NCBI GenBank assembly: GCA_013288015.1
Contig: JABDCR010000002.1
Coordinates: 1-64,000, forward strand
Source: Bacteroidota bacterium
Lineage (GTDB): Bacteria; Bacteroidota; Bacteroidia; B-17B0; Aurantibacillaceae
Direction of reading: 5' to 3'
Length of the DNA stretch: 64,000 bases
Shown: positions 1 through 64,000 of the stretch, one piece after another
How the letters are laid out: the number at the start of each line of letters is the position of its first letter
Numbering within the stretch: position 1 is the stretch's first letter
Program-made: the position numbers and the translations under genes
The notes under the pieces: model-generated
Told to the model about the DNA's origin: nothing
The model's input: only the letters and a program-made list of their open reading frames with translations
Database searches by the model: none

Positions 1-39
1 CAAAAAATTAGAAACCATTTTAAATAACAAATCAAAAAA

Positions 40-306
40 ATGAAAACAGTAGTTATCGGAGAATCATCAGGAGCAACAATGGAAACTATTATGAGTGTTT
101 ACCCAAGACATAAAGCCATTGTGGATAAATACATTGCCCAGGGAGTAGTTATTGGAATAGGCCCATTTAGTGATAAGGGAAACATGGCAATATTCAAAAC
201 CCGTGCGGCAGCTGAACAATTTGTAACCGAAGACCCTTTCATACTTGAAGGACTTGTAAAGTCATTTGCAATTAAGGATTGGAATGATACTATGTTGCCA
301 GGATAA
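40..306 (+). CDS. YCII-related domain protein
   Basis: An 88-residue protein of the YCII (dimeric alpha/beta barrel) type. The family is small and often linked to catabolism or stress; its precise reaction is usually unknown. The sequence shows the alternating strand-helix pattern and the AEQFVTEDPF stretch typical of YCII, where an aspartate-proline region lies near the active-site pocket. It starts at an ATG preceded by an A-rich leader and ends 20 bases before the first of three SRPBCC genes, so it is probably cotranscribed with them. The beginning of the operon may lie left of the window. Family assignment is fairly sure; substrate unknown. Confidence 0.75.
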   Translation: MKTVVIGESSGATMETIMSVYPRHKAIVDKYIAQGVVIGIGPFSDKGNMAIFKTRAAAEQFVTEDPFILEGLVKSFAIKDWNDTMLPG

Positions 307-326
307 TTTAGATTCAATACATAAAA

Positions 327-770
327 ATGGAAAACAAAAATTTCACAGCAACCTTAGAAGTTGCAAAATCTCCGCAAAGTGTTTTCAAGAGCATTACTAA
401 CGATGTTGTCAAATGGTGGGGTGGTAAAGACCTCAAGGGAAATAGCACAAAATTAAATGACGAGTTTATCATTAACCATCCCGGTGCCCATTATTCAAAA
501 CAGAAATTAGTTGAAGTTGTTCCCGGTAAAAAAATCGTATGGCTTGTTACTGATAGTACACTGTATTGGTTAAAAAAGAATCAGCATGAATGGGCAAACA
601 CAAAGATGATTTTTGAGATAAGCACCAAAGGGGGTAAAACTATTCTTCACTTTACACACGAAGGGCTTGTTCCCGAAAAGGAGTGTTATGCTATGTGTGA
701 ACAGGGTTGGAATATGGTTATTAAAGACTACCTGTTCAACCTTATCACTTATGATAAACCACACTTTTAA
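327..770 (+). CDS. SRPBCC (AHSA1/START-like) protein, copy 1 of 3
   Basis: A 147-residue START/Bet v1-like fold protein of the AHSA1 group, a hydrophobic-ligand-binding cup with no known enzymatic residue. Visible features are the early KWWGG motif, the central KIVWLVTDS strand, the HEWANTKMIFEI strand and the C-terminal FTHEGLVPEKECY segment that precedes the long closing helix. The next two genes carry the same landmarks, so this is the first of a tandem family. Spacing of 20-30 bases suggests a single transcript with the YCII gene. The ligand cannot be inferred. Confidence 0.8.
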   Translation: MENKNFTATLEVAKSPQSVFKSITNDVVKWWGGKDLKGNSTKLNDEFIINHPGAHYSKQKLVEVVPGKKIVWLVTDSTLYWLKKNQHEWANTKMIFEISTKGGKTILHFTHEGLVPEKECYAMCEQGWNMVIKDYLFNLITYDKPHF

Positions 771-798
771 ATTACAACAACAAATAAAAAAAAGGAAA

Positions 799-1239
799 AT
801 GAAAGATTTTAATAATAGTGTCTCTGCAAAAATTAGCGCGAGCGAAGCAATCAAAAAGATTAGCAACATACCTGAGTGGTGGGGAGTAACCTTTAGTGGA
901 AGCTCCAAAAAACAAAATGATAAATTTACTGTAAAGATGGGAGGGGATTCTTTCTTCAACTTTACCATAACAGAATTAATTCCCGGTAAGAGAGTTGTGT
1001 GGTTAGTTACAGATTGCAATATGCCTTGGTATTCTGATAAAAAGGAATGGGCTAACACAAAATTAATTTTTGATCTCTCTGAAAATAATGGAGTAACCAC
1101 GCTGAATTTTACACATGAAGGCCTTACACCGGACGTTGAGTGTTACAAGGCTTGTGAAACGGGTTGGACTCATTGGATCACAACAAGTTTATTATCCTAT
1201 TTTACTATCGGAAAAGGAAATTTCAATCAACCTAAATAA
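799..1239 (+). CDS. SRPBCC (AHSA1/START-like) protein, copy 2 of 3
   Basis: A 146-residue paralog of its neighbours. The reading frame is open upstream to 667, but that extension lies over the previous gene in another frame. The ATG at 799 follows an AAAGGAA ribosome-binding sequence and gives a protein of family length, so I chose it. Landmarks shared with copies 1 and 3 are WWGV near the N-terminus, RVVWLVTDCN in the middle, KKEWANTK and the C-terminal FTHEGLTPDVECY followed by CETGWTHWI. Two cysteines in the C-terminal segment are conserved across all three copies. Same proposed operon; ligand unknown. Confidence 0.8.
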   Translation: MKDFNNSVSAKISASEAIKKISNIPEWWGVTFSGSSKKQNDKFTVKMGGDSFFNFTITELIPGKRVVWLVTDCNMPWYSDKKEWANTKLIFDLSENNGVTTLNFTHEGLTPDVECYKACETGWTHWITTSLLSYFTIGKGNFNQPK

Positions 1240-1249
1240 GATTTAAAAT

Positions 1250-1696
1250 ATGAAACAACAAAAAGACTTCAGTTACAGCTTTACAGTAAAAGCTTCAGCA
1301 AAAGATGCTATGAAAATGATTAGTAAAGTTGATTTATGGTGGGCCATAAAATTTAAGGGTAAGGCAGCTAAACTAAATGATAAATTCTCGGTTTACTTTG
1401 GCGGCCCGAAAGACACCTTCGTAGATTTTAAAATTTCAGAGGTAATCCCGGAAAAGAAAATAGTTTGGCATGTAACAGATTGCAATCTTCATTGGATAAA
1501 CGATAAGAAAGAGTGGAAGAATAATGAAGTTATTTGGAATCTTTCTGAGAAGGAAGGAAAAACTACCATTGATTTTGTCCATAAAGGCATGACCCCTGAA
1601 AGCGAATGTTACGAGAGCTGCAAACCGGGATGGACGCATCACATCAAAGACAGCCTCGTAAACCTAATCGAAAAGGGTAAAGGTTTTCCGGAATAA
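1250..1696 (+). CDS. SRPBCC (AHSA1/START-like) protein, copy 3 of 3
   Basis: A 148-residue third paralog, starting 10 bases after copy 2. It retains LWWAIKF near the N-terminus, KKIVWHVTDCNLHW in the middle and the FVHKGMTPESECYESC tail with GWTHHIKDSL, matching copies 1 and 2. It is the last gene of the run. The region after it holds the promoter and operator of the next operon rather than a strong terminator. As for the other copies, function beyond a ligand-binding fold is not deducible. Confidence 0.8.
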   Translation: MKQQKDFSYSFTVKASAKDAMKMISKVDLWWAIKFKGKAAKLNDKFSVYFGGPKDTFVDFKISEVIPEKKIVWHVTDCNLHWINDKKEWKNNEVIWNLSEKEGKTTIDFVHKGMTPESECYESCKPGWTHHIKDSLVNLIEKGKGFPE

Positions 1697-1729
1697 TTAC
1701 GCCAAATAAAAAATTAAATAAACATTAGA

Positions 1730-1768
1730 TTTTTGTTGTCATATATACTATATTTGCGACAACAAAAA
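1730..1768 (+). promoter_or_regulatory. Promoter with palindromic operator of the VOC-marR operon
   Basis: An 11-bp perfect inverted repeat, TTTTTGTTGTC (1730-1740) and GACAACAAAAA (1758-1768), flanks TATATTTG at 1749-1756, which fits the Bacteroidota -7 consensus TAnnTTTG. Binding of a dimeric regulator across the arms would block the promoter. The MarR protein encoded two genes downstream is the obvious candidate, since MarR repressors commonly autoregulate. Confidence 0.65.
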
Positions 1769-1776
1769 TAAATAAA

Positions 1777-2139
1777 ATGAGAAAATTAGAATTTGCATCT
1801 CTTCAAGTAAGAGATTTAGAAGTATCAAAAGCCTTCTACACAAACAAATTAGGATTTGAATTATCCGAAATGTCAAATCAATATGCTTGTGTTTTTACGT
1901 ACAACAAAGGCGAAGCAAGTTTTGCTATAAGAACACCCATGGGGAACATAGACGGCAAAGAACTTGGTGTTGGTGCTTCACTTTGGTTTGCTATTGATGA
2001 AAAAATTGAAGAACTACAAAACCAATTGACAGTAAAAGGAGTAAACCTTATAGGATCAATAAACAATACACCTTTTGGTAAAACACTGATGGCAAAAGAC
2101 CCCGATGGTTACATTATCACATTTTTGGAAACAAACTAA
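1777..2139 (+). CDS. VOC (glyoxalase/bleomycin-resistance) family protein
   Basis: A 120-residue single-module vicinal oxygen chelate protein. It begins with the typical strand-helix pattern (LEFASLQVRDLEVSKAFYT, residues about 4-22) and ends with the DPDGYIITFLE strand that normally carries the metal-binding glutamate. The family includes glyoxalases, dioxygenases and drug-binding resistance proteins; the substrate is not readable here. It starts 8 bases after the operator described at 1730-1768 and is followed after 20 bases by a MarR gene, so the pair is likely an inducible detoxification unit. Confidence 0.8.
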   Translation: MRKLEFASLQVRDLEVSKAFYTNKLGFELSEMSNQYACVFTYNKGEASFAIRTPMGNIDGKELGVGASLWFAIDEKIEELQNQLTVKGVNLIGSINNTPFGKTLMAKDPDGYIITFLETN

Positions 2140-2159
2140 AAAAATACTTTAACATCATT

Positions 2160-2618
2160 ATGCCTAAAGAAATTGAATTCCATTTTAAAAGCCCAAACGA
2201 TAGCCCCGGTTATTTGCTTGGACAACTAACTATGCTATGGCAGCGTAAAATAAAAAAGGTTTTAGATCCTTTAGACCTGACTCAAACGCAATTTGTATTG
2301 TTGGCAGCATTAGGCTGGCTTTCAAAAAAAAATAAATCTGTTACACAAGTTGACATTGCCAATCAAAGTAATGCAGACAGAATGATGGTATCAAAAGTAT
2401 TGCGAACCCTGGTAGAAAAAGGATTTATAACACGACAAGAACACAAAACCGACACAAGAGCGAAAACGATTCGACTGACTACTAATGGTGAAGTTATTTT
2501 ACAAAAAGCACTCACTGAAGTAGAAAATGCTGACTTAGATTTTTTTGCTGCATTAGATACTAAACTTTCTTTATTCAATAAAAACATGGTGCAACTTATT
2601 GATAAGAACAGCGAATAA
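2160..2618 (+). CDS. MarR family transcriptional regulator
   Basis: A 152-residue winged-helix regulator. The MarR core is visible: helix LTQTQFVLLAALGWL, the recognition segment VTQVDIANQSNADRMMVSKV, then EKGFITRQEHKTDTRAKTIRLT, which is the wing with the conserved D-x-R-A/x-K motif. MarR proteins bind palindromes as dimers and release DNA on binding small aromatic or oxidising ligands. It lies directly behind a VOC protein and most likely represses the shared promoter at 1730-1768. Length is normal for the family. Confidence 0.88.
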   Translation: MPKEIEFHFKSPNDSPGYLLGQLTMLWQRKIKKVLDPLDLTQTQFVLLAALGWLSKKNKSVTQVDIANQSNADRMMVSKVLRTLVEKGFITRQEHKTDTRAKTIRLTTNGEVILQKALTEVENADLDFFAALDTKLSLFNKNMVQLIDKNSE

Positions 2619-2623
2619 AAACA

Positions 2624-2716
2624 ATGCAACTATCAACACCTACCATTAATGGCGTGGATGAGTTAATAGAAAGTTTTGTGTCTTTAAACACCCTTTCGTG
2701 GTTATATGCTAATTAA
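2624..2716 (+). CDS. Possible 30-residue ORF, probably a remnant
   Basis: A short ORF that begins 5 bases after the MarR stop (MQLSTPTINGVDELIESF...). It could be a small third gene of the operon, or the surviving start of a larger gene that was lost. No family is recognised, and its end lies just before the convergent ferredoxin gene. Confidence 0.2.
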   Translation: MQLSTPTINGVDELIESFVSLNTLSWLYAN

Positions 2717-2734
2717 AAAGATAATTGCGTTGTT

Positions 2735-3028
2735 TTATGTTTTTCTAAGTTTTATTGCCTTTTCAGGACAAGCTACCACACATAAGCCACATTCATGACA
2801 TAACTCAGGTTTTACTACATAAGCTTTATTATTTCCATGAACCCTTGTTTTTATTTTTCCGATAAAAGAAAGTGATTTAAAATCATTCTCGTTTATTGGT
2901 TTCATTTCAAACACATCATACGGGCAAACTTCTATGCATGGCCCTTTTGCCTCACATTTATTAAAATCGACAACAGGTATAAGTTGCCCCGTTTCTTCTT
3001 TACAGTTGTCTTTTGTAAGTTCTTTCAT
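2735..3028 (-). CDS. Ferredoxin with two 4Fe-4S clusters
   Basis: A 97-residue soluble electron carrier. Two cluster-binding motifs are visible: CEAKGPCIEVCP (residues about 25-36) and CHECGLCVVACP (about 77-88). Each supplies three cysteines to one cluster and the last to the other, as in bacterial 2[4Fe-4S] ferredoxins. The first motif has a CxxxxxC spacing rather than CxxC, seen in some low-potential or FdxA-like variants. The insert between the motifs (about 40 residues) is longer than in minimal ferredoxins. Its partner is not encoded nearby. Confidence 0.88.
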   Translation of the reverse strand: MKELTKDNCKEETGQLIPVVDFNKCEAKGPCIEVCPYDVFEMKPINENDFKSLSFIGKIKTRVHGNNKAYVVKPELCHECGLCVVACPEKAIKLRKT

Positions 3029-3680
3029 TGAAACAAATCTAATTTAATTGCACAGCAAATAAAAAAACTAATAGGTTACAGGCACTTCTTGGTAGGTAAA
3101 CGACGGGATAAGGTAGGTAAAGGATATACTTTCTTTCAAACATTGAATTTATCGGCACTAATCCAGTGTTAAGCTTTGTTCAACCTGGTCAAAAAATCCA
3201 TGTTGCTCTTGTTGTCCATTACGCATACCGTATTAAAGCGATCCCTACTTTTGAATTTATAAATAACATACCATGAAAAACAACAACCACTCCTTTGTTA
3301 AAACCGACCGCTTAAGAAAAAATTCTCAACCGTTTAAAAAGGTTGTCTGTATAATCTTTTAATGTTGCTTAATTTTATAATAATAAACTAAGATGTATGA
3401 CGGTTATCACTTCTTGCATTTAATAATTATACAAAAAATGAAAAAATCTTACATATCTTTTTATAGAATTTATGTTACCAACTGATTAAATTATTGGGTT
3501 CGCTAGTTTGATATATTTTAATTGTTTAATATTGTTAATATACTAATCCATAAACACCCTAAAAGAAAAACTATGGAAACAAAAACGACCTCAAAGTCGC
3601 AAGTGCCAAGCACCGACTTACATTGTGTAAACACACACACAAATAATTCAAAATTTAATTCGAACCACAAATCAATGTTT
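3029..3680. other. Noncoding interval with a spaced direct repeat
   Basis: This interval of about 650 bases has no convincing gene. It contains two copies of GGTAGGTAAA (3091-3100 and 3112-3121) spaced 21 bases start to start, or two helical turns, upstream of the divergent ferredoxin gene. That arrangement resembles a regulator site but has no other support. The right part is the leader of the large T9SS gene; its frame is open upstream to 3522, but I judge that part to be untranslated. Confidence 0.4.
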
Positions 3681-6600
3681 ATGAAAAAACTAACTACACT
3701 TCTTGCTGTTTTCTTTTATTTAAATAGTAATGCCCAAGTTATTACTACTGTTGTGGGAACAGGTGTGGCAGGTTATAGTGGCGATGGAGGGCAAGCTACG
3801 GCAGCATTATTAAACAATCCTACAAATGTAGTTTCAGATGCGGCAGGTAATTTATATATAGCCGATTGGAGTAACAATGTTGTACGTAAAGTAAACCCTT
3901 TGGGAATTATAAGCACCTATGCAGGAAATGCAAGTGCCGGATTTAGTGGTGACGGTGGCCCTGCTACCGCTGCACAGTTATTCCAACCGGAAGGAGTTGC
4001 TTTAGACGCATCGGGTAATCTTTATATTGCGGATAGAGTAAATAATGTAATTCGTATGGTAAATTCAGCAGGTATAATTAGTACCATAGCAGGAACACCT
4101 CATTCAGCAGGTAATGGTGGCGACGGTGGGCCGGCAATGTCTGCGCAGTTAGTAGGGCCAACAAGTGTTGCCGTAGATGTTTTCGGAAATATCATTATCG
4201 GAGACGCTGATAATAATACAGTAAGAAGAATTTCTACAGCCGGGATTATCTCGACTATTGCAGGTACAGGAACCCAAGGCTACGCGGGAGATGGTGGACA
4301 AGCAACAGCGGCTTTTTTAAACCAACCTTATGGAGTTGGAGCAGACATGGCGGGGAATGTATATATAGCCGATTTTGGCAATGCTGTTATACGTAAGGTA
4401 AATTATTCAACTGGTGTAATAAGCACGATAGCTGGTAACGGAACAAGTGGTTATAGCGGAGATGGAGGACAGGCTACAACAGCTTCTCTTTATGGTTCAA
4501 GTGGTGTAGCAATTGATGCAATGGGCAATTTATTTATTGCAGATGATGGTAATCATGTAGTTCGTTTAGTAAATACAACAGGTGTTATAATTACTTATGC
4601 AGGAAATGGAACAGCAGGATATAGTGGAGATGGTGGCCCTGCTACCTCTGCTCAATTAAATTATGATTTTGATGTTTGGGTTGATGGAAATGATAATTTG
4701 TTTATTGCTGATTTTGGAAATAATGTAATACGCAAAATCTCACAGAATATCCAAAGCGGTCAAAGTCTTATTGGTTCTCCTTCTATTGTTGGTGCCGGGC
4801 AAGATATTGTTTTATTTGCAGGAGGAACAAATAGATTTGAGGCCCAACCCGGTGCAATTAGTTATTTATGGAGTCCTACAACAGGGCTGAGTAATGATAC
4901 AATTTCGAATCCTTTTGTTACGGTGGATACTACAACTACTTACACAGTTAGGATACAAACAAGTTCAGGTACAAATTATTATACAGTACGTGCGGTAGTA
5001 ATACCGCCCGCCCCTTCAAGTGCAGCTTCATGCGCTAACTGGGTACCTAATGGAGATTTTGAAACGCATGCTGGTTGTACACATGATATAAGTAACCTTA
5101 GTTTTCAAACAAATTGGTGGAATGCAGGAGGTAGTTGTGATTTCTATACAGCTTGTAATACTGCTGAGAGTGGTAATGCTTGGACAGGCATTCCTTGGTC
5201 GATTAACTATGTAGAATATCCAACAAATTGTATGGGAAATCAAAACTCCTCGCAATATGGTAATTCATATGCTGGATTAATTGATGCGGCGTTTTCATCA
5301 CAATATCCTAATTTTGAATACACACAAACACAATTAGCCTGCCCCCTCATAACCGGACAAGATTATAAATTATCTTTTGATGCCAGTTGGGCAACTCAAA
5401 GTAATTTTTTTTGTGGAAATATAGGAATGTATGTGAGTACAAATGCTGTATCAGCTTCTCCAAATGGTTCTCAGATTGTTGCCACTCCTCAGGTTGATGG
5501 TACTTGCGGAGCAACTTCAACTTGGACAACATTTACAAATACATATACCGGTGCTGGAGAACAATATGTAACCATTGGTAATTTTGATGTTAATGCTGCC
5601 AGTCAAGGCGTTTGCGCAAGATACAATACTAATACTTTAGCAGAGCCCCCTTTTACAATAGCCAATCCACCAGAAGATTTTACATATGATTACCTTGATA
5701 ATGTAATTATAACTCCTATCCCTCCAACAGTTTTTGTTGAACATAATGGCGGAACATACTGTGCAGGTACACCTACTACATTTACATTTGGCGAAACCGG
5801 CTCGCCTGCAAATTTATGTACATGGACAGGTCCATTTGGTTATACCGCGACAGGTCAAACTGCTGTAGGAACCGCTCCTTTAAATGCAGGCACATATACC
5901 TATACATTAACGGTAAATCTTGGAGCACAATGTTCAATATGCAGTGATTTGACAAGTACTTTATCGATAACTGTATTGCCGACCGTTTCAGGTGGACCTA
6001 ACTTAACTGTTACAGTAACGCCAAATCTTACTTGTGTAGACCCAAATACTAATCTAGGAGGAGTTTCGTTTCACGCCACAGGAGGAGGAAATGTACCCGG
6101 AAGTTATATTTGGAATCCAAATACAACAGTGTATTTTAATGCTTCACACTCTTATGCTCATGCTAATCTTCCTGCGGGTGTTTATACAGCTTCTGTAACA
6201 ATAGCTTCAGCCTCAGCTGGAACTTGTAGTGGTGCAGGAACGGCTACTTTTACAATTCTTCCTGCTCCTGTTTTTACTGTTACATCTAGTAACGACCCTA
6301 TTTGTATAAATAGAACTAGTACAACATTAACAGCCTCAGACCCCAATCTTACTTATTCATGGACACCAGCAACTAATTTAAGTGCTACTACTGGTGCTTC
6401 AGTTATTGCTAATCCAACTGTTACAACTACGTATCAAGTGGTTGGAACAAATACTGTAACCCAATGTACTAAAACCGAAAGCATACAAGTTCGTGTAATT
6501 AGTCCGCCAAACCTTATTGTTGCCTCTACAACTATTTGTGCGGGTAACGTAGCTACGCTTAATCTTAATTCAGGTAATTACTCTCATGATTTTACGATTT

Positions 6601-9600
6601 ATTCTCCATCTCAAATAGATGCCTTTCCTAATACTTCAGGAATGTTAACTTATACAACGGCTCCGACAACAACAACGGTTTACACAATCACGTCAGGAAA
6701 TAGTCTTTTTCCTAATGTATGTTTAACAACTAAAACCGTTACGGTTACTGTTATACCACTACCTATTACAGGGGTAATAGCGTCACCAACGGTTATTTGT
6801 GCAGGTCAAGTAGTAACTTTTACTGCGCTAGGTACGGCTACGACATATTACTGGTCTCAAAATAGTACACATACATATACTGCCGTTGCAGCACCTAGTG
6901 GACCAACTACTTATACAGTTAGAGGAACAGTGCCATTTGGATGTACTAATTCGGCAACCATTACAATTAATCCGTTGCCATTACCAACTATTACAGTTAC
7001 GGCAGCACCAGCTGTTGTTTGTACAGGCGGCTCAACAACTTTAACAGCTAATAGTGCCAGTGCTACAAATTATACATGGACACCAATTTCTACCTTAAAT
7101 ACAAATATGGGGAATCCCGTCGTAGCTACTCCTACAAGTAGTCCTACCACATATACAGTTAAAGGCACAGATGCTAATGGTTGTATCGGTGAGGCTACAC
7201 AAAATATTACAATTGTGCCATTTCCTAATGTATCAATAACGTCACCAACTCATACTATGTGTGCGGGTGCTACAGCCACACTTACAGCTCATTCAACCGG
7301 AGCTGGCGCAGCAACAAGTTATTCTTGGACACCTGATTTGGGATTAGGTAGTGTTACAACGGGAAGTGTTGTAACTGTTACACCAAGCGTAACTACGGTA
7401 TATACTGTTACAGGAACTTCTGCCGCAGGCTGTAGCAGTCAGGCAACTTTTACTTTAAATATAACTCCTGCACCTACTATTACTATTACTCCTTCTTCAA
7501 ATCCGGTTTGTGTTGGTACAGCCGTAACACTTACAGCATGTTGTGCAAGTAATTATTCATGGACTGCAAATTATATTATTGCGACAAACCCCCATGCTGC
7601 TGTAATTACTACCGGAGTTTTTGGAGGGGCAGGTATAGAGAATTATTATGTTCATGGTACTCAAAATGGTTGTTCGGGTTATTCAACTATTACCCTAACT
7701 GTGGTTCCATCTCCAACGGTTTCTATTTCAGTTTCTTCAACAGGAAATTGTTCAAGCTCAGCAACGAATACTATCTGTGCAGGAGATGCAGTTACGTTAA
7801 ATGCCAATTCAAGTACAGCCATTAGTTATTCTTGGAATCCCGGAAGTTTATCAAGTGCTGCTATTACAGTTACACCAACCGTAAGTACTACTTATACGGT
7901 AAATGTTTCTGATGGTGTTTGTTCAAGTGTTACGGCAACAACTAATATTCATGTTATAAATTGTAATGCAGGTATGGCTCATTTACCGTTGCGTGGAACA
8001 ACTACAAGTGGAACTACCTATGTAGTTACAACCCCTCTTACATTAACGGGTAACCTTACTATAAACGGAAGTATAGTAAATATGGATGCTAATGTTAGCA
8101 TTACGGTTCCAACAAATATCACTTTAACTATAACCAATTCGCATTTAAAAGCGGTATCTAATACTATGTGGCAGGGAATAATTGTACAAGGAGGAGGGAC
8201 AGTTGTAGTAAACCAAAATAGTATGATTGAAGATGCGGTTGTAGCTATAGATAACGGTGGCCAATCAAATGCGGTTAGCATAAATTCCCCTTCAAACATT
8301 AGGGTGAATGGTGCAATTTTTAATTGCAATCGCACAGCTATCCGTAATGCGTTTTACGAAAGTAGTACATTGTCTAATTATAATAATAATAGTTTTTCGG
8401 TTGTTGATGCAGTTGTAACTTGCCGTTGTGGCATTAGTCAATCAGGTGGTACATCTACTTTAACTTCATATTCAGGTGGTGGTTCATTAGTAAGCCCTAC
8501 TATAAATGATTTTTATAGTGTAGCTAATTTTACTTCATCTACTTTAAAATATCCGTATACAGGTCAACCTGCTTTTGAAGGTGTTCATTTGGAAAGCGAT
8601 GGACGTCAGGTATCTCAAAGCCCACAAAATTTTATTTACCCGATTGGTGGTGGTCAATTAGTTTTGTTTGATAACCTTACATATGGCATTAATGCTATTA
8701 ATGCTACGTTTAAAGTAAGTAATGCTGCTTTTCAAAGCCCTGATTTAGCAGGCAATGGCGGGCCATTTAACTTACCTACTGTTGGCGGATACGGAATAAA
8801 TGCCATCAACAACAATCCTGATTGGTATAATGGCATTTATGTTTCTAACAATCAGTTTATAGGAATGGTAAGAGGGATAAATAATGTCAACTACTTTGAT
8901 ATTGATATAAATACTAACACACTGTTTAGCCAACAGGTAGTAAATTCAAATTCCGGTACACCTTTAGTTCCACCTGCCGGAGATTATGGTATGTTTATAA
9001 AAACGGTTCGCTTTATAAAAGCCAATGCAAGTAATAATAATATTGCAAACATTAATAATTGTATTGATTTTGTTATTGATAAAAGCCTTGGTTATAACGG
9101 AGGAAACGGAGAGTATGTTGGGCCATTGACTTTTACTGCTAACACTTTTGCAGACCAGTTTTCTACTACAAATTATAATAACCGATATATAGGAAACGCT
9201 ATTGTAGTTGATAATGTAATTACACCGCCAACTTCAGTTAGCCCTATTGTAGGTTCAAACACACACATACTGGTGCAAGGCAATAACATTACAAATGCGT
9301 ATCGCGGTATTTTGATGCGTAATCAACAGTATCAGGAAGTGCGTGATGAAAACAATACAATTAAAATGAAAGCCGAGCCTAACCATTTTGCAACTGTAAC
9401 AACGCAATACGGTATAGAACATAGTAATGTTTTATATGGGGGAAGCGGTAGTGGCTACGGTGATGATATACACCAAAACACTATTAATGGTTTTTTTGCA
9501 AATAACTTTACTACTCCGGGTGATTTTGAACCTAAAAAAGCTATATGGAGTAATTTTTGCAGCAACCATTATGTAACTTGTAATAATGTAAGTAATGCAG

Positions 9601-10787
9601 GCAGAGGTTTTGAATTTTCGAGTACACATACTAAACTGTTTTGGGAAATAAATGCAATGAACACTTGTGGCGAAGGTTATGCTTTAACCAGTAATGGCGT
9701 AATTGGCCCACAAGGCAATGGTAGCGGAGCAAGTGATAACCAATGGAATAATAGTGGCTTTTCTGATACATATACAGATGCTAATAGTTTGCCTAGCGCT
9801 TCTGTTTTATATGTACAAACTAATGCGCCATATAACCCATTGATTAATGCTTCACCTGTCGGTACTCCTTATTCAAGTTTTTTTGGGACATTAATTACCA
9901 CTAGTAATGCATCTTCATATAATTGTTCACCCCCACCTATGAGGGTAGTAAACCCTACTATGGGTAATGCAACGGCAAGAACAACACAGCACAATTCAGT
10001 AGCAAGCACTAACAGTCAGTTAAATATGCTTGAACAAATTGTACAGGATAGTTTGCCTTACCCAACCTACGTAGCAGAAAATACATTTATAAATAAAAAC
10101 AATGTGTTCCGTATGATTAAGCAGGATACTACCCTGTTGGATAGCTCTGCCATACTTGCTAATTTTTATAATAACAACAGTAATAGTTGCTGGGCATTGT
10201 TTTGTACGATAGACGATTCGTTAAACACACAAAATTATACCTACGTAAACTCTTTATTAAACGCTTATAACCCTGCCTGCAACATAGAGCAAAATTATAA
10301 GCGTTTCTACCAAATTTACATAAATGGGCTTACTGATACACTTGCTTCAAGCGATACTACCGATTTAGAAACACTGGCATCATCATGCCCTATGTTAAAT
10401 GGTACGGTAGTGTTTCAGGCAAGGGCTTTTCATAATAGTTTATATAACAGCTTTATGCATTACGAGGATAATTGCCCAGCACCTGAAAACACAAATAATA
10501 ACCGTACAACTAATGTACAAACGGTTTTACCGGCAAACAAATCGGCTATTATGATTTACCCCAACCCAACTAATGGTAAAGTTTATATAAGTGGTTTTGA
10601 TGCTAACGAAAAAACTACGAGCATTGAAATTACTGATATAACAGGCAAACTGGTTTATAAACAACAAAATAATATAGGCAGCGGTATAGTTGAATTAAAC
10701 CTACCTTTTGTAAGCGGGGTTTATTTTATACGTGTTACCAATGCAGCAGATATAAGCCAAATGCAAAAAGTAATTATAAATAATTAA
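3681..10787 (+). CDS. Giant T9SS-secreted adhesin: NHL repeats, Ig-like repeats, beta-helix
   Basis: A 2,368-residue secreted surface protein. I chose the ATG at 3681 because it gives a classic signal peptide (MKKLTTLLAVFFYLNSNAQ); earlier in-frame starts back to 3522 would put a polar extension before it. Domains in order: about six NHL beta-propeller repeats with the signature GDGGPATAAQL (residues about 20-355); a carbohydrate-binding-like domain with NGDFETHAGC; many PKD/Ig-like repeats of the form VCAGxxVTLTA...YTWTP...TTTYTVTGT (about 690-1430); an Asn-rich stretch compatible with a right-handed beta-helix (about 1430-2000); and a type A T9SS sorting domain (MIYPNPTNGKVYISG to the end). 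Probably an adhesin or matrix component; the ligand is unknown. A strong terminator follows. Confidence 0.88.
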   Translation: MKKLTTLLAVFFYLNSNAQVITTVVGTGVAGYSGDGGQATAALLNNPTNVVSDAAGNLYIADWSNNVVRKVNPLGIISTYAGNASAGFSGDGGPATAAQLFQPEGVALDASGNLYIADRVNNVIRMVNSAGIISTIAGTPHSAGNGGDGGPAMSAQLVGPTSVAVDVFGNIIIGDADNNTVRRISTAGIISTIAGTGTQGYAGDGGQATAAFLNQPYGVGADMAGNVYIADFGNAVIRKVNYSTGVISTIAGNGTSGYSGDGGQATTASLYGSSGVAIDAMGNLFIADDGNHVVRLVNTTGVIITYAGNGTAGYSGDGGPATSAQLNYDFDVWVDGNDNLFIADFGNNVIRKISQNIQSGQSLIGSPSIVGAGQDIVLFAGGTNRFEAQPGAISYLWSPTTGLSNDTISNPFVTVDTTTTYTVRIQTSSGTNYYTVRAVVIPPAPSSAASCANWVPNGDFETHAGCTHDISNLSFQTNWWNAGGSCDFYTACNTAESGNAWTGIPWSINYVEYPTNCMGNQNSSQYGNSYAGLIDAAFSSQYPNFEYTQTQLACPLITGQDYKLSFDASWATQSNFFCGNIGMYVSTNAVSASPNGSQIVATPQVDGTCGATSTWTTFTNTYTGAGEQYVTIGNFDVNAASQGVCARYNTNTLAEPPFTIANPPEDFTYDYLDNVIITPIPPTVFVEHNGGTYCAGTPTTFTFGETGSPANLCTWTGPFGYTATGQTAVGTAPLNAGTYTYTLTVNLGAQCSICSDLTSTLSITVLPTVSGGPNLTVTVTPNLTCVDPNTNLGGVSFHATGGGNVPGSYIWNPNTTVYFNASHSYAHANLPAGVYTASVTIASASAGTCSGAGTATFTILPAPVFTVTSSNDPICINRTSTTLTASDPNLTYSWTPATNLSATTGASVIANPTVTTTYQVVGTNTVTQCTKTESIQVRVISPPNLIVASTTICAGNVATLNLNSGNYSHDFTIYSPSQIDAFPNTSGMLTYTTAPTTTTVYTITSGNSLFPNVCLTTKTVTVTVIPLPITGVIASPTVICAGQVVTFTALGTATTYYWSQNSTHTYTAVAAPSGPTTYTVRGTVPFGCTNSATITINPLPLPTITVTAAPAVVCTGGSTTLTANSASATNYTWTPISTLNTNMGNPVVATPTSSPTTYTVKGTDANGCIGEATQNITIVPFPNVSITSPTHTMCAGATATLTAHSTGAGAATSYSWTPDLGLGSVTTGSVVTVTPSVTTVYTVTGTSAAGCSSQATFTLNITPAPTITITPSSNPVCVGTAVTLTACCASNYSWTANYIIATNPHAAVITTGVFGGAGIENYYVHGTQNGCSGYSTITLTVVPSPTVSISVSSTGNCSSSATNTICAGDAVTLNANSSTAISYSWNPGSLSSAAITVTPTVSTTYTVNVSDGVCSSVTATTNIHVINCNAGMAHLPLRGTTTSGTTYVVTTPLTLTGNLTINGSIVNMDANVSITVPTNITLTITNSHLKAVSNTMWQGIIVQGGGTVVVNQNSMIEDAVVAIDNGGQSNAVSINSPSNIRVNGAIFNCNRTAIRNAFYESSTLSNYNNNSFSVVDAVVTCRCGISQSGGTSTLTSYSGGGSLVSPTINDFYSVANFTSSTLKYPYTGQPAFEGVHLESDGRQVSQSPQNFIYPIGGGQLVLFDNLTYGINAINATFKVSNAAFQSPDLAGNGGPFNLPTVGGYGINAINNNPDWYNGIYVSNNQFIGMVRGINNVNYFDIDINTNTLFSQQVVNSNSGTPLVPPAGDYGMFIKTVRFIKANASNNNIANINNCIDFVIDKSLGYNGGNGEYVGPLTFTANTFADQFSTTNYNNRYIGNAIVVDNVITPPTSVSPIVGSNTHILVQGNNITNAYRGILMRNQQYQEVRDENNTIKMKAEPNHFATVTTQYGIEHSNVLYGGSGSGYGDDIHQNTINGFFANNFTTPGDFEPKKAIWSNFCSNHYVTCNNVSNAGRGFEFSSTHTKLFWEINAMNTCGEGYALTSNGVIGPQGNGSGASDNQWNNSGFSDTYTDANSLPSASVLYVQTNAPYNPLINASPVGTPYSSFFGTLITTSNASSYNCSPPPMRVVNPTMGNATARTTQHNSVASTNSQLNMLEQIVQDSLPYPTYVAENTFINKNNVFRMIKQDTTLLDSSAILANFYNNNSNSCWALFCTIDDSLNTQNYTYVNSLLNAYNPACNIEQNYKRFYQIYINGLTDTLASSDTTDLETLASSCPMLNGTVVFQARAFHNSLYNSFMHYEDNCPAPENTNNNRTTNVQTVLPANKSAIMIYPNPTNGKVYISGFDANEKTTSIEITDITGKLVYKQQNNIGSGIVELNLPFVSGVYFIRVTNAADISQMQKVIINN

Positions 10788-10801
10788 GGCAAGTAAACGT
10801 C

Positions 10802-10834
10802 AAAAATCCTGCGCCGTAAAAGTGCAGGATTTTT
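10802..10834 (+). terminator. Rho-independent terminator
   Basis: A perfect 11-bp stem (AAAAATCCTGC at 10802-10812, GCAGGATTTTT at 10824-10834) with an 11-base loop and a T-run, 15 bases after the adhesin stop. The next gene's frame is open upstream into this hairpin, which supports the later start at 10849. Confidence 0.9.
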
Positions 10835-10848
10835 CATATCTTTATAAT

Positions 10849-11799
10849 ATGAAAAAGATAAACAAATATTTATTTACTACTTGTTGTTTGGTTTTCATTA
10901 CATCTTATTCATATACTCAAAACTTAGTAACCAACCCCAGCTTTGAAGATACTGTACACTGTCCGACTACTATAGGTCAATTAATTTATGCCAAATTTTG
11001 GAATAATCCCACACAAGGTACTCCAGATTATTATAATGCCTGTAGTACTGCAAATTCAAATGTTGTGCATGTTCCAAATAATGCATGGGGAAATCAAGTG
11101 GCTAAATCAGGAGTAGCTTATGCAGGCATTTACGCTTTTAATAAACTTTATCCAGATGTGCGAGAATATATACAAACAAATCTGATTGCGGTTTTGAATC
11201 CCAACCATAAGTATTATGTATCTTTCTACGTTAGTTTATCAGACGGGGCGCAATATGCTATAAGTACAATCGGAGCTTGCTTTTCAGCTTCACCAATTAC
11301 AAGCACAAATTCGGTAACTTTAAACTACACTCCTCAAATTCAAAATGCTTCATCCAATAAATTAACTGATAAAACAAACTGGATGCTTATTGCCGATACA
11401 TTATATGCAACTGGAAGTGAGCAATTTATTACTATTGGTAATTTCAGAAAAGATAGCTTAAGTGATACATTATTTCTTGGCAATATTGGAGGGCCAAATG
11501 TTGCTTATTATTACGTAGATAGTGTTTCAGTTATTGATTATGGCTTGGCAGGTATAGAAAATTATAAAAACAAAGTGCAAGTAAATATTTACCCCAACCC
11601 TGCAAATGAAATTTTAAATATTGAAACCAACGAAGAACAAGGGGAAATAAAAATAACGGATTTGTTGGGGAACGAAATTAAAAACGAAAAAATAAATAAG
11701 CATTTACAAATAGATGTAGGCAATTTAAGTAACGGAGTATATTTTGTAACGTTTGTATCGGGCAATAGTATTTTTACAAATAAGTTTGTAAAGGAATAA
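10849..11799 (+). CDS. T9SS-secreted protein with type A sorting domain
   Basis: A 316-residue secreted protein. The start at 10849 gives a signal peptide (MKKINKYLFTTCCLVFITSYSY) and avoids overlap with the preceding terminator. The mature N-terminal domain begins NLVTNPSFEDTVHCP, a jelly-roll-like module common in Bacteroidota surface proteins and related to the NGDFETH domain of the upstream adhesin. The C-terminal 80 residues are a type A T9SS sorting domain (NIYPNPANEILNIET, then LSNGVYFVTFVSG). No catalytic motif is visible; a role on the cell surface is inferred only from the sorting signal. Confidence 0.85.
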   Translation: MKKINKYLFTTCCLVFITSYSYTQNLVTNPSFEDTVHCPTTIGQLIYAKFWNNPTQGTPDYYNACSTANSNVVHVPNNAWGNQVAKSGVAYAGIYAFNKLYPDVREYIQTNLIAVLNPNHKYYVSFYVSLSDGAQYAISTIGACFSASPITSTNSVTLNYTPQIQNASSNKLTDKTNWMLIADTLYATGSEQFITIGNFRKDSLSDTLFLGNIGGPNVAYYYVDSVSVIDYGLAGIENYKNKVQVNIYPNPANEILNIETNEEQGEIKITDLLGNEIKNEKINKHLQIDVGNLSNGVYFVTFVSGNSIFTNKFVKE

Positions 11800-11813
11800 T
11801 TTTTAGTTGAAAA

Positions 11814-12104
11814 CTACCTTTCTAATTGCAAAAACCCTTTAGTCAATTTTGATTGCGTTCCATTTGATGTACCATCACACTTTACATTACTAGCTGTAGC
11901 GCCAAAACTTGCTATCCAAAAATAAACACCTGCGGGAACAGAATTACCTTCCTTATTTTTACCATTCCATCCATTTGTAATATCATTAGTTTCAAAAAGC
12001 AATTCACCCCATCTATTGTATATCTTTAAATTATAAGGTTCCGATAATAATTTGAGTTGATTGTACGTCTTCAAACCAATGCGAACTTTTATAGTTAAAA
12101 ATAT
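11814..12104 (-). pseudogene. Remnant of a T9SS type B sorting domain, cut by an IS element
   Basis: The last 90 or so residues of a T9SS type B (gliding-motility-associated) C-terminal domain. The reading frame contains IKVRIGLKTYNQLKLLSEP, then the hallmark IYNRWGELLFET, then GWNGKNKEGNSVPAGVYFW. The upstream TPNGDGxND part of the domain is missing, because the frame runs straight into the IS3-family element at 12105. The related N-terminal portion on the same strand starts beyond the IS (13597-15021), but the two frames do not join, so internal sequence was lost. There is no ATG in the fragment before KTYNQ. Confidence 0.8.
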
Positions 12105-12127
12105 TTGGACACTTTCTGATTTTAAAA

Positions 12128-13165
12128 TTAGTTATTTTTTTGATTCACATTTTCGTTTTGCGGTATAGTCATAAAATTATTTACTATCCTGCTTTGAACA
12201 TAATTCTGTCTTCTTTCTCTTAAAGTTTTTTGTTTGATTTTTTTCCTCCTTTCTATTTTTTTAACTGCCTGACCATAATACATATCGGCAGGTGTTACAT
12301 TGTTTAATGATTCGTGATAACGCTCGTAATTGTAATAGTGAACAAAATTCTTTAACGCACGTTCGAGTTCCATCGGACTGCAATACACATCCAGCTTAAT
12401 AACATTCTTCATGCTGCGATGATAGCGTTCTATCTTACCTTGTGTTTGCGGATGTCTTACACTTCCTCTGATGTGTTTTATTTCTCTTAACTTTGCATAG
12501 GCTTTAAAGTCATTTGCTATGTAACAGGAGCCATTATCACTCAAGAGCTTTGGCTTTTCATTAGGCTTGAGGCTTGACTTTAGCATAGCTTCATCTATAG
12601 TATCCATAACATCTTCTGCTTTCATGGATTTATAAAGCCTCCAGTGAACGATAAACCTTGAGTAATCATCAAGTACGGTGCTTAAGTAGTACCAACCCCA
12701 ACCAGGTATCTTAAAGTAAGTAAAATCGGTTTGCCACATTTCATTTACTCGATGTGTTTTGTCTTTGTACTCATCTGATGCTTTCATGAGCATAAATGCT
12801 GGTGTTGTGATAAGCCCTTGTTGTTTTAAGATACGATACACAGAACTTTCAGATACATAACGTTTGTATATATCTGTAAACAAACAGGCTACTTCTCTTG
12901 ATGAACGTTCAGGATAATCTAATGCTGTTTCAAGAATGAGTTGCTTTTCTTCCTCAGGTATCTGATTCCAGTATTGTTTACGTATACATGGTTTATTAGC
13001 TAACCCGTCATATCCCTTTTCAAGATAAGCATTGTACCATTGGTAAAACGTGCTGCTATGTATGCCAAACTCCTTTAGCGTTGCTTTAACGCCCAGTTCA
13101 GATTTCTCAACCAAACTGATAATTTCATATTTCTCGCTTTGATTTAAACGCATATACTTTTCCAT
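12128..13165 (-). CDS. IS3-family transposase OrfB (DDE integrase)
   Basis: A 345-residue transposase. The N-terminal part has its own helix-turn-helix (about residues 10-45, GVKATLKEFGIHSSTFYQWY). The integrase core follows with catalytic D147 (QTDFTYF), D210 (LSDNGSC) and E246 (GKIERYHRS), a DD35E spacing typical of IS3 and retroviral integrases. All three acidic residues are present and there is no frameshift, so it may be active. The frame differs from OrfA by 8 intervening bases; expression by its own start is plausible, and I did not locate a clear slippery site. Confidence 0.9.
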   Translation of the reverse strand: MEKYMRLNQSEKYEIISLVEKSELGVKATLKEFGIHSSTFYQWYNAYLEKGYDGLANKPCIRKQYWNQIPEEEKQLILETALDYPERSSREVACLFTDIYKRYVSESSVYRILKQQGLITTPAFMLMKASDEYKDKTHRVNEMWQTDFTYFKIPGWGWYYLSTVLDDYSRFIVHWRLYKSMKAEDVMDTIDEAMLKSSLKPNEKPKLLSDNGSCYIANDFKAYAKLREIKHIRGSVRHPQTQGKIERYHRSMKNVIKLDVYCSPMELERALKNFVHYYNYERYHESLNNVTPADMYYGQAVKKIERRKKIKQKTLRERRQNYVQSRIVNNFMTIPQNENVNQKNN

Positions 13166-13173
13166 TTTAGGGC

Positions 13174-13545
13174 TTAATCCAAGCCTGTTAAACTTTTTTT
13201 AAGCAAGTTGTTATGCAGATATAAATCAGCCAGAGCTTTCTTTAAATTATCGTTTTCTTTCTTTAGGTCTTGCACCTCGCTGGCATTAGCATTTCTTTCG
13301 GTATCTCCACTTAATCGTTTCTTGCCTGCTTCCAGAAAGTCTTTACTCCACTTATAGTAGATGCTATCATTAATGCCATACTTACGGCATAGATTAGCAA
13401 CGCTTTCTTCTCCACGCAGTCCTTCTAATACAATGCGTATCTTTTCTTCTGCACTATAAATACGATAATTCTTACGCTTGATGTCGTTTATTACGCTATG
13501 GGCTTTCTTTTTGTTATTCCCATGTTCCTGATTTTGTGTTTCCAT
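13174..13545 (-). CDS. IS3-family transposase OrfA (HTH and leucine zipper)
   Basis: A 123-residue DNA-binding subunit. The middle carries an HTH_Tnp_1-type domain (YSAEEKIRIVLEGLRGEESVA, then LCRKYGINDSIYYKWSKDFL), and the C-terminus is a heptad-patterned helix (DLKKENDNLKKALADL), the usual oligomerisation zipper. In IS3 elements OrfA recognises the terminal repeats and joins OrfB. It ends 8 bases before OrfB begins. The N-terminal 30 residues are polar and basic. Confidence 0.88.
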   Translation of the reverse strand: METQNQEHGNNKKKAHSVINDIKRKNYRIYSAEEKIRIVLEGLRGEESVANLCRKYGINDSIYYKWSKDFLEAGKKRLSGDTERNANASEVQDLKKENDNLKKALADLYLHNNLLKKSLTGLD

Positions 13546-13596
13546 TTTCTTTGATTTAATAAATTAAATTTAAGAAAATGTCCAATATGGTTTATG

Positions 13597-15021
13597 CTAA
13601 TTCAGTACACTTTCGTTTGACACTAAACAGTAATAGTAGAAATTTGTATAAAGTTCCTTCCAATTATATTCAGAAGGTACACAATAAGAGATTGGATAAA
13701 GATTTGGTAATGGTAATTTTATTAATTGGCTATTATAGATGCCATTTTTATTTACTCCATTATCATCTATAACATAACAGTTACCAATACTATCTAATGC
13801 TAAGCAATGAATATCAGAAGTATTATAAATAGTTGTAACTTGATTTCCCATGTTTATAGTAGTTAAAGAGGTATCTACCAATTGTATATTACTATAACCA
13901 TATTGATTTGGCGTGCCAACTATTATTTTATTAATGCAAGAGCTATAATTAATTCGCCAAATTTCACTAAATTGATTTGAAACTATTTGAGCCTGTTGCA
14001 CACCACTTTCATTCAATTTGACTATACCTGCACCATAGTTTGCATGACCAAGAGCAACATAAATTAAATTTGCATTTTTTACTACTGTAAAATCTCCAAA
14101 TTGAAATCCAAGTAAGCTCAATGTATAAGTCCAAAGTAAATTGCCGTTTTTGTCATATTTTTTAAGAAGATAAGGTGGATTATCTCCATAAATGAACACG
14201 TTACCTGATGTGTCATAATCAACATCGAATGCTTTGTCGAGTGAGATATAATTTGGGTCAGCTATCCATGGGTCAATAATAACTTCTTTGTCTTTTGGGT
14301 ATTCGCCCAAATTAAAAGCCACAGTATTATTATTACTTATATAACTACATTTTAAAATAGTACTATTCTCATTTCTTATAAATGCGGCAGGGTGGTAATC
14401 AATTAAAGAACCAATCTCACTCTTAATTTCCAAATTTCCCGCAGGAAGTAAGGAAATGACGCTTGATTTTGAAAACTTCATTTTTATATCCGAAGCATTA
14501 GCTCCTTGATGTAGAATGAATGAATATTTTAAACCTCCTGAATCCGCTAAGGTTTCAAATTTCAAATCAATATTCTTATAAATATCTTGGTAAATAATTT
14601 CCTTATAAGCACTTGCTTTTATACTACCTTTCTCTGAGGTATAGTATGTATAGTAATTTGCGACTTCCCTTTGTTTTACTGTGTTCACAGATGGATTAAT
14701 GTTGCTCCATTCCAAGAAGGTAAATTTATTCTCTAATTCAAACCCTTCTTCTTCGTTCTCCTTTGAAGTTTCATTTTCAGAATGCGTAACGATATATTTT
14801 GAAAAAATAATGCCTTTGTCTGTAAGAAAGTAGTAAATACCCTGTGTTCTAATAGAGTACAATATTTTTTGATTTGGAAAGTTCTTATCCAAATTGAATT
14901 GACCAACATTTTCGACAAAATCCTTTTGCTCAAATGGTTTTTTAACAGCCCATTTTATTTGAGCGTTACTTACATGCGAAAAAACAAAAATGATTAAAAT
15001 AATAACATATACTCTTTGCAT
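13597..15021 (-). pseudogene. N-terminal part of a DUF7948/beta-propeller secreted protein, truncated
   Basis: A 474-residue open frame with a signal peptide (MQRVYVIILIIFVFSHVSNAQ), then the N-terminal domain of DUF7948/SBBP-type proteins (FVENVGQFNLDKNFPNQKILYS; later IKMKFSKSSVISLLPAGNLEI and PKDKEVIIDPW), then propeller-like strands (KYDKNGNLLWTYTL). Related proteins usually continue with more repeats and a T9SS sorting domain. Here the frame stops at 13597-13599, only 11 bases outside the IS, and a fragment of a type B sorting domain lies on the other side. I infer a disrupted gene; a shortened exported product is possible but would lack a sorting signal. Confidence 0.7.
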
Positions 15022-15123
15022 AATAAAGTATTATAAGTAAAGGTAATATTTTTTAATTACGCATTTAAAGTTCGCTTTTTGCTTAATTTCGCGTCATTGT
15101 TGTATTAACGATGAAGTAGAAGG

Positions 15124-15789
15124 ATGAGATTAACCCTAGCAGAGAAAAAACTTAAACGAAACAAGCAAATTATTAAAGAACTTAAACGCGGTGTATTTCA
15201 TAAGGAAATAGCTGAACGTTTTGGCATAACCCGACAAACAGTGTGGGAAATTAGCAGAGAAGCTAAGATAAAAAGAAGGCTCAATCAAAAAGAAAATACG
15301 GAACGAAACAGTCAAATTGTTGATGCCCTGAAACAAGGAGTGTCCCAAGAAAAAATAGCCAAACGTTTTAGTTTATCTCAAGGTACTATTTGGCATATTG
15401 GTCGAGAAGCAGGATTCAAAGGAAGGTTAAGTTTAAAAGAAATTCAGTTACGCAACGAACGAGTTATTAAGGAACTTAAGAAAGGCACATATAGCAAAGA
15501 TGTATGTATCCAATTTGGTATTTCAAGAGCCACCCTATGGATTATTACAAACCGAGCAGGCATAAAAGGGAATCGAGCGCCAAAAGAAAACTCTGAAAGA
15601 GATAAGCTTATTATTACGGCAATAAAAAAAGGAGTGCTTTATAAAGACATATCTGCCGAACTTGATGTTTCAAAAGTTTTAATATGGAGGGTTGCCAAAC
15701 GAGCAGGTATAAATGGTCGAAAAAGTAAGTACAAACAAGGGATAAAATCCTTGATAAAATTTAGGATTAACAATTTAAAACAAAAATGA
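15124..15789 (+). CDS. Protein of four tandem helix-turn-helix units
   Basis: A 221-residue basic protein consisting almost entirely of four repeats of about 49 residues (units starting near residues 2, 52, 101 and 151), with a short basic tail. Each unit has a polar helix (RNKQIIKELKRGV type), then a homeodomain-like HTH: KEIAERFGITRQTVWEI, EKIAKRFSLSQGTIWHI, KDVCIQFGISRATLWII and KDISAELDVSKVLIWRV, each closed by a RAGIKG-like turn. HTHs of this kind occur singly in resolvases and transposases. Four in a row with no catalytic or ligand domain is unusual. It suggests a DNA-binding protein that reads a long repeated site. I do not recognise a characterised family. Confidence 0.75.
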   Translation: MRLTLAEKKLKRNKQIIKELKRGVFHKEIAERFGITRQTVWEISREAKIKRRLNQKENTERNSQIVDALKQGVSQEKIAKRFSLSQGTIWHIGREAGFKGRLSLKEIQLRNERVIKELKKGTYSKDVCIQFGISRATLWIITNRAGIKGNRAPKENSERDKLIITAIKKGVLYKDISAELDVSKVLIWRVAKRAGINGRKSKYKQGIKSLIKFRINNLKQK

Positions 15790-15856
15790 ACTTTGAAAAA
15801 TTCAAATTAAATTCCTATCTTGGTTATACGTTGTATAAAACAACCAAAGTATTATT

Positions 15857-16129
15857 ATGAAAACATTTGATATTTGCTCGGATTGTTTAGGAGAGCATCA
15901 CTGGAGAGAAATAGATTATGATAATGTTCTGTACGTAAGTATGGAAAATGCAATATGTTTGACGTTATGTTCTGTTTGTGCAACTAAATTTTCTAAAAAA
16001 CGCCAAGACAAGTCTGCCCTTATTCGTTATAAGCAAAAAATAAACAGCATTTTAGAAGGGAAGTCAAAAGCTGTCCCTGAATTAAAAAAACAAAATAGCG
16101 CTTCGTTAAAATGGGGCTTGTTTTTTTAA
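15857..16129 (+). CDS. Small CxxC protein (possible zinc knuckle)
   Basis: A 90-residue protein with two CxxC pairs, CSDC at residues about 7-10 and CSVC about 38-41, plus an intervening HHW and one extra cysteine (LTLC). Four cysteines in two pairs are enough to hold one zinc ion. The C-terminal half is basic and polar, with no recognisable domain. It starts 67 bases after the four-HTH gene and precedes a response regulator; all three are on the plus strand and could be related, but nothing proves a common function. Confidence 0.6.
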   Translation: MKTFDICSDCLGEHHWREIDYDNVLYVSMENAICLTLCSVCATKFSKKRQDKSALIRYKQKINSILEGKSKAVPELKKQNSASLKWGLFF

Positions 16130-16200
16130 CTTAAAAATTCAAATAAAATACAGTTTTTGTATAGATTTTTGCCGAAACAATTTTAATCTAAGATATTAAA

Positions 16201-16608
16201 ATGCAAAAAGAGGTGTTGGTTTTTCTTGTTGATGATGATGCAGACGACAGGTTAATCTTTACGATGGCTTTAGGCTGCATTCGTTATAAAATTGTGTATG
16301 TAACGGCAAAAGATGGCGAAGAAGCATTAAAAATGCTAAAAAATGAAGAGTTTACTCCTGATTTTATTTTTTTAGACCTGAACATGCCACGGGTTGATGG
16401 AAAAGAGTGCTTAATTAAAATGCGAAAAATGGAACGGCTAAAAAAAGTTCCTATTTATATTTACAGCACTTCCTTACGAGAGAAAGACCGGGAAGAAACA
16501 CTTAGTCTTGGTGCTACAGATTATTTTATAAAACCTTATTCAACGACTGCACTTATTAGTATGCTTTCAAAAATCATTGTGAATGCTTCGCCGCATATTT
16601 TCATATAA
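16201..16608 (+). CDS. Single-domain response regulator (CheY/Rcp1-like)
   Basis: A 135-residue stand-alone receiver domain. The acidic pocket (DDDADD, residues 11-16), phosphoacceptor D59 (FLDLNMP), the Ser/Thr position (YSTS, about 89-91) and K111 (FIKPYS) are all present, so it should be phosphorylatable. There is no output domain, so signalling must be by protein contact or phosphorelay. Receivers with this DDDADDR opening are commonly partners of bacteriophytochrome or hybrid kinases in Bacteroidota. No kinase adjoins it, though a sensor kinase lies at 21.9 kb. Confidence 0.88.
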   Translation: MQKEVLVFLVDDDADDRLIFTMALGCIRYKIVYVTAKDGEEALKMLKNEEFTPDFIFLDLNMPRVDGKECLIKMRKMERLKKVPIYIYSTSLREKDREETLSLGATDYFIKPYSTTALISMLSKIIVNASPHIFI

Positions 16609-16666
16609 AAAAGTATCTAAAAAAAGAATCTCACTCTTTAAAAAGGGTCTCTTTTAGGCCCTGCGC

Positions 16667-16692
16667 TGGTTTTGGAGGAACCACCAAAACCA
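16667..16692. repeat. Short inverted repeat
   Basis: A perfect 9-bp stem (TGGTTTTGG and CCAAAACCA) with an 8-base loop in the 210-base gap between the convergent response regulator and phosphatase genes. There is no T-run directly after it, so it is at best a weak terminator or processing site. Confidence 0.4.
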
Positions 16693-16712
16693 AAATTGAA
16701 AATAAAGTAAGT

Positions 16713-16736
16713 AAAAAAGAAAAGGGAGCCAGCAAC
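16713..16736 (-). repeat. 24-bp repeat, copy 1 (degraded terminator of the phosphatase gene)
   Basis: Identical over 24 bases to 26808-26831. Read on the minus strand it ends CTCCCTTTTCTTTTTT and, with the GGAG just upstream at about 16740, forms a weak stem and T-rich tail downstream of the phosphatase stop at 16820. The second copy is an intact terminator, so this is probably a decayed one. Confidence 0.5.
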
Positions 16737-16819
16737 GAACTCCGGTATCCAGTAAGAAGTAGAACGGGACTACTTTTGTTCATACAAATAAAAAATTTAG
16801 AGATAATTTTTATTATAGG

Positions 16820-18778
16820 TTATAATCTAACCCCAATTATGGTTACATCGTCTACCTGTTCTAAATCACCTTTCCATGCATCAAACAATGCTGATAGGAT
16901 GTTTTTCTGTTCTTTTAATTCATTATTGCAGTTGGCGACCAAGTTTTGTTCAAGTTGTTTATATTTAAACTTCTTGCCTTTTTCTCCTCCAAACTGGTCT
17001 GGATAACCATCCGTCATCAAATAAATAGTATCTCCTTTTTGTAACTCTAAAGTATGCGAAGTAAATGGTTGTGGGTTATCTGTTTTCCCTATCGGCTGTT
17101 TATTGGCTTTTATTTCTATCATTTCCGCTCCTCCCTTTTTAATATACCATAATTGGTTATTAGCGCCACTCCATTGCACTTCATTTGTCACCGCATTAAT
17201 TCTACACAAAGATATATCCATCCCATCTTTTATCTCTTCTCCGCTTTTTTCAAAAGTTTCTAAAACAAGTTCGCGTGTCTTATCAAGTATTTTACCTGTA
17301 TCTCGCAGACCAAATTCATTGACAGCTCTGTTTAAAGCATTGCTGCAAACTACACTAACCATAGCTCCCGGCACCCCATGCCCAGTGCTGTCAGCAGCAG
17401 CAATATAGGTGGTGTTATCTAAATGTTCCATCCAGTAGAAATCTCCGGCAACAATGTCTTTAGGCTTGTAATAAAGAAAATTATCAGGCACATATTTGTT
17501 TATTTCATCAACCGAAGGCAAGATAGCCTGTTGCAAACGCTTAGCATAAGTAATGCTGTCAATAATTTCTTTTTGTTTATGTTCTACTAAATGCTTTTGT
17601 TCTTCGGTTTCTTTACTTTTTATTTCTATAATTTTTTTTGCTTTTTTGTTTTGCTGTAAGCTTCGATAAATTAATAACGCTACAATAGTTACTCCAACTC
17701 CAGCTATACCTATCAGCCATAATACCAAACGCTGCCTTCTACTCTCTTCTGCTGCAATAGCTTCTTTCTTTTCTAAATCATATTTATACTGTTCTTCTAA
17801 TACTTTTTTCGCGTTTTCTTCATTATTTAAACTATCTCTGTATATAACAAAATTCTTATAATTATGATAAACAGATTTATAATCTCCTAAGGCACTATCA
17901 AGATTTGCCAAGCTGAAATATCCAACCTTTAAGTATTCTTTATGTCCTAACTCTTTAGCTGTTTTAAGTGCTTTATCATAATATTCGTTAGCTGCTTTGT
18001 ATTTTTTTTGCAGGTAATATAAATCTCCCAAATTTAAATACCCAGCGCATTCGCCTTCAGTATATCCATATTGTTTGTTAATGCTTATGCTTTTTTGCAT
18101 GTACTCAAAAACTTTGTCATACTCTCCTAATTCCTGATGTACAATTCCGATGTTGGCATAATTCTTTGCTATATCTTCATTATTTTTTATTTCCAAATTT
18201 AGTTTAAGGCTTTGATTGTAAAAGATGAGTGCCTGATTATACTTTCCTGAAAAATCGTACATAGTGCCAATGTTGTTATAACTCTGAGCAAGCCCTGATT
18301 TATCATTGAGTTGTTTTCTAAGTTCTAAACTTTGCGTGTAATATTTAATGGCATCATCAAATTTACTTTGACCATCGTATATGTTTGCAATTTCATCGTA
18401 AGCATTTGCAGTGAAAGATTTGTTTTTTAATTGCTCGGCACATTTTAAATTTTCAAACTGATTTGTAATTGCTTCGGCATAATCTCCTTTGCTAAAATAA
18501 ATACGACCGATTTTATTAAAAGCAATTGCTTCTCCTCTTTTGAAATTTAGCTGTTGTGCTAGAGCTTTAGCCTGATTAGCACAATGGAGGGCATCATCAT
18601 AACTGCCGTTATTGATATAAGCTGATGTAAGTGTATTAAGTGTTTTTATTTTATTGGTATCTTCTTTTCCGATTTTTATAAGTTGTACCAATGAATCTAT
18701 GTTTTGTGCAAACAAAACCTTTTCTGCAAAAAAAAGAAAAGAAGTAATTAAAAATAAATTGATGTTTTTATTTGGCAA
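16820..18778 (-). CDS. TPR-repeat SpoIIE-type serine phosphatase
   Basis: A 652-residue membrane sensor-phosphatase. A signal peptide is followed by about seven tetratricopeptide repeats (residues about 30-320, e.g. AIKYYTQSLELRKQLNDKSG), one membrane segment (LVLWLIGIAGVGVTIVALLI, near 350-370), a coiled coil, and a PP2C-like SpoIIE domain (about 420-652). The domain retains the metal-binding aspartates in GDFYW, AAADSTGHGVPGAM and LMTDGYPDQFGG. Such proteins receive a periplasmic signal and dephosphorylate anti-sigma antagonists or related targets in the cytoplasm. No anti-sigma partner lies nearby. The gene transcribed just before it is an FG-GAP surface protein. Confidence 0.88.
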   Translation of the reverse strand: MPNKNINLFLITSFLFFAEKVLFAQNIDSLVQLIKIGKEDTNKIKTLNTLTSAYINNGSYDDALHCANQAKALAQQLNFKRGEAIAFNKIGRIYFSKGDYAEAITNQFENLKCAEQLKNKSFTANAYDEIANIYDGQSKFDDAIKYYTQSLELRKQLNDKSGLAQSYNNIGTMYDFSGKYNQALIFYNQSLKLNLEIKNNEDIAKNYANIGIVHQELGEYDKVFEYMQKSISINKQYGYTEGECAGYLNLGDLYYLQKKYKAANEYYDKALKTAKELGHKEYLKVGYFSLANLDSALGDYKSVYHNYKNFVIYRDSLNNEENAKKVLEEQYKYDLEKKEAIAAEESRRQRLVLWLIGIAGVGVTIVALLIYRSLQQNKKAKKIIEIKSKETEEQKHLVEHKQKEIIDSITYAKRLQQAILPSVDEINKYVPDNFLYYKPKDIVAGDFYWMEHLDNTTYIAAADSTGHGVPGAMVSVVCSNALNRAVNEFGLRDTGKILDKTRELVLETFEKSGEEIKDGMDISLCRINAVTNEVQWSGANNQLWYIKKGGAEMIEIKANKQPIGKTDNPQPFTSHTLELQKGDTIYLMTDGYPDQFGGEKGKKFKYKQLEQNLVANCNNELKEQKNILSALFDAWKGDLEQVDDVTIIGVRL

Positions 18779-18801
18779 AATAAAGTTGAAAAATTAAAAT
18801 A

Positions 18802-21669
18802 CTATTTAGCGATCGTTAAAACTTTTCTTACTCCAACAACTTCAATAAAATAAACACCTGCTTGGATATTTTGTATATCTATTATTTGGTTTTGATTGCC
18901 ATTTGTACAAGTTTGCTGCAATACTATGCGACCTGTGGCATCGTATATTGAAACTATTGTTTTGCTGTTTATTTCTGCACAATTAATATTTACTGTGTTA
19001 TCAGCAGGATTTGGATAAATTGCTATCTGATTATTACTGCCTACCAATTTATTTATGTTTGTTGTTTGCGCTTGTCTTTGTGTATTGCTATGAGATTTTT
19101 GGCGAACTATAAATGGGTTATTATTTCCTCCTGCAAGTCTGTAAGTTGGGTTACAAGTAAAGCCCAAAGCATCTATGCGCCAGTTACCATTCGGATAAAG
19201 ACTGTAGTTAGGATCATTAGCCGGAGAGCTGCCCACATTTGCCAATAGCTGCCAATTGCCTGTATTATTATTATCTCTATATAATGCATAACCCGTGGGG
19301 AGGTTTACTTGCCCGCTATCGATGTAGGACGAAAAATTAAAAGTAGAACCACTTTGCGTAACAAATACAGACTGATGGAAGGGGCTTAGTGAACTAGTTG
19401 TACCACAGGTATCTTTAATTGCTAATTTATATCTCCAACTGTTATATTGCGGATTGCCTCCATTGGGGCCACCAATGCTAAAAGCTGTATCAACAAATTC
19501 ACTTAAGGAATCATTACTTACTGCGCCAATGCGTAAATAAATACCGGAAGAGTTATCTTTTCGGTAAACAATAAAACTATCTGCATTAGCATAACTTGCT
19601 TTATCCCAATACACAATATTGTAATTATAATTTGTTGTGCTATCGGTTGAAACCATACAAATTACCGGAGCGGGGTTTGCAGGTTCTGTAACTATTCCTA
19701 TAGCTGTATTTGTACAAGAATTAACATCTGTGCCTGTAACCGTATAAGTTGTAGTAATAGTAGGCGAAGGAGTAATAGTAGCTCCCGTTGCGTTTGTACT
19801 CCATGTATAAGTAGTTGCTCCATTTGCCGTTAAAGTTGCTGTTGTGCCTGCACATATTGTAGCATTATTTACTGTTATAGTTGGCAAAGCATTTATATTA
19901 AAGGTTATTGTAGTTGAATTTGTACACCCGTTTACATCAATTCCTGTAAGGTTAAAAACATAAGATGTGGGGTCAACTGTAACTGTAATATGAGAAGCTG
20001 TTATAGTTGTTTGACTAGTGTTCCATGTATAAGTATTTGCCCCGCTTGCATTTAATAAAATCGAACTCCCTATACAAATATCAGGGTTGCCATTACTCAT
20101 GCCGTTTATCTGCACATTGGGCAATGGGTTTACGGTAACACTTGCAACTGCTGTATTTGTACAGGTATTTGCATCTGTACCGAGTACAGTATAAGTTGCG
20201 GTAGTACTTGGTACAAAAGCTATTCCATTTATTACACCGCCGCTCCACACATAGTTTGCAGCTCCTCCACCTGAAAGCGTTACGTTTGTGCCTGCACAAA
20301 CAACGGTAGCTATTGGATTAGCCGTAACAGTTGGTTTTGGATTTACGATGACAGAAACAGTATGTGTACCTGTTATGCTGCAACCTGCATCATTACCGGA
20401 TACAGAATAGGTGGTAGTAACCGTAGGCGATAAAGTAACAGATGCTGTGGTACCTCCACCTGCATTGGCACTCCAAGTATAGGTATCGGCACCGCTTGCA
20501 GTTAAAGTAGTGCTGTTGCCAACACAAATAAAAGTATTACCATTTACTACGGGTTCGGGTAAATTATTTAGTAAAACAGATACACTACCTTGTGTATCAT
20601 AATTTGATACAGCTAAATCGGGCTTGCCATCCTGATTAAAATCACTGCTTGTAATTGAGTATGCTTCGTTACCCGATTGAGAACCTACGGTAAAGTTAGT
20701 GGAGGCACCAAAACTACCTGTACCCGTTCCTAAAATCACCGATGCATTATTTGAATTTTCATTAGCCATTGCTAAATCAACTTTTCCATCGCCGTTAAAA
20801 TCTCCTTTTATCATTTCGTTAATGCCGTTCGCTCCTGCAACCGGAAAGTTAGTAGCTGCACCAAAACTTCCGTTTCCTATACCTATTAGTATTGATACAT
20901 TTGCGCCATAAGGCAATGCCAAATCAAGCTTACCATCCTGATTAAAATCTCCGCTTACTATGGCGTAGCCGGAAATAGTTCCAAAATTTACCGGTGCCAC
21001 AAAGCTACCCGTCCCCGTACCAATTAATAATGAAAGGTTACTTGTATAGTTTGAAGAAATTAAATCAGTATTTCCATCACCATTAAAATCACCACATATT
21101 ATCCGAGTGGGACCGGTTCCGGTTGCAAATGTATAGCTGCTTGCAGTGCCAAAACTACCTGTGCCCGTGCCCAATAGTACCGATATATTATCAGTATTGT
21201 AATCAGCTGTCGCCAAATCGGCTTTACCATCATTATTAAAATCGCCACAGGTTAAATAATCCGGGTAACCGTTTGTTGTAACAGAAAAACTACCCACAAT
21301 AGTAAAACTTCCTGTGCCTGTACCTAACAAGGAAATTACGCTGGAGTTAGTATTGTCTATTACAGCTAAATCAACTTTCCCATCGCTATTAAAATCGGTG
21401 TGTATGAGACCTGCCGGCTGACCGGAGGAAACTGTAAAATTAGTGGCTGTTCCAAAAGTGCCTGTGCCTGTGCCCAATAATATGGATATATTCTTTGAGA
21501 CAGCATAGTTAGTCGTTGCTAAATCGGGTATTCCATCCCCATTAAAATCGGCACTTATTACAGAGAAAGGGTAGCTTCCCGTTGGATTATCAACTGCGGG
21601 GTTGAAACATACCTGAGCATTTATTTGTTTAATTCCTGTAAGAAAAAGTAAGAATAGAATTTTTTTCAT
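18802..21669 (-). CDS. FG-GAP/VCBS repeat surface protein with T9SS type A sorting domain
   Basis: A 955-residue secreted protein. After a signal peptide come eight or so FG-GAP/VCBS repeats (about residues 25-370) built on DFNGDGKVDLA and SVLLGTGTGSFG, each with a calcium-binding D-x-N/D-x-D-G loop. Five or so PKD/Ig-like repeats follow (about 380-670, ICVGNSTTLTASG type), then a fibronectin-like region (NIVYWDKASYANADSFIVY), and finally a type A T9SS sorting domain (IAIYPNPADNTVNI to the end). FG-GAP propellers typically mediate adhesion and fold on calcium. It precedes the phosphatase on the same strand with a 23-base gap. Confidence 0.88.
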   Translation of the reverse strand: MKKILFLLFLTGIKQINAQVCFNPAVDNPTGSYPFSVISADFNGDGIPDLATTNYAVSKNISILLGTGTGTFGTATNFTVSSGQPAGLIHTDFNSDGKVDLAVIDNTNSSVISLLGTGTGSFTIVGSFSVTTNGYPDYLTCGDFNNDGKADLATADYNTDNISVLLGTGTGSFGTASSYTFATGTGPTRIICGDFNGDGNTDLISSNYTSNLSLLIGTGTGSFVAPVNFGTISGYAIVSGDFNQDGKLDLALPYGANVSILIGIGNGSFGAATNFPVAGANGINEMIKGDFNGDGKVDLAMANENSNNASVILGTGTGSFGASTNFTVGSQSGNEAYSITSSDFNQDGKPDLAVSNYDTQGSVSVLLNNLPEPVVNGNTFICVGNSTTLTASGADTYTWSANAGGGTTASVTLSPTVTTTYSVSGNDAGCSITGTHTVSVIVNPKPTVTANPIATVVCAGTNVTLSGGGAANYVWSGGVINGIAFVPSTTATYTVLGTDANTCTNTAVASVTVNPLPNVQINGMSNGNPDICIGSSILLNASGANTYTWNTSQTTITASHITVTVDPTSYVFNLTGIDVNGCTNSTTITFNINALPTITVNNATICAGTTATLTANGATTYTWSTNATGATITPSPTITTTYTVTGTDVNSCTNTAIGIVTEPANPAPVICMVSTDSTTNYNYNIVYWDKASYANADSFIVYRKDNSSGIYLRIGAVSNDSLSEFVDTAFSIGGPNGGNPQYNSWRYKLAIKDTCGTTSSLSPFHQSVFVTQSGSTFNFSSYIDSGQVNLPTGYALYRDNNNTGNWQLLANVGSSPANDPNYSLYPNGNWRIDALGFTCNPTYRLAGGNNNPFIVRQKSHSNTQRQAQTTNINKLVGSNNQIAIYPNPADNTVNINCAEINSKTIVSIYDATGRIVLQQTCTNGNQNQIIDIQNIQAGVYFIEVVGVRKVLTIAK

Positions 21670-21900
21670 TTTTGATTTCTTTATTTTAATCTGTTGTTTA
21701 GTTTTATTTTTCCAAATTATTCTTTCACTTCACTAATTATTTTTAGTGTTTTTTGATGAGTTATCAATCAAAGTTATTACTTAGCACTACACGGTTTAAA
21801 TGAGTACACATCCGTATAGAATAGGAGTATTATCGTATGATATGACTGCTATTAACGTATTTATTTTGTTTCGGGGATTTCTTTTAATTAATTTTATCCA

Positions 21901-23805
21901 ATGAAGAAACTTCTATCTTGTATTTTTTTGATTGCAAATACCTCTGTTTTTTATTCGCAAAATTCTACCGGAACAAATAATAAAGCAGATACTTCATTTA
22001 TTTCTTCTCTTATAAAATCGTGTGACAGATATGCTTCTACAAATCCGGATTCTGCTTTGGTAATTGGTAAACAAGCCATCACATTATCGCTGAAAAATAA
22101 TAATGAGAAACTATTAGCGAAAAGTTATTATGCCATTTCATACGCGTACTCTTCTTTGGGCATGAATGATTCAGCTAAAAAAGTGCTTATAACGGCTATA
22201 GATTTATATACTAAAAACAAAGATGACGTTGGCGCTGCTTATTGCTACAACAGCTTAGTAAATATTCTTGTTTTTTTAGGCAACTATAAAGAAGCGGCAT
22301 CGAGTGCTTTGAGCGCAATAAAAATATTTGAAGCAAAAAAAGATATTCACGGCATAATTTTATCTTATAATTCAATTGGAAATCTTTATTGGGTGCAGAA
22401 CATGATCGGTGAGGCAAAAACAAATTATTTTAAAGCACTTAGCTATACAGGTAAATCAAGGGAGGTAAAATTAATTGGTATGACAAAATGCAATGTAGCT
22501 AACATATATTTTTCACTGGAAAGTTTTGACACCGCACTTGTTTTTTATAAAGCCGCACTTAATGCATACGTGCAAACTATGGCGTACTTAAATGTAGCAA
22601 CTGTGTTAACGAACATTGGTGGTGTTTATGAAAAAATGAATAAAACTGATTCAGCACTTTTTTATTATGACAAAAGCCTTGCAGTTGCTACTAAAATAAA
22701 TTACGTAACAGGAATTACAGAAGCCACCATAAATAAAGCTTCGTTGCTATACAACACAGGAAATTATAAAGAAGGTATTTACAATTACAAAAAAGCATTT
22801 GAACTATCTAAAAAAACAGGTTATAAATCAGAAGCGGCATTTATATTGAAATGGATGGCGAAATGTTATTTTGATATGGGAGATTATAAAAACAGTGTTT
22901 TGTACACAGATACATTTACTCTTTACAATGATTCTTTAATTAATGAGCAAAATAAAAAGAGCCTCAGAGAACTTCAAGGAAAATACGAATCGGACAAAAA
23001 AGATGCTGAAATAAAACTTTTGAACGTAGAGAATGATATTAAAGAAAAGCAAAGGAAATTTTATTTTTTTACCGCATTGTTTTCGGCTGCGTTTGTTGTT
23101 GTACTAATTTTTTCAATTCTTAAAATGAGAAAAACAAACTTGCTTTTGAAAAAGCAACAAAAAGAAATAACAGAAAAAACCGAAAGCTTAAATGAACAAG
23201 CTGCTCAGATTGCCCGCTATCAAAGTCAGATGAATCCGCATTTTATATTTAATGCAATCACTTCTGTAAAATCGCTTATAACAGATAATGAAGTTGCTTC
23301 TTCGCAATTAGATGATTTCTCGAAGTTGATGCGTGCTACACTTGACAACAGCGACGAAGAATATATTTCGTTAGAGCAGGAAATACGATATATAAAGTTG
23401 TACTTGGATTTTGAATTAAAGAATTTCTCTAATAAATTTGAGTATAAAATTAACCTGCATGAAGGGATAAACTGTACTGATGTATTAATTCCTCCGATGC
23501 TACTGCAACCTTTTATAGAGAACTGTATAAAACATGCCGGATTAAATAATAAAGAAAATGGGTTACTTACTATATCTTTTTATTTAGATGAACCTTTTTT
23601 AAAAATTACAATAAAAGACAATGGTACCGGTTACAACCCCGATAAATTACAAACCCACGAATCTAAAGGGATTGATATTACGCGCAAAAGAATAGCGAAA
23701 CTATTTGAGAAAGAAAATACCAACGCTTTACCGAATTTTTTGACAATTATCCATAAAGCGAAAGAAGGAACCACTGTAAATATTATTTTACCTTTAATTC
23801 ATTAG
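21901..23805 (+). CDS. TPR-containing sensor histidine kinase (LytS/YehU type)
   Basis: A 634-residue membrane kinase. Order: signal peptide, TPR repeats (about residues 50-350, e.g. TDSALFYYDKSLAVATKINY), a membrane segment (FYFFTALFSAAFVVVLIFSI, about 387-406), a coiled coil, then a His_kinase domain. H447 lies in QMNPHFIFNAI, the signature of the LytS/YehU group. The ATPase part shows PPMLLQPFIENCIKHA (N box) and DNGTGY (G box). It is followed after one base by its LytTR response regulator, so the two form a two-component system. TPR sensors of this layout are common in Bacteroidota; their signals are mostly unknown. Confidence 0.9.
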   Translation: MKKLLSCIFLIANTSVFYSQNSTGTNNKADTSFISSLIKSCDRYASTNPDSALVIGKQAITLSLKNNNEKLLAKSYYAISYAYSSLGMNDSAKKVLITAIDLYTKNKDDVGAAYCYNSLVNILVFLGNYKEAASSALSAIKIFEAKKDIHGIILSYNSIGNLYWVQNMIGEAKTNYFKALSYTGKSREVKLIGMTKCNVANIYFSLESFDTALVFYKAALNAYVQTMAYLNVATVLTNIGGVYEKMNKTDSALFYYDKSLAVATKINYVTGITEATINKASLLYNTGNYKEGIYNYKKAFELSKKTGYKSEAAFILKWMAKCYFDMGDYKNSVLYTDTFTLYNDSLINEQNKKSLRELQGKYESDKKDAEIKLLNVENDIKEKQRKFYFFTALFSAAFVVVLIFSILKMRKTNLLLKKQQKEITEKTESLNEQAAQIARYQSQMNPHFIFNAITSVKSLITDNEVASSQLDDFSKLMRATLDNSDEEYISLEQEIRYIKLYLDFELKNFSNKFEYKINLHEGINCTDVLIPPMLLQPFIENCIKHAGLNNKENGLLTISFYLDEPFLKITIKDNGTGYNPDKLQTHESKGIDITRKRIAKLFEKENTNALPNFLTIIHKAKEGTTVNIILPLIH

Positions 23806-23806
23806 C

Positions 23807-24553
23807 ATGATACGTGTACTAATTATAGATGACGAGGCTGTTTGTATTAATTTATTGTCAAAGCAACTGGAGCAAAGCGGAAAGTCAATAAGCATTGTTG
23901 GAAGTGCAAACTCAATTACTGAAGCAATAGAAAAAATCGAAAGATTATCACCGGAACTTATTTTTCTTGACGTGGAATTAAAAGGAGAAACGGGATTTGA
24001 ATTATTTGCTAAGTTTCCGAACCCGGATTTCCAGGTTATATTTACTACAGCACACAGCAAATACGCCGTGAGAGCTATCAAGTCAAGCTGCTTAGAGTAT
24101 TTACTAAAGCCAATTGACAAAACGGAATTGCTTGCTTCTATTCAAAAATATGAGAAACTAAAGCAGGTTTCACTAAACCAACAACGTCTTGAAATTTTAA
24201 TGGAAAATATTCATAACGGAACTGATACTATAAATAAAATTGCCATTCCAAATTACGAAAACCTTGTGTTTGTTAATGTAAACGAGATAATATATTGCGA
24301 AGCAGATTTGAAATACACAACTATATATACTTCGCGCGGCGAAAAAATTGTTTCTTCAAAAAACCTTAAGGAATATGAGGAGTTACTGCCGCCTACTGTA
24401 TTTTTTAGAAGTCATAAATCTTATCTTATAAATCTGAATTTTGTAAAAAAGTTCTTCAGATCGGAAAGCTATGTGCAACTTCTTAATGGATTACAAATTG
24501 ATATTTCACACAGAAAAAAAGATGAATTTTTGAAACGGTTCGAGAAAATATAA
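23807..24553 (+). CDS. LytTR-family response regulator
   Basis: A 248-residue transcription regulator. The N-terminal receiver has the acidic pair IDDE (residues 7-10), phosphoacceptor D55 (FLDVEL), T in TTAHS and the KP motif in YLLKPID. The C-terminal LytTR domain (about 145-248) shows EIIYCEADLKYTTIYT, FFRSHKSYLINL and the closing DISHRKKDEFLKRF, the usual DNA-binding beta fold. It starts one base after the kinase stop, which implies translational coupling. The T9SS type B gene immediately downstream may be cotranscribed. Confidence 0.92.
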   Translation: MIRVLIIDDEAVCINLLSKQLEQSGKSISIVGSANSITEAIEKIERLSPELIFLDVELKGETGFELFAKFPNPDFQVIFTTAHSKYAVRAIKSSCLEYLLKPIDKTELLASIQKYEKLKQVSLNQQRLEILMENIHNGTDTINKIAIPNYENLVFVNVNEIIYCEADLKYTTIYTSRGEKIVSSKNLKEYEELLPPTVFFRSHKSYLINLNFVKKFFRSESYVQLLNGLQIDISHRKKDEFLKRFEKI

Positions 24554-24557
24554 TTTG

Positions 24558-26798
24558 ATGCTGTACTATCATTTAAAAAAATATTTTTTTCTTTTTGCCT
24601 TTATCTTACTGTATACGCAATTTGTAAAAGCCCAGCTAGGTAAAGAAAGTTGGCATTGGCAATTCGGGTTTCACAATGCTTTAGATTTTAGCTCAGGAAC
24701 ACCAATAGCATCAAGCAGTGCCATAAACACGGTAGAAGGTTGCGCTTCTATAAGCGATAGCAACACTGGGGCTTTATTGTTTTATACTGATGGTGATAGT
24801 GTATGGGATAAAAATAATAACCCGATGCCTAACGGAACCGGACTAATTGGTAATGACACTTCTACACAATCGGCTTTAATAATTCAGCAACCGGGTAGTG
24901 CTACTATTTATTACCTGATAACCTGCGATGCAGGTTTTTATGCGGGCACTCGGGGCATTCATTATTCTATTGTTGATATGACTTTAAATGGCGGCTTGGG
25001 TGATATAACTACAAAAAACAAAGTGCTGACACCACCACCAACTACCGAAAAACTTACTGCTGTAAAACATTGCAACGGAAAAGATTTCTGGATTATTTCG
25101 CATCCATATAACAGTAACACTTTTAATTCTTATTTATTTAGTTCCTCAGGAATTGATACTACAGCTGTTACATCAAATGTGGGGGTTATTCAACAAGGAC
25201 CTAACAATGAAGTAGGAGGTTATTTAAGGCCATCGCCAAACGGAAAAAAACTGGCTTATGCGGTTGAGTATAGTTCTGTTTTCGAAATGGTTGATTTTGA
25301 TAATTCAACCGGCAAAGTAAGTAAGCCAATTTCGGTTACCTATCCGGGTGTAGTTGGTGTAAACGGCACTCATTTACCGTATGGTGTTGCTTTTTCGCCT
25401 GATAACTCAAAGGTTTACGTAAGCGATTTTAAAGGGTTTATTTTTCAGTACGATTTAAGCAGTGGCGATTCAGGAATTATTGTAGCCTCACAAACAACCA
25501 TCAACACAGGACTTTATGGGCTAGGGGCTATACAATTGGCCCCCGATGGAAAAATTTACCTGACTGTTTACTCGAAAAGTTTCCTCTCTGTTATTAATAA
25601 TCCCAATAGTCTTGCCTGTAATTTTCAGGCAAGTGGGGTTAATCTTTTAGCAGCAGATAGCGGTGCTTTTGGTCTGCCTAATTTTATAGATATAGGCAAC
25701 ATTGCACCAACTTACACACCTGATTATTTACCCTTGTGTAGTGTTTCAGCTTATACACTTAATGCGGGTGCCGGTAACACACATTATCAATGGTCTAACG
25801 GAGATACCACGCAAAGCATTACCATAAATAGTTTCGGAAATTACGCCGTTAATTATATAAGTCCGCAAGGATGCAGTTATATAGATACTTTTTTTGTGAG
25901 CCTTGCACCACCTGTAAATAGTTTTCAAAACATAACTTTATGTGCCGTGCCTGCTTATACATTAGATGCAGGGCAGGGCAACTCGCATTTTCAATGGTCA
26001 ACCAATGATACCACGCAAAGCATCAGCATTCATAATTTTGGCAACTATGCCGTAAACTATATAACGGCACAGGATTGCAGGGTTATTGATACATTTTTTG
26101 TAAGTCAAATTCCTGAGCCTGTTATTAATGGTTTACACGATACTATTATATGCAGTAACACGCCTGTAGCGTTAAATATTGATGCAACCTATCCTAACAC
26201 ATTAGTTTATTTATGGAGCGATGGTTTTACGGCTGCCACACATACAATTTCTACCCAGGGTTTATATTGGGTAAATTATACACTGCCCAATTTTTGCACG
26301 GCAAGCGATAGCTTTACGTTTTTTGTGGATAGCATTCCTAAGCTCGATTTAGGAAAAGATACCAGCCTTTGCCAAACTTACTATACCATTTACGCTAATA
26401 CAAATGCAGCTTGTTTATGGAGTACCGGTGCAACAAGTCCTCAAATTACGGTTACAAAATCGGGCAATTATGAGCTTACGGTAACAAATGCCAAAGGCTG
26501 TAAAAACTCAGATGCTATAAACGTAATGCTTTATAATACGCCTGTATTGCCAAACATTGTTACGCCAAATAACGATGGCATTAATGATTATGTTGATTTT
26601 GGAAATTACGGTTTTACCTACCTGCAATTGTATATATACAATAGGTGGGGAACTAAAATTTTTGAAAGCAACGACCCGCATTGTATTTGGAAACCCGATA
26701 ACAACGATGGCACTTATTACTGGACGATATATTACACTGATTGCGAAAGCACCAAAGAAGCTAAAATTTTAAAAGGCTTTGTAACGTTGATAAAATAA
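24558..26798 (+). CDS. T9SS type B (gliding-associated CTD) secreted protein
   Basis: A 746-residue secreted protein. The ATG at 24558 is preceded by an in-frame TTG that I reject; the signal peptide is KYFFLFAFILLYTQFVKAQ. The first 370 residues look like a beta-propeller (YGVAFSPDNSKVYVSD, AIQLAPDGKIYLTVYS), followed by three Ig-like repeats with YTLNAGAGNTHYQWSNGDTT. The last 90 residues are a type B T9SS sorting domain (NIVTPNNDGINDYVDF, then YIYNRWGTKIFES). Its position 4 bases after the LytTR gene suggests cotranscription or control by that two-component system. The function is not known. Confidence 0.87.
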   Translation: MLYYHLKKYFFLFAFILLYTQFVKAQLGKESWHWQFGFHNALDFSSGTPIASSSAINTVEGCASISDSNTGALLFYTDGDSVWDKNNNPMPNGTGLIGNDTSTQSALIIQQPGSATIYYLITCDAGFYAGTRGIHYSIVDMTLNGGLGDITTKNKVLTPPPTTEKLTAVKHCNGKDFWIISHPYNSNTFNSYLFSSSGIDTTAVTSNVGVIQQGPNNEVGGYLRPSPNGKKLAYAVEYSSVFEMVDFDNSTGKVSKPISVTYPGVVGVNGTHLPYGVAFSPDNSKVYVSDFKGFIFQYDLSSGDSGIIVASQTTINTGLYGLGAIQLAPDGKIYLTVYSKSFLSVINNPNSLACNFQASGVNLLAADSGAFGLPNFIDIGNIAPTYTPDYLPLCSVSAYTLNAGAGNTHYQWSNGDTTQSITINSFGNYAVNYISPQGCSYIDTFFVSLAPPVNSFQNITLCAVPAYTLDAGQGNSHFQWSTNDTTQSISIHNFGNYAVNYITAQDCRVIDTFFVSQIPEPVINGLHDTIICSNTPVALNIDATYPNTLVYLWSDGFTAATHTISTQGLYWVNYTLPNFCTASDSFTFFVDSIPKLDLGKDTSLCQTYYTIYANTNAACLWSTGATSPQITVTKSGNYELTVTNAKGCKNSDAINVMLYNTPVLPNIVTPNNDGINDYVDFGNYGFTYLQLYIYNRWGTKIFESNDPHCIWKPDNNDGTYYWTIYYTDCESTKEAKILKGFVTLIK

Positions 26799-26807
26799 TA
26801 TTTAGCG

Positions 26808-26842
26808 AAAAAAGAAAAGGGAGCCAGCAACAAGCTCCCTTT
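26808..26842. terminator. Terminator containing 24-bp repeat, copy 2
   Basis: A perfect 9-bp stem (AAAGGGAGC at 26816-26824, GCTCCCTTT at 26834-26842) with a 9-base loop. The T-rich tail (TCTTTTTT) lies on the minus-strand side, so it terminates minus-strand transcripts best, but the hairpin also follows the plus-strand T9SS gene by 10 bases. Bases 26808-26831 are identical to 16713-16736. Confidence 0.8.
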
Positions 26843-26930
26843 CCGCCATAGCAAGCAGCAGTTAATTACTTGATTTTAAAACCAAGCTGTTTCCTGGCAA
26901 TGGTTATTAATGCTTCTATCCTATCGATCG

Positions 26931-27167
26931 GATATAAACTACATGACGGATTTACTCTCACGCAGCTTTGCACATTTTATAAAACTGGCAACAGACCGAA
27001 AACTGGAATTCAAAGACTTGCGTAAAACATATATCACGCATTTAACGATGGCTTTGGGTACAAATGCAAAACTGTTTACCGGTCATACAAATGATGCTGT
27101 TTTAAAGAGTCATTATCTGAATGGCGCTTTTCTTGCCGGCAACCTGAATGACTTTTCTATGTTTTGA
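26931..27167 (+). pseudogene. Tyrosine recombinase 3' remnant, copy A
   Basis: The longest of four remnants of one integrase family. About 78 residues of the catalytic C-terminus are open: LEFKDLRKTYITHLTMALG (with the second catalytic arginine), then LFTGHTNDAVLKSHYL (His and the nucleophilic Tyr) and the tail NGAFLAGNLNDFSMF. The first arginine, the N-terminal domain and a start are missing. The homology begins abruptly near 26930, where a decayed minus-strand frame ends. The remnant finishes 54 bases before the quinone reductase gene. Confidence 0.8.
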
Positions 27168-27220
27168 TTTAACTTTCTATTTAATCCAAAGGACTCTATT
27201 TTATTGCAGGTTATTTTTCC

Positions 27221-28141
27221 TTAGTTTATCTCCAAAATTATTTTACCATTTAAACCACCGGCCGAAACCAAATCTTGCGCTTGTGCAGCTTGTTCCAATT
27301 TAATTGTCTTTGCAATAGAGGCTTTTATTTTTCCTTGCTCTAACAATTTTACACCAAACTCCAATTTTTTGTGCGATGGTGGCAAGGATACAAACTGCGC
27401 CGTAACACCAAATTTTTCAGCCAATTCATCTGAGGGTGGCATAACAATGCTTAATAATTTACCGCCTTTTTTTAGCACTTCGAAAGATTTGATTTGTGTT
27501 TCTCCGCCAACCAAATCGGCAACAAAATCTACATCTTTTACAAGGTTAATAAAATCCTGTGTTTTATAATCAATGATTTCGTCAGCACCCAAATTTTTTG
27601 CCATGGCAACACCTATGCCCGATGCCGTGCCAATTACATAAGCACCTATGGCTTTTGCCATTTGCACTATAACACCGCCAACTGCGCCTGCTGCACCATG
27701 AATTAATATTTTTTGTCCGGCTTTTAAAGCGCCAATTTCTACTAAAACATTGTAAGCTGTTGCAAATGGAACCGCTAAAGAAGCTGCTTCATTAAAAGAA
27801 ACATTGCTTGGTTTTAAAGCTACTTGCTCTTCTTTAACCGCAATATATTCTGCATATGAGCCACCAAATGAAGTTGTAAAAACTTCGTCGCCTACTTTTA
27901 AGCGCGTTACTTTACTGCCAATTGCTTCTATTACACCTGCTGCATCCGACCCGGGAATAAAAGGTAACTGCACCGGTATCATTTTTTGCATATAGCCTTC
28001 GCGTATTTTCATATCCAAAGGGTTTACAGTTGTTGCTTTTATCTTTATCAGCACTTCATCTTCTTTAATGCCTGGTCTATCTACTTGTTTCAATTCTAAC
28101 ACGTTTGATTTACCGAATGCTACATATTCTACTGCTTTCAT
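27221..28141 (-). CDS. NADP-dependent quinone oxidoreductase (MDR family)
   Basis: A 306-residue medium-chain reductase without structural zinc. The N-terminal GroES-like domain shows TTVNPLDMKIREGYM, LPFIPGSDAAGVIEAIG and VGDEVFTT. The Rossmann domain has the AAGAVGGVIVQMAKAIGA nucleotide site, which fits NADPH. Zinc-binding cysteines are absent, as in zeta-crystallin-type quinone reductases. It lies 14 bases downstream of an Old Yellow Enzyme gene on the same strand, so the two likely form one transcript for detoxifying quinones and electrophilic enones, controlled by the AraC gene upstream. Confidence 0.9.
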   Translation of the reverse strand: MKAVEYVAFGKSNVLELKQVDRPGIKEDEVLIKIKATTVNPLDMKIREGYMQKMIPVQLPFIPGSDAAGVIEAIGSKVTRLKVGDEVFTTSFGGSYAEYIAVKEEQVALKPSNVSFNEAASLAVPFATAYNVLVEIGALKAGQKILIHGAAGAVGGVIVQMAKAIGAYVIGTASGIGVAMAKNLGADEIIDYKTQDFINLVKDVDFVADLVGGETQIKSFEVLKKGGKLLSIVMPPSDELAEKFGVTAQFVSLPPSHKKLEFGVKLLEQGKIKASIAKTIKLEQAAQAQDLVSAGGLNGKIILEIN

Positions 28142-28155
28142 ATTCTTTGAATTTT

Positions 28156-29244
28156 TTAAGCGTTTTTCAATTGTTCTTCTAAGGTTGGGTAATCAGTAAA
28201 TCCTTCTTTGCCAGCCCCAGCATATAAAGTTTTAAAATCAGGTTGGTTTAAAGGCGCCCCTTTTTCTATGCGTTTTTCTAAATCGGGGTTCGCTAAATAG
28301 GCTTTACCAAAACCTACTAGGTCATAAACTCCTTTTTCTAAAGTAAGTTCAGCTGTTTCGGGGGTTAAGCCGTTACAGAAAATTAATGTGTTTATAAAAT
28401 TTTTGCGAATAGCCTCATATGTTTTTTTTGGTGCTACATCGTTTGCACTGATATGTATGTAAGCAATGCCTAGTTTATTTAATTCGGTTGCCAAATACGA
28501 ATAAGTTTCATGTACTTCTTCTTCATTATATGCCTGTACATCGTTAAAGATTGACGATGGAGAAAGCCTGATGCCTACTTTTTCTTTCCCAATAGCTAAA
28601 GCACTTTTTGCAACTATTTCAATAATTACTTTACAACGGTTTGCAATGTTTCCGCCAAATTCATCGGTGCGGTTATTTACGTTAGGGTTTAAAAACTGTT
28701 CTAACAAATAACCGTGGGCTCCGTGTAATTCAATTCCATCAAAGTCAGCTGCTACCGCATTTTTTGCAGCAGTTACAAATCCTTCAATTAATTTTTCAAC
28801 GCCATCGGTTGTTAAGGCTACAGGCTCTGAAAAACCTTGCATGCCTTCTGTATACGTATATGTTTCTCCCGCCGCTTTAATAGCAGATGGGCCAATTATT
28901 TTATAACCTGCAGGTAAATTATTGTTATGCCCAATACGCCCTGTGTGCATAAACTGTATAAATATTTTGCTATTGTGTTTATGTACTGCATCTGTCGTCT
29001 TTTTCCAGGCTGTTATTTGTGCTTCGCTAAATATACCCGGTATGTTAGTGTAACCCAAACCTTCGGGTGTTGGTGATACGCCTTCGGTAACTATTAAGCC
29101 TGCACCGCTGCGTTGCTCATAATATTCGGCAATTAAATCGTTAGGTAAATTGCCGGTTGCTCTTGCTCTTGTCATAGGAGCCATTACTAAGTGATTCTTT
29201 AAACTGAAATTTCCTTTTGTATAAGGGCTTAATATTTTTTTCAT
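28156..29244 (-). CDS. Old Yellow Enzyme family alkene reductase
   Basis: A 362-residue FMN-dependent TIM barrel. Family motifs are clear: NHLVMAPMTRARA near the N-terminus (FMN contact), IFIQFMHTGRIGH, FDGIELHGAHGYLLEQFLNP (substrate-binding His and the proton-donating Tyr region), and VGFGKAYLANPDL near the C-terminus. These enzymes reduce electron-poor C=C bonds or nitro compounds with NADPH; NemA and XenA are characterised relatives. A TACCTTTG -7 element lies 27 bases upstream. It is first in an operon with the quinone reductase and probably activated by the AraC regulator encoded just behind it. Confidence 0.92.
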   Translation of the reverse strand: MKKILSPYTKGNFSLKNHLVMAPMTRARATGNLPNDLIAEYYEQRSGAGLIVTEGVSPTPEGLGYTNIPGIFSEAQITAWKKTTDAVHKHNSKIFIQFMHTGRIGHNNNLPAGYKIIGPSAIKAAGETYTYTEGMQGFSEPVALTTDGVEKLIEGFVTAAKNAVAADFDGIELHGAHGYLLEQFLNPNVNNRTDEFGGNIANRCKVIIEIVAKSALAIGKEKVGIRLSPSSIFNDVQAYNEEEVHETYSYLATELNKLGIAYIHISANDVAPKKTYEAIRKNFINTLIFCNGLTPETAELTLEKGVYDLVGFGKAYLANPDLEKRIEKGAPLNQPDFKTLYAGAGKEGFTDYPTLEEQLKNA

Positions 29245-29270
29245 GTTACGTGTTTTTAAAATTTATACGG

Positions 29271-29278
29271 CAAAGGTA
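29271..29278 (-). promoter_or_regulatory. -7 promoter element of the OYE operon
   Basis: TACCTTTG on the minus strand fits the Bacteroidota TAnnTTTG consensus and lies 27-34 bases upstream of the OYE start. Confidence 0.5.
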
Positions 29279-29308
29279 TATTGACGTAAACAGATAAAAT
29301 AGCATAAA

Positions 29309-29327
29309 AAGACTATAAAATAGTCTT
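29309..29327 (-). terminator. Terminator of the AraC gene
   Basis: A perfect 7-bp stem (AAGACTA and TAGTCTT) with a 5-base loop and T-tail on the minus strand; the stem overlaps the stop codon of the AraC gene. Confidence 0.65.
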
Positions 29328-30309
29328 ATCCGACAGAAGTAAATTTTTTAGGAGTTAAGCCATGATGCTTTTGAAACAAGCGGCTGAAATGACTGAGATT
29401 AGAAAAACCAAGCTGGTAGCCCACTTCGGTTACTGAGTAAGCTGCTTGCTTTAGCAAAAACGAAGCCTGATCCATTCTCGCTCTTTGGTAGTAGTTATAA
29501 ATAGAGTCCCCAAAGGTTTGTTTAAACAATTGTTTCATTTTTGTTTCGCTCATACCTGCTGTTTTTGCAAGTTCATGTAAACTAGGTGGCGAACTCAATT
29601 CAGAAATAATGGCTGTTCTTATATTATAAATTTTGTCAACATCAGCTTTATTAATAGAACTGTGCGTTTCGTTTTCTCTATTTAATAATTTACCAAACAA
29701 TAAATAAAGCAGCTCCTGTATTTTTATCTTATAATATAAATGGCTTAGTTTATCCTGCTGGTTTATTTCGTCCAGCTGTTTTAAAATATGTTTAAAATCG
29801 GGCGACATTTGCTCGTGAAAAAAGAAATCGGTTTTTCCGTTTAATATAGTTTCTACTATTTTATTTGTTTTTTTAACGTTAAGAAGCGAGGCCAAAAACC
29901 GAGGCTCAATACCAAGTACCGTAAAATATATTTCGCTATTGGCCGGAAAAAAGGTTTCTGTTCCTAACGAACTGGATGATATATGAATGGCAGATCCATT
30001 TTTTTTAAACGAGGTACATATACTTTGCTTATTGCCTTTACAATTGGTAGGAATTTCGGTGCTGTTAAAAACAATAGAGATGAAATTACTTCCTTCTGGC
30101 GGTGCCAAGCGTTTTAAATGAAAATCCTGCTTTAAGGTGTAATGATGGGTAAGTAGTTTTAAGTCTGCATCTACATCTATTTTTTTTATATAACCCTCCC
30201 CTAATTTTGTGGGGATGATGAGTTTATCTTTAAATACAGGGATTTTAAATTTTTCAGCAAAACTGGTTACAAAATTAAAACCCGGTAAAACTGTAAATTC
30301 AAAAATCAT
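29326..30309 (-). CDS. AraC family transcriptional regulator
   Basis: A 327-residue regulator. I start it at 30309 (MIFEFTVLPGF) because the open extension to 30333 covers the likely promoter. The C-terminal 100 residues hold the two AraC helix-turn-helix motifs: LHELAKTAGMSETKMKQLFKQ, and VTEVGYQLGFSNLSHFSRLF closed by KHHGLTPKKF. The N-terminal 220 residues resemble the sensor part of PchR-like regulators, without a clear cupin motif. It ends 81 bases upstream of the OYE gene on the same strand and probably controls it. The ligand is unknown. Confidence 0.88.
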   Translation of the reverse strand: MIFEFTVLPGFNFVTSFAEKFKIPVFKDKLIIPTKLGEGYIKKIDVDADLKLLTHHYTLKQDFHLKRLAPPEGSNFISIVFNSTEIPTNCKGNKQSICTSFKKNGSAIHISSSSLGTETFFPANSEIYFTVLGIEPRFLASLLNVKKTNKIVETILNGKTDFFFHEQMSPDFKHILKQLDEINQQDKLSHLYYKIKIQELLYLLFGKLLNRENETHSSINKADVDKIYNIRTAIISELSSPPSLHELAKTAGMSETKMKQLFKQTFGDSIYNYYQRARMDQASFLLKQAAYSVTEVGYQLGFSNLSHFSRLFQKHHGLTPKKFTSVG

Positions 30310-30330
30310 TTTTATGAAATGTAATTTGCA

Positions 30331-30338
30331 CAAAAGTA
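30331..30338 (-). promoter_or_regulatory. -7 promoter element of the AraC gene
   Basis: TACTTTTG on the minus strand fits TAnnTTTG, 22 bases upstream of the ATG at 30309. It immediately abuts the recombinase remnant B, so the promoter sits at the remnant boundary. Confidence 0.5.
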
Positions 30339-30340
30339 CA

Positions 30341-30400
30341 GGTAATTATTTGAATAGTACATTTCTTGCAAGCAACCTGAATGATTTTTCCGTGTTTTGA
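30341..30400 (+). pseudogene. Tyrosine recombinase 3' remnant, copy B
   Basis: A 60-base remnant of the same recombinase tail as copy A. In frame it reads NYLNSTFLASNLNDFSVF and then stop, with the noncoding TTTAACTTTC after the stop also shared with copy A. The catalytic histidine and everything before it are gone. The copy lies between the AraC promoter and the 3' end of the TMEM175-like gene. Confidence 0.7.
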
Positions 30401-30442
30401 TTTAACTTTCCACTTTATATTAGTATTGTGTTAGGTTTGGCA

Positions 30443-31078
30443 TTAGTTTCCTTCTTCTGCCAATTTCATTTGTTTGGTCATATACAACCAGAGCAAAAGC
30501 ATGGAAATAAATAACACAAGTGATAATTTAGTGTTGATGAATGCAGAGCTAATCATTAGTATAACAATAAAAGGGCTTACCCACCACCATTTCATTATTT
30601 TTTCTTTAACCAATTTTAAATTAACATCGGTTGAAAATATTTCTTTTCTCCAATAATATTTCAACGAGATAGAAGATAAAATAGTTCCGCAGAAGTAAAG
30701 CCCACCAAATATTACGAATGAACCCGGGTTGTTAGGATATTGACCAATAATAGCAGCAGAAAAAGGCAGGAGGCAATAAGTCAATAATCTTAACACTATT
30801 AGCAAAGCCATTGTATTGTCATATTTAACCATCAAACTAAAAAACACATTACTGCCAAGCCAAAATTGAGTAACTGCAAGAAAACATAAAAGGAAAGCGT
30901 AAAAGTGAGGTAATATATCAGATAGTTTTTTCATCATTTCTTCGGTTGAGTTTATCTCTGTCAATATAGGGACACGTAAATCCAACACAAGTAATGTCAT
31001 AATAATTGCTAATACTGCATCAACAAATATGCTTAAACGGTCTAATCTTTTTTTGTGATATTCTTCTTGGTTTTTCAT
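30443..31078 (-). CDS. TMEM175-like (DUF1211) membrane protein
   Basis: A 211-residue protein with about six membrane segments, consistent with the bacterial TMEM175 potassium-channel family. The pore-lining first helix is recognisable: RLSIFVDAVLAIIMTLLVLDL (residues about 14-34), followed by PHFYAFLLCFLAVTQFWLG. Family members normally have an FSD motif here; this protein has F18-V19-D20, a serine-to-valine change. That change may alter pore hydration or ion choice. The start overlaps the AraC gene upstream by 4 bases (ATGA), so the two are translationally coupled. Confidence 0.75.
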   Translation of the reverse strand: MKNQEEYHKKRLDRLSIFVDAVLAIIMTLLVLDLRVPILTEINSTEEMMKKLSDILPHFYAFLLCFLAVTQFWLGSNVFFSLMVKYDNTMALLIVLRLLTYCLLPFSAAIIGQYPNNPGSFVIFGGLYFCGTILSSISLKYYWRKEIFSTDVNLKLVKEKIMKWWWVSPFIVILMISSAFINTKLSLVLFISMLLLWLYMTKQMKLAEEGN

Positions 31079-31914
31079 TTTAGTTTTTTATTATTTTTAG
31101 TATCTACTAATTTTGAAGGCGATATTTTATAAGATTTCTTGAAAGCAAAAGAAAAATGTGATAAATCTGTAAAGCCCAAATCGAGATATATTTCGGATGG
31201 TTTCATGCCTTTATTTTTTATTAGGTAATAAGCACTCTCTAAGCGTCTTTGCAATAACCATTTGTTGGGTGTGGTTTTGAAAATTTGCTCAAAATCTCTT
31301 TTAAATGTAGAAAGGCTTCTGCCTGTAAGAAAAGCAAAACGACTTAGCTCCTGATTGTGTCGGTAATGTTCGTTCATAAAGGCTTCCAAATCAATTTTAC
31401 CAGGCTCGTTAAAATCAAACAATAAGTCTTTCAATAGAGGATTTGTTTCGAGCAGTATCATAATTGCTTCTTTTACCTTTAATAAAGATAATTTCTCATT
31501 ATTTACTCCTGTACCATCTATATACGGAGAAAGGGAGTCAAGATATTTGATTAAATAACTATTAGGTTTAAGCAGTAGTACGTTTTCATTTTTATAAAGT
31601 GTACTTGCACTTAAATCATTTTCCGTACTGAAATTTCGTAAAGTAGCTTCATCTAAATAAATTGAAATGGATTTAAACTCACCATTTACAGGACGTTTAA
31701 CGAAATTTGCCAATTGGTTCTTTCTAAAAAACCTGATATCACCTTCTTTGAAATTAAAGGTTCTATTCCCTATACGCATTTCCTGAGTACCGGAAATGAT
31801 GTAACTTAAAACGTGATGTGAAATAAAACTTTCTCCTTCTCTGCTAACATGGTCGTAACAGGAATATAAAATGCGCGGCTTTTCGGTATTTTTTCTTTTT
31901 GTATTCATATTCAA
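31075..31914 (-). CDS. AraC family transcriptional regulator
   Basis: A 279-residue regulator. The N-terminal cupin-like sensor shows the pattern ISGTQEMRIGNRTFNFKEGD followed by IRFFRKNQLANFVKR. The C-terminal AraC domain has LSRFAFLTGRSLSTFKRDF and PSEIYLDLGFTDLSHFSFAF, ending in YKISPSKLV. The layout is like that of exsA/AraC_6-type regulators. It overlaps the downstream TMEM175-like gene by 4 bases. Upstream on the same strand is an aldehyde dehydrogenase, separated by a terminator, whose promoter bears two repeats that an AraC protein could bind. Confidence 0.87.
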   Translation of the reverse strand: MNMNTKRKNTEKPRILYSCYDHVSREGESFISHHVLSYIISGTQEMRIGNRTFNFKEGDIRFFRKNQLANFVKRPVNGEFKSISIYLDEATLRNFSTENDLSASTLYKNENVLLLKPNSYLIKYLDSLSPYIDGTGVNNEKLSLLKVKEAIMILLETNPLLKDLLFDFNEPGKIDLEAFMNEHYRHNQELSRFAFLTGRSLSTFKRDFEQIFKTTPNKWLLQRRLESAYYLIKNKGMKPSEIYLDLGFTDLSHFSFAFKKSYKISPSKLVDTKNNKKLK

Positions 31915-31943
31915 AAATATATTAAAATGAGGATTTTGAATAT

Positions 31944-31980
31944 ATAAGCCATCTCAAAAGTAAATTTTGAGATGGCTTAT
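31944..31980 (-). terminator. Terminator of the aldehyde dehydrogenase gene
   Basis: A perfect 16-bp stem (31944-31959 and 31965-31980) with the 5-base loop GTAAA, 8 bases beyond the dehydrogenase stop. It separates that gene from the AraC-TMEM175 operon. Confidence 0.8.
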
Positions 31981-31987
31981 AATCCTT

Positions 31988-33403
31988 TTAGATAATTATT
32001 GCTTTTGGTTCAAGGTATTCTTCCAACCCAAATACACCACCTTCTCTGCCAATACCTGATTGCTTAAACCCACCAAACGGTGCTAATGGATCGTGGCTCA
32101 GTACGTTTATAAGTACCCTTCCTGCTTCAATTTTTGAGGCAACATGTTTTGCTCTTTCTATATTAGAGGAGCTAACATAAGCAAGCAAACCATAAATGGT
32201 ATCGTTAGCTAATTCAATTGCTTCTTCCTCGGTTTTATAAGTTAGAATTGAAAGCACAGGCCCAAATATTTCTTCTCTTGAAATTTGCATATCGGGGGAA
32301 ACATTTGCGAATACGGTTGGTTTTACAAAATTTCCGGTTTCAAGCCCTTTCGGTTTTCCTTCTCCGCCAACAATTAATTTTGCACCTGCGGCAATACCAG
32401 ATTTTATGTAAGCTTGCACGCGCTCGTATTGTTTTACACTGGCCAATGGGCCAATTATTGTGGTTTCATCTCGTGGGTCGCCTACTTTTGTATTATCAAC
32501 AACCTTTTTAATCCGTTTACTTACTTCATCAAGCATATGTTCAGGAACTATCAGACGGGAACCTGCAATACATGCCTGACCATTGTTTTGAAAAGCTGCA
32601 TTTATAGCCAAAGGAATAGCCACGTCCAAATTCGCGTCATCCAAAATTATATTGGGAGATTTACCACTTAATTCAAGTGTTACTCTTTTCATCGTATCAA
32701 CAGCATCGCGAGCAATCATTTTTCCGACTACTGTAGAGCCAGTAAAGGCAATTTTTGCAATATCAGTATCGCGACTAAGTTCTGGTCCGATAACATCACC
32801 ACGACCATTAACTATATTAATGATGCCAGGAGGCAAGCCGGCTTTATGGAAACACTCGGTAAGTATTTGAGTTTGAATTGCACTAAACTCACTTGGTTTT
32901 ATAACTGCTGTACAACCCGCAGCAATGGCGGCAGCTAATTTTACACAAATAGAACCTGAATTGGAATTCCATGTAGTAAATATTGCAACTACACCCAATG
33001 GCTCCATCATTACTTTTGAATTTCCCGCTTGCTTTTCAAAATTGTAATCCTCTAATACTTTTTTGAAATGTAAAAAGCTTTCGGCTGCAATGCGGTTTGA
33101 CCAAATTGCACGTTGTGTTGGTGCCCCGTATTCTTCAACAGTTGCTTCTTTAAGGTCTTCGACTCTTTCAATAACAGCATAATGTAATTTTTGGAGGTAA
33201 TTAATTCGCTCCTCTTTACTTGATTGTGAAAACTCTTCAAAAGCAGCTTTTGCGCTTTTAATGGCAATGCGGGCATCCGCTTCGTTGCCCAGCAGCACTC
33301 TGCCGATTAACTGATTGTTTGTAGGATTTAAAAGGTCGATTATCTCCCTACCGTGAGGTGTTACAAATTGACCATTAATGTAAATTTTATCTATTGTTTT
33401 CAT
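31988..33403 (-). CDS. NAD(P)-dependent aldehyde dehydrogenase
   Basis: A 471-residue enzyme oxidising an aldehyde to the acid. I chose the start at 33403 (MKTIDKIYINGQFV) because a promoter lies at 33424-33431, inside the alternative 22-residue extension. Family motifs: FTTWNSNSGS and VIKPSEFSA (cofactor contacts), FTGSTVVGK, the general-base glutamate in LELSGKSPNI, and the nucleophilic cysteine in NNGQACIAGSRL. The C-terminus GGFKQSGIGREGG is typical of class ALDH members near betaine or vanillin dehydrogenases. Monocistronic; control by an AraC regulator is suggested by paired operators. Confidence 0.92.
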   Translation of the reverse strand: MKTIDKIYINGQFVTPHGREIIDLLNPTNNQLIGRVLLGNEADARIAIKSAKAAFEEFSQSSKEERINYLQKLHYAVIERVEDLKEATVEEYGAPTQRAIWSNRIAAESFLHFKKVLEDYNFEKQAGNSKVMMEPLGVVAIFTTWNSNSGSICVKLAAAIAAGCTAVIKPSEFSAIQTQILTECFHKAGLPPGIINIVNGRGDVIGPELSRDTDIAKIAFTGSTVVGKMIARDAVDTMKRVTLELSGKSPNIILDDANLDVAIPLAINAAFQNNGQACIAGSRLIVPEHMLDEVSKRIKKVVDNTKVGDPRDETTIIGPLASVKQYERVQAYIKSGIAAGAKLIVGGEGKPKGLETGNFVKPTVFANVSPDMQISREEIFGPVLSILTYKTEEEAIELANDTIYGLLAYVSSSNIERAKHVASKIEAGRVLINVLSHDPLAPFGGFKQSGIGREGGVFGLEEYLEPKAIII

Positions 33404-33423
33404 TTTGTTGGTTTTTATTGATA

Positions 33424-33494
33424 CAAAATTATGTCCAAATAAAACCAACAGCTTTGTTATAAAGTTCAACTTACTTTGTTTTGAAGTTCAACTT
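33424..33494 (-). promoter_or_regulatory. Aldehyde dehydrogenase promoter with paired palindromic operators
   Basis: TAATTTTG at 33424-33431 (minus strand) fits the -7 element. Upstream lie two identical copies of the near-palindrome AAGTTCAACTT at 33462-33472 and 33484-33494, spaced 22 bases centre to centre, i.e. two helical turns. This arrangement suits an AraC-type activator binding upstream of the promoter; AraC genes lie on both sides (31075 and 33707). Confidence 0.65.
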
Positions 33495-33531
33495 TTATTT
33501 TTAATTCAATAGTAATTGCTGCGTTAGGGAT

Positions 33532-33684
33532 TGTACCTGTAAAACATATATCACGCATCTAACAATGGCTTTGGGCACAAATACTAAACTCGTTACCGGT
33601 CATACAAATGATGTTGTTCTAAAGAGCCATTATCTGAATGGTGCTTTTCTTGCCGGCAATCTGAATGACTTTAGTGTTTTTTGA
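33532..33684 (+). pseudogene. Tyrosine recombinase 3' remnant, copy C
   Basis: A 50-residue open remnant closely matching copy A: KTYITHLTMALGTNTKLVTG, HTNDVVLKSHYL (His and Tyr present) and NGAFLAGNLNDFSVF, then stop. It has no start and is truncated just before the second catalytic arginine, where CTTGCG is replaced by other sequence. It ends 23 bases before the end of the next AraC gene. Confidence 0.78.
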
Positions 33685-33706
33685 TTTGGCTTCATATTCT
33701 CTTTGG

Positions 33707-34609
33707 TTAATTAAACGACTGTCGAAATTCCATCGGCGATAGATTTGTCTTTGTTTTAAATAGTTTGCTGAAAGATTGTGGATGTTCAAAACCCAACCCA
33801 TAAGCAATTTCACTTACCGAGAGGCTTGTAGTAGATAGTTTCTCTTTAGCCTTTTCAATTAATTTATCGTGAATATGTTGCTGGGTACTTTGTCCAGTTA
33901 GAACAGTCAGCATACTACTTAAATAGCTCGGTGAAACATTCAACGTGTCGGCAACATAATGAACCGAAGGCAATCCTTTAGTTGTTATGTCTTTAGCAAA
34001 GTAGTCTGATAGCAATTCTTCCAAACGATTAAGGATTTGATGATTCGCTTTCTTTCGCGTGATGAATTGGCGCTGATAAAATCGTTCCGAATAATTAAGT
34101 AAGGTTTCAATTTGTGAAATAATTATACTTTGACTGAATTTGTCAATATTAGAATGATACTCTTGTTGAATATTTTGTATGATGTTATTAATCGTTGCTT
34201 CTTCTTTTTCGGAAAGGAATAAAGCTTCGTTTACGGAATAATCAAAAAACTCATATTGTTTAATGATTTTTGCTAAAGGCGTATTCCAAAGGAAGTCAGG
34301 ATGAATTAATAAAATCCATCCTGAACGCTCTGTACTTACATTTTGTTCAGGTGCAACACTCAGCACTTGATTAGGGGCCATAAAATACATTACGCCCTCA
34401 TCAAAATCATATTCCTGTTGTCCATACAACATTTTGCCAACACCTCTTTTTATGGATATAGAATAATAATCAAATACGGCACTCCCATGAGCAGGTGTTA
34501 TCGCCGAATAATCTACTACACTAATTAAAGGATGTTCCGGTGGTGGCAAACCACGCAAACGGTGAAACGCAGTAATCGTTTTTATCCTAAAAGGTTTTGT
34601 ATTTGTCAT
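33707..34609 (-). CDS. AraC family transcriptional regulator
   Basis: A 300-residue regulator. The N-terminal half has a cupin-like sensor (GVGKMLYGQQEYDFDEGVMYF). The C-terminal AraC domain carries VHYVADTLNVSPSYLSSML and VSEIAYGLGFEHPQSFSKLF, closed by TNLSPMEFRQS. It is the last gene of a minus-strand operon whose other members are a NAD(P)-binding protein and two short-chain dehydrogenases, 12 bases behind the last. It probably regulates that operon; this type is often found beside SDR genes in Bacteroidota. Confidence 0.9.
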   Translation of the reverse strand: MTNTKPFRIKTITAFHRLRGLPPPEHPLISVVDYSAITPAHGSAVFDYYSISIKRGVGKMLYGQQEYDFDEGVMYFMAPNQVLSVAPEQNVSTERSGWILLIHPDFLWNTPLAKIIKQYEFFDYSVNEALFLSEKEEATINNIIQNIQQEYHSNIDKFSQSIIISQIETLLNYSERFYQRQFITRKKANHQILNRLEELLSDYFAKDITTKGLPSVHYVADTLNVSPSYLSSMLTVLTGQSTQQHIHDKLIEKAKEKLSTTSLSVSEIAYGLGFEHPQSFSKLFKTKTNLSPMEFRQSFN

Positions 34610-34621
34610 ATCATAGAATGT

Positions 34622-35386
34622 TTAGATACCTTGTCCACCGGAAACCTCAATACGTTGCCCATTTATCCAATAAGCATCTTGGGTACATAAAAATGCAACT
34701 ACTCCGCCAATATCATCAGGCAAACCTACGCGGCCCAATGCGGTAAGGCTTGCAATGTGGGCATTAATTTCTTTGTTATCGCGCGTGCGCCCCCCGCCAA
34801 AATCAGTTTCAATAGCACCGGGAGCTACCACATTTACACGAATCTTTCTTGAACCTAATTCTTTTGCCATATAACGTGTAAGGGATTCTACGGCTGTTTT
34901 TAAAGAACCATAAACAGAAGAGCCTGGCATAGTAATACGTGTAAGCCCTGAAGAAATATTGACAATACCGCCGCCATCATTTATAAATGGAAGTGATTTT
35001 TGTGTTAGGAAGAATACGCCTTTGTAATGGATATTATAAATAGCATCCATTTGTTCTTCGGTTACATCGGTAACCGGCATGTATAATGCGGTACCTGCAT
35101 TATTGATTAAAAAATCAAAGTTAGGGCTACCTGTTTTTTCTTTTAAAAGTATGGTTACTTGTTTAACGAAATCATTAAACAATTTTATGTTGCTTGCATC
35201 TAATTGAAAAGCGTATGCATTTTGCCCAAGTGATTTTATTTCCGCAACAACCTCGTCTGCTGCTGCTTTATTGGTATTATATGTTAATACTACATCAATC
35301 CCTTTTTTAGCAAGGGCAATAGACATATTTCTTCCTAAACCCCTGCTGCTGCCTGTTACTAAAGCTATTTTGTTTTTTGTATTCAT
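34622..35386 (-). CDS. Short-chain dehydrogenase/reductase
   Basis: A 254-residue classical SDR. The cofactor site is TGSSRGLGRNMSIAL (residues about 11-25), NNAG is present (LINNAGTALYM), and the catalytic Ser and Tyr-x3-Lys are visible in VNISSG and SSVYGSLKTAVESL. The C-terminal WINGQRIEVSGGQG is the usual ending of this class. It sits in the middle of an operon with another SDR (24 bases upstream) and an AraC regulator (12 bases downstream). The substrate is not deducible; the operon context suggests reduction of reactive carbonyls. Confidence 0.9.
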   Translation of the reverse strand: MNTKNKIALVTGSSRGLGRNMSIALAKKGIDVVLTYNTNKAAADEVVAEIKSLGQNAYAFQLDASNIKLFNDFVKQVTILLKEKTGSPNFDFLINNAGTALYMPVTDVTEEQMDAIYNIHYKGVFFLTQKSLPFINDGGGIVNISSGLTRITMPGSSVYGSLKTAVESLTRYMAKELGSRKIRVNVVAPGAIETDFGGGRTRDNKEINAHIASLTALGRVGLPDDIGGVVAFLCTQDAYWINGQRIEVSGGQGI

Positions 35387-35410
35387 CTCAATTTATTTTT
35401 GTCATTAAAA

Positions 35411-36187
35411 TTAGTTTAATTTCTTTTTTGCTTTTTCGGTAGTTTGATGAAGCATATTTGCAATAAAATTAGGAGCAACTCGGCTCATTATTTTTAGCAC
35501 ATTGGATAAGCCCGGACGAATTTCTAATTTATCTTTTAAAATTCCTTTAATAGCAATGCTTACCATTTTGTCTACTTTCATGTTTTGATTGCTATCTACT
35601 ATTCCGGTAAACTCATCCATTAAAGGTGTTTCTGTCCCTGGAGGCGCCAATTCAAAAACTTTTATGCTAGTGTTTTTAAGCTGCAAGCGCAACGATTGAG
35701 AATAGGAGTGTACACCTGCTTTTGTAGCGCAATAAACAGGCGATATTGATAGAGGAACGAAAGCCAGGCCTGAAGACACGTTTACAATAGCCGCGTTTTT
35801 CATTGTTTTTAAATGAGGTAAAAATTGATGTGCCATTCTAATAGTACCAGACAGATTGGTATCAATCTCACGTGTAATATCTTCCAAACTCATACTCGTA
35901 TCCTGCAAATCCATGTTGCGCATGATGCCTGCATTATTGATAATGATATTAAGTTGGGGAAATTGTGATGTCACATTTTGATACAGTTTTTCAATATCTT
36001 TTGGATTACTTACATCACTTTGAAACGTATGTATTTGTGGGAATTGCCTTTTGGCTTGATCTAATTTAGTTAGGTCACGACCCGTTATAATAATGTTTGC
36101 GTTTTGCTGTATAAGTTGTTTTACAAACTCTAAACCAATTCCGCTTGTGCCTCCGGTAATTAAAACCGTACTGTTGTTTAAATTCAT
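35411..36187 (-). CDS. Short-chain dehydrogenase (DltE-like)
   Basis: A 258-residue SDR with TGGTSGIGLEFVKQLIQQ at the N-terminus, NNAGIMRNMDL, VNVSSGLAFVPLS and the active-site SPVYCATKAGVHSYSQSLR (Tyr and Lys). The C-terminal region (GILKDKLEIRPGLSNVLKI, PNFIANMLHQ) matches the DltE-like oxidoreductase subgroup rather than FabG. It is second in the operon, 10 bases after the NmrA-like gene. The reaction is unknown. Confidence 0.88.
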   Translation of the reverse strand: MNLNNSTVLITGGTSGIGLEFVKQLIQQNANIIITGRDLTKLDQAKRQFPQIHTFQSDVSNPKDIEKLYQNVTSQFPQLNIIINNAGIMRNMDLQDTSMSLEDITREIDTNLSGTIRMAHQFLPHLKTMKNAAIVNVSSGLAFVPLSISPVYCATKAGVHSYSQSLRLQLKNTSIKVFELAPPGTETPLMDEFTGIVDSNQNMKVDKMVSIAIKGILKDKLEIRPGLSNVLKIMSRVAPNFIANMLHQTTEKAKKKLN

Positions 36188-36197
36188 AATCGTTTAT

Positions 36198-37118
36198 TTA
36201 ATGATTAAAGTTACCTGAATTACTGGTATAAACAGCAGCAAATTCTTTTGCGAAATCTTTTACTTTTGTTTTGCTTAAAGCAGGTTGGTTTTTGTAATAA
36301 TCTGTATATAAAACACCTCCGCGCCTGGATGCATTCATTTCCATTAATCCTTTTGCAATTTTAGGGTTCATACCTACGGCTATCATTCCGTTTAATGCTT
36401 GTTCATCCGATACAATTACCCATTTCAAATTGGGTTTACCAATGGCTTCACCCAAAATAGCTGCTACTTCATTTGGCGAAACTTCATCGCTTGCTATGTA
36501 GCGAATAGTCCTTCCGTTAAAAGGCTTTTCTATCTCTTCGGCAATAACACTTGCAATATCTGTTGGAGAAACCCAAGGCTCCTTTTCATCCCCTCCATAA
36601 TTTTGTATAATTGTTCCTTGTGCTTTAATTGTTGGTATATAAGCAAACATATTATAATAAAAACCAACCGGGCGCATAAATTTAATAGAAACATCAGCAG
36701 ATAATTGCTTCAAAATATTTTCGACGTTATAATGAAAAGCAAGCATGCCGTTGCCTTTATCGGTATGGGCGCCAATACTGCTCAAATGAATTACTTTCTT
36801 TACACCCGATTGCTCAACTGCCTGCTTATAATTTTTGCCAATATTGGTGATGGCGGTTACATAATCAAGATTTTGGTTAAAGAAAAAACCTTCGCCAAGG
36901 GTTTCCATGGCATATACAATGTCTGCGCCAGCAAAAACCTTAGTAAGAAAACCCGCATCTTCTATTGTACCAATGGCTGCCTTTGCACCCAATGATTCTA
37001 TTTCCTTTTGTCTTTCGGCTTTACTGCTAATTATGGTTACGGTGTGTCCTTTATTAATTAATTCTATTGCCAGTGGTTTGCTGATGTGGCCTAATGAGCC
37101 TGTAAGTACGATTTTCAT
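36198..37118 (-). CDS. NmrA-like NAD(P)-binding protein (atypical SDR)
   Basis: A 306-residue atypical SDR with the N-terminal nucleotide site MKIVLTGSLGHISKPLAIEL and a second basic strand TIISSKAERQKEIE that favours NADP. VIHLSSIGAH follows, while no Tyr-x3-Lys active site is obvious, as in NmrA/HSCARG and QOR2-type members. The C-terminal half (YIASDEVSPNEVAAILGEAI) is the usual small substrate domain. First gene of the SDR-AraC operon. It could be a redox sensor or a quinone reductase; context cannot separate these. Confidence 0.82.
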   Translation of the reverse strand: MKIVLTGSLGHISKPLAIELINKGHTVTIISSKAERQKEIESLGAKAAIGTIEDAGFLTKVFAGADIVYAMETLGEGFFFNQNLDYVTAITNIGKNYKQAVEQSGVKKVIHLSSIGAHTDKGNGMLAFHYNVENILKQLSADVSIKFMRPVGFYYNMFAYIPTIKAQGTIIQNYGGDEKEPWVSPTDIASVIAEEIEKPFNGRTIRYIASDEVSPNEVAAILGEAIGKPNLKWVIVSDEQALNGMIAVGMNPKIAKGLMEMNASRRGGVLYTDYYKNQPALSKTKVKDFAKEFAAVYTSNSGNFNH

Positions 37119-37178
37119 TTGTTTAGTTTTTTATTGATGCAAAGGTGCATGGCAAATCAAAAACCTACGTAGCCAAAT

Positions 37179-37583
37179 CTACTTTTGTTGTAGTCGATTC
37201 TTTTTTCTTCCCCAAGCAATAAATAAGGCTAAAGCCACAATAAGTATATTAAACCCTATTACCGAAGCTTCTCCTCTTGACACATGAAAAACAATAGCAC
37301 ACAACATAAGTAAAATTATTCCTATGGCTGCCCATACAGTTAACTGAGGTTTAATATTAAGTAAGGCAGGCAATATCAAACCTATAGCGCCCAACAAATC
37401 AATTAGACCCAGAAGCCTAACCACAATAGCAGGTAGTTGTCCTGTCCAGGGCATCATGGCTGAAATTTTTTCGATGGGCATGAATTTCATAACTGTACCC
37501 ATCAACATTAATACTGATAATATGATCTGTGCTACCCAAAGAGAAATGTTTTTGACTTTTGAAGATTTTTGTTGGCTTGTCAT
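37179..37583 (-). CDS. DoxX family membrane protein
   Basis: A 134-residue protein with four membrane segments (ISLWVAQIILSVLMLMGTVM, VVRLLGLIDLLGAIGLILPA, TVWAAIGIILLMLCAIVFHV, IGFNILIVALALFIAWG). The start at 37583 is preferred, since the frame upstream covers the -7 element at 37597-37604. The DoxX family includes a thiosulfate:quinone oxidoreductase subunit, but most small members are uncharacterised. It is transcribed divergently from an HxlR gene across a perfect palindrome, and may be cotranscribed with the NmrA-like gene 60 bases downstream. Confidence 0.8.
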   Translation of the reverse strand: MTSQQKSSKVKNISLWVAQIILSVLMLMGTVMKFMPIEKISAMMPWTGQLPAIVVRLLGLIDLLGAIGLILPALLNIKPQLTVWAAIGIILLMLCAIVFHVSRGEASVIGFNILIVALALFIAWGRKKNRLQQK

Positions 37584-37596
37584 AATTGTTTTTTTA

Positions 37597-37604
37597 CAAA
37601 AATA
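37597..37604 (-). promoter_or_regulatory. -7 promoter element of the DoxX gene
   Basis: TATTTTTG on the minus strand matches TAnnTTTG and lies 14-21 bases upstream of the chosen ATG. The palindrome at 37631-37666 covers the upstream promoter half. Confidence 0.55.
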
Positions 37605-37630
37605 CTTACCTTTACTATACAATTGATAGC

Positions 37631-37666
37631 ACTTCCATTTTGGATAGCACTATCCAAAATGGAAGT
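37631..37666. promoter_or_regulatory. Perfect 16-bp palindrome between divergent doxX and hxlR genes
   Basis: ACTTCCATTTTGGATA (37631-37646) and its exact reverse complement (37651-37666) are separated by GCAC. It lies over the upstream region of the DoxX promoter and ends 18 bases before the HxlR start. HxlR proteins are dimeric winged-helix regulators that bind such sites, so this is the likely operator for both directions. Confidence 0.75.
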
Positions 37667-37683
37667 AACGTAAAAGAATTAAT

Positions 37684-38022
37684 ATGCTAACAAGTGAGGA
37701 CTGCCCGAAAAATGTGCTTGCTATTAAGGATTCTTTAGAAGCTTTGGAAGGAAGATGGAAACTTTTAATCATCCTTTCGCTTTCAATAGGCAAAAAAAGA
37801 TTTAAGCAAATATCTAAAGAGATACACAGCATCACAGACAAAACCTTATCAAAAGAATTAAAACACCTTGAGGTAAACAAGTTAATTAAAAGGGAGGTTC
37901 ATAATACCTTTCCACCAACTGTTGAATATTCTATTACCAAACATGGAAAGTCACTTCAAAAATTACTTGATGAATTACACCGCTGGGGATTAAAACACAG
38001 AAAAGAAGTTATTGGCAAATAA
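37684..38022 (+). CDS. HxlR family transcriptional regulator
   Basis: A 112-residue winged-helix regulator. It contains the typical order: an N-terminal Cys (EDCP, C6), LEGRWKLLIILSL, FKQISKEIHSITDKTLSKEL as the recognition helix region, and the wing IKREVHNTFPPTVEYSIT. HxlR proteins often sense aldehydes, quinones or oxidants through this cysteine. It is transcribed away from DoxX and the SDR operon across the palindrome at 37631-37666, the standard layout for control of a detoxification operon. Confidence 0.9.
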   Translation: MLTSEDCPKNVLAIKDSLEALEGRWKLLIILSLSIGKKRFKQISKEIHSITDKTLSKELKHLEVNKLIKREVHNTFPPTVEYSITKHGKSLQKLLDELHRWGLKHRKEVIGK

Positions 38023-38024
38023 TA

Positions 38025-38056
38025 TACTTACAAAGTCCAGAGTTATTTTGTAAGTA
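38025..38056 (+). terminator. Hairpin downstream of hxlR
   Basis: A perfect 10-bp stem (TACTTACAAA and TTTGTAAGTA) with a 12-base loop, beginning 2 bases after the HxlR stop. There is no T-run, so it may stabilise the 3' end rather than terminate alone. Confidence 0.45.
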
Positions 38057-38112
38057 AGTCCAAATAAAAGGGAATTAATCAAGGCTTGTCCTAAACCCGA
38101 CACTGAAAAGCA

Positions 38113-38147
38113 AAAAGCCACAGATACACAAGTTATCTATGGCTTTT
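38113..38147. terminator. Bidirectional terminator between convergent genes
   Basis: A 14-bp stem with one C-A mismatch (38113-38126 and 38134-38147) and a 7-base loop, bounded by A-run and T-run so that it works in both directions. It lies between the HxlR gene and the convergent SDR gene. Confidence 0.8.
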
Positions 38148-38254
38148 AGTATTAAGAAGCGGTTATTGCTGCTTTATTTTAGTGCGTAGTTAATAAAACC
38201 AGTGTCAACTAATAATTCTGTCCCATCGTCTTTCATTTTTTTGAATTTATAAAT

Positions 38255-39013
38255 TTAAAACCCATACATACCACCCGAAACGGAAATTTGCTCTCCTGTA
38301 ATCCAAGCTGCATCATCTGAGGCAAGAAATACAACGGCTTTCGCAATATCTTCCGGTTGACCTCTACGACCAAGCGGTGTATGGGCAACAAACATTTTTT
38401 CGGCATCACTACCGGTAGTTACGCCAGCACTACTTGCACCTTCTGTTTCTGTAGCGCCCGGCAAAATGGAATTGACACGAATGTTTTTCGCACCCAGTTC
38501 TTTCGACAAAGAAATCGTTATGGCATCTATTGCCGCTTTAGTTGCTGAATATAACGAGACTCCAGCCATTGGCATTTTACTTGCACCTGAACTGATGTTT
38601 ATGATATTACCGCCCTTATCTCCAAACAGTTTTAAAGATGCCTGGATAGTAAGTATTGGACCCAAAACATTAACATTGAAATGCTGATGAAAAGTTTCTA
38701 CCGATGCCTGTTCAATAGGTAAGTATTGCTGATGGACCGCATTGTTTACTAAAATATCCAAGGTGCCGAAAGCTTTCTTTGTTTCTTCGAACAGTCGGAT
38801 TACATCGCCTTCTTTTGATACATCGGCCTGCACCGCAATGGCTTTGCCTCCATTGTCTATTATAGCTTTCACTACTTTATCTGCTCCTTCTTTACTTGAA
38901 GCATAATTTACAACAACCTTTGCACCTTCTTTGGCAAAGTGTTTTGCGATAGATGCACCTATTCCTTTTGATGCACCTGTAACGATTGCTACTTTGTTTT
39001 TTAATTTATTCAT
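38255..39013 (-). CDS. Short-chain dehydrogenase/reductase
   Basis: A 252-residue classical SDR: TGASKGIGASIAKHFAKEGA (cofactor site), LVNNAVHQQYL, INISSGASKM and the active-site VSLYSATKAAIDAITISL, with the ending WITGEQISVSGG. It resembles glucose-1-dehydrogenase/FabG-like SDRs. It is the last gene of a three-gene minus-strand operon (SDR-DinB-SDR) divergent from an HxlR regulator at 40.4 kb. The substrate is unknown. Confidence 0.9.
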   Translation of the reverse strand: MNKLKNKVAIVTGASKGIGASIAKHFAKEGAKVVVNYASSKEGADKVVKAIIDNGGKAIAVQADVSKEGDVIRLFEETKKAFGTLDILVNNAVHQQYLPIEQASVETFHQHFNVNVLGPILTIQASLKLFGDKGGNIINISSGASKMPMAGVSLYSATKAAIDAITISLSKELGAKNIRVNSILPGATETEGASSAGVTTGSDAEKMFVAHTPLGRRGQPEDIAKAVVFLASDDAAWITGEQISVSGGMYGF

Positions 39014-39017
39014 TTTT

Positions 39018-39476
39018 CTATTTTTTTATTTTATTAAGTTGATTCAATAGCTGATTAATTTTAGTAATATGACCTGTTTCATGTTTTGTTAAAAATTCTA
39101 ATGTTTCAATAAAATCTTTACTCCCAAATGCACGAAAATTGTTAAACATCCCTTTGTCGTAATCATTTTTTAAATAGTCTGCTGTAGGCAGCAACAATTC
39201 TTTTATTTCCTTAAATTCTTTACCTATATCGGTAGCGTTTGGATGAGAGCCCGACATATAATGTTGAATGTAGTATTGTTTAACATGGGGAGTATGCCCT
39301 TTGACTACATAAAAGTGATGTTGTGGTATTACCAAGATGTGTCCAAGATTCCAAAGAATATTGTTATTGCTTCCTTCAGGTATAAAACTTAGTTCATCGT
39401 TACTCAATTTTTCTAATTGCAATAGCAAGTTTGACCTTTGATTTTTTAAAAATTCAATTTGTTTTGTGATGTCCAT
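39018..39476 (-). CDS. DinB-like four-helix-bundle protein
   Basis: A 152-residue DinB/YfiT-type protein. The metal-binding histidines are visible in WNLGHILVIPQHH (about residues 42-54) and KHETGHITKINQLL (near the C-terminus), the usual three-His pattern. Family members are often metal-dependent thiol transferases (bacillithiol or similar) or of unknown function. It lies 4 bases upstream of one SDR and 28 bases downstream of another. A thiol-dependent detoxification step would fit this context but is only inferred. Confidence 0.82.
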   Translation of the reverse strand: MDITKQIEFLKNQRSNLLLQLEKLSNDELSFIPEGSNNNILWNLGHILVIPQHHFYVVKGHTPHVKQYYIQHYMSGSHPNATDIGKEFKEIKELLLPTADYLKNDYDKGMFNNFRAFGSKDFIETLEFLTKHETGHITKINQLLNQLNKIKK

Positions 39477-39504
39477 TTTATGTAAATTGATTTAGGATTA
39501 TTAG

Positions 39505-40257
39505 TTACTTGGCTAAATAGGTCATACCACCATCAACAAGGAGTTCTGCACCAAGCATAAAAGATGAATCATCAGAAGCCAGGAAAACTGCTGTTTTACC
39601 AATGTCAGATGGTTGTCCAATTCTGCCTATCGGCATTTCACTTGCAAAGTGTTTTTTTACACCTTCAATTTGTTCTGCGGGAACAAACTTTTCAAATGCC
39701 GGTGTATCTGTTGTGCCTGGTGTAATTACATTTACTCTGATTTTTCTGCCTAAAAGGTCGCTTGAAAACCCTTTTGCAAAAAAGATTACAGCCGCTTTTG
39801 CAGCACCATAAAGCGTAAAATTAGGGTATGCCCTATGGGCTGCATTTGACCCGATCAAAATAATAGAGCCACCATCATTCATATAAGGTAGTGCCTTATG
39901 AACAGTGAAGTAAACGCTTTTCAGGTTTAAATCCATTGTCTTGTCATAGTCGGCCTCGCCAAGAGTTGTCACAGTTCCTACAGCTCCACCACCTGCGTTG
40001 GCTACAATCACATCTATTTTACCAAATTTTTCAGATGTTTCTTTAAACACTCTTTCCAGATCGGTAAGGTTGGTTACATCGGCATTTATGGCTATAAAAT
40101 TATCTCCTAGCTGAGCCAATGATTTATTCAGAGTTTCCTGATTTCGGCCGACAATAACTCCTTTAGCACCTTCATTTTTAAATTCTTGGGCAATACCAAA
40201 CCCAATGCCACTATTACCACCTGTGATAACGGCTACTTTATTCTTTAATTTATTCAT
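39505..40257 (-). CDS. Short-chain dehydrogenase/reductase
   Basis: A 250-residue SDR and the first gene of its operon. Cofactor site TGGNSGIGFGIAQEFKNEGA; VANAGGGAVG replaces the usual NNAG; ILIGSNAAHRAYP and the active-site FTLYGAAKAAVIFFAKGF carry the catalytic Ser, Tyr and Lys; the end is LGAELLVDGGM. It is divergent from the HxlR gene at 40367 across an intergenic region with a GTTACC/GGTAAC operator. Confidence 0.9.
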   Translation of the reverse strand: MNKLKNKVAVITGGNSGIGFGIAQEFKNEGAKGVIVGRNQETLNKSLAQLGDNFIAINADVTNLTDLERVFKETSEKFGKIDVIVANAGGGAVGTVTTLGEADYDKTMDLNLKSVYFTVHKALPYMNDGGSIILIGSNAAHRAYPNFTLYGAAKAAVIFFAKGFSSDLLGRKIRVNVITPGTTDTPAFEKFVPAEQIEGVKKHFASEMPIGRIGQPSDIGKTAVFLASDDSSFMLGAELLVDGGMTYLAK

Positions 40258-40333
40258 TTTTTAATTTATTTTTAAATTGTTTCACAAAGAAACTATTAAT
40301 AGTTTATATTTGTAACCATTACAGTGTATTCTG

Positions 40334-40349
40334 GTTACCATAAGGTAAC
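40334..40349. promoter_or_regulatory. Inverted repeat GTTACC-N4-GGTAAC upstream of hxlR
   Basis: A perfect 6-bp inverted repeat around ATAA, 17 bases before the HxlR start. A further GTAACC half-site lies at about 40311-40316. It is placed to control the HxlR gene and the divergent SDR operon. Confidence 0.5.
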
Positions 40350-40366
40350 TACCAAATTTTAAAAAC

Positions 40367-40717
40367 ATGAGAGACGAGAAATTTTGCGCATCGAATTGCT
40401 CATTTACAAGAGCTATTGGTACAATTGGCAACAAATGGAAACCAATAATTATAAATGTAATTAGTACCAGAACCATACGCTTTGGGCAGTTAGATGCCAT
40501 TATACCGCACATAACACGCAAGGTGTTAACCGAGCAACTTAAAGAATTGGAAGAAGACGGGATATTAGAAAGGATGGCTTATAAAGAATTACCACCAAGA
40601 GTAGAATATAAGCTGTCTGAAAAAGGCTTAGCTTTTTTGCCAATCTTAGAAAGCATTAAAGAATGGAATTGTAAATATGAAGTAGTTCCAATACCTGAAG
40701 AGACTGATTACAAATAG
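40367..40717 (+). CDS. HxlR family transcriptional regulator
   Basis: A 116-residue winged-helix regulator with two N-terminal cysteines (FCASNC), GNKWKPIIINVI, FGQLDAIIPHITRKVLTEQL and the wing MAYKELPPRVEYKLSEKG. It is the second HxlR in the region and again is divergent from an SDR operon. It differs clearly in sequence from the HxlR at 37684, so the two are not a recent duplication. Confidence 0.9.
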   Translation: MRDEKFCASNCSFTRAIGTIGNKWKPIIINVISTRTIRFGQLDAIIPHITRKVLTEQLKELEEDGILERMAYKELPPRVEYKLSEKGLAFLPILESIKEWNCKYEVVPIPEETDYK

Positions 40718-40863
40718 AGTGAATTACCCAAGACGCTATATAATCGAAACTTGACATCGAATCACAAATTCAAAATTCCACTCTTTGATTAAAAGAGTTC
40801 CACCTGTTTTTTACTCACCTTCACCGCCCCCTAAATATATTTTACCTAATTATCAAAAATAAT

Positions 40864-40895
40864 TTTGGTTTGCAACACAAACCAAATTACATTTG
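40864..40895 (+). promoter_or_regulatory. Promoter with 9-bp inverted repeat upstream of the TonB operon
   Basis: TTTGGTTTG (40864-40872) and CAAACCAAA (40878-40886) form a perfect inverted repeat with a 5-base spacer. TACATTTG at 40888-40895 follows immediately and fits TAnnTTTG. The palindrome covers the -33 position, so a repressor could block the promoter of the five-gene operon starting at 40923; the winged-helix gene at 41505 is the natural candidate. Confidence 0.65.
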
Positions 40896-40922
40896 CGAAG
40901 TAAACTTCAAAAAGTCTAAAAC

Positions 40923-41495
40923 ATGGAACAAGAACAAACCTTAAACCCAAAAGAAAGCTTGGCCCTTATTACGGATGTAATAAATAAAACCAAAGAGAAC
41001 ATTAACCATTATAGTTTTGTCTTTTTGTTATGGGGTTGGTTCCTTGCTATAGCCAGTATTATTAGGTTTTTGTTAACCTACTTCACCGATTTTAAGTATC
41101 CTTTTCTGCCATTTCCTATTTTAAGTGTGATGGCCGTAATTATTTCCATTATATTTTATACAAGAACAAAAAGCACCAATACTGAAACCTATTTAAGTTT
41201 TTTTCTTAAAAGGTTATGGCTTGGAATAATGTTAGGGTCTATTTTGTTAGTATTTGCCAGTGTCGTTCAAAAAATGCAACCTTCTACTTTCACTCTTATA
41301 CTTGGTGGTATAGGAACCTTAGTTACCGGTCAAGTTCTTAAATTTAAACCTTTACAAATTGGCGGCATTATTCTTCTAATTTCATCCGTAATTTGTTGTT
41401 TTATTATTGACGATTATAAGTTTTTAATGGTGGGTCTTGCTATTATTCCTGGATATTTAATTCCGGGCTATATGCTCAAGAATGTAAAAGTGTAA
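40923..41495 (+). CDS. Polytopic membrane protein, unknown function
   Basis: A 190-residue protein with about six membrane segments: FVFLLWGWFLAIASIIRFLL, PILSVMAVIISIIFY, WLGIMLGSILLVFASVV, FTLILGGIGTLVTGQVL, IGGIILLISSVICCFII and LMVGLAIIPGYLIPGYM. No transporter or enzyme motif is seen. Proteins of this kind often precede a small winged-helix regulator in Bacteroidota, and here that gene starts 9 bases later. It is the first gene of an operon with a TonB receptor. Confidence 0.7.
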   Translation: MEQEQTLNPKESLALITDVINKTKENINHYSFVFLLWGWFLAIASIIRFLLTYFTDFKYPFLPFPILSVMAVIISIIFYTRTKSTNTETYLSFFLKRLWLGIMLGSILLVFASVVQKMQPSTFTLILGGIGTLVTGQVLKFKPLQIGGIILLISSVICCFIIDDYKFLMVGLAIIPGYLIPGYMLKNVKV

Positions 41496-41504
41496 CTTTG
41501 ACTG

Positions 41505-41792
41505 ATGGAATTTCAAGAATTAGATCCTGTATTAAATACACCTGTGCGGTTGGCTGTGGTTTCTGTGCTTATTAAAGTAAAGCAAGCTGATTTTAATTAC
41601 CTGATGGAGGTAACAAAAACCACCCAGGGGAATTTAAGTCACCAATTAAAAAAGTTGAACGAAGCAAATTATATAGAAATTGAAAAAACATTTAAAGGAA
41701 GCTACCCGCAAACTAATTGCAAGCTTACGGCAAAAGGAAAAAAAGCATTTGAAAAATACGTTGAAGAAATAAAAAAATATCTACACCTATGA
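41505..41792 (+). CDS. Small winged-helix transcriptional regulator
   Basis: A 95-residue single-domain winged-helix protein. The core NTPVRLAVVSVLIKVKQADF, LMEVTKTTQGNLSHQLKKL (recognition helix) and the wing YIEIEKTFKGSYPQTNCKLT match the MarR/PadR-like HTH_34 group. No sensor domain exists, so it may rely on the preceding membrane protein or on a ligand at the dimer face. Its stop overlaps the TonB receptor start (ATGA), so the two are coupled. It probably autoregulates through the 40864-40886 palindrome. Confidence 0.8.
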   Translation: MEFQELDPVLNTPVRLAVVSVLIKVKQADFNYLMEVTKTTQGNLSHQLKKLNEANYIEIEKTFKGSYPQTNCKLTAKGKKAFEKYVEEIKKYLHL

Positions 41793-44041
41793 GAAACATA
41801 TATTTTTTATCCATTTGGTTTGCAATGCAAACTACATTAATGAAAAGAAGTAAAAAAATTCATCGCAGATTGCCGTTACTGGTAATTTGCCTAAGCATTT
41901 GTTTTAACTCATATGCGCAAAGCATACTAAAAGGCAAGGTAACCGATAAAAAAGGAGTGCCCATTGCCTTTGCTAATGTGTTTTTAAAAAACAGCATGGA
42001 TGGAACAACAACCGATACACTTGGGGCTTTTAGTTTTACCACACAGGCAAAAGATAGTCAGGTGGTGGTGGTATCATTTGTTGGGTATACCGAACTTTTA
42101 CAACCTATAATAATTAAGGATACGTTATATAATTTAAATTTTAAATTAAAAGAAGCCGGTACCACGCTAAATGAAATTGTAATTAATGCCGGTACGATGG
42201 ATGCTACCAATGAAAGAGCCATAGCTGTTTTGCGTCCTTTAGATATCGTTACTACAGCAGGTGCTATGAGCATGGGCATAGCAGGAGCTATACAAACGCT
42301 GCCCGGTGTGCAAAGAAACGGTGGCGACCAAACTGGTTTGTTTGTACGAGGTGGGGACGCTTCGGAGACATCTTTTATAATTGACGGACTTACGGTACAA
42401 AATGCTTTTATGAGTGGTCCCCCGGGTGTTGGTCAGCGTAGCCGTTTTAATCCATTTCAATTTAAGGGCACCTCCTTTAGTACGGGTGGTTATAGCGTAC
42501 GTTATGGGCAAGCTCTATCATCTGTTATTGATTTGCAAACAAACGATTTACCCGAAAAAACTACGTTTAGTGCAGGCTTAAATTTTTCGGGTGTAAATGC
42601 TTCGGGCTCTAAACTCATTGGAAATAATAGTGCTATTGAATATACAGGCTACTATTTAAATTTTAGTCCTTATTACGGCACGGCAAAAACCAATTACAAT
42701 TTTGTTCAGGTTCCGCAGGGAGAGGGTTTTTCAACCCGCTTTGTATCTAAACTGTCTGATAAAGACTATTTTAAAATGAGTTTAACATATGGTGTTACTC
42801 AATCAGGTATAGAAATTCCTGATCCGAATAACTATCAAAACCTAGTTAGGTTTAATGTGCAAAATGAAAACACCTTATTCAACACATCCCACTCGCATTT
42901 TATCAGCGATAAATTAAAATCCTTTACGGCATTTTCATTCAGCAATAATACAGATGAAAACCAGTGGGCCAACTACAAACAACACAATAACGATGACCGC
43001 ATAGAGGGCAGAACGGAATTAAAATACTATGCATCAAACAAACTAAGTTTGTTAGGAGGCATAGAAGTTCAGAAATACTCCTACACTCAAAATTTTGACT
43101 CGACTTTAAAAACATTTGATGAAGTCTTATCAGCCGCTTATATAGAAGGCGAGTATAAACCCGCCAGTTGGTTTGCCATAAAACCCGGTGTTAGAACAGA
43201 ATATAGTCAGATTTTAGGAAAGGGAAATGTTTCTCCCCGACTTTCGCTTGCGGTTAAAACAGGTAGAAATACACAAGTATCGATGGCATCGGGTGTGTTT
43301 TACCAAACCCCACAAACCATGTATTTGCTTTTTGGTTATCGTCCCGATTTTCAGCAAGCCATACATTACATGGCAAATTACCAATGGTCAAAAAGCGACC
43401 GTACTTTTCGGGTAGAGGCTTATTATAAAAGTTACTCGCAGTTAGTACAGGAGCATTATGGGGCTAATTCATTTTACACACCTAACCCATATCGGTTTTA
43501 TTTTAATCCCTTGCCGCAAAGCGTTAATAATTCGGGCAGCGGTTATGCGCAAGGTATAGATGTATTTTGGCGTGATAAGGCACTCTTTAAAAATTTTGAT
43601 TACTGGATTTCGTATAGCTATGTTGATACTAAGCGACTTTACCAAAACTACATAGCAAGTGCCACACCTGATTATGTATCGAACCATAACTTAAATATAG
43701 TTGCCAAATACATGATTGAAAAAATTAAAACAAACATATCGGCTACGTATAGTTATGCCAGCGGTCGCCCCTACTATAACCCCGCCGCTACTGATTTTTT
43801 TAGTAACAAAGCTCCCGACTACAATAACCTCGCGCTTACTATTAGTTATGTTACAACAGTTAAAAAACTGTTTACGGTATTTTATTTTGCCATGGATAAT
43901 GTAACCAATAATAAAAATGTGCTGGGTTACAGATACTCATTTAACGGGCAATATAAATCGCCTATACTCCCACCCTTATACCGTACATTTTTTATTGGGG
44001 TAAATATATCATTGAGTCCGTTTAAAAAAGATGAATTATAA
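41789..44041 (+). CDS. TonB-dependent receptor with carboxypeptidase-like domain
   Basis: A 750-residue outer-membrane receptor. The start overlaps the previous gene; a signal peptide is seen at about residues 20-45 (LPLLVICLSICFNSYAQ), and a later ATG at 41840 is possible. Next comes a carboxypeptidase-regulatory-like domain (LKGKVTDKKGVPIAFANVFL), the plug (GAIQTLPGVQRNGGDQTGLF, then VRGGDASETSFIIDGL), and a 22-stranded barrel. The substrate is unknown; the absence of a SusD partner argues against a classical glycan system. Cotranscribed with a TPR-like protein and a small membrane protein. Confidence 0.88.
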   Translation: MRNIYFLSIWFAMQTTLMKRSKKIHRRLPLLVICLSICFNSYAQSILKGKVTDKKGVPIAFANVFLKNSMDGTTTDTLGAFSFTTQAKDSQVVVVSFVGYTELLQPIIIKDTLYNLNFKLKEAGTTLNEIVINAGTMDATNERAIAVLRPLDIVTTAGAMSMGIAGAIQTLPGVQRNGGDQTGLFVRGGDASETSFIIDGLTVQNAFMSGPPGVGQRSRFNPFQFKGTSFSTGGYSVRYGQALSSVIDLQTNDLPEKTTFSAGLNFSGVNASGSKLIGNNSAIEYTGYYLNFSPYYGTAKTNYNFVQVPQGEGFSTRFVSKLSDKDYFKMSLTYGVTQSGIEIPDPNNYQNLVRFNVQNENTLFNTSHSHFISDKLKSFTAFSFSNNTDENQWANYKQHNNDDRIEGRTELKYYASNKLSLLGGIEVQKYSYTQNFDSTLKTFDEVLSAAYIEGEYKPASWFAIKPGVRTEYSQILGKGNVSPRLSLAVKTGRNTQVSMASGVFYQTPQTMYLLFGYRPDFQQAIHYMANYQWSKSDRTFRVEAYYKSYSQLVQEHYGANSFYTPNPYRFYFNPLPQSVNNSGSGYAQGIDVFWRDKALFKNFDYWISYSYVDTKRLYQNYIASATPDYVSNHNLNIVAKYMIEKIKTNISATYSYASGRPYYNPAATDFFSNKAPDYNNLALTISYVTTVKKLFTVFYFAMDNVTNNKNVLGYRYSFNGQYKSPILPPLYRTFFIGVNISLSPFKKDEL

Positions 44042-44059
44042 ATCAATAACTAAAAACAA

Positions 44060-44701
44060 ATGAAAACAAAAATCGCAACAATGCTTACGCTGGTTTGTTT
44101 AACAGCCAGCACTTTAAAATCGCAAACGCTTGAAGAAGCTTTGAAAAACTCACTGACAAAATTTGATGCCGCAAAAACCGAACAGGAAATGGTTGGTACC
44201 TCCTCTCAGTTTGATATGATTACTAATAAATGGAGCGACCAATGGCCGGCTGATTTTTACGCTGCTTATGCTAAAATTAAAGTTTCGCTTAAACTTACCG
44301 ATAAAGCTAAAAGAGACCAGTATTTGGATGCCGCTAATGCGCTCATAGAAAAAGCCGACAAGCTTTCGCCAAACAATGAGGAGATATATATTTTGGCGGC
44401 ATGGAGTGCCAAAGCACGAATAGCCATTGATGGAAAAGACCGTTGGAAAAAATTTGGCGAAGTGTATGATGATTATATTGCAAAGGCTAAAAAAATAAAT
44501 TCGGAAAACGCAAGAATATTCTTCTTAGAAGGGCAAGGCCCTTTTTATAAACCAAAAATGTGGGGCGGCGGAAAAGATAAAGCCAAACCTTATTTTGAAA
44601 AAGCAAAAGAGTTATTTGCTAAAGAAGATAAATCAAGTTTATTGAAACCATACTGGGGCGAAAAAGAAAATGAAGAATTGCTGAAGCAGTGTAACGAGTA
44701 A
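44060..44701 (+). CDS. Secreted TPR-like protein
   Basis: A 213-residue exported protein with an N-terminal signal peptide (MLTLVCLTASTLKSQ) and helical repeats of the TPR kind (YLDAANALIEKADKLSPNNEE; KAKPYFEKAKELFAKEDKSS). It follows the TonB receptor by 18 bases. Similar small proteins accompany such receptors in other Bacteroidota, as far as I recognise, but no function is assigned. Likely periplasmic. Confidence 0.7.
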   Translation: MKTKIATMLTLVCLTASTLKSQTLEEALKNSLTKFDAAKTEQEMVGTSSQFDMITNKWSDQWPADFYAAYAKIKVSLKLTDKAKRDQYLDAANALIEKADKLSPNNEEIYILAAWSAKARIAIDGKDRWKKFGEVYDDYIAKAKKINSENARIFFLEGQGPFYKPKMWGGGKDKAKPYFEKAKELFAKEDKSSLLKPYWGEKENEELLKQCNE

Positions 44702-44709
44702 TTTCGCGA

Positions 44710-44934
44710 ATGAAACCTTCTACCGAAAGAAAAGTAATTCGCTGGGTTCATATACTATTTAGCATACCGGTTGTTGGTTATTTATATGGGCCAGTTGCAA
44801 CAATTCCGCAGGCGGCTTTTGTCACCCGGTGGGTTTTCTTTCCTATTATTGTATTATCTGGGATTTGGCTTTGGAAAGGGCAATGGCTAAAAAAATATTT
44901 TCAAAAGAAAAAATCAGAACACGCTAAAGAATAA
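44710..44934 (+). CDS. Small membrane protein
   Basis: A 74-residue protein with two membrane segments (WVHILFSIPVVGYLYG and WVFFPIIVLSGIWLWKG) and a highly basic C-terminus (KKYFQKKKSEHAKE). It begins 8 bases after the TPR-like gene and ends the operon. The composition recalls a small heme- or ion-associated subunit, but no motif supports that. Confidence 0.65.
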   Translation: MKPSTERKVIRWVHILFSIPVVGYLYGPVATIPQAAFVTRWVFFPIIVLSGIWLWKGQWLKKYFQKKKSEHAKE

Positions 44935-45049
44935 GTATACAATTCATTTAAAGGGTCTATAAACCTATGAGTATTCATAAAGACTTCTATTATTTATTCT
45001 ATGTACTAACGCCCCAATATACAAATATCTTGAAGAATTGATTTCAAAC

Positions 45050-45095
45050 ACTTCATAACAACTTAGGTCAACATTGACCTAAGTTGTTATGAAGT
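45050..45095. repeat. 22-bp perfect palindrome
   Basis: Two exact 22-base arms (45050-45071 and 45074-45095) around the dinucleotide CA. It can form a very stable hairpin or cruciform. There is no T-run, so it is not a standard terminator, though it sits between a plus-strand operon and a dead minus-strand gene. Confidence 0.85.
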
Positions 45096-45137
45096 GATAG
45101 TTTTAGCAAACCTTATTGCTTCAAAACATATTAAATT

Positions 45138-45386
45138 TTACAAAATTAATAAAATTGTGCCGGCTATAATTAACGCAGCCCCAATAGCCACTTTAAGCGT
45201 AAGCACTTCTTTAAGAATAACGACAGAAAGAATTATTGTTAGTGCCACACTTAATTTATCTACTGGGGCAACCTGTGACACTTTACCCTATCGCAGATAT
45301 GTATATGAGTTTGTAGCTATATTCAACAGAATAACCAACCATATAAAAACAAAGATGATGATAGAGAAGAAAACAAAAAATGGCAT
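45138..45386 (-). pseudogene. EamA/DMT transporter 3' remnant
   Basis: The last third of a drug/metabolite transporter on the minus strand. The frame shows two membrane segments before an in-frame TAG, then the family's distinctive C-terminus GKVSQVAPVDKLSVALTIIL with VVILKEVLTLKVAIGAALII. The TAG replaces the ALQL residues expected before GKVSQVAP, so a few codons were lost. No upstream half is present. Alternative plus-strand translations of this interval have no domain and are rejected. Confidence 0.75.
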
Positions 45387-45427
45387 AAAATGTATGGCAT
45401 TTTTTATAGTTAGGTAATCTTAGTTTA

Positions 45428-47737
45428 TTAGTCTTTAATAAATTTAATTATTTTAGTTTGGTTGTCGTTTGAAGTTACTTTCATAAAATAAACACCGTTA
45501 GCTAAGTTTGCTATATCTATGGCTTGAACTTGTTGCGCTCCATTTACTCTTTGTTCGGCAATAACTGTTTGTCCGATAACATCGGTAACTGAAATAGAGC
45601 TTGTGTTTTCAAACACAGTTACCGAAATATAGTTATGTGCAGGATTAGGATAAGCATAAAGACCTGTTGACATTTCAATAGTTGAGATGCCAACCGTAGT
45701 ATAAATATTAATGTTGTCAACAAAAAGCCAGTTGCCCCAATCAGAACGGTTTTCGAATGCAAACATTACATCAGGCATTCCCGAAAGGGCAGATAGATTA
45801 ATGGTTTCGTTACGCCATTGAGTTGATGTGGGTACCCACTCGGTTATGTTATGAGAAGTACGCTGATAGATTGGTGCAGTAGCAAGCACAGAACCTCCTT
45901 TTTTATAAAGATTATGCCAGGTTGTACCACAATCTGACGAATAATAAACAACAAGTGTATCGTTTCTGGCTGCGCTGCTATCCGGTCTGGTTGCGGGTGC
46001 ATAAGCTACTTCAAAAGTAAGAACTTCGGTGGCGGCATTTGTAAAATCGTATCCGGGTATATAAAACCTTCCGGCTTGTCCGGTCATGTTACCGTCTCCG
46101 TTACCTTCGGCATTATCATATGCAATTGAATTAATGCCTGTTTTAGCAGCGCGGTTGCTAACCATCCAGTTACCATAGTTTAAAGAGTTATTAAGTGCCC
46201 AACCTGTAGGAAGGTTATTGCTTGTTTCAAAACCTTGACTAAGCGGTAAAGCCTGCCCTATGGCACTCGTGTAAAATGTAATAACTGAGCGGTCGTTTAG
46301 TGTATCTCCATCAGTTGTAGAATCAGGTTTACTTGTATAACAGGTTAATGTATGTGTTCCGCTGCCAACAGCCATGCTTCCTAAGGCCAGTGTGTTTGAT
46401 TGTGCAGAAACCAGCATGCCAGACCAATGTATAGTTTGTACTGTATTGGCATCTATTTTATAATTGATATGACATGTTTTTAAAGTATCGCTGCCAAAAT
46501 TAAAAAGTGTAATAATTGGATTTATGCTTGTTGCACAAGTAATGCTTGCAGGCGCATTAATAGATCGTACTCCGGCATCAACAGGTAAAACAGCCAAAGG
46601 CTGAATGCCAAATACGGCTTCCTGACCCTGTGTAAAGTCGTAACTGCCACCGCCACCTAAATTAAGATTGCTAAGCGGATAAAATCCATTATTCTGCCCG
46701 CTCCAACCCCAATTCATATGGACGTTACCACTTCCGTCATATCCATCAAGTACCCAACAATGGTCGCCACCAGCATATTCAATGGGTCTGCCGGCATATA
46801 AATCAGTCAGTATAAATTGCATCCAAGCTGTATCGGTAAAATTATTTTTTAGCAATCCTTTTATTGTATAGGGGTCATAATTAAAATATTTAGGTAAGGC
46901 AGTTTGAGAGCAAAAAATACTTTCGGGAATAATAACTTCAGCGCCGCTGCCATTAGGGTCATAATCCATATGAACACTAACTCCACAATGATACATAAGC
47001 TGGGCAACAGCTGTGTTAGTTGAAGCTACTGATAAAGGCATAGCAGCCCAGTTATATGTAGTAGCTCCGTAATTGGCATGTAGTGTGCCAAAGTTATTGG
47101 TAAATCCATTTGCGGTGCAATCGCAATAAGAAGAAGAATCTTTTCCCTGCGAAGGATAATTCCAATATCGCATAATTTGAGCCATACATGTGGCCACGCA
47201 ACCTGTTACAGAACCACTTGGACATGAATCGTTGTAAAATGGTGCTTGGTCCCAGGTGGTTTGTACAAGTGGTGTAACGCTTGCCGAATTTATCGTTATG
47301 GGCTGCGTGTTTAGTTTTGCATTTGTTGGGTTGATATATTTATTCCACTCGTTGCTTACAACTTGATTTGCCTGCACACCCTGTAAAGTTGCCTGATAAA
47401 TCTCATCTGTTCGTTTATTCAACCAATACGCTATGTTTGTGTTTTTACCCGGAATTACAAATTGCTTTTCAGTAGAGTATCCAATTATAGGCAGCAAGGC
47501 ATCATCAGCAGTTATAATTACAAAACCATCATCAGTATTAATGTTAAAGGCATAATAAGCTGCCGCACCATTTTTAGAAAAACCCATATAAGTGAGGTTT
47601 ACAGAAGAAACAGCCTTAACAGAATGCTGTTTGTAAAAATTTTCGGCAACTGTTTGTGCCATACCAGGGGTAATAGGCTTTGCTTGCGCAAAATGTGTTC
47701 CTAAAAGGAAAAAGGCAGCGTAACAAAATTTTTTCAT
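45428..47737 (-). CDS. C10 family cysteine peptidase (streptopain-like) with T9SS sorting domain
   Basis: A 769-residue secreted peptidase. After a signal peptide (MKKFCYAAFFLLGTHFAQA) comes a Spi-like propeptide (NFYKQHSV; FVIITADDALLPIIGYST), then the C10 catalytic domain. The nucleophile is C180 in SVTGCVATCMAQIMRYW, and the catalytic histidine is H326 in GGDHCWVLDGYDG. A MAM-like or jelly-roll domain (QGFETSNNLPTGW; VMFAFENRSDWGNWLFVDNI) follows, then a type A T9SS sorting domain (LYAYPNPAHNYISVTV). Relatives include streptopain and prevotellin/interpain. It is probably released or displayed on the cell surface to degrade proteins. Confidence 0.9.
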   Translation of the reverse strand: MKKFCYAAFFLLGTHFAQAKPITPGMAQTVAENFYKQHSVKAVSSVNLTYMGFSKNGAAAYYAFNINTDDGFVIITADDALLPIIGYSTEKQFVIPGKNTNIAYWLNKRTDEIYQATLQGVQANQVVSNEWNKYINPTNAKLNTQPITINSASVTPLVQTTWDQAPFYNDSCPSGSVTGCVATCMAQIMRYWNYPSQGKDSSSYCDCTANGFTNNFGTLHANYGATTYNWAAMPLSVASTNTAVAQLMYHCGVSVHMDYDPNGSGAEVIIPESIFCSQTALPKYFNYDPYTIKGLLKNNFTDTAWMQFILTDLYAGRPIEYAGGDHCWVLDGYDGSGNVHMNWGWSGQNNGFYPLSNLNLGGGGSYDFTQGQEAVFGIQPLAVLPVDAGVRSINAPASITCATSINPIITLFNFGSDTLKTCHINYKIDANTVQTIHWSGMLVSAQSNTLALGSMAVGSGTHTLTCYTSKPDSTTDGDTLNDRSVITFYTSAIGQALPLSQGFETSNNLPTGWALNNSLNYGNWMVSNRAAKTGINSIAYDNAEGNGDGNMTGQAGRFYIPGYDFTNAATEVLTFEVAYAPATRPDSSAARNDTLVVYYSSDCGTTWHNLYKKGGSVLATAPIYQRTSHNITEWVPTSTQWRNETINLSALSGMPDVMFAFENRSDWGNWLFVDNINIYTTVGISTIEMSTGLYAYPNPAHNYISVTVFENTSSISVTDVIGQTVIAEQRVNGAQQVQAIDIANLANGVYFMKVTSNDNQTKIIKFIKD

Positions 47738-47846
47738 TTGAGTGGTAGTTTAATTAGAGCCAATGTTATGAAATTGAACGGCCAAAACCAAGTTTTTAAA
47801 AAATAAAACCAAAGATTATGAACTATTTTTCTTATCAAAACCAAAT

Positions 47847-48038
47847 TTAAATTTCCTCCACCCAATATATAGTTCGGGACTTTATTTCAATCCAAAAAAT
47901 GTTCAAGCTGTTTTTTAATTTAAACGCATTCTTTTCTGCATCATAAGCAGCATTATAAGTTTGACCATCTATATTTAAGATAACTTTTTGTTTGTCTAAA
48001 GGAACGCTATCATTTGCGTTTTTCCATTCCCGATTCAT
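47847..48038 (-). CDS. Small hypothetical protein
   Basis: A 63-residue protein with the pattern EWKNANDSVPLDKQKVILNI, GQTYNAAYDAEKNAFKL and FWIEIKSRTIYWVEEI, i.e. several beta strands. No domain is recognised with confidence. It is monocistronic on the minus strand, upstream of the peptidase by about 110 bases and downstream of the hairpin at 48082-48133. Confidence 0.55.
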   Translation of the reverse strand: MNREWKNANDSVPLDKQKVILNIDGQTYNAAYDAEKNAFKLKNSLNIFWIEIKSRTIYWVEEI

Positions 48039-48081
48039 ATAGTTTTATTTATTGCATATTTTGTAAAATCATATTAATTAA

Positions 48082-48133
48082 AATAAGTGTAGAGTAAACG
48101 GCTCCCGTTAGAGAGCCGTTACCCACACTTATT
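48082..48133 (-). terminator. Two-tier hairpin terminator
   Basis: An inner 8-bp stem (AACGGCTC at 48097-48104, GAGCCGTT at 48113-48120) is nested in an outer 9-bp stem (AATAAGTGT at 48082-48090, ACACTTATT at 48125-48133), with a small internal loop between them. It is downstream of the small minus-strand genes at 48.2-48.6 kb. Confidence 0.75.
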
Positions 48134-48196
48134 GCGATGATTGAACAAACAACCTAATCAAACGGAATTAAGCAAAAAACCGCAGGACATGGATTG

Positions 48197-48253
48197 TTAT
48201 TCAGGTTCATCACAATTTGGATAAGCAGGTACGCCATCAAATAGGCCTTCCAT
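48197..48253 (-). CDS. Candidate 18-residue microprotein
   Basis: An isolated ATG ORF (MEGLFDGVPAYPNCDEPE) preceded by AATAGGA, which could serve as a ribosome-binding site, with an in-frame stop 9 bases upstream. It sits between the lipoprotein gene and the terminator at 48082-48133, inside an otherwise gene-free 300-base stretch. No homology is recognised; it may be chance. Confidence 0.2.
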   Translation of the reverse strand: MEGLFDGVPAYPNCDEPE

Positions 48254-48343
48254 TCCTATTTAACAGCAACTTACCTATCCAATATGACAACAGCTTTGCC
48301 TGAAAAATACAAAGAGCATTGCTGTTGCCAATTTTATTAGCAC

Positions 48344-48559
48344 TTATTGTAGTTCACAAGTAGTCGTAGCTGTTCCTGCTACCGTCATTCCAAATCCGGT
48401 GCAGGTTGTTGTAGCTTTTGACTTCGTATTGTCAATTGTTACAACCGTTGTAAAATCGTTGATGCCAGGTTGCAACGTAGTACAAGTACATGTATGCGCT
48501 TTTCTACACGATGTAGAAAGAGCGGTTACTATTATTAATGATAAGACTATTTTTTTCAT
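48344..48559 (-). CDS. Small cysteine-rich lipoprotein
   Basis: A 71-residue exported protein. The N-terminus MKKIVLSLIIVTALSTSC fits a lipoprotein signal with lipidated C18 followed by RK. The mature part has four more cysteines (CTCTT, TTTCTGFG, TTTCELQ), arranged like two disulfides or a metal site. No family is recognised. It is upstream of the candidate microprotein and downstream of the beta-barrel gene on the same strand. Confidence 0.65.
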   Translation of the reverse strand: MKKIVLSLIIVTALSTSCRKAHTCTCTTLQPGINDFTTVVTIDNTKSKATTTCTGFGMTVAGTATTTCELQ

Positions 48560-48673
48560 TTTAATTTGGTTTTATGTTTAATATTCTTCTCTATTTAATT
48601 TGATTGAGTAAGTAACCCTGTTTGAAAAAATCGCCCACTAACAATGGAAAACTTACAGAGCACTTACTCAATT

Positions 48674-49408
48674 TTATTTACCGAACTGATAGGCCAATCC
48701 TAAATTAATGTTTAACATCGTGATAGCCTCATGATAATTAGTTATAAGCCTGCCTGCAACAATAGCCCTGTTTGAGTTTTGTATGGCAATGTTCGGGTCG
48801 GTATAATAATAATCGGCATTAAGTTTAATGCCGATATGATTTGTTATTGAATATCGGATACCCGCACCTGCCTGAAAACCAAAACCTGTTCCGCTTGAAA
48901 TATTTTGTGCGCAAGGATGTGGTTTTCCGCCATCTTCTATGAAAATGTCAAACTCAGGCGTATAAACAAGTGTAAGCCCTCCAACGGCACGAAAATCAAT
49001 CGTAAATTTTTTAATGGGAAAGGAAAGATAAGGCCCAACAAAAAAATTGTAAAAATTGTATTTAGTCGTTACTGTAACAGATACGCTATCCACATCAAAG
49101 TCCTGTTTATAGCCATCCGACATAGATTGTAAATTAGCTGTGCTAAATGAAGCAAAAGAAAATAAACCACCGATACCAATATATTTATTCAGGTAGTAAG
49201 CACCTTCTATACCCGTATTGTAACCCATTGCATTTGCATAGCCTGAGCTGTTATTGTTATAATCCGATTTAGTAATGTTGCCCATCAGGCTTGAGTAACC
49301 GCCAGTAACGCCAATAAAGCTTTTTGCTTTACCCGTATTTGCATCATCTTGCGCAAAAGCAGCACAACTTATAAAGCCTGCTACTATATATAAAATTAGT
49401 TTTTTCAT
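48674..49408 (-). CDS. Outer-membrane beta-barrel protein
   Basis: A 244-residue protein with a signal peptide (MKKLILYIVAGFISCAAFAQ) and amphipathic strands alternating with turns (KSFIGVTGGYSSLMGNI, VGPYLSFPIKKFTIDFRAVG, GFGFQAGAGIRYSITNHIGI), ending in LGLAYQFGK. The last residues are not the usual terminal aromatic, but the pattern matches the OMP_b-brl group of 8-10 stranded barrels. It lies 18 bases behind a lipoprotein gene and may belong to the metal-uptake operon upstream. Confidence 0.8.
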   Translation of the reverse strand: MKKLILYIVAGFISCAAFAQDDANTGKAKSFIGVTGGYSSLMGNITKSDYNNNSSGYANAMGYNTGIEGAYYLNKYIGIGGLFSFASFSTANLQSMSDGYKQDFDVDSVSVTVTTKYNFYNFFVGPYLSFPIKKFTIDFRAVGGLTLVYTPEFDIFIEDGGKPHPCAQNISSGTGFGFQAGAGIRYSITNHIGIKLNADYYYTDPNIAIQNSNRAIVAGRLITNYHEAITMLNINLGLAYQFGK

Positions 49409-49426
49409 TATTTAAATTTTAAAGAA

Positions 49427-50050
49427 TTAATAAATTACAATTTGCATTTGTACCTGCGAGTCTGTTGAGCCAGGAGCAAAAGTTCCGTTCTTTGAATTAG
49501 GCTGGTGCCTTAAATAACCTGTGCAATAAGAACTAGCTCCATTTACAGTATAAGTTGTAGCAACTTGGTCAGTAAGTCCTATCGGTAGAGGAGGGTTGTT
49601 AGAATCATGGTCTTCGTATGTAACTTTAAAATTGGCGGGATTGGTTGTTGCATCCTGATTAGCAACCCCACACAACCCAAGCGAATTATAAAAGAAATAC
49701 AAATGATAGTTCTGTCTTTGTACGCCTATTTCCTGTGTTATGTCATTTACCGGATTTTGTGTTTCATCATATATATGAACTGTTAATGCATATGTTGAAT
49801 TAGCATGTAAACGTGCTATGGGTTTAAGTGTGTCTTTATAAGGCTTGCTTAAAACAGTGCTATCTCTCCAAACAGCCCAGCATGTATCGTGTGGGTTAGC
49901 TGTATTTTGGAAACGCCATTTGATGGTAGTTAAAAATTCATTCCCCGGCAAAGGCGGGGAAACAGCTTGTTCTGTTTTTTTACAAGAAATAAATATTAGT
50001 GCACTCAATAAGAATGCACCAAATAATATTCGGTTTAATTTTGTGTTCAT
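49427..50050 (-). CDS. Lipoprotein associated with the TonB receptor
   Basis: A 207-residue lipoprotein; the signal FGAFLLSALIFISCKK gives lipidated C23. The mature protein resembles a family that co-occurs with TonB receptors in Bacteroidota, recognisable by NTANPHDTCWAVWRD, LHANSTYALTVHIYDET, VTYEDHDSNNPPLPIGLT and LRHQPNSKNGTF. It probably acts at the outer membrane with the TonB receptor two genes upstream. Its ligand is not shown by the sequence; metal or metal-chelate uptake is inferred from context. Confidence 0.75.
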   Translation of the reverse strand: MNTKLNRILFGAFLLSALIFISCKKTEQAVSPPLPGNEFLTTIKWRFQNTANPHDTCWAVWRDSTVLSKPYKDTLKPIARLHANSTYALTVHIYDETQNPVNDITQEIGVQRQNYHLYFFYNSLGLCGVANQDATTNPANFKVTYEDHDSNNPPLPIGLTDQVATTYTVNGASSYCTGYLRHQPNSKNGTFAPGSTDSQVQMQIVIY

Positions 50051-50082
50051 TTTAGTTTTAATTTTTTTATTAATATGATTTT

Positions 50083-50445
50083 TTAAATTTTATTGTAGTA
50101 AGTATATCTGATGATATATGGTGGCCCTCTTGATTGTAAGAGTTTCTTTAAAGTATTTCGTGTTTCACAGAAATAAAAAATGAGATTACGTGTAACAGTA
50201 AAGTAAATTACCGGAACATAAAACCCGCTTACTAATAACTTCTTGTTTGTAATAACCTCGCATAAAAGACAGTTTTGTATATCCGGTTTATGTGCATGGA
50301 AACCGTTTTTTGAATAATGCCTTAGCGATACTTCGCCACAACATTTACTTATTTCATGTTGATGCGTAAATAAAACAACTTGCCCTACTACAAAAATTGT
50401 CAGCAGCAGCTTTGCATACAGGATATGTTTTTTACTTCTATACAT
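50083..50445 (-). CDS. Small His/Cys protein with C-terminal RGPP motif (1 of 2)
   Basis: A 120-residue exported or membrane-anchored protein. The N-terminal hydrophobic stretch ILYAKLLLTIFVVGQVVLF is followed by HQHEISKCC, HAHKPDIQNCLLC and, near the C-terminus, LLQSRGPPYIIR. Histidine pairs and CxxC pairs suggest metal binding. Its start overlaps the end of the TonB receptor gene by 8 bases, so expression is coupled. The protein at 52977 on the other side of the receptor has the same plan, with RGPP near its C-terminus. The family is not characterised to my knowledge. Confidence 0.75.
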   Translation of the reverse strand: MYRSKKHILYAKLLLTIFVVGQVVLFTHQHEISKCCGEVSLRHYSKNGFHAHKPDIQNCLLCEVITNKKLLVSGFYVPVIYFTVTRNLIFYFCETRNTLKKLLQSRGPPYIIRYTYYNKI

Positions 50446-52792
50446 CCTGCTTTTTGCTAAATACGGAGAAAGGTATCTTTAAACGTAGAGTGAAATTTCG
50501 TCCTAAGGCATTATTGAAATAACGGAAACGGTCTAAGTAATCTCTGTAAACAGTATTCAGAATATTGTTTGCCATAAAATTAATGTTGATTAATTGCTGC
50601 TTTATAGGAATTGAAAAACCTATATCGGCATTCAACAACCAATATCCTGCGGGTGGCGGAATATAATCTTCATTAGGCGGTACATGGGTTTGCTTGCTTA
50701 CTACCAAAGCAGACGTGCTAAAATAAAGTTGCTTCAGCTTGCCAAGCGAATTTTTTGAAAATGTAAATCCGTTTTCATATCGGTTGGCAGGTGCATAAAT
50801 CAAATAATTATGAATGCCTCTGTTATAGGCATACAGGTAAGTGGTTTTAGAATTAATAGTTAACCAATTAAAAAGCTTATAGTTGATATTAGCATCAACT
50901 CCGGTTAAATAAACATTAGCTGCGGTATATTGAAACAAGGGGAATGTTCCTACTCCGGTAGTTATTACTTTTGGGTATTCGGGCTTTAAATAAATGTAGT
51001 TATTAATGAGATTGTAATAACCGCCTATTTCTACTGCTAACTTTTTTGAATTAAAATTGAAATAGGTTTGTGCGTTGTAAGAGCGTTCCGCTTTTAAAGT
51101 AGTGTCACCTTTTTCATAGGATGCAGCACTTTGATGTATTCCGTTTGCAAATAATTCTATGGGTGCAGGTGGTCTCCATCCGATGCCTACTGAGGAATTT
51201 AGCGAGAGAAATTCATTAAATCTATATACAGCACCTAAGGTAGCACTGTAATTTGCCCAGCTATATTCAGATGAATGTTTGGTTAATGTGGAAAAATCTT
51301 CCGTGTAAGTTTGCATCCACAAATAATCATAGCGGGCTCCGGCTTCAATAGTCAATTTTCTTTTATTCCATTTTTCAAGAATAAATGCGCCTCCGCCATA
51401 ATTGCGATAATTGGGTATCAAAGCACGGTAGTCAAGTCCCTGATAAATATTCCCCTGACTGATAAAATTAGTCCCTATGCTTCCCGAAATATTTTTTATA
51501 GATGGATGCTCCCAAATAAGTTCATGGGTCGTAGATGTTAACTGAAAATAGGCATCGGGCGTATTTGGCGGTAAATTACCAAGGGGTTGTTCATCTCCAA
51601 ACTCTGAACGTCTGTTTTGCTGCCAAGCATATGTATATTCTAATTTACCTGCTTTATTAAATTTATAAAAACCTTTTCCTTTTGCTGTTTTATGGTCAAC
51701 CTGCTGATAACCTCTTGTTATATTATATGAAAACACAGAAGGCCACAATGGTGCTGGTCTTGTTGCTGCCGCCTCCAAATCTTGTAAGTTTCCGATAATA
51801 GAAGTCCATGAAATGCCAATGGTAGTATTAAAATCACTAAAGAATCCATCTATGCCAAAGTTCTTTTTTCTATATGAAAGTGCTCCCGAGTAATTTCTTT
51901 CCTGTATGCCGCTATTTGGTAAATAATAAGTAGGTGTACTAAAATTACCCGCTTTTCTAAAAGTTCCCTGCGCTCTCCAACTTAAACCGGATAATTTCTT
52001 TCCGAAAGCTCCCTCCAAAAATCCTGAGCCTGTTCCTGACCTACCATTTGTTGCACCAACTAAATTTATTTCTCCGTTTAAACATTTGGTATGCGGCATT
52101 TCTTTGGGGTCAACTAATACTACACCTGCAATGGCATTCATTCCGTAACGTATGCTGGCAGCTCCTTTTATAACACTTAACTTAGTAGCAATAAAGGGGT
52201 CTATTTCGGGGGCATGGTCAGCTCCCCAGTTTTGCCCTTCTAATCGCACACCATTATTTAATAATAATACACGGTTGCCGTATAAACCATGTATCATGGG
52301 TTTAGAAATGCCCGGGCCGGTTTGTAAACTGTTTACACCCACAATAGCTTTTAATGCTTCTCCTAAAGATGAGCCTCTCGTTTTTTCTATGGTAATGCCA
52401 CTAATCTCATCTTTTTGTAAGGTTTCTACCTCTTGTTTTTTTATCTGATGGTCTTCAATGGTAACATCTTTTAAGGTGTTTAAGGGAAGTAAATTAAACA
52501 CAACCGAAGTGTTGTTTGTAATAGTAATGGCAGTATCTAAATCAGCATGACCAACATAGGCTACTCGTATATTGTATTTACCTTTACATAAGCCCTCTAA
52601 ATAAAAATGGCTGTTATCATTAGCTGAAATGCCTTTATTTAATTCTTTAATGTAAACCGTTGCAAAACCAAGTTCCTCATTCAGTTTGGTGCAAATAATT
52701 TTCCCCGACAAAGAATACTTGCATGTATCGTTTTGTGCAGCAATTTTTGTGCACAGTAGAAATGTAAAAAGTATGCAGATGCAGTTACGCAT
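50438..52792 (-). CDS. TonB-dependent receptor, ZnuD-like
   Basis: A 784-residue outer-membrane receptor. Signal peptide CICILFTFLLCTKIAAQ; carboxypeptidase-like domain (SGKIICTKLNEELGFATVYI); plug with LGEALKAIVGVNSLQTGPGI, PMIHGLYGNRVLLLNNGVRL and WGADHAPEIDPFIATKLSVI; then the barrel, ending in FTLRLKIPFSVF. The HGLYGNRV and ADHAPEIDP segments resemble plugs of ZnuD-type zinc receptors, so metal uptake is likely. It is flanked by two small His/Cys-rich proteins and a lipoprotein, which strengthens that inference, though the metal is uncertain. Confidence 0.85.
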   Translation of the reverse strand: MRNCICILFTFLLCTKIAAQNDTCKYSLSGKIICTKLNEELGFATVYIKELNKGISANDNSHFYLEGLCKGKYNIRVAYVGHADLDTAITITNNTSVVFNLLPLNTLKDVTIEDHQIKKQEVETLQKDEISGITIEKTRGSSLGEALKAIVGVNSLQTGPGISKPMIHGLYGNRVLLLNNGVRLEGQNWGADHAPEIDPFIATKLSVIKGAASIRYGMNAIAGVVLVDPKEMPHTKCLNGEINLVGATNGRSGTGSGFLEGAFGKKLSGLSWRAQGTFRKAGNFSTPTYYLPNSGIQERNYSGALSYRKKNFGIDGFFSDFNTTIGISWTSIIGNLQDLEAAATRPAPLWPSVFSYNITRGYQQVDHKTAKGKGFYKFNKAGKLEYTYAWQQNRRSEFGDEQPLGNLPPNTPDAYFQLTSTTHELIWEHPSIKNISGSIGTNFISQGNIYQGLDYRALIPNYRNYGGGAFILEKWNKRKLTIEAGARYDYLWMQTYTEDFSTLTKHSSEYSWANYSATLGAVYRFNEFLSLNSSVGIGWRPPAPIELFANGIHQSAASYEKGDTTLKAERSYNAQTYFNFNSKKLAVEIGGYYNLINNYIYLKPEYPKVITTGVGTFPLFQYTAANVYLTGVDANINYKLFNWLTINSKTTYLYAYNRGIHNYLIYAPANRYENGFTFSKNSLGKLKQLYFSTSALVVSKQTHVPPNEDYIPPPAGYWLLNADIGFSIPIKQQLININFMANNILNTVYRDYLDRFRYFNNALGRNFTLRLKIPFSVFSKKQDV

Positions 52793-52886
52793 ATTAAAAG
52801 CCCAACAAATTGTTTAATTGAAAAAATTACTGTTAGTACAGAATGATAGATACCATTAACTGAATCGACAAATAGATTGCCGAAAG

Positions 52887-52973
52887 CTGTTTCAAACAAG
52901 AGCACGTTCTTGTAAACTTTGGTTACATGAACAATACAGAAACTACACTAAAAAATTTAAAGGTTTGAAACAG
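52887..52973. promoter_or_regulatory. Candidate regulatory inverted repeats upstream of the TonB receptor
   Basis: The interval upstream of the receptor contains an 18-bp near-palindrome, ACAAGA-GCACGT-TCTTGT (52896-52913). It also has distant 11-bp inverted copies CTGTTTCAAAC (52887-52897) and GTTTGAAACAG (52963-52973). Either could be a regulator site; no metal-regulator gene is adjacent. Confidence 0.35.
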
Positions 52974-52976
52974 GCA

Positions 52977-53318
52977 CTAACAAGCGGGAGGCCCACGAGA
53001 TGAAACACTAAGATTGGTTTCAATTATATAAGGAGAAATTTTTGGTGTTTGATAAATAGAAATAATAGTACGGAAAACAGCAACTTCATTAGTAACTGTT
53101 ACCGCATCATATAAAGGGGTTTGTGCATTGAAAATCTCGCAATGGGTTTGCTCGTTTTCAACGTGCGTGCCCATGTCTTTGTGGTAATAATCGCAATAGT
53201 TTTCTACTGTGTCTGTATGCCCTGCAAACAGCTTGTGAAATAAGGAATGTGGTAATGAAGAATAAGAGAATACGAGAAGCAGTAAACAAGAAATATATTT
53301 TCTGAGCTTCATATTCAT
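52977..53318 (-). CDS. Small His/Cys protein with C-terminal RGPP motif (2 of 2)
   Basis: A 113-residue exported protein starting MNMKLRKYISCLLLLVFSYS. It carries LFHKLFAGHTD, YCDYYHKDMGTHVENEQTHC and the C-terminus SVSSRGPPAC. The histidine- and cysteine-rich middle suggests metal binding in the periplasm. RGPP near the C-terminus is shared with the 50083 protein, while the rest is dissimilar. It is transcribed ahead of the TonB receptor with a gap of about 180 bases that holds inverted repeats. Confidence 0.72.
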   Translation of the reverse strand: MNMKLRKYISCLLLLVFSYSSLPHSLFHKLFAGHTDTVENYCDYYHKDMGTHVENEQTHCEIFNAQTPLYDAVTVTNEVAVFRTIISIYQTPKISPYIIETNLSVSSRGPPAC

Positions 53319-53375
53319 GGTAGGCAAATGTAATGCAAAATAAAATAGATTCCCAAAAACTTAGTGTTTTAACAG

Positions 53376-53460
53376 TTATATTAATGATACTGTTTTAAAG
53401 AGCCGTTATTTGAAAGGGACTTTTCTTTCCGGCAACCTGAATGACTTTAATGTATTTTGA
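53376..53460 (+). pseudogene. Tyrosine recombinase 3' remnant, copy D
   Basis: A 28-residue open remnant with NDTVLKSRYLKGTFLSGNL and NDFNVF then stop. The catalytic Tyr position survives (SRYL). The sequence before it is unrelated. It ends 16 bases before the TetR operator, i.e. directly at the edge of the TetR module, as the other copies do for their modules. Confidence 0.72.
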
Positions 53461-53476
53461 TTCAAATATTTTATAA

Positions 53477-53494
53477 TTTACCCATTTGGGTAAA
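53477..53494 (+). promoter_or_regulatory. TetR operator 1 (TTTACCC-N4-GGGTAAA)
   Basis: A perfect palindrome, TTTACCC-ATTT-GGGTAAA, 24 bases before the TetR start. A TACATTTG -7 element follows at 53501-53508. An almost identical palindrome precedes the next gene at 54148. Confidence 0.8.
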
Positions 53495-53518
53495 ATGTAT
53501 TACATTTGTATCATCAAA

Positions 53519-54130
53519 ATGACAACAGATAGTTTTAATACAGAGCAAAAGATTATAGAGTCAGCAGAAGATGTTTTTCATCAAAAAGGGTACGATGGGG
53601 CTCGTATGCAGGAAATTGCCGATAAAGCCGATATTAATAAAGGATTACTACATTACTATTTTAAAACTAAGGACAGCTTATTTGAAACTGTTTTAAGTAT
53701 TGCTTTTCGTAAAGTGCTTTCGCACATAGAATCTATTCTTTTAAAAGAAATTCCATTAGAAGACAAAATAGACCTTATCGTGGATGGGTATATGAATATG
53801 CTTTCAAGAAACACCTCCCTGCCACGGTTTGTTATGAATGAGCTTAGTAAAAACCCGGACAAGTTTATTGCTAAACACATTAATAACAATATGAAAAAGG
53901 CATTTTCGGTTTTTGAGCAAGATCTTCAGAAGGAAATAAAGGCTCATAAAATACGTCCGATTGATCCTCGCCAATTATGTATAAATTTAGTTTCCTTGTC
54001 TATTTTTCCTTTTATGGGAAAACCCATTTTGCAAGTTGTGATAGGTGTAAATAACAAAGAGTTTCAATTATTGCTACAGGAAAGAAGAGAACATATAAAG
54101 TCATTTATTAAGCAGGCTATAAAATTTTAA
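53519..54130 (+). CDS. TetR family transcriptional regulator
   Basis: A 203-residue TetR repressor; the ATG at 53519 is preferred over an upstream TTG that lies in the operator. The N-terminal HTH is clear: [40 protein letters not shown]. The rest is the helical ligand-binding domain, ending in a TetR_C-like helix. It is bracketed by two copies of the palindrome TTACCC-N4-GGGTAA, its probable operators, so it should repress itself and the downstream membrane protein and monooxygenase fragment. The ligand is probably a drug-like compound, by family. Confidence 0.9.
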
Positions 54131-54147
54131 TTTTTTTTGAAGCAAAA

Positions 54148-54163
54148 TTACCCAAACGGGTAA
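54148..54163 (+). promoter_or_regulatory. TetR operator 2 (TTACCC-N4-GGGTAA)
   Basis: TTACCC-AAAC-GGGTAA lies immediately before the ATG at 54165. Together with operator 1 it defines a two-site TetR regulon. Confidence 0.78.
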
Positions 54164-54164
54164 A

Positions 54165-54413
54165 ATGAAAATAACAAAAAAACAATATAACATGGGTGAA
54201 ATAATAGTTTTTTCAATAGGTTTACTTGCCATATTAGGAGTTCCGATTATAACTGCTCTTTTTGCCAGACGAATGGGCAGAAGACCTTGGCTTTGGTTTT
54301 TCATGGGGCTTATATTGCCTGGTATTGCTACTGTTATCATTTTTTACTGCCCGATCTTTCAGATTCTGGGCAATCGAAAATTTAATAGTAAAGGTTATTC
54401 TTGTAAGACTTAA
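54165..54413 (+). CDS. Small membrane protein of the TetR regulon
   Basis: An 82-residue protein with two membrane segments (IIVFSIGLLAILGVPIITAL and WLWFFMGLILPGIATVIIFY) and a basic C-terminus. The ATG at 54165 leaves only one base to the operator, so translation may begin at the second ATG (54192, MGEIIVFS). It lies between the TetR gene and a truncated FAD monooxygenase. No family is recognised; its regulation, not its sequence, ties it to a xenobiotic response. Confidence 0.65.
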   Translation: MKITKKQYNMGEIIVFSIGLLAILGVPIITALFARRMGRRPWLWFFMGLILPGIATVIIFYCPIFQILGNRKFNSKGYSCKT

Positions 54414-54421
54414 AATTCAAA

Positions 54422-54571
54422 ATGATTATGCAGTCAAAAGACATTATTATCGTAGGTGCCGGCCCAACAGGTTTAATGATGGCCAATCAATTAACTCGTT
54501 TCGGAGTCGATTATATCATTCTGGATCAAAAATCCGGGCCACCTGATCATTACAGTCTGTCCACCGCATAG
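54422..54571 (+). pseudogene. Truncated FAD-dependent monooxygenase (N-terminal fragment)
   Basis: The first 40 residues of a p-hydroxybenzoate-hydroxylase-type monooxygenase, with the FAD motif DIIIVGAGPTGLMMANQL and VDYIILDQKSG. After DQKSGP the frame continues only 9 codons on sequence that is antisense to the end of the neighbouring DHFR-like gene. The join at about 54540 marks a deletion or insertion that removed about 90 percent of the enzyme. This gene would be the natural third member of the TetR module. Confidence 0.85.
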
Positions 54572-55122
54572 TTCAGTTCAGTTACCCCTGAAGTAAATTG
54601 TCGGGTAGTCAATAGGTTTAGTTTAATTTTGTCTTTGATGTCTACAAACAATTGAATGCCTTTTCCAAGAACAATTGGATTAACAAATAGCCAGTAACCG
54701 TCAATTAAGTTCTGTTGAATAAGTGAATGTGTTGCTGTCGGGCTACCAAAAAGCAAGATTTCTCCACCTGCCTGTTGTTTTATTTCGTTTATTTTGTCCG
54801 AAAGGTTATCGCTAATAATTGTTGTATTAGCCAAACCTCCGTCTTTTATTGTTTTCGATAAAACAACTTTGTGAACTTTGTTATACCACTTTGAATGTTT
54901 AATGTCGTGCTTGCTCGCATCTGGCTTGTCTCCTGCAGTAGGCCAGTAATTTTCCATCATCTGGTAAGTTACTCGTCCATATAACGCCGTATCGGTTTCG
55001 CCTATCCGCTTACCGACATGATCAAAAAGTTCTTCATCAAGTTTGATCCAGTTCATTTCTCCGTTTACTCCTGCTACAAAACCGTCAAGCGATATGTGCA
55101 TAAATGAAATTATTTTTCTCAT
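54550..55122 (-). CDS. Dihydrofolate reductase-like (RibD C-terminal family) protein
   Basis: A 190-residue protein of the RibD_C/DHFR-like group. Landmarks: MRKIISFMHISLDGFVAG at the start, ALYGRVTYQMMENYWP, VVLSKTIKD and GGEILLFGSPTATHSLIQ, then WLFVNPIVLGKG. These small paralogs are common in stress-related operons and are distinct from true FolA. It is the last gene of a minus-strand operon with an ArsR-type regulator, an SRPBCC protein and a DoxX-like protein. Its 3' end overlaps the truncated monooxygenase frame. Confidence 0.87.
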   Translation of the reverse strand: MRKIISFMHISLDGFVAGVNGEMNWIKLDEELFDHVGKRIGETDTALYGRVTYQMMENYWPTAGDKPDASKHDIKHSKWYNKVHKVVLSKTIKDGGLANTTIISDNLSDKINEIKQQAGGEILLFGSPTATHSLIQQNLIDGYWLFVNPIVLGKGIQLFVDIKDKIKLNLLTTRQFTSGVTELNYAVDRL

Positions 55123-55192
55123 GTTTTCTATTTTTTATTATTTATGGTTTGTTACTTTCTTTATACAATGACCGCTACCCATTGGCTTTTTG

Positions 55193-55570
55193 TCACACTT
55201 TATTATTAATTGCTTTAATCTTACACCAAAAAATGTATGAAGCTGTAAGTAAGAGAATGCCAATTGAAGGAATTAGGATATTTGAACTAAAACCATCTAC
55301 TTGAATAATTGAATAGGTTGCCCCTACTAAATCAATACATAAGCCTGCATAAGCCCATTCTTTCAATCTGTTGAATTTTGGAATTAATATGGTAATTGCA
55401 CCGAGTGCTTTTGCAACGCCTAAAAAAGGCAATAGATACATCGGGTAGCCTAAATGTTCAAAGACTTTTTTTACTTCGTCTATCATTAAAATGTCAGGAA
55501 TAGCACCTAAACCCATAAACAAGGCAAACAAGATTGTTGTTGTCCAAAAAATTATTTTATTCTTTTTCAT
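55193..55570 (-). CDS. DoxX-like membrane protein
   Basis: A 125-residue DoxX_2-type protein with four membrane segments: IIFWTTTILFALFMGLGAIP, YLLPFLGVAKALGAITILIP, WAYAGLCIDLVGATYSII and ILIPSIGILLLTASYIFW. The start overlaps the upstream SRPBCC stop by 4 bases (ATGA). The combination ArsR-SRPBCC-DoxX is a widespread operon in Bacteroidota and other bacteria, with unclear physiological role. Confidence 0.82.
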   Translation of the reverse strand: MKKNKIIFWTTTILFALFMGLGAIPDILMIDEVKKVFEHLGYPMYLLPFLGVAKALGAITILIPKFNRLKEWAYAGLCIDLVGATYSIIQVDGFSSNILIPSIGILLLTASYIFWCKIKAINNKV

Positions 55571-56040
55571 TGTTGTAAAAGTTTAAGATAATTTTCAAGT
55601 CGATTTAAAGTTTGCTTACCACCTTCAATAGCATTTACCTTTTTATTTAATTCCTCAATAATTGCTTTTGACTTAAATATTGACTTCATTGTCAATAATG
55701 TTTTTCCTTCAACCTCTTCAAATAAAATTGTAACTGTGAAGTTATAATCTTCGCTTCTTTCACCAGAATGTTTATAAGATAAAAAGGATGGTTTTTTTAC
55801 TTCCACGTACTCAATTTTGCTGTCCCAATCCCTTCCCATACCATGCATAATAAAGTCCCAAATTTTGCCTGGTTCTACATTCATTGATTTTGTCGTTAGC
55901 GAAAAACCATTTGGGCCCCACCATTCTTTGATATGTTCCGGGGTAGTCCACACTTCCCAAACTAAATCCCTTGGAGCATCCAGAATTCTTGTATGTATAA
56001 GTATATTTTCTTCTTGTTTGAATGTATTGTATTTATCCAT
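55567..56040 (-). CDS. SRPBCC (AHSA1-like) protein
   Basis: A 157-residue START-like protein. The family pattern is strong: LIHTRILDAPRDLVWEVWTT, PEHIKEWWGPNGFSLTTKSM, GKIWDFIMHGMGRDW and the closing KTLLTMKSIFKSKAIIEELN. It differs in sequence from the three tandem SRPBCC genes at the left end of the window. It is coupled to the DoxX-like gene and lies 4 bases behind the ArsR gene. Confidence 0.87.
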   Translation of the reverse strand: MDKYNTFKQEENILIHTRILDAPRDLVWEVWTTPEHIKEWWGPNGFSLTTKSMNVEPGKIWDFIMHGMGRDWDSKIEYVEVKKPSFLSYKHSGERSEDYNFTVTILFEEVEGKTLLTMKSIFKSKAIIEELNKKVNAIEGGKQTLNRLENYLKLLQQ

Positions 56041-56044
56041 CTTT

Positions 56045-56371
56045 CTATTTTTTCTTTTTTTGAATTTTAGCTAAATAACTTTCCAATGAGTCAAATTTAT
56101 TATTCCAATGTTTTCGGTATTGGTTTACCCAGTCCGTTACTTCATTTAATTTTTCGAGTTTAGCTTCGCAATATCTTTCCCTGCCTTGTTGTTTGATTAC
56201 AATAAGACCACAATCATTAAGGAATTGGACATGCAATGAAACTGCTTGTCGGGTAATATCAAACTCCTTCGCAATTGCATTAACATTGAGTGATTTTTGA
56301 GCCAGCATTCCTATAATTTGTCTACGAGTTGGATCTGCTATTGCTTGAAAGATATCTCTTGTTTGTGTCAT
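56045..56371 (-). CDS. ArsR family transcriptional regulator
   Basis: A 108-residue winged-helix repressor. I start it at 56371 (MTQTRDIFQAIADPTRR); the open extension to 56422 would include the operator. The HTH is LNVNAIAKEFDITRQAVSLHV, with DPTRRQIIGMLAQ before it and the wing VIKQQGRERYCEAKLEKLN after. It lacks the CxC metal site of arsenic or cadmium sensors, fitting the group that controls SRPBCC genes. A perfect palindrome lies immediately upstream. Confidence 0.9.
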   Translation of the reverse strand: MTQTRDIFQAIADPTRRQIIGMLAQKSLNVNAIAKEFDITRQAVSLHVQFLNDCGLIVIKQQGRERYCEAKLEKLNEVTDWVNQYRKHWNNKFDSLESYLAKIQKKKK

Positions 56372-56373
56372 AA

Positions 56374-56421
56374 TGCGCAAGTAATTTCTTGCAAATATAT
56401 GCGCAATATTTGACTTGCGCA
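56374..56421 (-). promoter_or_regulatory. ArsR operator: TGCGCAA palindrome plus extra half-site
   Basis: TGCGCAA (56400-56406) and TTGCGCA (56415-56421) form a 7-bp perfect inverted repeat with an 8-base spacer; a third TGCGCAA is at 56374-56380. All are within 50 bases upstream of the ArsR start, so autoregulation is likely. Confidence 0.72.
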
Positions 56422-56601
56422 ATTTTTTTCAAAATTTCATGGAACGTGTTAACCTACGTGGTTTGTACTGTCAGACTTAAACTGTTATAGATTAGATACC
56501 CATAACGTACCTAAAGTAGATACGTGCCTGATCTTTTTTCTATGCGATATTACAAAAGGCTTATTTCTTTAATTATTCTTTCCAGTGTTTTGTTATGAGG
56601 A

Positions 56602-56822
56602 GTTAATTCATACTCAACAATAATAGACTTGGTTTATAGATGACAAATTTAATTTTCCAAACTTATTGTTTCGACAAAGTTAGTGGGTCAATTTTACTCA
56701 GAAAATTTATTGTATGAAACAAGATAAATTCTTGATAAAAGGGTGTTTAATCAAGTAAAACTACCGGTTGGTGTAAAAAAGTTTTTATTAGGGAGCAAAA
56801 TGTTGAATTTTGACACATAATT
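56602..56822 (+). repeat. Long diverged repeat A, copy 1
   Basis: About 220 bases aligning collinearly with 60082-60300. The best block (near 56744-56788, against 60220-60264) has about 41 of 45 bases the same, including TTTAATCAAGTAAAACTAC. It fills most of the 460-base gene-free gap between the ArsR operator and the DoxX gene and ends 9 bases before the DoxX start. The other copy ends 33 bases before the PorU start, so the repeat probably carries a promoter. Confidence 0.75.
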
Positions 56823-56830
56823 AAAACATT

Positions 56831-57340
56831 ATGAAAAAAATAATCAATTGGTTTTTAAACCCTCCGATAACAGGACAATCTTCTATTTTAATTATCAGAC
56901 TTACGGCTGGTGGCGTTTTTTTATGGGAAGGGATTTTGAAGTTTGTTTATGTAAACCAAGGAGTTGGCAGGTTTACAAAATTAGGTTTTCCTAACCCCGA
57001 AATGACTGCGAACTTTATTGCCACGGGTGAAATTATTGGCGGGATGTTATTGCTACTTGGGTTATTTACAAGAGTAACAGTTTTTTATTTTATTATAGAA
57101 ATGATTGTTGCCATGTTGAGTACAAAAATTGCTTTGTACTTAGGTACTAGTCCGTTGCCATTACCTCCTGCTCCGCCAAAGGATGGTATTTGGGCGGTGT
57201 TGCACGAAATACGATCGGATTATGCTCAAACTCTTTGCTGTTTATTCTTATTGATTGAAGGTGCAGGTAGAATATCGATAGATTTTATTATTTATACATC
57301 TAAAAAAATATATAGTATGAGTAAAAATAATCCTATTTAA
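56831..57340 (+). CDS. DoxX family membrane protein
   Basis: A 169-residue protein with four membrane segments: SSILIIRLTAGGVFLWEGIL (family-typical RLTAGGVFL), ATGEIIGGMLLLLGLFTRV, TVFYFIIEMIVAML, and TLCCLFLLIEGAGRISIDFI. The loop with LGTSPLPLPPAPPKDGIWAV fits longer DoxX members. The 3' end, with about 90 bases beyond, is repeated in decayed form at 58371-58533, upstream of the PorV-like gene, showing a past duplication. Monocistronic, with repeat A as its likely promoter. Confidence 0.82.
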   Translation: MKKIINWFLNPPITGQSSILIIRLTAGGVFLWEGILKFVYVNQGVGRFTKLGFPNPEMTANFIATGEIIGGMLLLLGLFTRVTVFYFIIEMIVAMLSTKIALYLGTSPLPLPPAPPKDGIWAVLHEIRSDYAQTLCCLFLLIEGAGRISIDFIIYTSKKIYSMSKNNPI

Positions 57341-57432
57341 TAAGAGGATAGATGGAACTGAAAGTAAATACATTGATTGATTGCTTATGCGATTGTTATA
57401 ATAATAATAATTTCATTTTTGATACTCTATAA
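57277..57432 (+). repeat. Long diverged repeat B, copy 1 (3' end of doxX and beyond)
   Basis: Aligns with 58371-58533 over about 155 bases, including GATGG(A/G)AAC(T/C)GAAAGTAA and CTTATGCGATT(G/A)TTATA. It spans the last 20 or so codons of the DoxX gene and its 3' flank. The two B copies bracket the response regulator gene at 57607. Confidence 0.72.
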
Positions 57433-57606
57433 GCGAGGGTAAAACAGTAAAAATAATTAAAAACACAATTAATGAAGCTAGTTTACAATGTTAGGTTGGT
57501 TTTTTAATTTCTTTTTAAATAATAATTAGTATTATGAGTCAACAAAATTTATTTTATTTTTTCATCCAAAAATAAACAAATGGTCTAAAGATTTATTTAA
57601 GTTCGT

Positions 57607-58323
57607 ATGAATGCAGTAAAAACGAAAATTTTATTAGTTGAAGAGAATGATAATTTTGGTTCTATTCTGAAAGAATATCTTGAAACAAAATTTTTCTTGG
57701 TAGAAAAAGCTAAAAACGGAAGAGAAGCTTATGATTTATTAAGTAATCAAGAGTATGATTTGTGCTTATTAGATATCAGGGTACCTTTTAAGAATGGCTT
57801 TACCCTTATTAAGGATAATCTTGCCATTACAAAAGAAATAGTAGTAAATAACAAAAAGATGCCAATCATTTTTCTTGCCGCAAATTCAACAAAGAAAGAT
57901 GTTATAAACCGATTAAATGCCCGTGTTTTTGATTATATAACCTTCCCTTTTCATGTAGAAGAGTTATTAACCCGAATACATGCTGTTTTACGACGTGAAG
58001 TAAAAATGCGAATGTCAGATAATGTTCCTATAGAATTTAGTATTGGAAAATATACTTTTAATACCGATACACAAATCCTTGCATTGGGGAAATACGAATG
58101 TAAATTAACGACTAAAGAAGTTCAATTGCTTCGTCTTTTGATGCTTAATAAAAATGAAATAGTGGATCGTTCTTATATTCTTGAAACAATATGGGGTGAA
58201 AATAATTATTTTAAGAGTCGTAGCATGGATGTATTTATTACTCAACTACGCAAACATTTAAAGAATGATGAGAAAATAGAGATTGTAAATGTGCGTGGAA
58301 AAGGGGTCAAATTACTTATTTAA
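57607..58323 (+). CDS. OmpR-type response regulator with degenerate receiver
   Basis: A 238-residue regulator. The receiver keeps phosphoacceptor D56 (LLDIRVP) and the acidic EEND near residue 13, but the conserved Thr is A91 (FLAANS) and the conserved Lys is F113 (YITFPFHVEEL). It may therefore work without classical phosphorylation. The C-terminal Trans_reg_C winged helix is intact: LTTKEVQLLRLLMLNKNEIV, then FKSRSMDVFITQLRKHLKND. No kinase is adjacent. Its position beside PorV and PorU genes suggests, without proof, a role in T9SS control, as PorX has elsewhere. Confidence 0.85.
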   Translation: MNAVKTKILLVEENDNFGSILKEYLETKFFLVEKAKNGREAYDLLSNQEYDLCLLDIRVPFKNGFTLIKDNLAITKEIVVNNKKMPIIFLAANSTKKDVINRLNARVFDYITFPFHVEELLTRIHAVLRREVKMRMSDNVPIEFSIGKYTFNTDTQILALGKYECKLTTKEVQLLRLLMLNKNEIVDRSYILETIWGENNYFKSRSMDVFITQLRKHLKNDEKIEIVNVRGKGVKLLI

Positions 58324-58370
58324 GCCTTAATGCTATGATGGCAAATTATATTAATTACTATTCATAGGGA

Positions 58371-58533
58371 GATATGATTAGGCTTATTTTATTATTTACA
58401 CATCGAAAAAAGTATATAATATAGGAAAATAATATTACTTATATAATAAAGTAGATGGGAACCGAAAGTAAGTATGTTGATTTGAATACTTATGCGATTA
58501 TTATAGTAATAATTTCATATTTTATATTCTAAG
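58371..58533 (+). repeat. Long diverged repeat B, copy 2 (doxX 3' relic)
   Basis: A decayed copy of the doxX 3' end: one frame still reads FIIYTSKKVYNIGK then stop, against FIIYTSKKIYSMSK in the intact gene. It fills most of the 240-base gap upstream of the PorV-like gene. Confidence 0.72.
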
Positions 58534-58563
58534 TGTAAATTCAAATTTATTAGTTCTATCCGA

Positions 58564-59676
58564 ATGTTTTCTTTCAAAAAAAGTCTTTTAGTTAGTTTAT
58601 TGGTTTGCAACAGCATAGCGTTTTCGCAATCGTCGGTTGCCAAATACAGTAATGAGTTTTTAGCCATTGGTGTTAGCGCCCGTGCTTTGGCTATGGGCGG
58701 TGCGTGCATTGTAAGTACAAACGATGTGTCGGCAGGATATTTTAACCCCGCAAACTTGTTAAAAATTAAACCCAAGTTTCAATTAGCTTTAATGCATGCC
58801 GAATACTATGCCGGCATTTCTAAATACGATTATGGTGCTTTTTCAACCCGTATAGATAGTAATAGTACAGCCTCGGTAAGCGTTATTCGTTTTGGCACCG
58901 ATAACATTCCAAACACGCTAAATTTAATAGATAATAACGGAAATGTAAACTACAACCAAATAAGCAGCTTTTCGGTAACCAACTTTGCAGCCTTACTTTC
59001 TTACGCGCGTAAAATCCCTAAACTAAAAGGGGTTAATGTGGGTGCTACGGCAAAAATTGTGCGTAATAAATTAGGTCCGTTTGGGGGTTCGTGGGGTTTT
59101 GGTTTTGATATAGGCGCATCCTACTCGTATAAAAAATGGAACTTTGCAGCCGTAGGGCGCGATATTACGGGTACATTTAATGCTTACACCTATACACTAA
59201 CCGATGCGCAAAAGCAAGTGTTTGCAGCTACAGGTAACGTTATTCCTTCAAACTCATTAGAGGTAACTTTGCCCAGGTTAATTTTGGGTGCATCGCGCAC
59301 CTTTACCTTAATGAAAAACAAATTAACCATTATGCCCGAAGTTAATTTAATAACCACGTTTGATGGTAAGCGTAATGTGTTGCTTGCTACCAGGGCTTTT
59401 AGTACCGACCCGGTTATGGGCTTAGAAATTGGTTATTTGCGCATGATTTATTTACGCGCAGGTGTAAATAATATACAAAAAATGACTGATGTGTCCGGTA
59501 AATCACAAACAGTGGTTTCGCCAAGTGTTGGTGTCGGAATCAAGTATAAAATTTTTCAATTAGATTACGCACTTACTTATTTTGGCGGCGGAAATAATGG
59601 TATAGGTTTATACAGCAATATTTTCTCATTAAAAATAGATATCAATAACTTGCATCTTCCTAAGCCAAAAGCATAA
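58564..59676 (+). CDS. PorV family T9SS outer-membrane protein (PorV2-like)
   Basis: A 370-residue barrel of the PorV/LptO family. Signal peptide SLLVSLLVCNSIAFSQ; the family opening follows: SNEFLAIGVSARALAMGGAC and DVSAGYFNPANLLKIKP, with a FadL-like series of strands to the end. In T9SS, PorV shuttles cargo from the translocon to the sortase PorU. The next gene begins one base after its stop and encodes a PorU2-like N-terminus, so this is likely the PorV2 of a PorV2-PorU2 pair rather than the main PorV, which may lie beyond the window. Confidence 0.82.
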   Translation: MFSFKKSLLVSLLVCNSIAFSQSSVAKYSNEFLAIGVSARALAMGGACIVSTNDVSAGYFNPANLLKIKPKFQLALMHAEYYAGISKYDYGAFSTRIDSNSTASVSVIRFGTDNIPNTLNLIDNNGNVNYNQISSFSVTNFAALLSYARKIPKLKGVNVGATAKIVRNKLGPFGGSWGFGFDIGASYSYKKWNFAAVGRDITGTFNAYTYTLTDAQKQVFAATGNVIPSNSLEVTLPRLILGASRTFTLMKNKLTIMPEVNLITTFDGKRNVLLATRAFSTDPVMGLEIGYLRMIYLRAGVNNIQKMTDVSGKSQTVVSPSVGVGIKYKIFQLDYALTYFGGGNNGIGLYSNIFSLKIDINNLHLPKPKA

Positions 59677-60084
59677 ATGATTAAAACACGCATTACATAC
59701 GCAGTTTTGTTTGTATTTGTGGCGTTATCCGTTTTTTCGCAAACACCCGGTTTTAATAATAGCTGGATTAATTTTGGGCAAAAATATTACAAAATAAAAG
59801 TTGCCGTTGATGGTTTATATAAATTAGACTCGGCTTCGTTATCTGCTGCCGGGGTACCAATAAACACTATTGACCCGCACCATATACAGCTTTTTCAAAA
59901 AGGAAAAGAGCTTTATCCCTACATAGCCGGTGAGGCGGATAGTGTGTTGAACACTCGCGATTATATTTTATTTTATGCCGAAAAAAATAACGGTAAAGAC
60001 GACTCTCTTTTGTTTTCTATATATCCAAACGCTCCTTACTTAACCAATCCATATTTTAGTGTAATTAACGATACATCGGCGTAA
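59677..60084 (+). pseudogene. Truncated PorU2-like sortase (N-terminal fragment)
   Basis: A 135-residue open frame starting one base after the PorV-like stop, with a signal peptide (ITYAVLFVFVALSVFSQ). It matches the beginning of PorU2-type C25 proteins: WINFGQKYYKIKVAVDGLYK, LSAAGVPINTIDPHHIQLFQ and YILFYAEKNNGKDDSLLFS, ending PYFSVINDTSA, where intact proteins continue for about a thousand residues. The break coincides with the start of repeat A copy 2. The catalytic domain is absent. Confidence 0.8.
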
Positions 60085-60300
60085 AGAATTAATACAATGC
60101 CAAAAAAGAGAATGATATATGATCGATTTAATTTTCAAGCTGATTGTTTTAACAAATATAGTGAACAGGCTTTTTTTCATAAATTTATTACATAAAAAAG
60201 TTAAATTCTTAATAAAAGGATATTTAATCAAGTAAAACTACTGGTTGATGTAAAAAAGTTTTTACTAAAGAATTAAGTGCAGAATTTTGCTATATAATTT
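60082..60300 (+). repeat. Long diverged repeat A, copy 2
   Basis: The partner of 56602-56822. It begins at the exact point where the PorU2-like frame stops and ends 33 bases before the PorU start, so it is both the breakpoint sequence and the likely PorU promoter region. Confidence 0.75.
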
Positions 60301-60332
60301 AAACAGCCAAACAAGTTTAATATTTTCAGCAG

Positions 60333-63300
60333 ATGATTTTTAACAAAAGATTTTATCTAATAATTTTTATGTTGGTTTGCTTTTGCAAAATAATTTCTCA
60401 ATCATTGAAAGTGCAAAAAAACAACTTAGTGGAAGAGATTGGTGTTATTAAAATTAAATGGCGCACGCCATTTAATTTTCAGCGAAAGGGAGAAACAATT
60501 AAAACACTTTCTTTTGAAGGCTCGACTTTTATGGAAGAAAAGGATTTTTTGCCCTTTTTGTATTTAAAAGAAGCTTGCAAACAAGGTGTTAAATTACAAG
60601 CCATTGTGCAACCTATTTTAACCGAAACTTTAACCGCACAAGAAGAGGCAAGTGTGAATAAAAAATATGTTACAGATAACTTTGACATTGTAGAACCTTC
60701 TGTAAAAACAGAGAGAAAGGTGCCTTATATGTGTTGCAAATTAGTTCCTATCCGCATAAATAAAACAACGGGTAAATTAGAAAAATTAGTTTCGTATCGC
60801 ATACAATGGCAATCAACATCAGAACCTTTATTAGCTAATGGACGTAACGGAAATCATTATAATAAAATGCAATCTTTTGTAGGTTCATCTGTATTAGAAA
60901 ACGATACTTGGTTTAAAATAAGTACGGCCGAAAATGCTGTATATAAAATTGATAAAGCAATGTTAAAGAGTATGGGGGTTGATGTTGGTTCTATTGATCC
61001 AAGGAACATTAAAATATATGGCAATGGAGGCGAAATTTTATCAGAAGCTAATAGCGATTTTCATTACGATGATTTAACTGAGAATGCCATCTTTGTTCAA
61101 GGCGAAGCCGATGGAAAGTTTGACAACACCGATTATATCTTATTTTATGGTCAATCTCCACACAAATGGAAATACAATGCGGGTGCAAATGAATGTACCC
61201 GATATATAAGAAACAAACATTATTATTCTGATTCTGTTTTTTATTTTTTAACTATAGATAACTCTTCTTTCGGAAAAAGAATTACATCTGTGTCAAACGC
61301 TTCTACCCCTGCAACCAACATGGTTACCAGTTTTGATGATTATATAGCTTATGAAAAAGATCTCACTAATATGGTAACATCGGGCAGAGAACTTTATGGC
61401 GAAAACTTTGATAATACTCAAAATTATTCCTTTCCTTTTTCGTTTCCCAATTTACAAAATGATACCATTTGGCTGCAAACAAATTTAGTTGGCAGGCGTG
61501 TGTTACCATTAGGGCAAGGCAGATTTGATGTATCATATCCTGGTGGCTCCTCTGCTATAAATTTTTCAGCAACTGGTTCCAATTTTGACGATGATGCGGC
61601 TGAGCCAGGAACGGCTTGTACATATTTTGTATATAACAATGCTAGTTCAAATTTACCTATTAATATTAGTGTTAACCGTACTTATACTGACGAAACCGGC
61701 TGGTTAAATTATATATGGGTGGTTGCCCGCAGAGCGTTAACTATGTATAGTAATCAAATGACGTTTAGAGATTACCGTAGTATTGGCGCAAATGCAGTTT
61801 CTCAATTTAATTTACAAAGTACATCCTCTACATTACGCATTTGGAATGTTACTGACCAATTTAATGTTAGAGAACAGCAAATAACTTTTGCTGCTAATAG
61901 TTACTCATTTACTGCAATCACTGATAGTCTAGAACAATTTATTGCATTTGATAGTACATCAATTTATAAAACACCCGGTTTTGTAGGACAACTAGCTAAT
62001 CAAAATTTACATGCTATGCTAAGTGGACCTGCAGATTATATTATTATTGCTCCTCAAAGTTTTTTGGGTCAAGCCCAACAACTTGCTCAACTACATAATA
62101 AATATGAACATTTATCATCTGTTATTGTCACTCCCGATCAAATTTATAATGAGTTTTCATCGGGTGCACAGGATATTATGGCTATTCGTCAATTTGTACG
62201 TATGTATTATAAAACCTTTATCTCGCGTCCGCCACAGTATTTATTGTTATTAGGCACCGGCTCTTATAAACAAAAAGACAGATACAATCCTTCTAATACA
62301 GTGCTTGTTCCTACATTTGAAACATATAACTCATGGAGTTATATTCAATCTAAAACCGGCGACGATTTTTATGCTTTTTTAGATGATAACGAAGGCAGCA
62401 TAAGTCCTGATGGCATACCTGATGGACTTATTGACATTGGAGTAGGACGTTTGGTTGTTAAAAATAGTAATGAAGCTACCAGCGTTACCAATAAAATAAT
62501 ACAGTACTATAACAGGGTTGAACCTACTTCAAGCTGTTGCGACCAAGCCACACAAAACACTCCCGATTGGCGTAATTGGGTTTCTCTAATTGCTGATGAT
62601 GCCAATCCCGGTTCAACAGGTGAGGATGCGTTTTTTCAGCAACAAGAAGCAATTGCCATTTCAATACAGCAAGGTGATCCAACCTATAATATTGACAAAA
62701 TTTATGAAGATGCTTATCAGGTAGAAGCAGTACCGGGGGGCAGACGTTATCCGGATGTGGTAACAGCCATTAATAACCGTGTTGCAAAAGGGGCTTTAAT
62801 AATTGGCTACTCGGGGCATGGCGATGTGCTTGAATTATCACATGAAGAAATTATAACTATTAGTCAAATACAGAATTGGAATAATATTAATAATATGCCC
62901 TTGTTTTTTACCGCTACATGCGAGTTTAGTAGGTACGATGACCCAACTTTAGAGTCAGCGGGAGAAGATATTTTATTAAATCCTAACGGAGGCGGTATTG
63001 GTTTATTTACTACTACCCGAGTTGCTTATGTTTCGGATGGTTGGAGTTTAGGTCCATTTTTTTATGCGGCAGCAATTGACTCTATGGTTAATGGAAGACC
63101 CCCTACACTTGGTGATATAATACGTATAACAAAGGCTGACCCTGCAAGATCAGGATATCTTCATTTTGCGTTACTGGGTGATCCTGCCCTTACACTTTCT
63201 TATCCAAAGCAAAGTACCAGTCCGGTAAAAGTAAATGCACATCCTTATACGCTTAATATTAATGACACCTTATCTGCCTTAGGAAAATATACTGTTACGG

Positions 63301-64000
63301 GATATATATCTAATACCGCAGGAAACAAAGCGACCACCTTTAATGGTACCATGTATATTAGTGTGTTCGATAAACCATCTTTATTAACTACATTAAATAA
63401 TTCGCAAAATACACCTGCTTCAAGTTATATTCTAAATTTCCTTCAGCAAAAAAGTGTTTTATATAAAGGTAAGGCTACCGTTATTAACGGAGATTTTAGT
63501 TTTACTTTTATTATGCCAAAAGATATTGCGTACAACTTTGGTAATGGGAAACTAAGTTATTATGCTCAAACTGATACCACAGATGCTGCAGGTTATTATG
63601 GGCAAATTATTATTGGCGGCACAAGCAACACACCAATAGTTGATCACCAAGGACCGGGAATTAAGTTATTTATGAACGATGATAAATTTGTATCGGGTGG
63701 TACCACTAATCAAAACCCATTTATATATGCCATGTTATCTGATTCATCAGGTGTTAACACCTCGGGTAATGGTTTGGGACATGACATAACTGCTATTTTA
63801 GATGCAAACACCCCTCACGAAGTTGTTTTAAATGATTACTACCAAGCAGATTTAAACAAATATCAATCGGGTAAAATATTGTATCAATTACATAGTTTAT
63901 CAAATGGTAACCATACTTTAAGTTTAAAGGTTTGGGATGTTTTAGATAACTCAAGCACCACTTCAACTGACTTTGTTGTTGCACAAAATGCTCAAATGGC
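60333..64000 (+). CDS. porU: T9SS sortase PorU (C25 peptidase), runs off the window
   Basis: At least 1,222 residues, open at the right edge. Signal peptide FYLIIFMLVCFCKIISQ. The N-terminal region has YMCCKLVPIRINKTTGKLEK and WFKISTAENAVYKIDKAMLK, as in the PorU propeptide part. The C25 gingipain-like catalytic domain shows H829 (GYSGHGDV) and C863 (FTATCEFSRYDD), followed by FALLGDPALTLSYP. PorU cleaves the sorting domain of T9SS cargo and attaches it to lipopolysaccharide. The cargo proteins elsewhere in the window are its expected substrates. Catalytic residues are intact, so it should be active. Confidence 0.9.
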   Translation, partial: MIFNKRFYLIIFMLVCFCKIISQSLKVQKNNLVEEIGVIKIKWRTPFNFQRKGETIKTLSFEGSTFMEEKDFLPFLYLKEACKQGVKLQAIVQPILTETLTAQEEASVNKKYVTDNFDIVEPSVKTERKVPYMCCKLVPIRINKTTGKLEKLVSYRIQWQSTSEPLLANGRNGNHYNKMQSFVGSSVLENDTWFKISTAENAVYKIDKAMLKSMGVDVGSIDPRNIKIYGNGGEILSEANSDFHYDDLTENAIFVQGEADGKFDNTDYILFYGQSPHKWKYNAGANECTRYIRNKHYYSDSVFYFLTIDNSSFGKRITSVSNASTPATNMVTSFDDYIAYEKDLTNMVTSGRELYGENFDNTQNYSFPFSFPNLQNDTIWLQTNLVGRRVLPLGQGRFDVSYPGGSSAINFSATGSNFDDDAAEPGTACTYFVYNNASSNLPINISVNRTYTDETGWLNYIWVVARRALTMYSNQMTFRDYRSIGANAVSQFNLQSTSSTLRIWNVTDQFNVREQQITFAANSYSFTAITDSLEQFIAFDSTSIYKTPGFVGQLANQNLHAMLSGPADYIIIAPQSFLGQAQQLAQLHNKYEHLSSVIVTPDQIYNEFSSGAQDIMAIRQFVRMYYKTFISRPPQYLLLLGTGSYKQKDRYNPSNTVLVPTFETYNSWSYIQSKTGDDFYAFLDDNEGSISPDGIPDGLIDIGVGRLVVKNSNEATSVTNKIIQYYNRVEPTSSCCDQATQNTPDWRNWVSLIADDANPGSTGEDAFFQQQEAIAISIQQGDPTYNIDKIYEDAYQVEAVPGGRRYPDVVTAINNRVAKGALIIGYSGHGDVLELSHEEIITISQIQNWNNINNMPLFFTATCEFSRYDDPTLESAGEDILLNPNGGGIGLFTTTRVAYVSDGWSLGPFFYAAAIDSMVNGRPPTLGDIIRITKADPARSGYLHFALLGDPALTLSYPKQSTSPVKVNAHPYTLNINDTLSALGKYTVTGYISNTAGNKATTFNGTMYISVFDKPSLLTTLNNSQNTPASSYILNFLQQKSVLYKGKATVINGDFSFTFIMPKDIAYNFGNGKLSYYAQTDTTDAAGYYGQIIIGGTSNTPIVDHQGPGIKLFMNDDKFVSGGTTNQNPFIYAMLSDSSGVNTSGNGLGHDITAILDANTPHEVVLNDYYQADLNKYQSGKILYQLHSLSNGNHTLSLKVWDVLDNSSTTSTDFVVAQNAQM

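Follow-up and report, generated by a model that had tools for sequence, protein, structure and literature searches.

A Bacteroidota protein built of four tandem helix-turn-helix units belongs to a patchy family of arrays that differ in unit number and have hypervariable recognition helices

In the 64,000-nucleotide stretch of Bacteroidota DNA analyzed here (the window), a poly-HTH (helix-turn-helix) gene starts with an ATG at 15124 and ends with its stop codon at 15789. These are exactly the coordinates of the original prediction, which described the product as four HTH repeats of about 49 residues and nothing else. The protein (221 aa) consists of four trihelical HTH units with an exact 49-residue period and a 20-residue tail. 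The gene stands alone, with a divergent DUF7948 gene (13597-15021) upstream and a 90-aa ORF and a response-regulator receiver protein downstream. The features of the locus are listed below; the unit HMM is a profile made from the protein’s own four segments.

15022 to 15123, no strand: divergent intergenic region of 102 bp next to gene 13597-15021, defined by ORF positions; would hold upstream signals
15124 to 15789, + strand: poly-HTH gene, four units and a short tail, 221 aa
15157 to 15282, + strand: HTH unit 1, residues 12-53; unit HMM 81.9 bits; predicted helices 5-21, 26-33, 37-46
15232 to 15261, + strand: recognition helix of unit 1, residues 37-46 (unit positions 26-35); exposed positions 26, 27, 28, 30, 31 are RQTWE
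15304 to 15429, + strand: HTH unit 2, residues 61-102; unit HMM 81.2 bits; predicted helices 55-70, 75-82, 86-95
15379 to 15408, + strand: recognition helix of unit 2, residues 86-95; exposed positions 26, 27, 28, 30, 31 are QGTWH
15451 to 15576, + strand: HTH unit 3, residues 110-151; unit HMM 82.8 bits; predicted helices 104-119, 124-131, 135-144
15526 to 15555, + strand: recognition helix of unit 3, residues 135-144; exposed positions 26, 27, 28, 30, 31 are RATWI
15598 to 15723, + strand: HTH unit 4, residues 159-200; unit HMM 76.4 bits; predicted helices 153-168, 173-180, 184-193
15673 to 15702, + strand: recognition helix of unit 4, residues 184-193; exposed positions 26, 27, 28, 30, 31 are KVLWR
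15724 to 15786, + strand: basic C-terminal tail, residues 201-221; pLDDT <50 over residues 199-221

Inspection of the ORF list for the 64-kb window revealed no evident defense, restriction or mobile genes except an IS3-family element (HTH_Tnp_1 ORF, 13174-13545; rve ORF, 12128-13165) located 1.6 kb from the poly-HTH gene. The element lies between the DUF7948 ORF (13597-15021) and a short ORF with a CHU_C type IX secretion signal (11814-12074) on the same strand, as if its insertion had split one secreted-protein gene (window 11814-15021). A search of the same genome with the 161 bp around the poly-HTH start gave no strong match elsewhere (the best spans 21 bp, E 0.015), and on this basis an autoregulatory or dispersed site was rejected.

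Self-comparison of the window protein gives peaks at offsets of 49, 98 and 147 residues (mean BLOSUM62 1.52, 1.34 and 0.62), while the best score from 1000 shuffles of its residues, with all offsets tested, was 0.48. This period, the four unit-HMM matches and a 12-helix AlphaFold2 model bear out the four-repeat description. The best Pfam match is HTH_23 (PF13384; 58.5 bits vs. a curated cut-off of 24.6), which recurs in four stretches. The best 25 of the 51 Pfam families matched are HTH-type domains and short DUFs only; they include neither the Myb model nor, in agreement with the original prediction, any catalytic or sensor domain, and these Pfam matches and the fold prediction show no domain other than the HTH units in the 221 residues. 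The RAGIKG-like ends noted earlier are present in the units, but in imperfect form (REAKIKRR, REAGFKGR, NRAGIKGN and KRAGINGR). The protein is strongly basic (K+R 56 vs. D+E 21, pI 10.8). Relatives have a fifth unit at the position of the tail; aligned to those units, the tail has no HTH similarity.

The AlphaFold2 model of the whole chain has three helices in each unit (mean pLDDT 75.7, pTM 0.33), with low confidence over residues 199-221, and a two-unit model (11 rows) reached a pLDDT of 81.9 and a pTM of 0.47. In these models the units are well formed; based on the two pTM values their relative orientation is not confidently predicted, as expected of beads on short linkers. Among solved structures, 2LVS (a CRISPR-repeat-binding protein, 105 residues) is the top Foldseek match for both models, although weakly so (E 0.23 and 0.098; probability 0.93 and 0.96), and VIA-align yields Z 6.4 across 92 residues (rmsd 7.0); for helical repeats, the Foldseek and VIA-align scores alike are modest. 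The weak whole-model matches include solved tandem-HTH DNA binders (2LVS, the Tc3 bipartite domain, Pax6 and Reb1). Predicted viral structures matched at E 0.001 or better number 24, phage endonucleases and unnamed proteins included.

The HTH unit is also similar to the DNA-binding domains found in serine recombinases of the Sin/gamma-delta type (2r0q, Z 7.1; 1gdt, Z 6.0). A domesticated transposon domain was among the origins originally proposed, and both the resemblance to resolvase and transposase HTHs and the nearby IS3-type element are consistent with descent from the DNA-binding domain of a transposase or resolvase, whether domesticated or decayed. We nevertheless consider this origin very improbable. 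P0001 scores 28.4, 23.3 and 22.7 bits against the NCBIfam IS630, IS21 and IS481 models, far below the cut-offs of 100, 160 and 224, and the unit profile gives the neighboring IS3 ORFs only 6 bits. Furthermore, there is no DDE in the window ORF, no catalytic domain was seen in the arrays, and relatives reach 11 units.

Searches for relatives recovered arrays of 4-11 units. The window’s genome encodes a paralog (G000:C25, L004:6535-7281; 248 aa, five units, 49-residue spacing), and the window protein was matched in 3 of 100 related genomes, its own included. A six-row profile had matches in 4 of the 87 genomes of the family and arrays in 3 of the 87, all within the window’s genus (seven genomes); the fourth match (G110, L043) was rejected as an ordinary response regulator with one HTH. 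G005 encodes a 504-aa protein of 10 units and a 262-aa protein of 5 units side by side, as well as two more divergent multi-HTH proteins, and G004 an array protein of at least 5 units that ends at the contig edge. The corresponding contigs are public as PLYA01000013.1 and CAJCJB010000003.1, the second of which is only 3.7 kb long and less safely assigned to the genus.

Arrays also occur outside the genus. With up to six candidates scored per genome, which makes the counts lower bounds, matches were present in 9 of 395 genomes of a phylum sample, mainly in one other, distant genus, and in at least 3 of 395 genomes of a class sample, including a third lineage (G553). In the distant genus 6 of 10 genomes matched, and the fetched arrays have 4, 5, 6, 6, 6, 6, 6, 6, 7, 7, 8 and 11 units; in the 8-unit ORF (L045), ~127 residues precede the first unit, perhaps because of a start-codon artefact. 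The long multi-HTH proteins of G553 are cut by contig ends, and two of the frames (L088:2-1060 and L090:1-621) are possibly one gene in two pieces. Mobile carriage of the arrays was not indicated by plasmid searches (no match), two scans of viral contigs (no relative) or phage searches (matches weak or none). The window protein belongs to a family that spans several genomes, varies in its number of units and has hypervariable recognition helices, and poly-HTH arrays are a patchy, fast-evolving class, a variant of the known kind ‘tandem-HTH DNA-binding protein’.

Variation among units was analyzed in an alignment of 107 units from 17 arrays (29 from the window’s genus, 78 from the distant genus). 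Left out of this set were L016, L042, L045:7052-8005, L076:6556-7359 and L076:8369-8653, whose units are divergent, few or nuclease-borne; L051 and L052 (short two-HTH proteins) and L053 and L054 (other multi-HTH proteins) were rejected as arrays and left out of unit counts. The core is conserved across the 107 units (R1, I5, G12, A19, I32 and G37, with hydrophobic partners). In the window’s genus, variability among the 38 positions is highest at 26, 27, 28, 30 and 31, which are exposed at the beginning of helix 3 (the recognition helix). This set was first noticed there, and the distant genus provided an independent check, in which the same positions are five of the top six in variability. 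When five non-core positions were drawn at random, their mean was as high as the observed one in 0 of 20002 draws for the window’s genus and 1 of 20002 for the distant genus. Inside each of the 17 arrays, the recognition five-residue sets are all distinct from unit to unit. HTHs that have different targets would in any case be expected to vary in their recognition helices; the notable feature here is the occurrence of such helices together in one chain.

The window’s four units alone have no excess of variation at the recognition positions (9012 of 20002 draws gave a mean at least as high); the TALE-like pattern of a conserved scaffold with hypervariable reading positions is seen family-wide and is absent within these four. 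W occupies position 30 in all four units, and three share an xTW core in the recognition helix. With no excess at these positions and W30 throughout, the window protein may, judging from its sequence, read similar or related sub-sites. RNA rather than DNA as the ligand of such a repeat protein would accord with the very basic composition and with weak fold matches to the SelB winged-helix RNA-binding domain. However, the units match DNA-binding HTH families and the variability is concentrated on the HTH face used for DNA, and we find RNA binding scarcely credible.

Three array ortholog pairs from sister genomes of the distant genus have dN/dS values of 0.38, 0.50 and 0.79, compared to 0.03-0.34 for eight neighboring gene pairs (the highest value at low dS); array orthologs change faster than neighboring genes in these genomes. 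Changes between orthologs affect 16 of 90 recognition cells vs. 37 of 384 other non-core cells (one-sided Fisher p 0.026), and 11 of 194 cells at core positions. The dN/dS values, all below 1, are no proof of positive selection and show relaxed or locally diversifying change. Unit number differs within the L046/L078 pair, in which one unit is present vs. absent, in frame. Identity between adjacent units reaches 92% (units 3 and 4 of L048), pointing to recent unit duplication.

Together, these data make it reasonably likely that the window protein is a modular, very probably monomeric, sequence-specific binder of double-stranded DNA that occupies one long asymmetric site. Counted in favor of a DNA reader were the HTH_23 matches in four stretches, the 12-helix model, the likeness of the unit to serine-recombinase DNA-binding domains, the weak matches to solved tandem-HTH DNA binders, the basic protein, the relatives with 4-11 units, the family-wide hypervariable recognition helices on a conserved core, the distinct five-residue sets within each array, the more frequent change at recognition positions between orthologs, and the gain or loss of units between orthologs; counted against it were the lack of a recognition excess in the window units, the uncertain unit orientation and the single copy of the upstream region. 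The originally suggested architecture, four DNA readers in one chain, is well supported, and we infer, for the window protein, DNA binding, monomeric action, the length of the site and a role as repressor or roadblock. The recognition helix of each 49-residue trihelical unit would enter the major groove, and the four consecutive units would together read one long asymmetric site. Having no effector domain, the protein would work through occupancy of DNA, which could block a promoter or some other DNA transaction or else mark and shape a small number of sites.

Cbp1 of the Sulfolobales (NF040595; PDB 2LVS), of the precedents found the one studied best, provides a mechanistic analog. Like the window protein, it has tandem duplicated HTHs joined head to tail by short linkers; in the portion of the published account used here (PMC10883916), its three HTHs arose by domain duplication and align 5' to 3' along the CRISPR repeat, and its other sites have a 21-bp motif. 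Scaling from 21 bp per three units, a site of ~28 bp for four units is perhaps a better guess than the roughly 40 bp originally proposed. In contrast to Cbp1, the arrays are bacterial, have 4-11 units rather than three, and carry recognition helices that differ among units.

The original suggestion of a repeat-binding protein has a real precedent in the best Foldseek match, but the match is weak. It appears unlikely that the window protein binds repeats in the manner of Cbp1, or serves nucleoid architecture, by coating an element repeated in the chromosome and so shaping or silencing that element. The NCBIfam Cbp1 model is matched by P0001 (34.4 bits), P0002 (a 5-unit relative; 43.4), P0003 (a 10-unit relative; 61.3) and P0005 (45.0), and the xTW core shared by three of the four window units is compatible with similar subsites; these scores, 34-61 bits, are nevertheless far from the curated cut-off of 140, and on score membership in the Cbp1 family fails. 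Differences among recognition helices within most arrays also argue against a tandem-repeat target. Cas1 (PF01867) was found in 0 of the 7 genus genomes, some of them incomplete (the window’s is 58% complete), and in 9 of 14 in the control rings; on this basis CRISPR-repeat binding was set aside as the literal function. Candidate minisatellites with a 21-bp period and differing sequences were present in all four G005 regions examined and on the G004 contig, as follows.

21-bp-period minisatellites: L015:1982-2079, L015:15284-15556, L080:7580-7797, L042:8334-8620, L016:4448-4493, L017:3160-3256

Such minisatellites were missing from the three examined regions of the window’s genome (only two two-copy repeats with a 22-bp period were found) and from the examined G003 regions. 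In G005 they occur both near and away from array genes, and a local minisatellite was rejected as the target.

The neighborhoods of the arrays bear on a further possibility, that the proteins are DNA-recognition or control partners of restriction-modification (R-M) or HNH-nuclease loci, with the window gene a stray copy that lacks such a partner. In the distant genus, three of the seven independent loci with arrays adjoin such genes: the L046/L078 array is directly upstream of an N6_N4 methyltransferase, the L075 array is directly upstream of a type III mod-res pair, and the L045 array lies beside an HNH protein with two like HTH units and a methyltransferase fragment. However, methyltransferases are common in this genus (3 to 30 matches per genome), so the linkage is only suggestive. 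ORF lists showed no R-M or HNH genes at the other four distant-genus loci or, in the window’s genus, at the window, L004, L015, L016 and L017, and neither ORF inspection nor Pfam analysis of the nearest genes revealed a restriction or methyltransferase gene beside the window array. The fetched own-genus array loci share no flanking genes beyond generic secreted-protein and signaling domains. We judge a partnership with R-M or HNH loci to be distinctly unlikely for the window protein. At the orthologous locus formed by L045 and L076, two-unit HNH-type proteins (L045:7052-8005 and L076:6556-7359) reside beside 8-unit and 6+6-unit arrays, respectively; the L076 protein stops inside the HNH motif and is possibly truncated. 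HNH and homing endonucleases with HTH repeats (PHROG 8446 and 7168; L045:7052-8005) use a like HTH unit as a DNA-reading arm, but the window protein and the arrays, unlike them, have no nuclease domain.

The chains of most bacterial HTH regulators contain a single HTH, and dimerization is what lengthens their sites. A chain with 4-11 HTHs whose recognition helices differ would instead read a long asymmetric site as a monomer, much as zinc fingers do in eukaryotes. TALE repeats are 33-35 residues long, compared to a window period of 49 with three helices per unit, and Myb proteins have two or three repeats, conserved tryptophans and other domains. By analogy only, the arrays resemble TALE repeats and zinc-finger arrays in their tandem modules, conserved scaffold, hypervariable base-contacting residues and repeat-number turnover; they differ in being built of 49-residue trihelical HTH units and in having no demonstrated code. 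They also resemble eukaryotic Myb R1R2R3, with its imperfect tandem repeats of ~50 residues, each an HTH (PMC2572630, in part).

The boldest reading, possible though doubtful and open to testing, is a zinc-finger-like modular DNA reader natural to bacteria. Such a bacterial HTH counterpart of zinc-finger and TALE arrays, which we put forward tentatively, would consist of head-to-tail modules with fast turnover of units and contact residues, serve as a private long-site binder in each genome, and be tied to R-M/HNH loci in some lineages. Fast unit turnover combined with recognition-helix change would give a direct view of how new DNA specificities arise via module duplication. Poly-HTH arrays would also offer a compact scaffold for DNA-binding engineering, and should there be a per-unit code, it might be possible to decipher and re-engineer them. 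Full-text literature searches brought up no publication on bacterial arrays made purely of multiple HTH units. As described in the accessible part of PMC5472282, one screen was limited to repeats of 30-43 residues, which places the 49-residue unit outside its reach; the part of PMC12839542 consulted describes BREX proteins with two and three HTHs.

Two G005 proteins (L042:5130-6350, 406 aa; L016:6460-7263, 267 aa) have several divergent HTH units at irregular spacing and are perhaps decaying arrays or members of another family. Phage multi-HTH proteins (PHROG 664, 1303 and 323) likewise carry several HTH units of the same general kind per chain, but their similarity is weak (30-32% for P0003), their units are divergent, and they are annotated as DNA-binding, regulator or unknown. 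In Proteus phage vB_Pmi_BCPPmi_001, a 171-aa ‘hypothetical protein’ (XQQ52070.1; L087:1489-2004) contains four HTH units and little else.

Follow-up and report, generated by a model that had tools for sequence, protein, structure and literature searches.

The T9SS genes near the end of the 64,000-nt window, which is the whole stretch of DNA that was analyzed, are accompanied by two pairs of long diverged repeats, and the question is what these repeats are and how they came to lie among secretion genes. The window belongs to contig C2 of G000, a metagenome-assembled genome of 98 contigs that is 58% complete. The significance of the repeats was assessed by blastn against the whole genome and by local alignment, the scores of which were compared with those of 500 dinucleotide-preserving shuffles. 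The best local alignment of repeat A (56602-56830) with repeat A′ (60082-60305) connected 56636-56828 to 60115-60305 with 77% identity over ~195 bases (E 3.2e-33), while that of repeat B (57277-57440) with repeat B′ (58371-58533) connected 57282-57429 to 58386-58531 with 79% identity over ~150 bases (E 3.9e-26). The scores of 161 for A/A′ and 139 for B/B′ were more than threefold above every shuffle, the maxima of which were 35 and 40, respectively, and so the pairs exist as originally described and are not a chance similarity of AT-rich DNA. When the sequences of relatives were used as guides, the A/A′ homology reached left to ~56600 and ~60082. All copies are direct repeats on the plus strand, and they are nested in the order A-B-B′-A′, not interleaved as had been proposed. 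A third full or long copy of either repeat was not present in the 98-contig, 58% complete assembly, where the only linked trace of them, 25 bases long, was located at the tip of contig C14.

The identity of the repeats is explained by the doxX gene, which follows A (56831-57340, plus strand). This gene is intact, and its product exceeded the gathering cut-off of the Pfam DoxX family (57.6 bits versus 23.6; 2e-15). A scan of one genome each for 84,980 species found 28 relatives of this doxX; the best of them, in Chitinophagaceae and other Bacteroidota, shared 80-81% of their amino acids with it. In the family itself, a search of 86 other genomes gave no match at E<=1e-25. This patchy distribution suggests that doxX was probably acquired by horizontal transfer as part of a lytS/doxX module. 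Many of these doxX loci have upstream of the gene a divergent pair encoding a sensor kinase of the LytS type and a response regulator of the LytTR type; the names lytS and lytR are based on sequence resemblance and gene context, and not on a family search. The lytS-doxX intergenic region is conserved across genera, with A-like sequence between the divergent genes in at least ten Bacteroidota loci, and it contains the palindrome CTTGAT-N12/13-ATCAAG. Both A and A′ belong to this region. A lies immediately 5′ of doxX, and what remains at its left edge of the start of the divergent lytS is degenerate, while A′ retains on the minus strand, at 60139-60091, the first lytS codons (reverse-strand LKIKSIIYHSLFW versus LRNKPLLYHSLFW). 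No Rfam family reached the gathering threshold over 56000-61000, and the conserved Bacteroidota lytS-doxX intergenic region highlighted here is not in Rfam; also, a literature search found no publication on DoxX together with LytTR.

The remainder of the module was found on contig C14. An intact lytR, 80% identical in amino acids to the doxX-linked lytR, is located at the very end of this contig, beside a C-terminal stump consisting of the last 120 codons of lytS. Hence, no intact divergent lytS adjoins doxX in G000; its N-terminal relics are at A and A′, and its C-terminal part is on C14. The stump together with the doxX 3′-end bases occupies L090:5228-5592, where the tip of the contig, TTTTATTATTTATAC, matches the doxX 3′ end exactly over 15 bases and is followed by mid-lytS sequence. 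Judged from this sequence, the C14 tip looks like another rearranged copy of the module, although the doxX-lytS join spans just 15-25 bases. The most similar arrangement is a locus with lytS/lytR and doxX in divergent orientation, present in Chitinophagaceae (e.g., Chitinophaga niastensis, L053) and other Bacteroidota, and it shares doxX (80% amino acid identity), lytR (80%, for the copy on C14) and a region homologous to A. In contrast to that locus, the G000 module is split over two contigs, its lytS is broken, and C2 has two copies of its intergenic region, in linkage with T9SS genes. On the other side of A, a minus-strand cluster of ArsR, AHSA1, DoxX_2, and RibD-like genes is located at 54550-56422, and a RibD-like gene (56% amino acid identity) also adjoins lytR in L055.

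Repeat B contains the last doxX codons and about 100 bases downstream. In B′ about 15 doxX codons are still recognizable at 58386-58430, which agrees with the earlier view of B′ as a relic of a doxX 3′ end; this relic comes from a second doxX and abuts the last ~30 native bases upstream of porV2. Between B and B′ there is an OmpR/RprY-type response regulator gene (57607-58323, plus strand; Pfam Response_reg and Trans_reg_C), which is an extra RprY-type paralogue with 58% amino acid identity to the copy on contig C32 of the same genome. At E<=1e-50 G000 has four RprY-type matches (on C2, C32, C39, and C8), and every other genome of the genus has one.

The T9SS genes follow directly, all on the plus strand. 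The porV2 gene (58564-59676) is intact (NCBIfam PorVQ2, 7.9e-129), with a dN/dS of about 0.07 to the related genome G003. The next gene, porU2 (59677-60084), is a stump of 135 of about 1750 codons; it matched the NCBIfam PorU2 profile (7e-40) only at positions 5-127 of 879, with 137 bits versus the cut-off of 450, and the remaining part of the gene is absent from the 58% complete assembly. Finally, porU (60333-63998, a 1323-aa open reading frame that runs past the window) encodes a T9SS sortase with a C25 peptidase domain, which exceeded the NCBIfam T9SS_sortase cut-off (1072.6 bits versus 420). A literature search found no publication on PorU2 or PorV2 as T9SS proteins.

The comparison with relatives defined how these genes were joined. 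In G001 and G002, which belong to the same genus, porV2 (73-84% amino acid identity) directly adjoins a full-length porU2 (1750 and 1732 codons) in the same gene order, and the locus is free of repeats, as the original prediction had anticipated, while in G000 porU2 is cut after 135 codons and B′ replaces the DNA upstream of porV2. In G001 and G003 this upstream position is occupied by the end of a glycosyltransferase-like gene. The porU gene of relatives is at a separate locus, where in G003 and G005 it lies opposite porP/sprF-like and gldJ-like genes. On C2 porU has a porV-like gene downstream and the porU2 stump and A′ upstream; its gldJ-like neighbor was not found in G000, the assembly of which is 58% complete. 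The block homologous to the porV2 locus of relatives extends from 58534, just after B′, to ~60081, just before A′. The similarity of porU2 to its relatives ends at this last position and is followed by a stop codon at 60082-60084, which confirms that the start of A′ is the exact point of the porU2 break. The homology to the relatives' porU begins at ~60289, and the native DNA retained upstream of porU amounts to only about 44 bases. The possibility that A′ is the native upstream DNA of porU was ruled out, because relatives have other DNA there. Since these limits of homology fall at the edges of the repeats, module fragments are present at each join, and the upstream DNA has been replaced for porV2 as well as for porU. 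Hence, the locus is not a single T9SS locus that was dissected, as first thought, but a junction of two loci, porV2-porU2 and porU-porV, which are unlinked in relatives.

These data suggest, with good probability, that A-doxX-B is the end of a lytS/doxX module, fragments of the copies of which were left where the two T9SS loci became joined. The acquired module would have had the order lytR-lytS<-A->doxX, with A as the shared divergent promoter region and A-doxX-B as one of its ends. It would have been duplicated repeatedly in this lineage, and illegitimate or homologous recombination would have broken the resulting copies, so that the DNA upstream of porV2 gave way to one broken end, B′, and another, A′, came to lie between the truncated porU2 and porU, in place of the DNA upstream of porU. 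In this way two loci that are apart in relatives could have become one. What counts against this explanation is that the data come from a 58% complete metagenome-assembled genome, in which copy number or strain mixture could matter, that the doxX-lytS join at the C14 tip is so short, that the order B′-A′ requires the assumption of additional copies or events, and that a similar porU2 break occurs in G003.

The incompleteness and fragmentation of the assembly also bear on whether C2 is instead chimeric, or merged from strain variants, and wrongly connects porV2 and the porU2 stump, A′, and porU. Several relatives' contigs also end near porV2 or porU2, C14 ends inside the same module, and the porU2 join of G003 is unusual as well. 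On the other hand, porV2, the porU2 stump, and porU all have their closest relatives in one and the same sister species, random chimerism would not be expected to place diverged copies of one foreign module at the joins, and at 77-79% identity these copies differ too much to behave as assembly repeats, which makes such an artefact improbable. Still less credible is that A and B delimit a doxX-carrying mobile element that inserted several times. Module pieces at several joins and the patchy distribution of doxX could be expected for such an element, but there is no transposase between A and A′, there are no terminal inverted repeats and no other copies in the assembly that share common ends, no plasmid, phage, or viral-contig match was obtained, and A in relatives is an ordinary lytS-doxX intergenic region. 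This candidate was therefore rejected. The locus is most likely the product of ordinary genome rearrangement, that is, old and partly decayed debris of a duplicated foreign module, and it offers a readable case of such a module breaking up and placing regulatory DNA upstream of resident secretion genes.

The order of events is less simple than duplication followed by deletions, as had been proposed. Duplication is consistent with the direct repeats, the sister relationship of A and A′, and the doxX relic in B′, but a single duplication with deletion gives A-B-A′-B′, with A before B in both copies, and cannot place B′ before A′. Therefore, the observed order needs more copies or further events. 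We infer either a tandem array of the unit A-doxX-B-porV2-porU2 stump, in at least three copies, parts of which were later lost, or two nested integrations followed by deletions.

The relationship between A and A′ was analyzed with a FastTree tree built on the alignment of both copies and twelve relatives. The data showed that A and A′ are sisters (support 1.0), with branch lengths of 0.40 for A and 0.107 for A′. They agree in 85 of the 97 columns conserved among relatives (88%) and in 79 of the 132 other columns (60%; Fisher p 3e-6), and the relatives' consensus at the conserved columns is matched 86 times by A′ and 79 times by A. Because the agreement is concentrated in the conserved columns, the core of A/A′ was under constraint for a large part of the period since the two copies diverged, although some of this period may predate the present arrangement. 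As the native DNA upstream of porU is gone and A′ is in its place, porU may be transcribed from A′ as a putative promoter. A stronger proposal is that A′ was fixed and is maintained by selection, with porU under control of the acquired lytTR/doxX promoter. The concentrated agreement of A and A′, the closer fit of A′ to the consensus, and its shorter branch are in favor of it, while the constraint could be older than the move, and the lytS gene broken at C14 could mean that the regulatory pair is dead; we thus regard this proposal as rather unlikely. If it were true, T9SS expression would have been rewired by promoter capture, with a sortase gene under a foreign promoter. Tandem duplication with promoter capture is described as a route to gene activation in PMC11111574, where a duplicated segment may set a gene behind another promoter, whereas the G000 case is read from old, diverged copies.

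The age of the porU2 break can be considered from substitution rates. The dN/dS of the stump was about 0.16 versus G003, and that of porU was 0.13. This similarity argues against long neutral decay of the stump, which suggests that either the cut is recent or the stump has been kept. In G003 porU2 (contig C64, L030:6150-7190) is also cut, within 6-10 bases of the break point in the window, and is joined head-on to a truncated glycosyltransferase-like gene at about codon 201; the gene order in relatives suggests that this join arose by inversion. A shared break position is expected by chance in well under 1% of cases, and it may reflect a hotspot, a shared event, or coincidence. In G005 porV2 and porU2 are separated by ~3.8 kb (L032:9375-13162) containing a LuxR-type regulator and two other genes.
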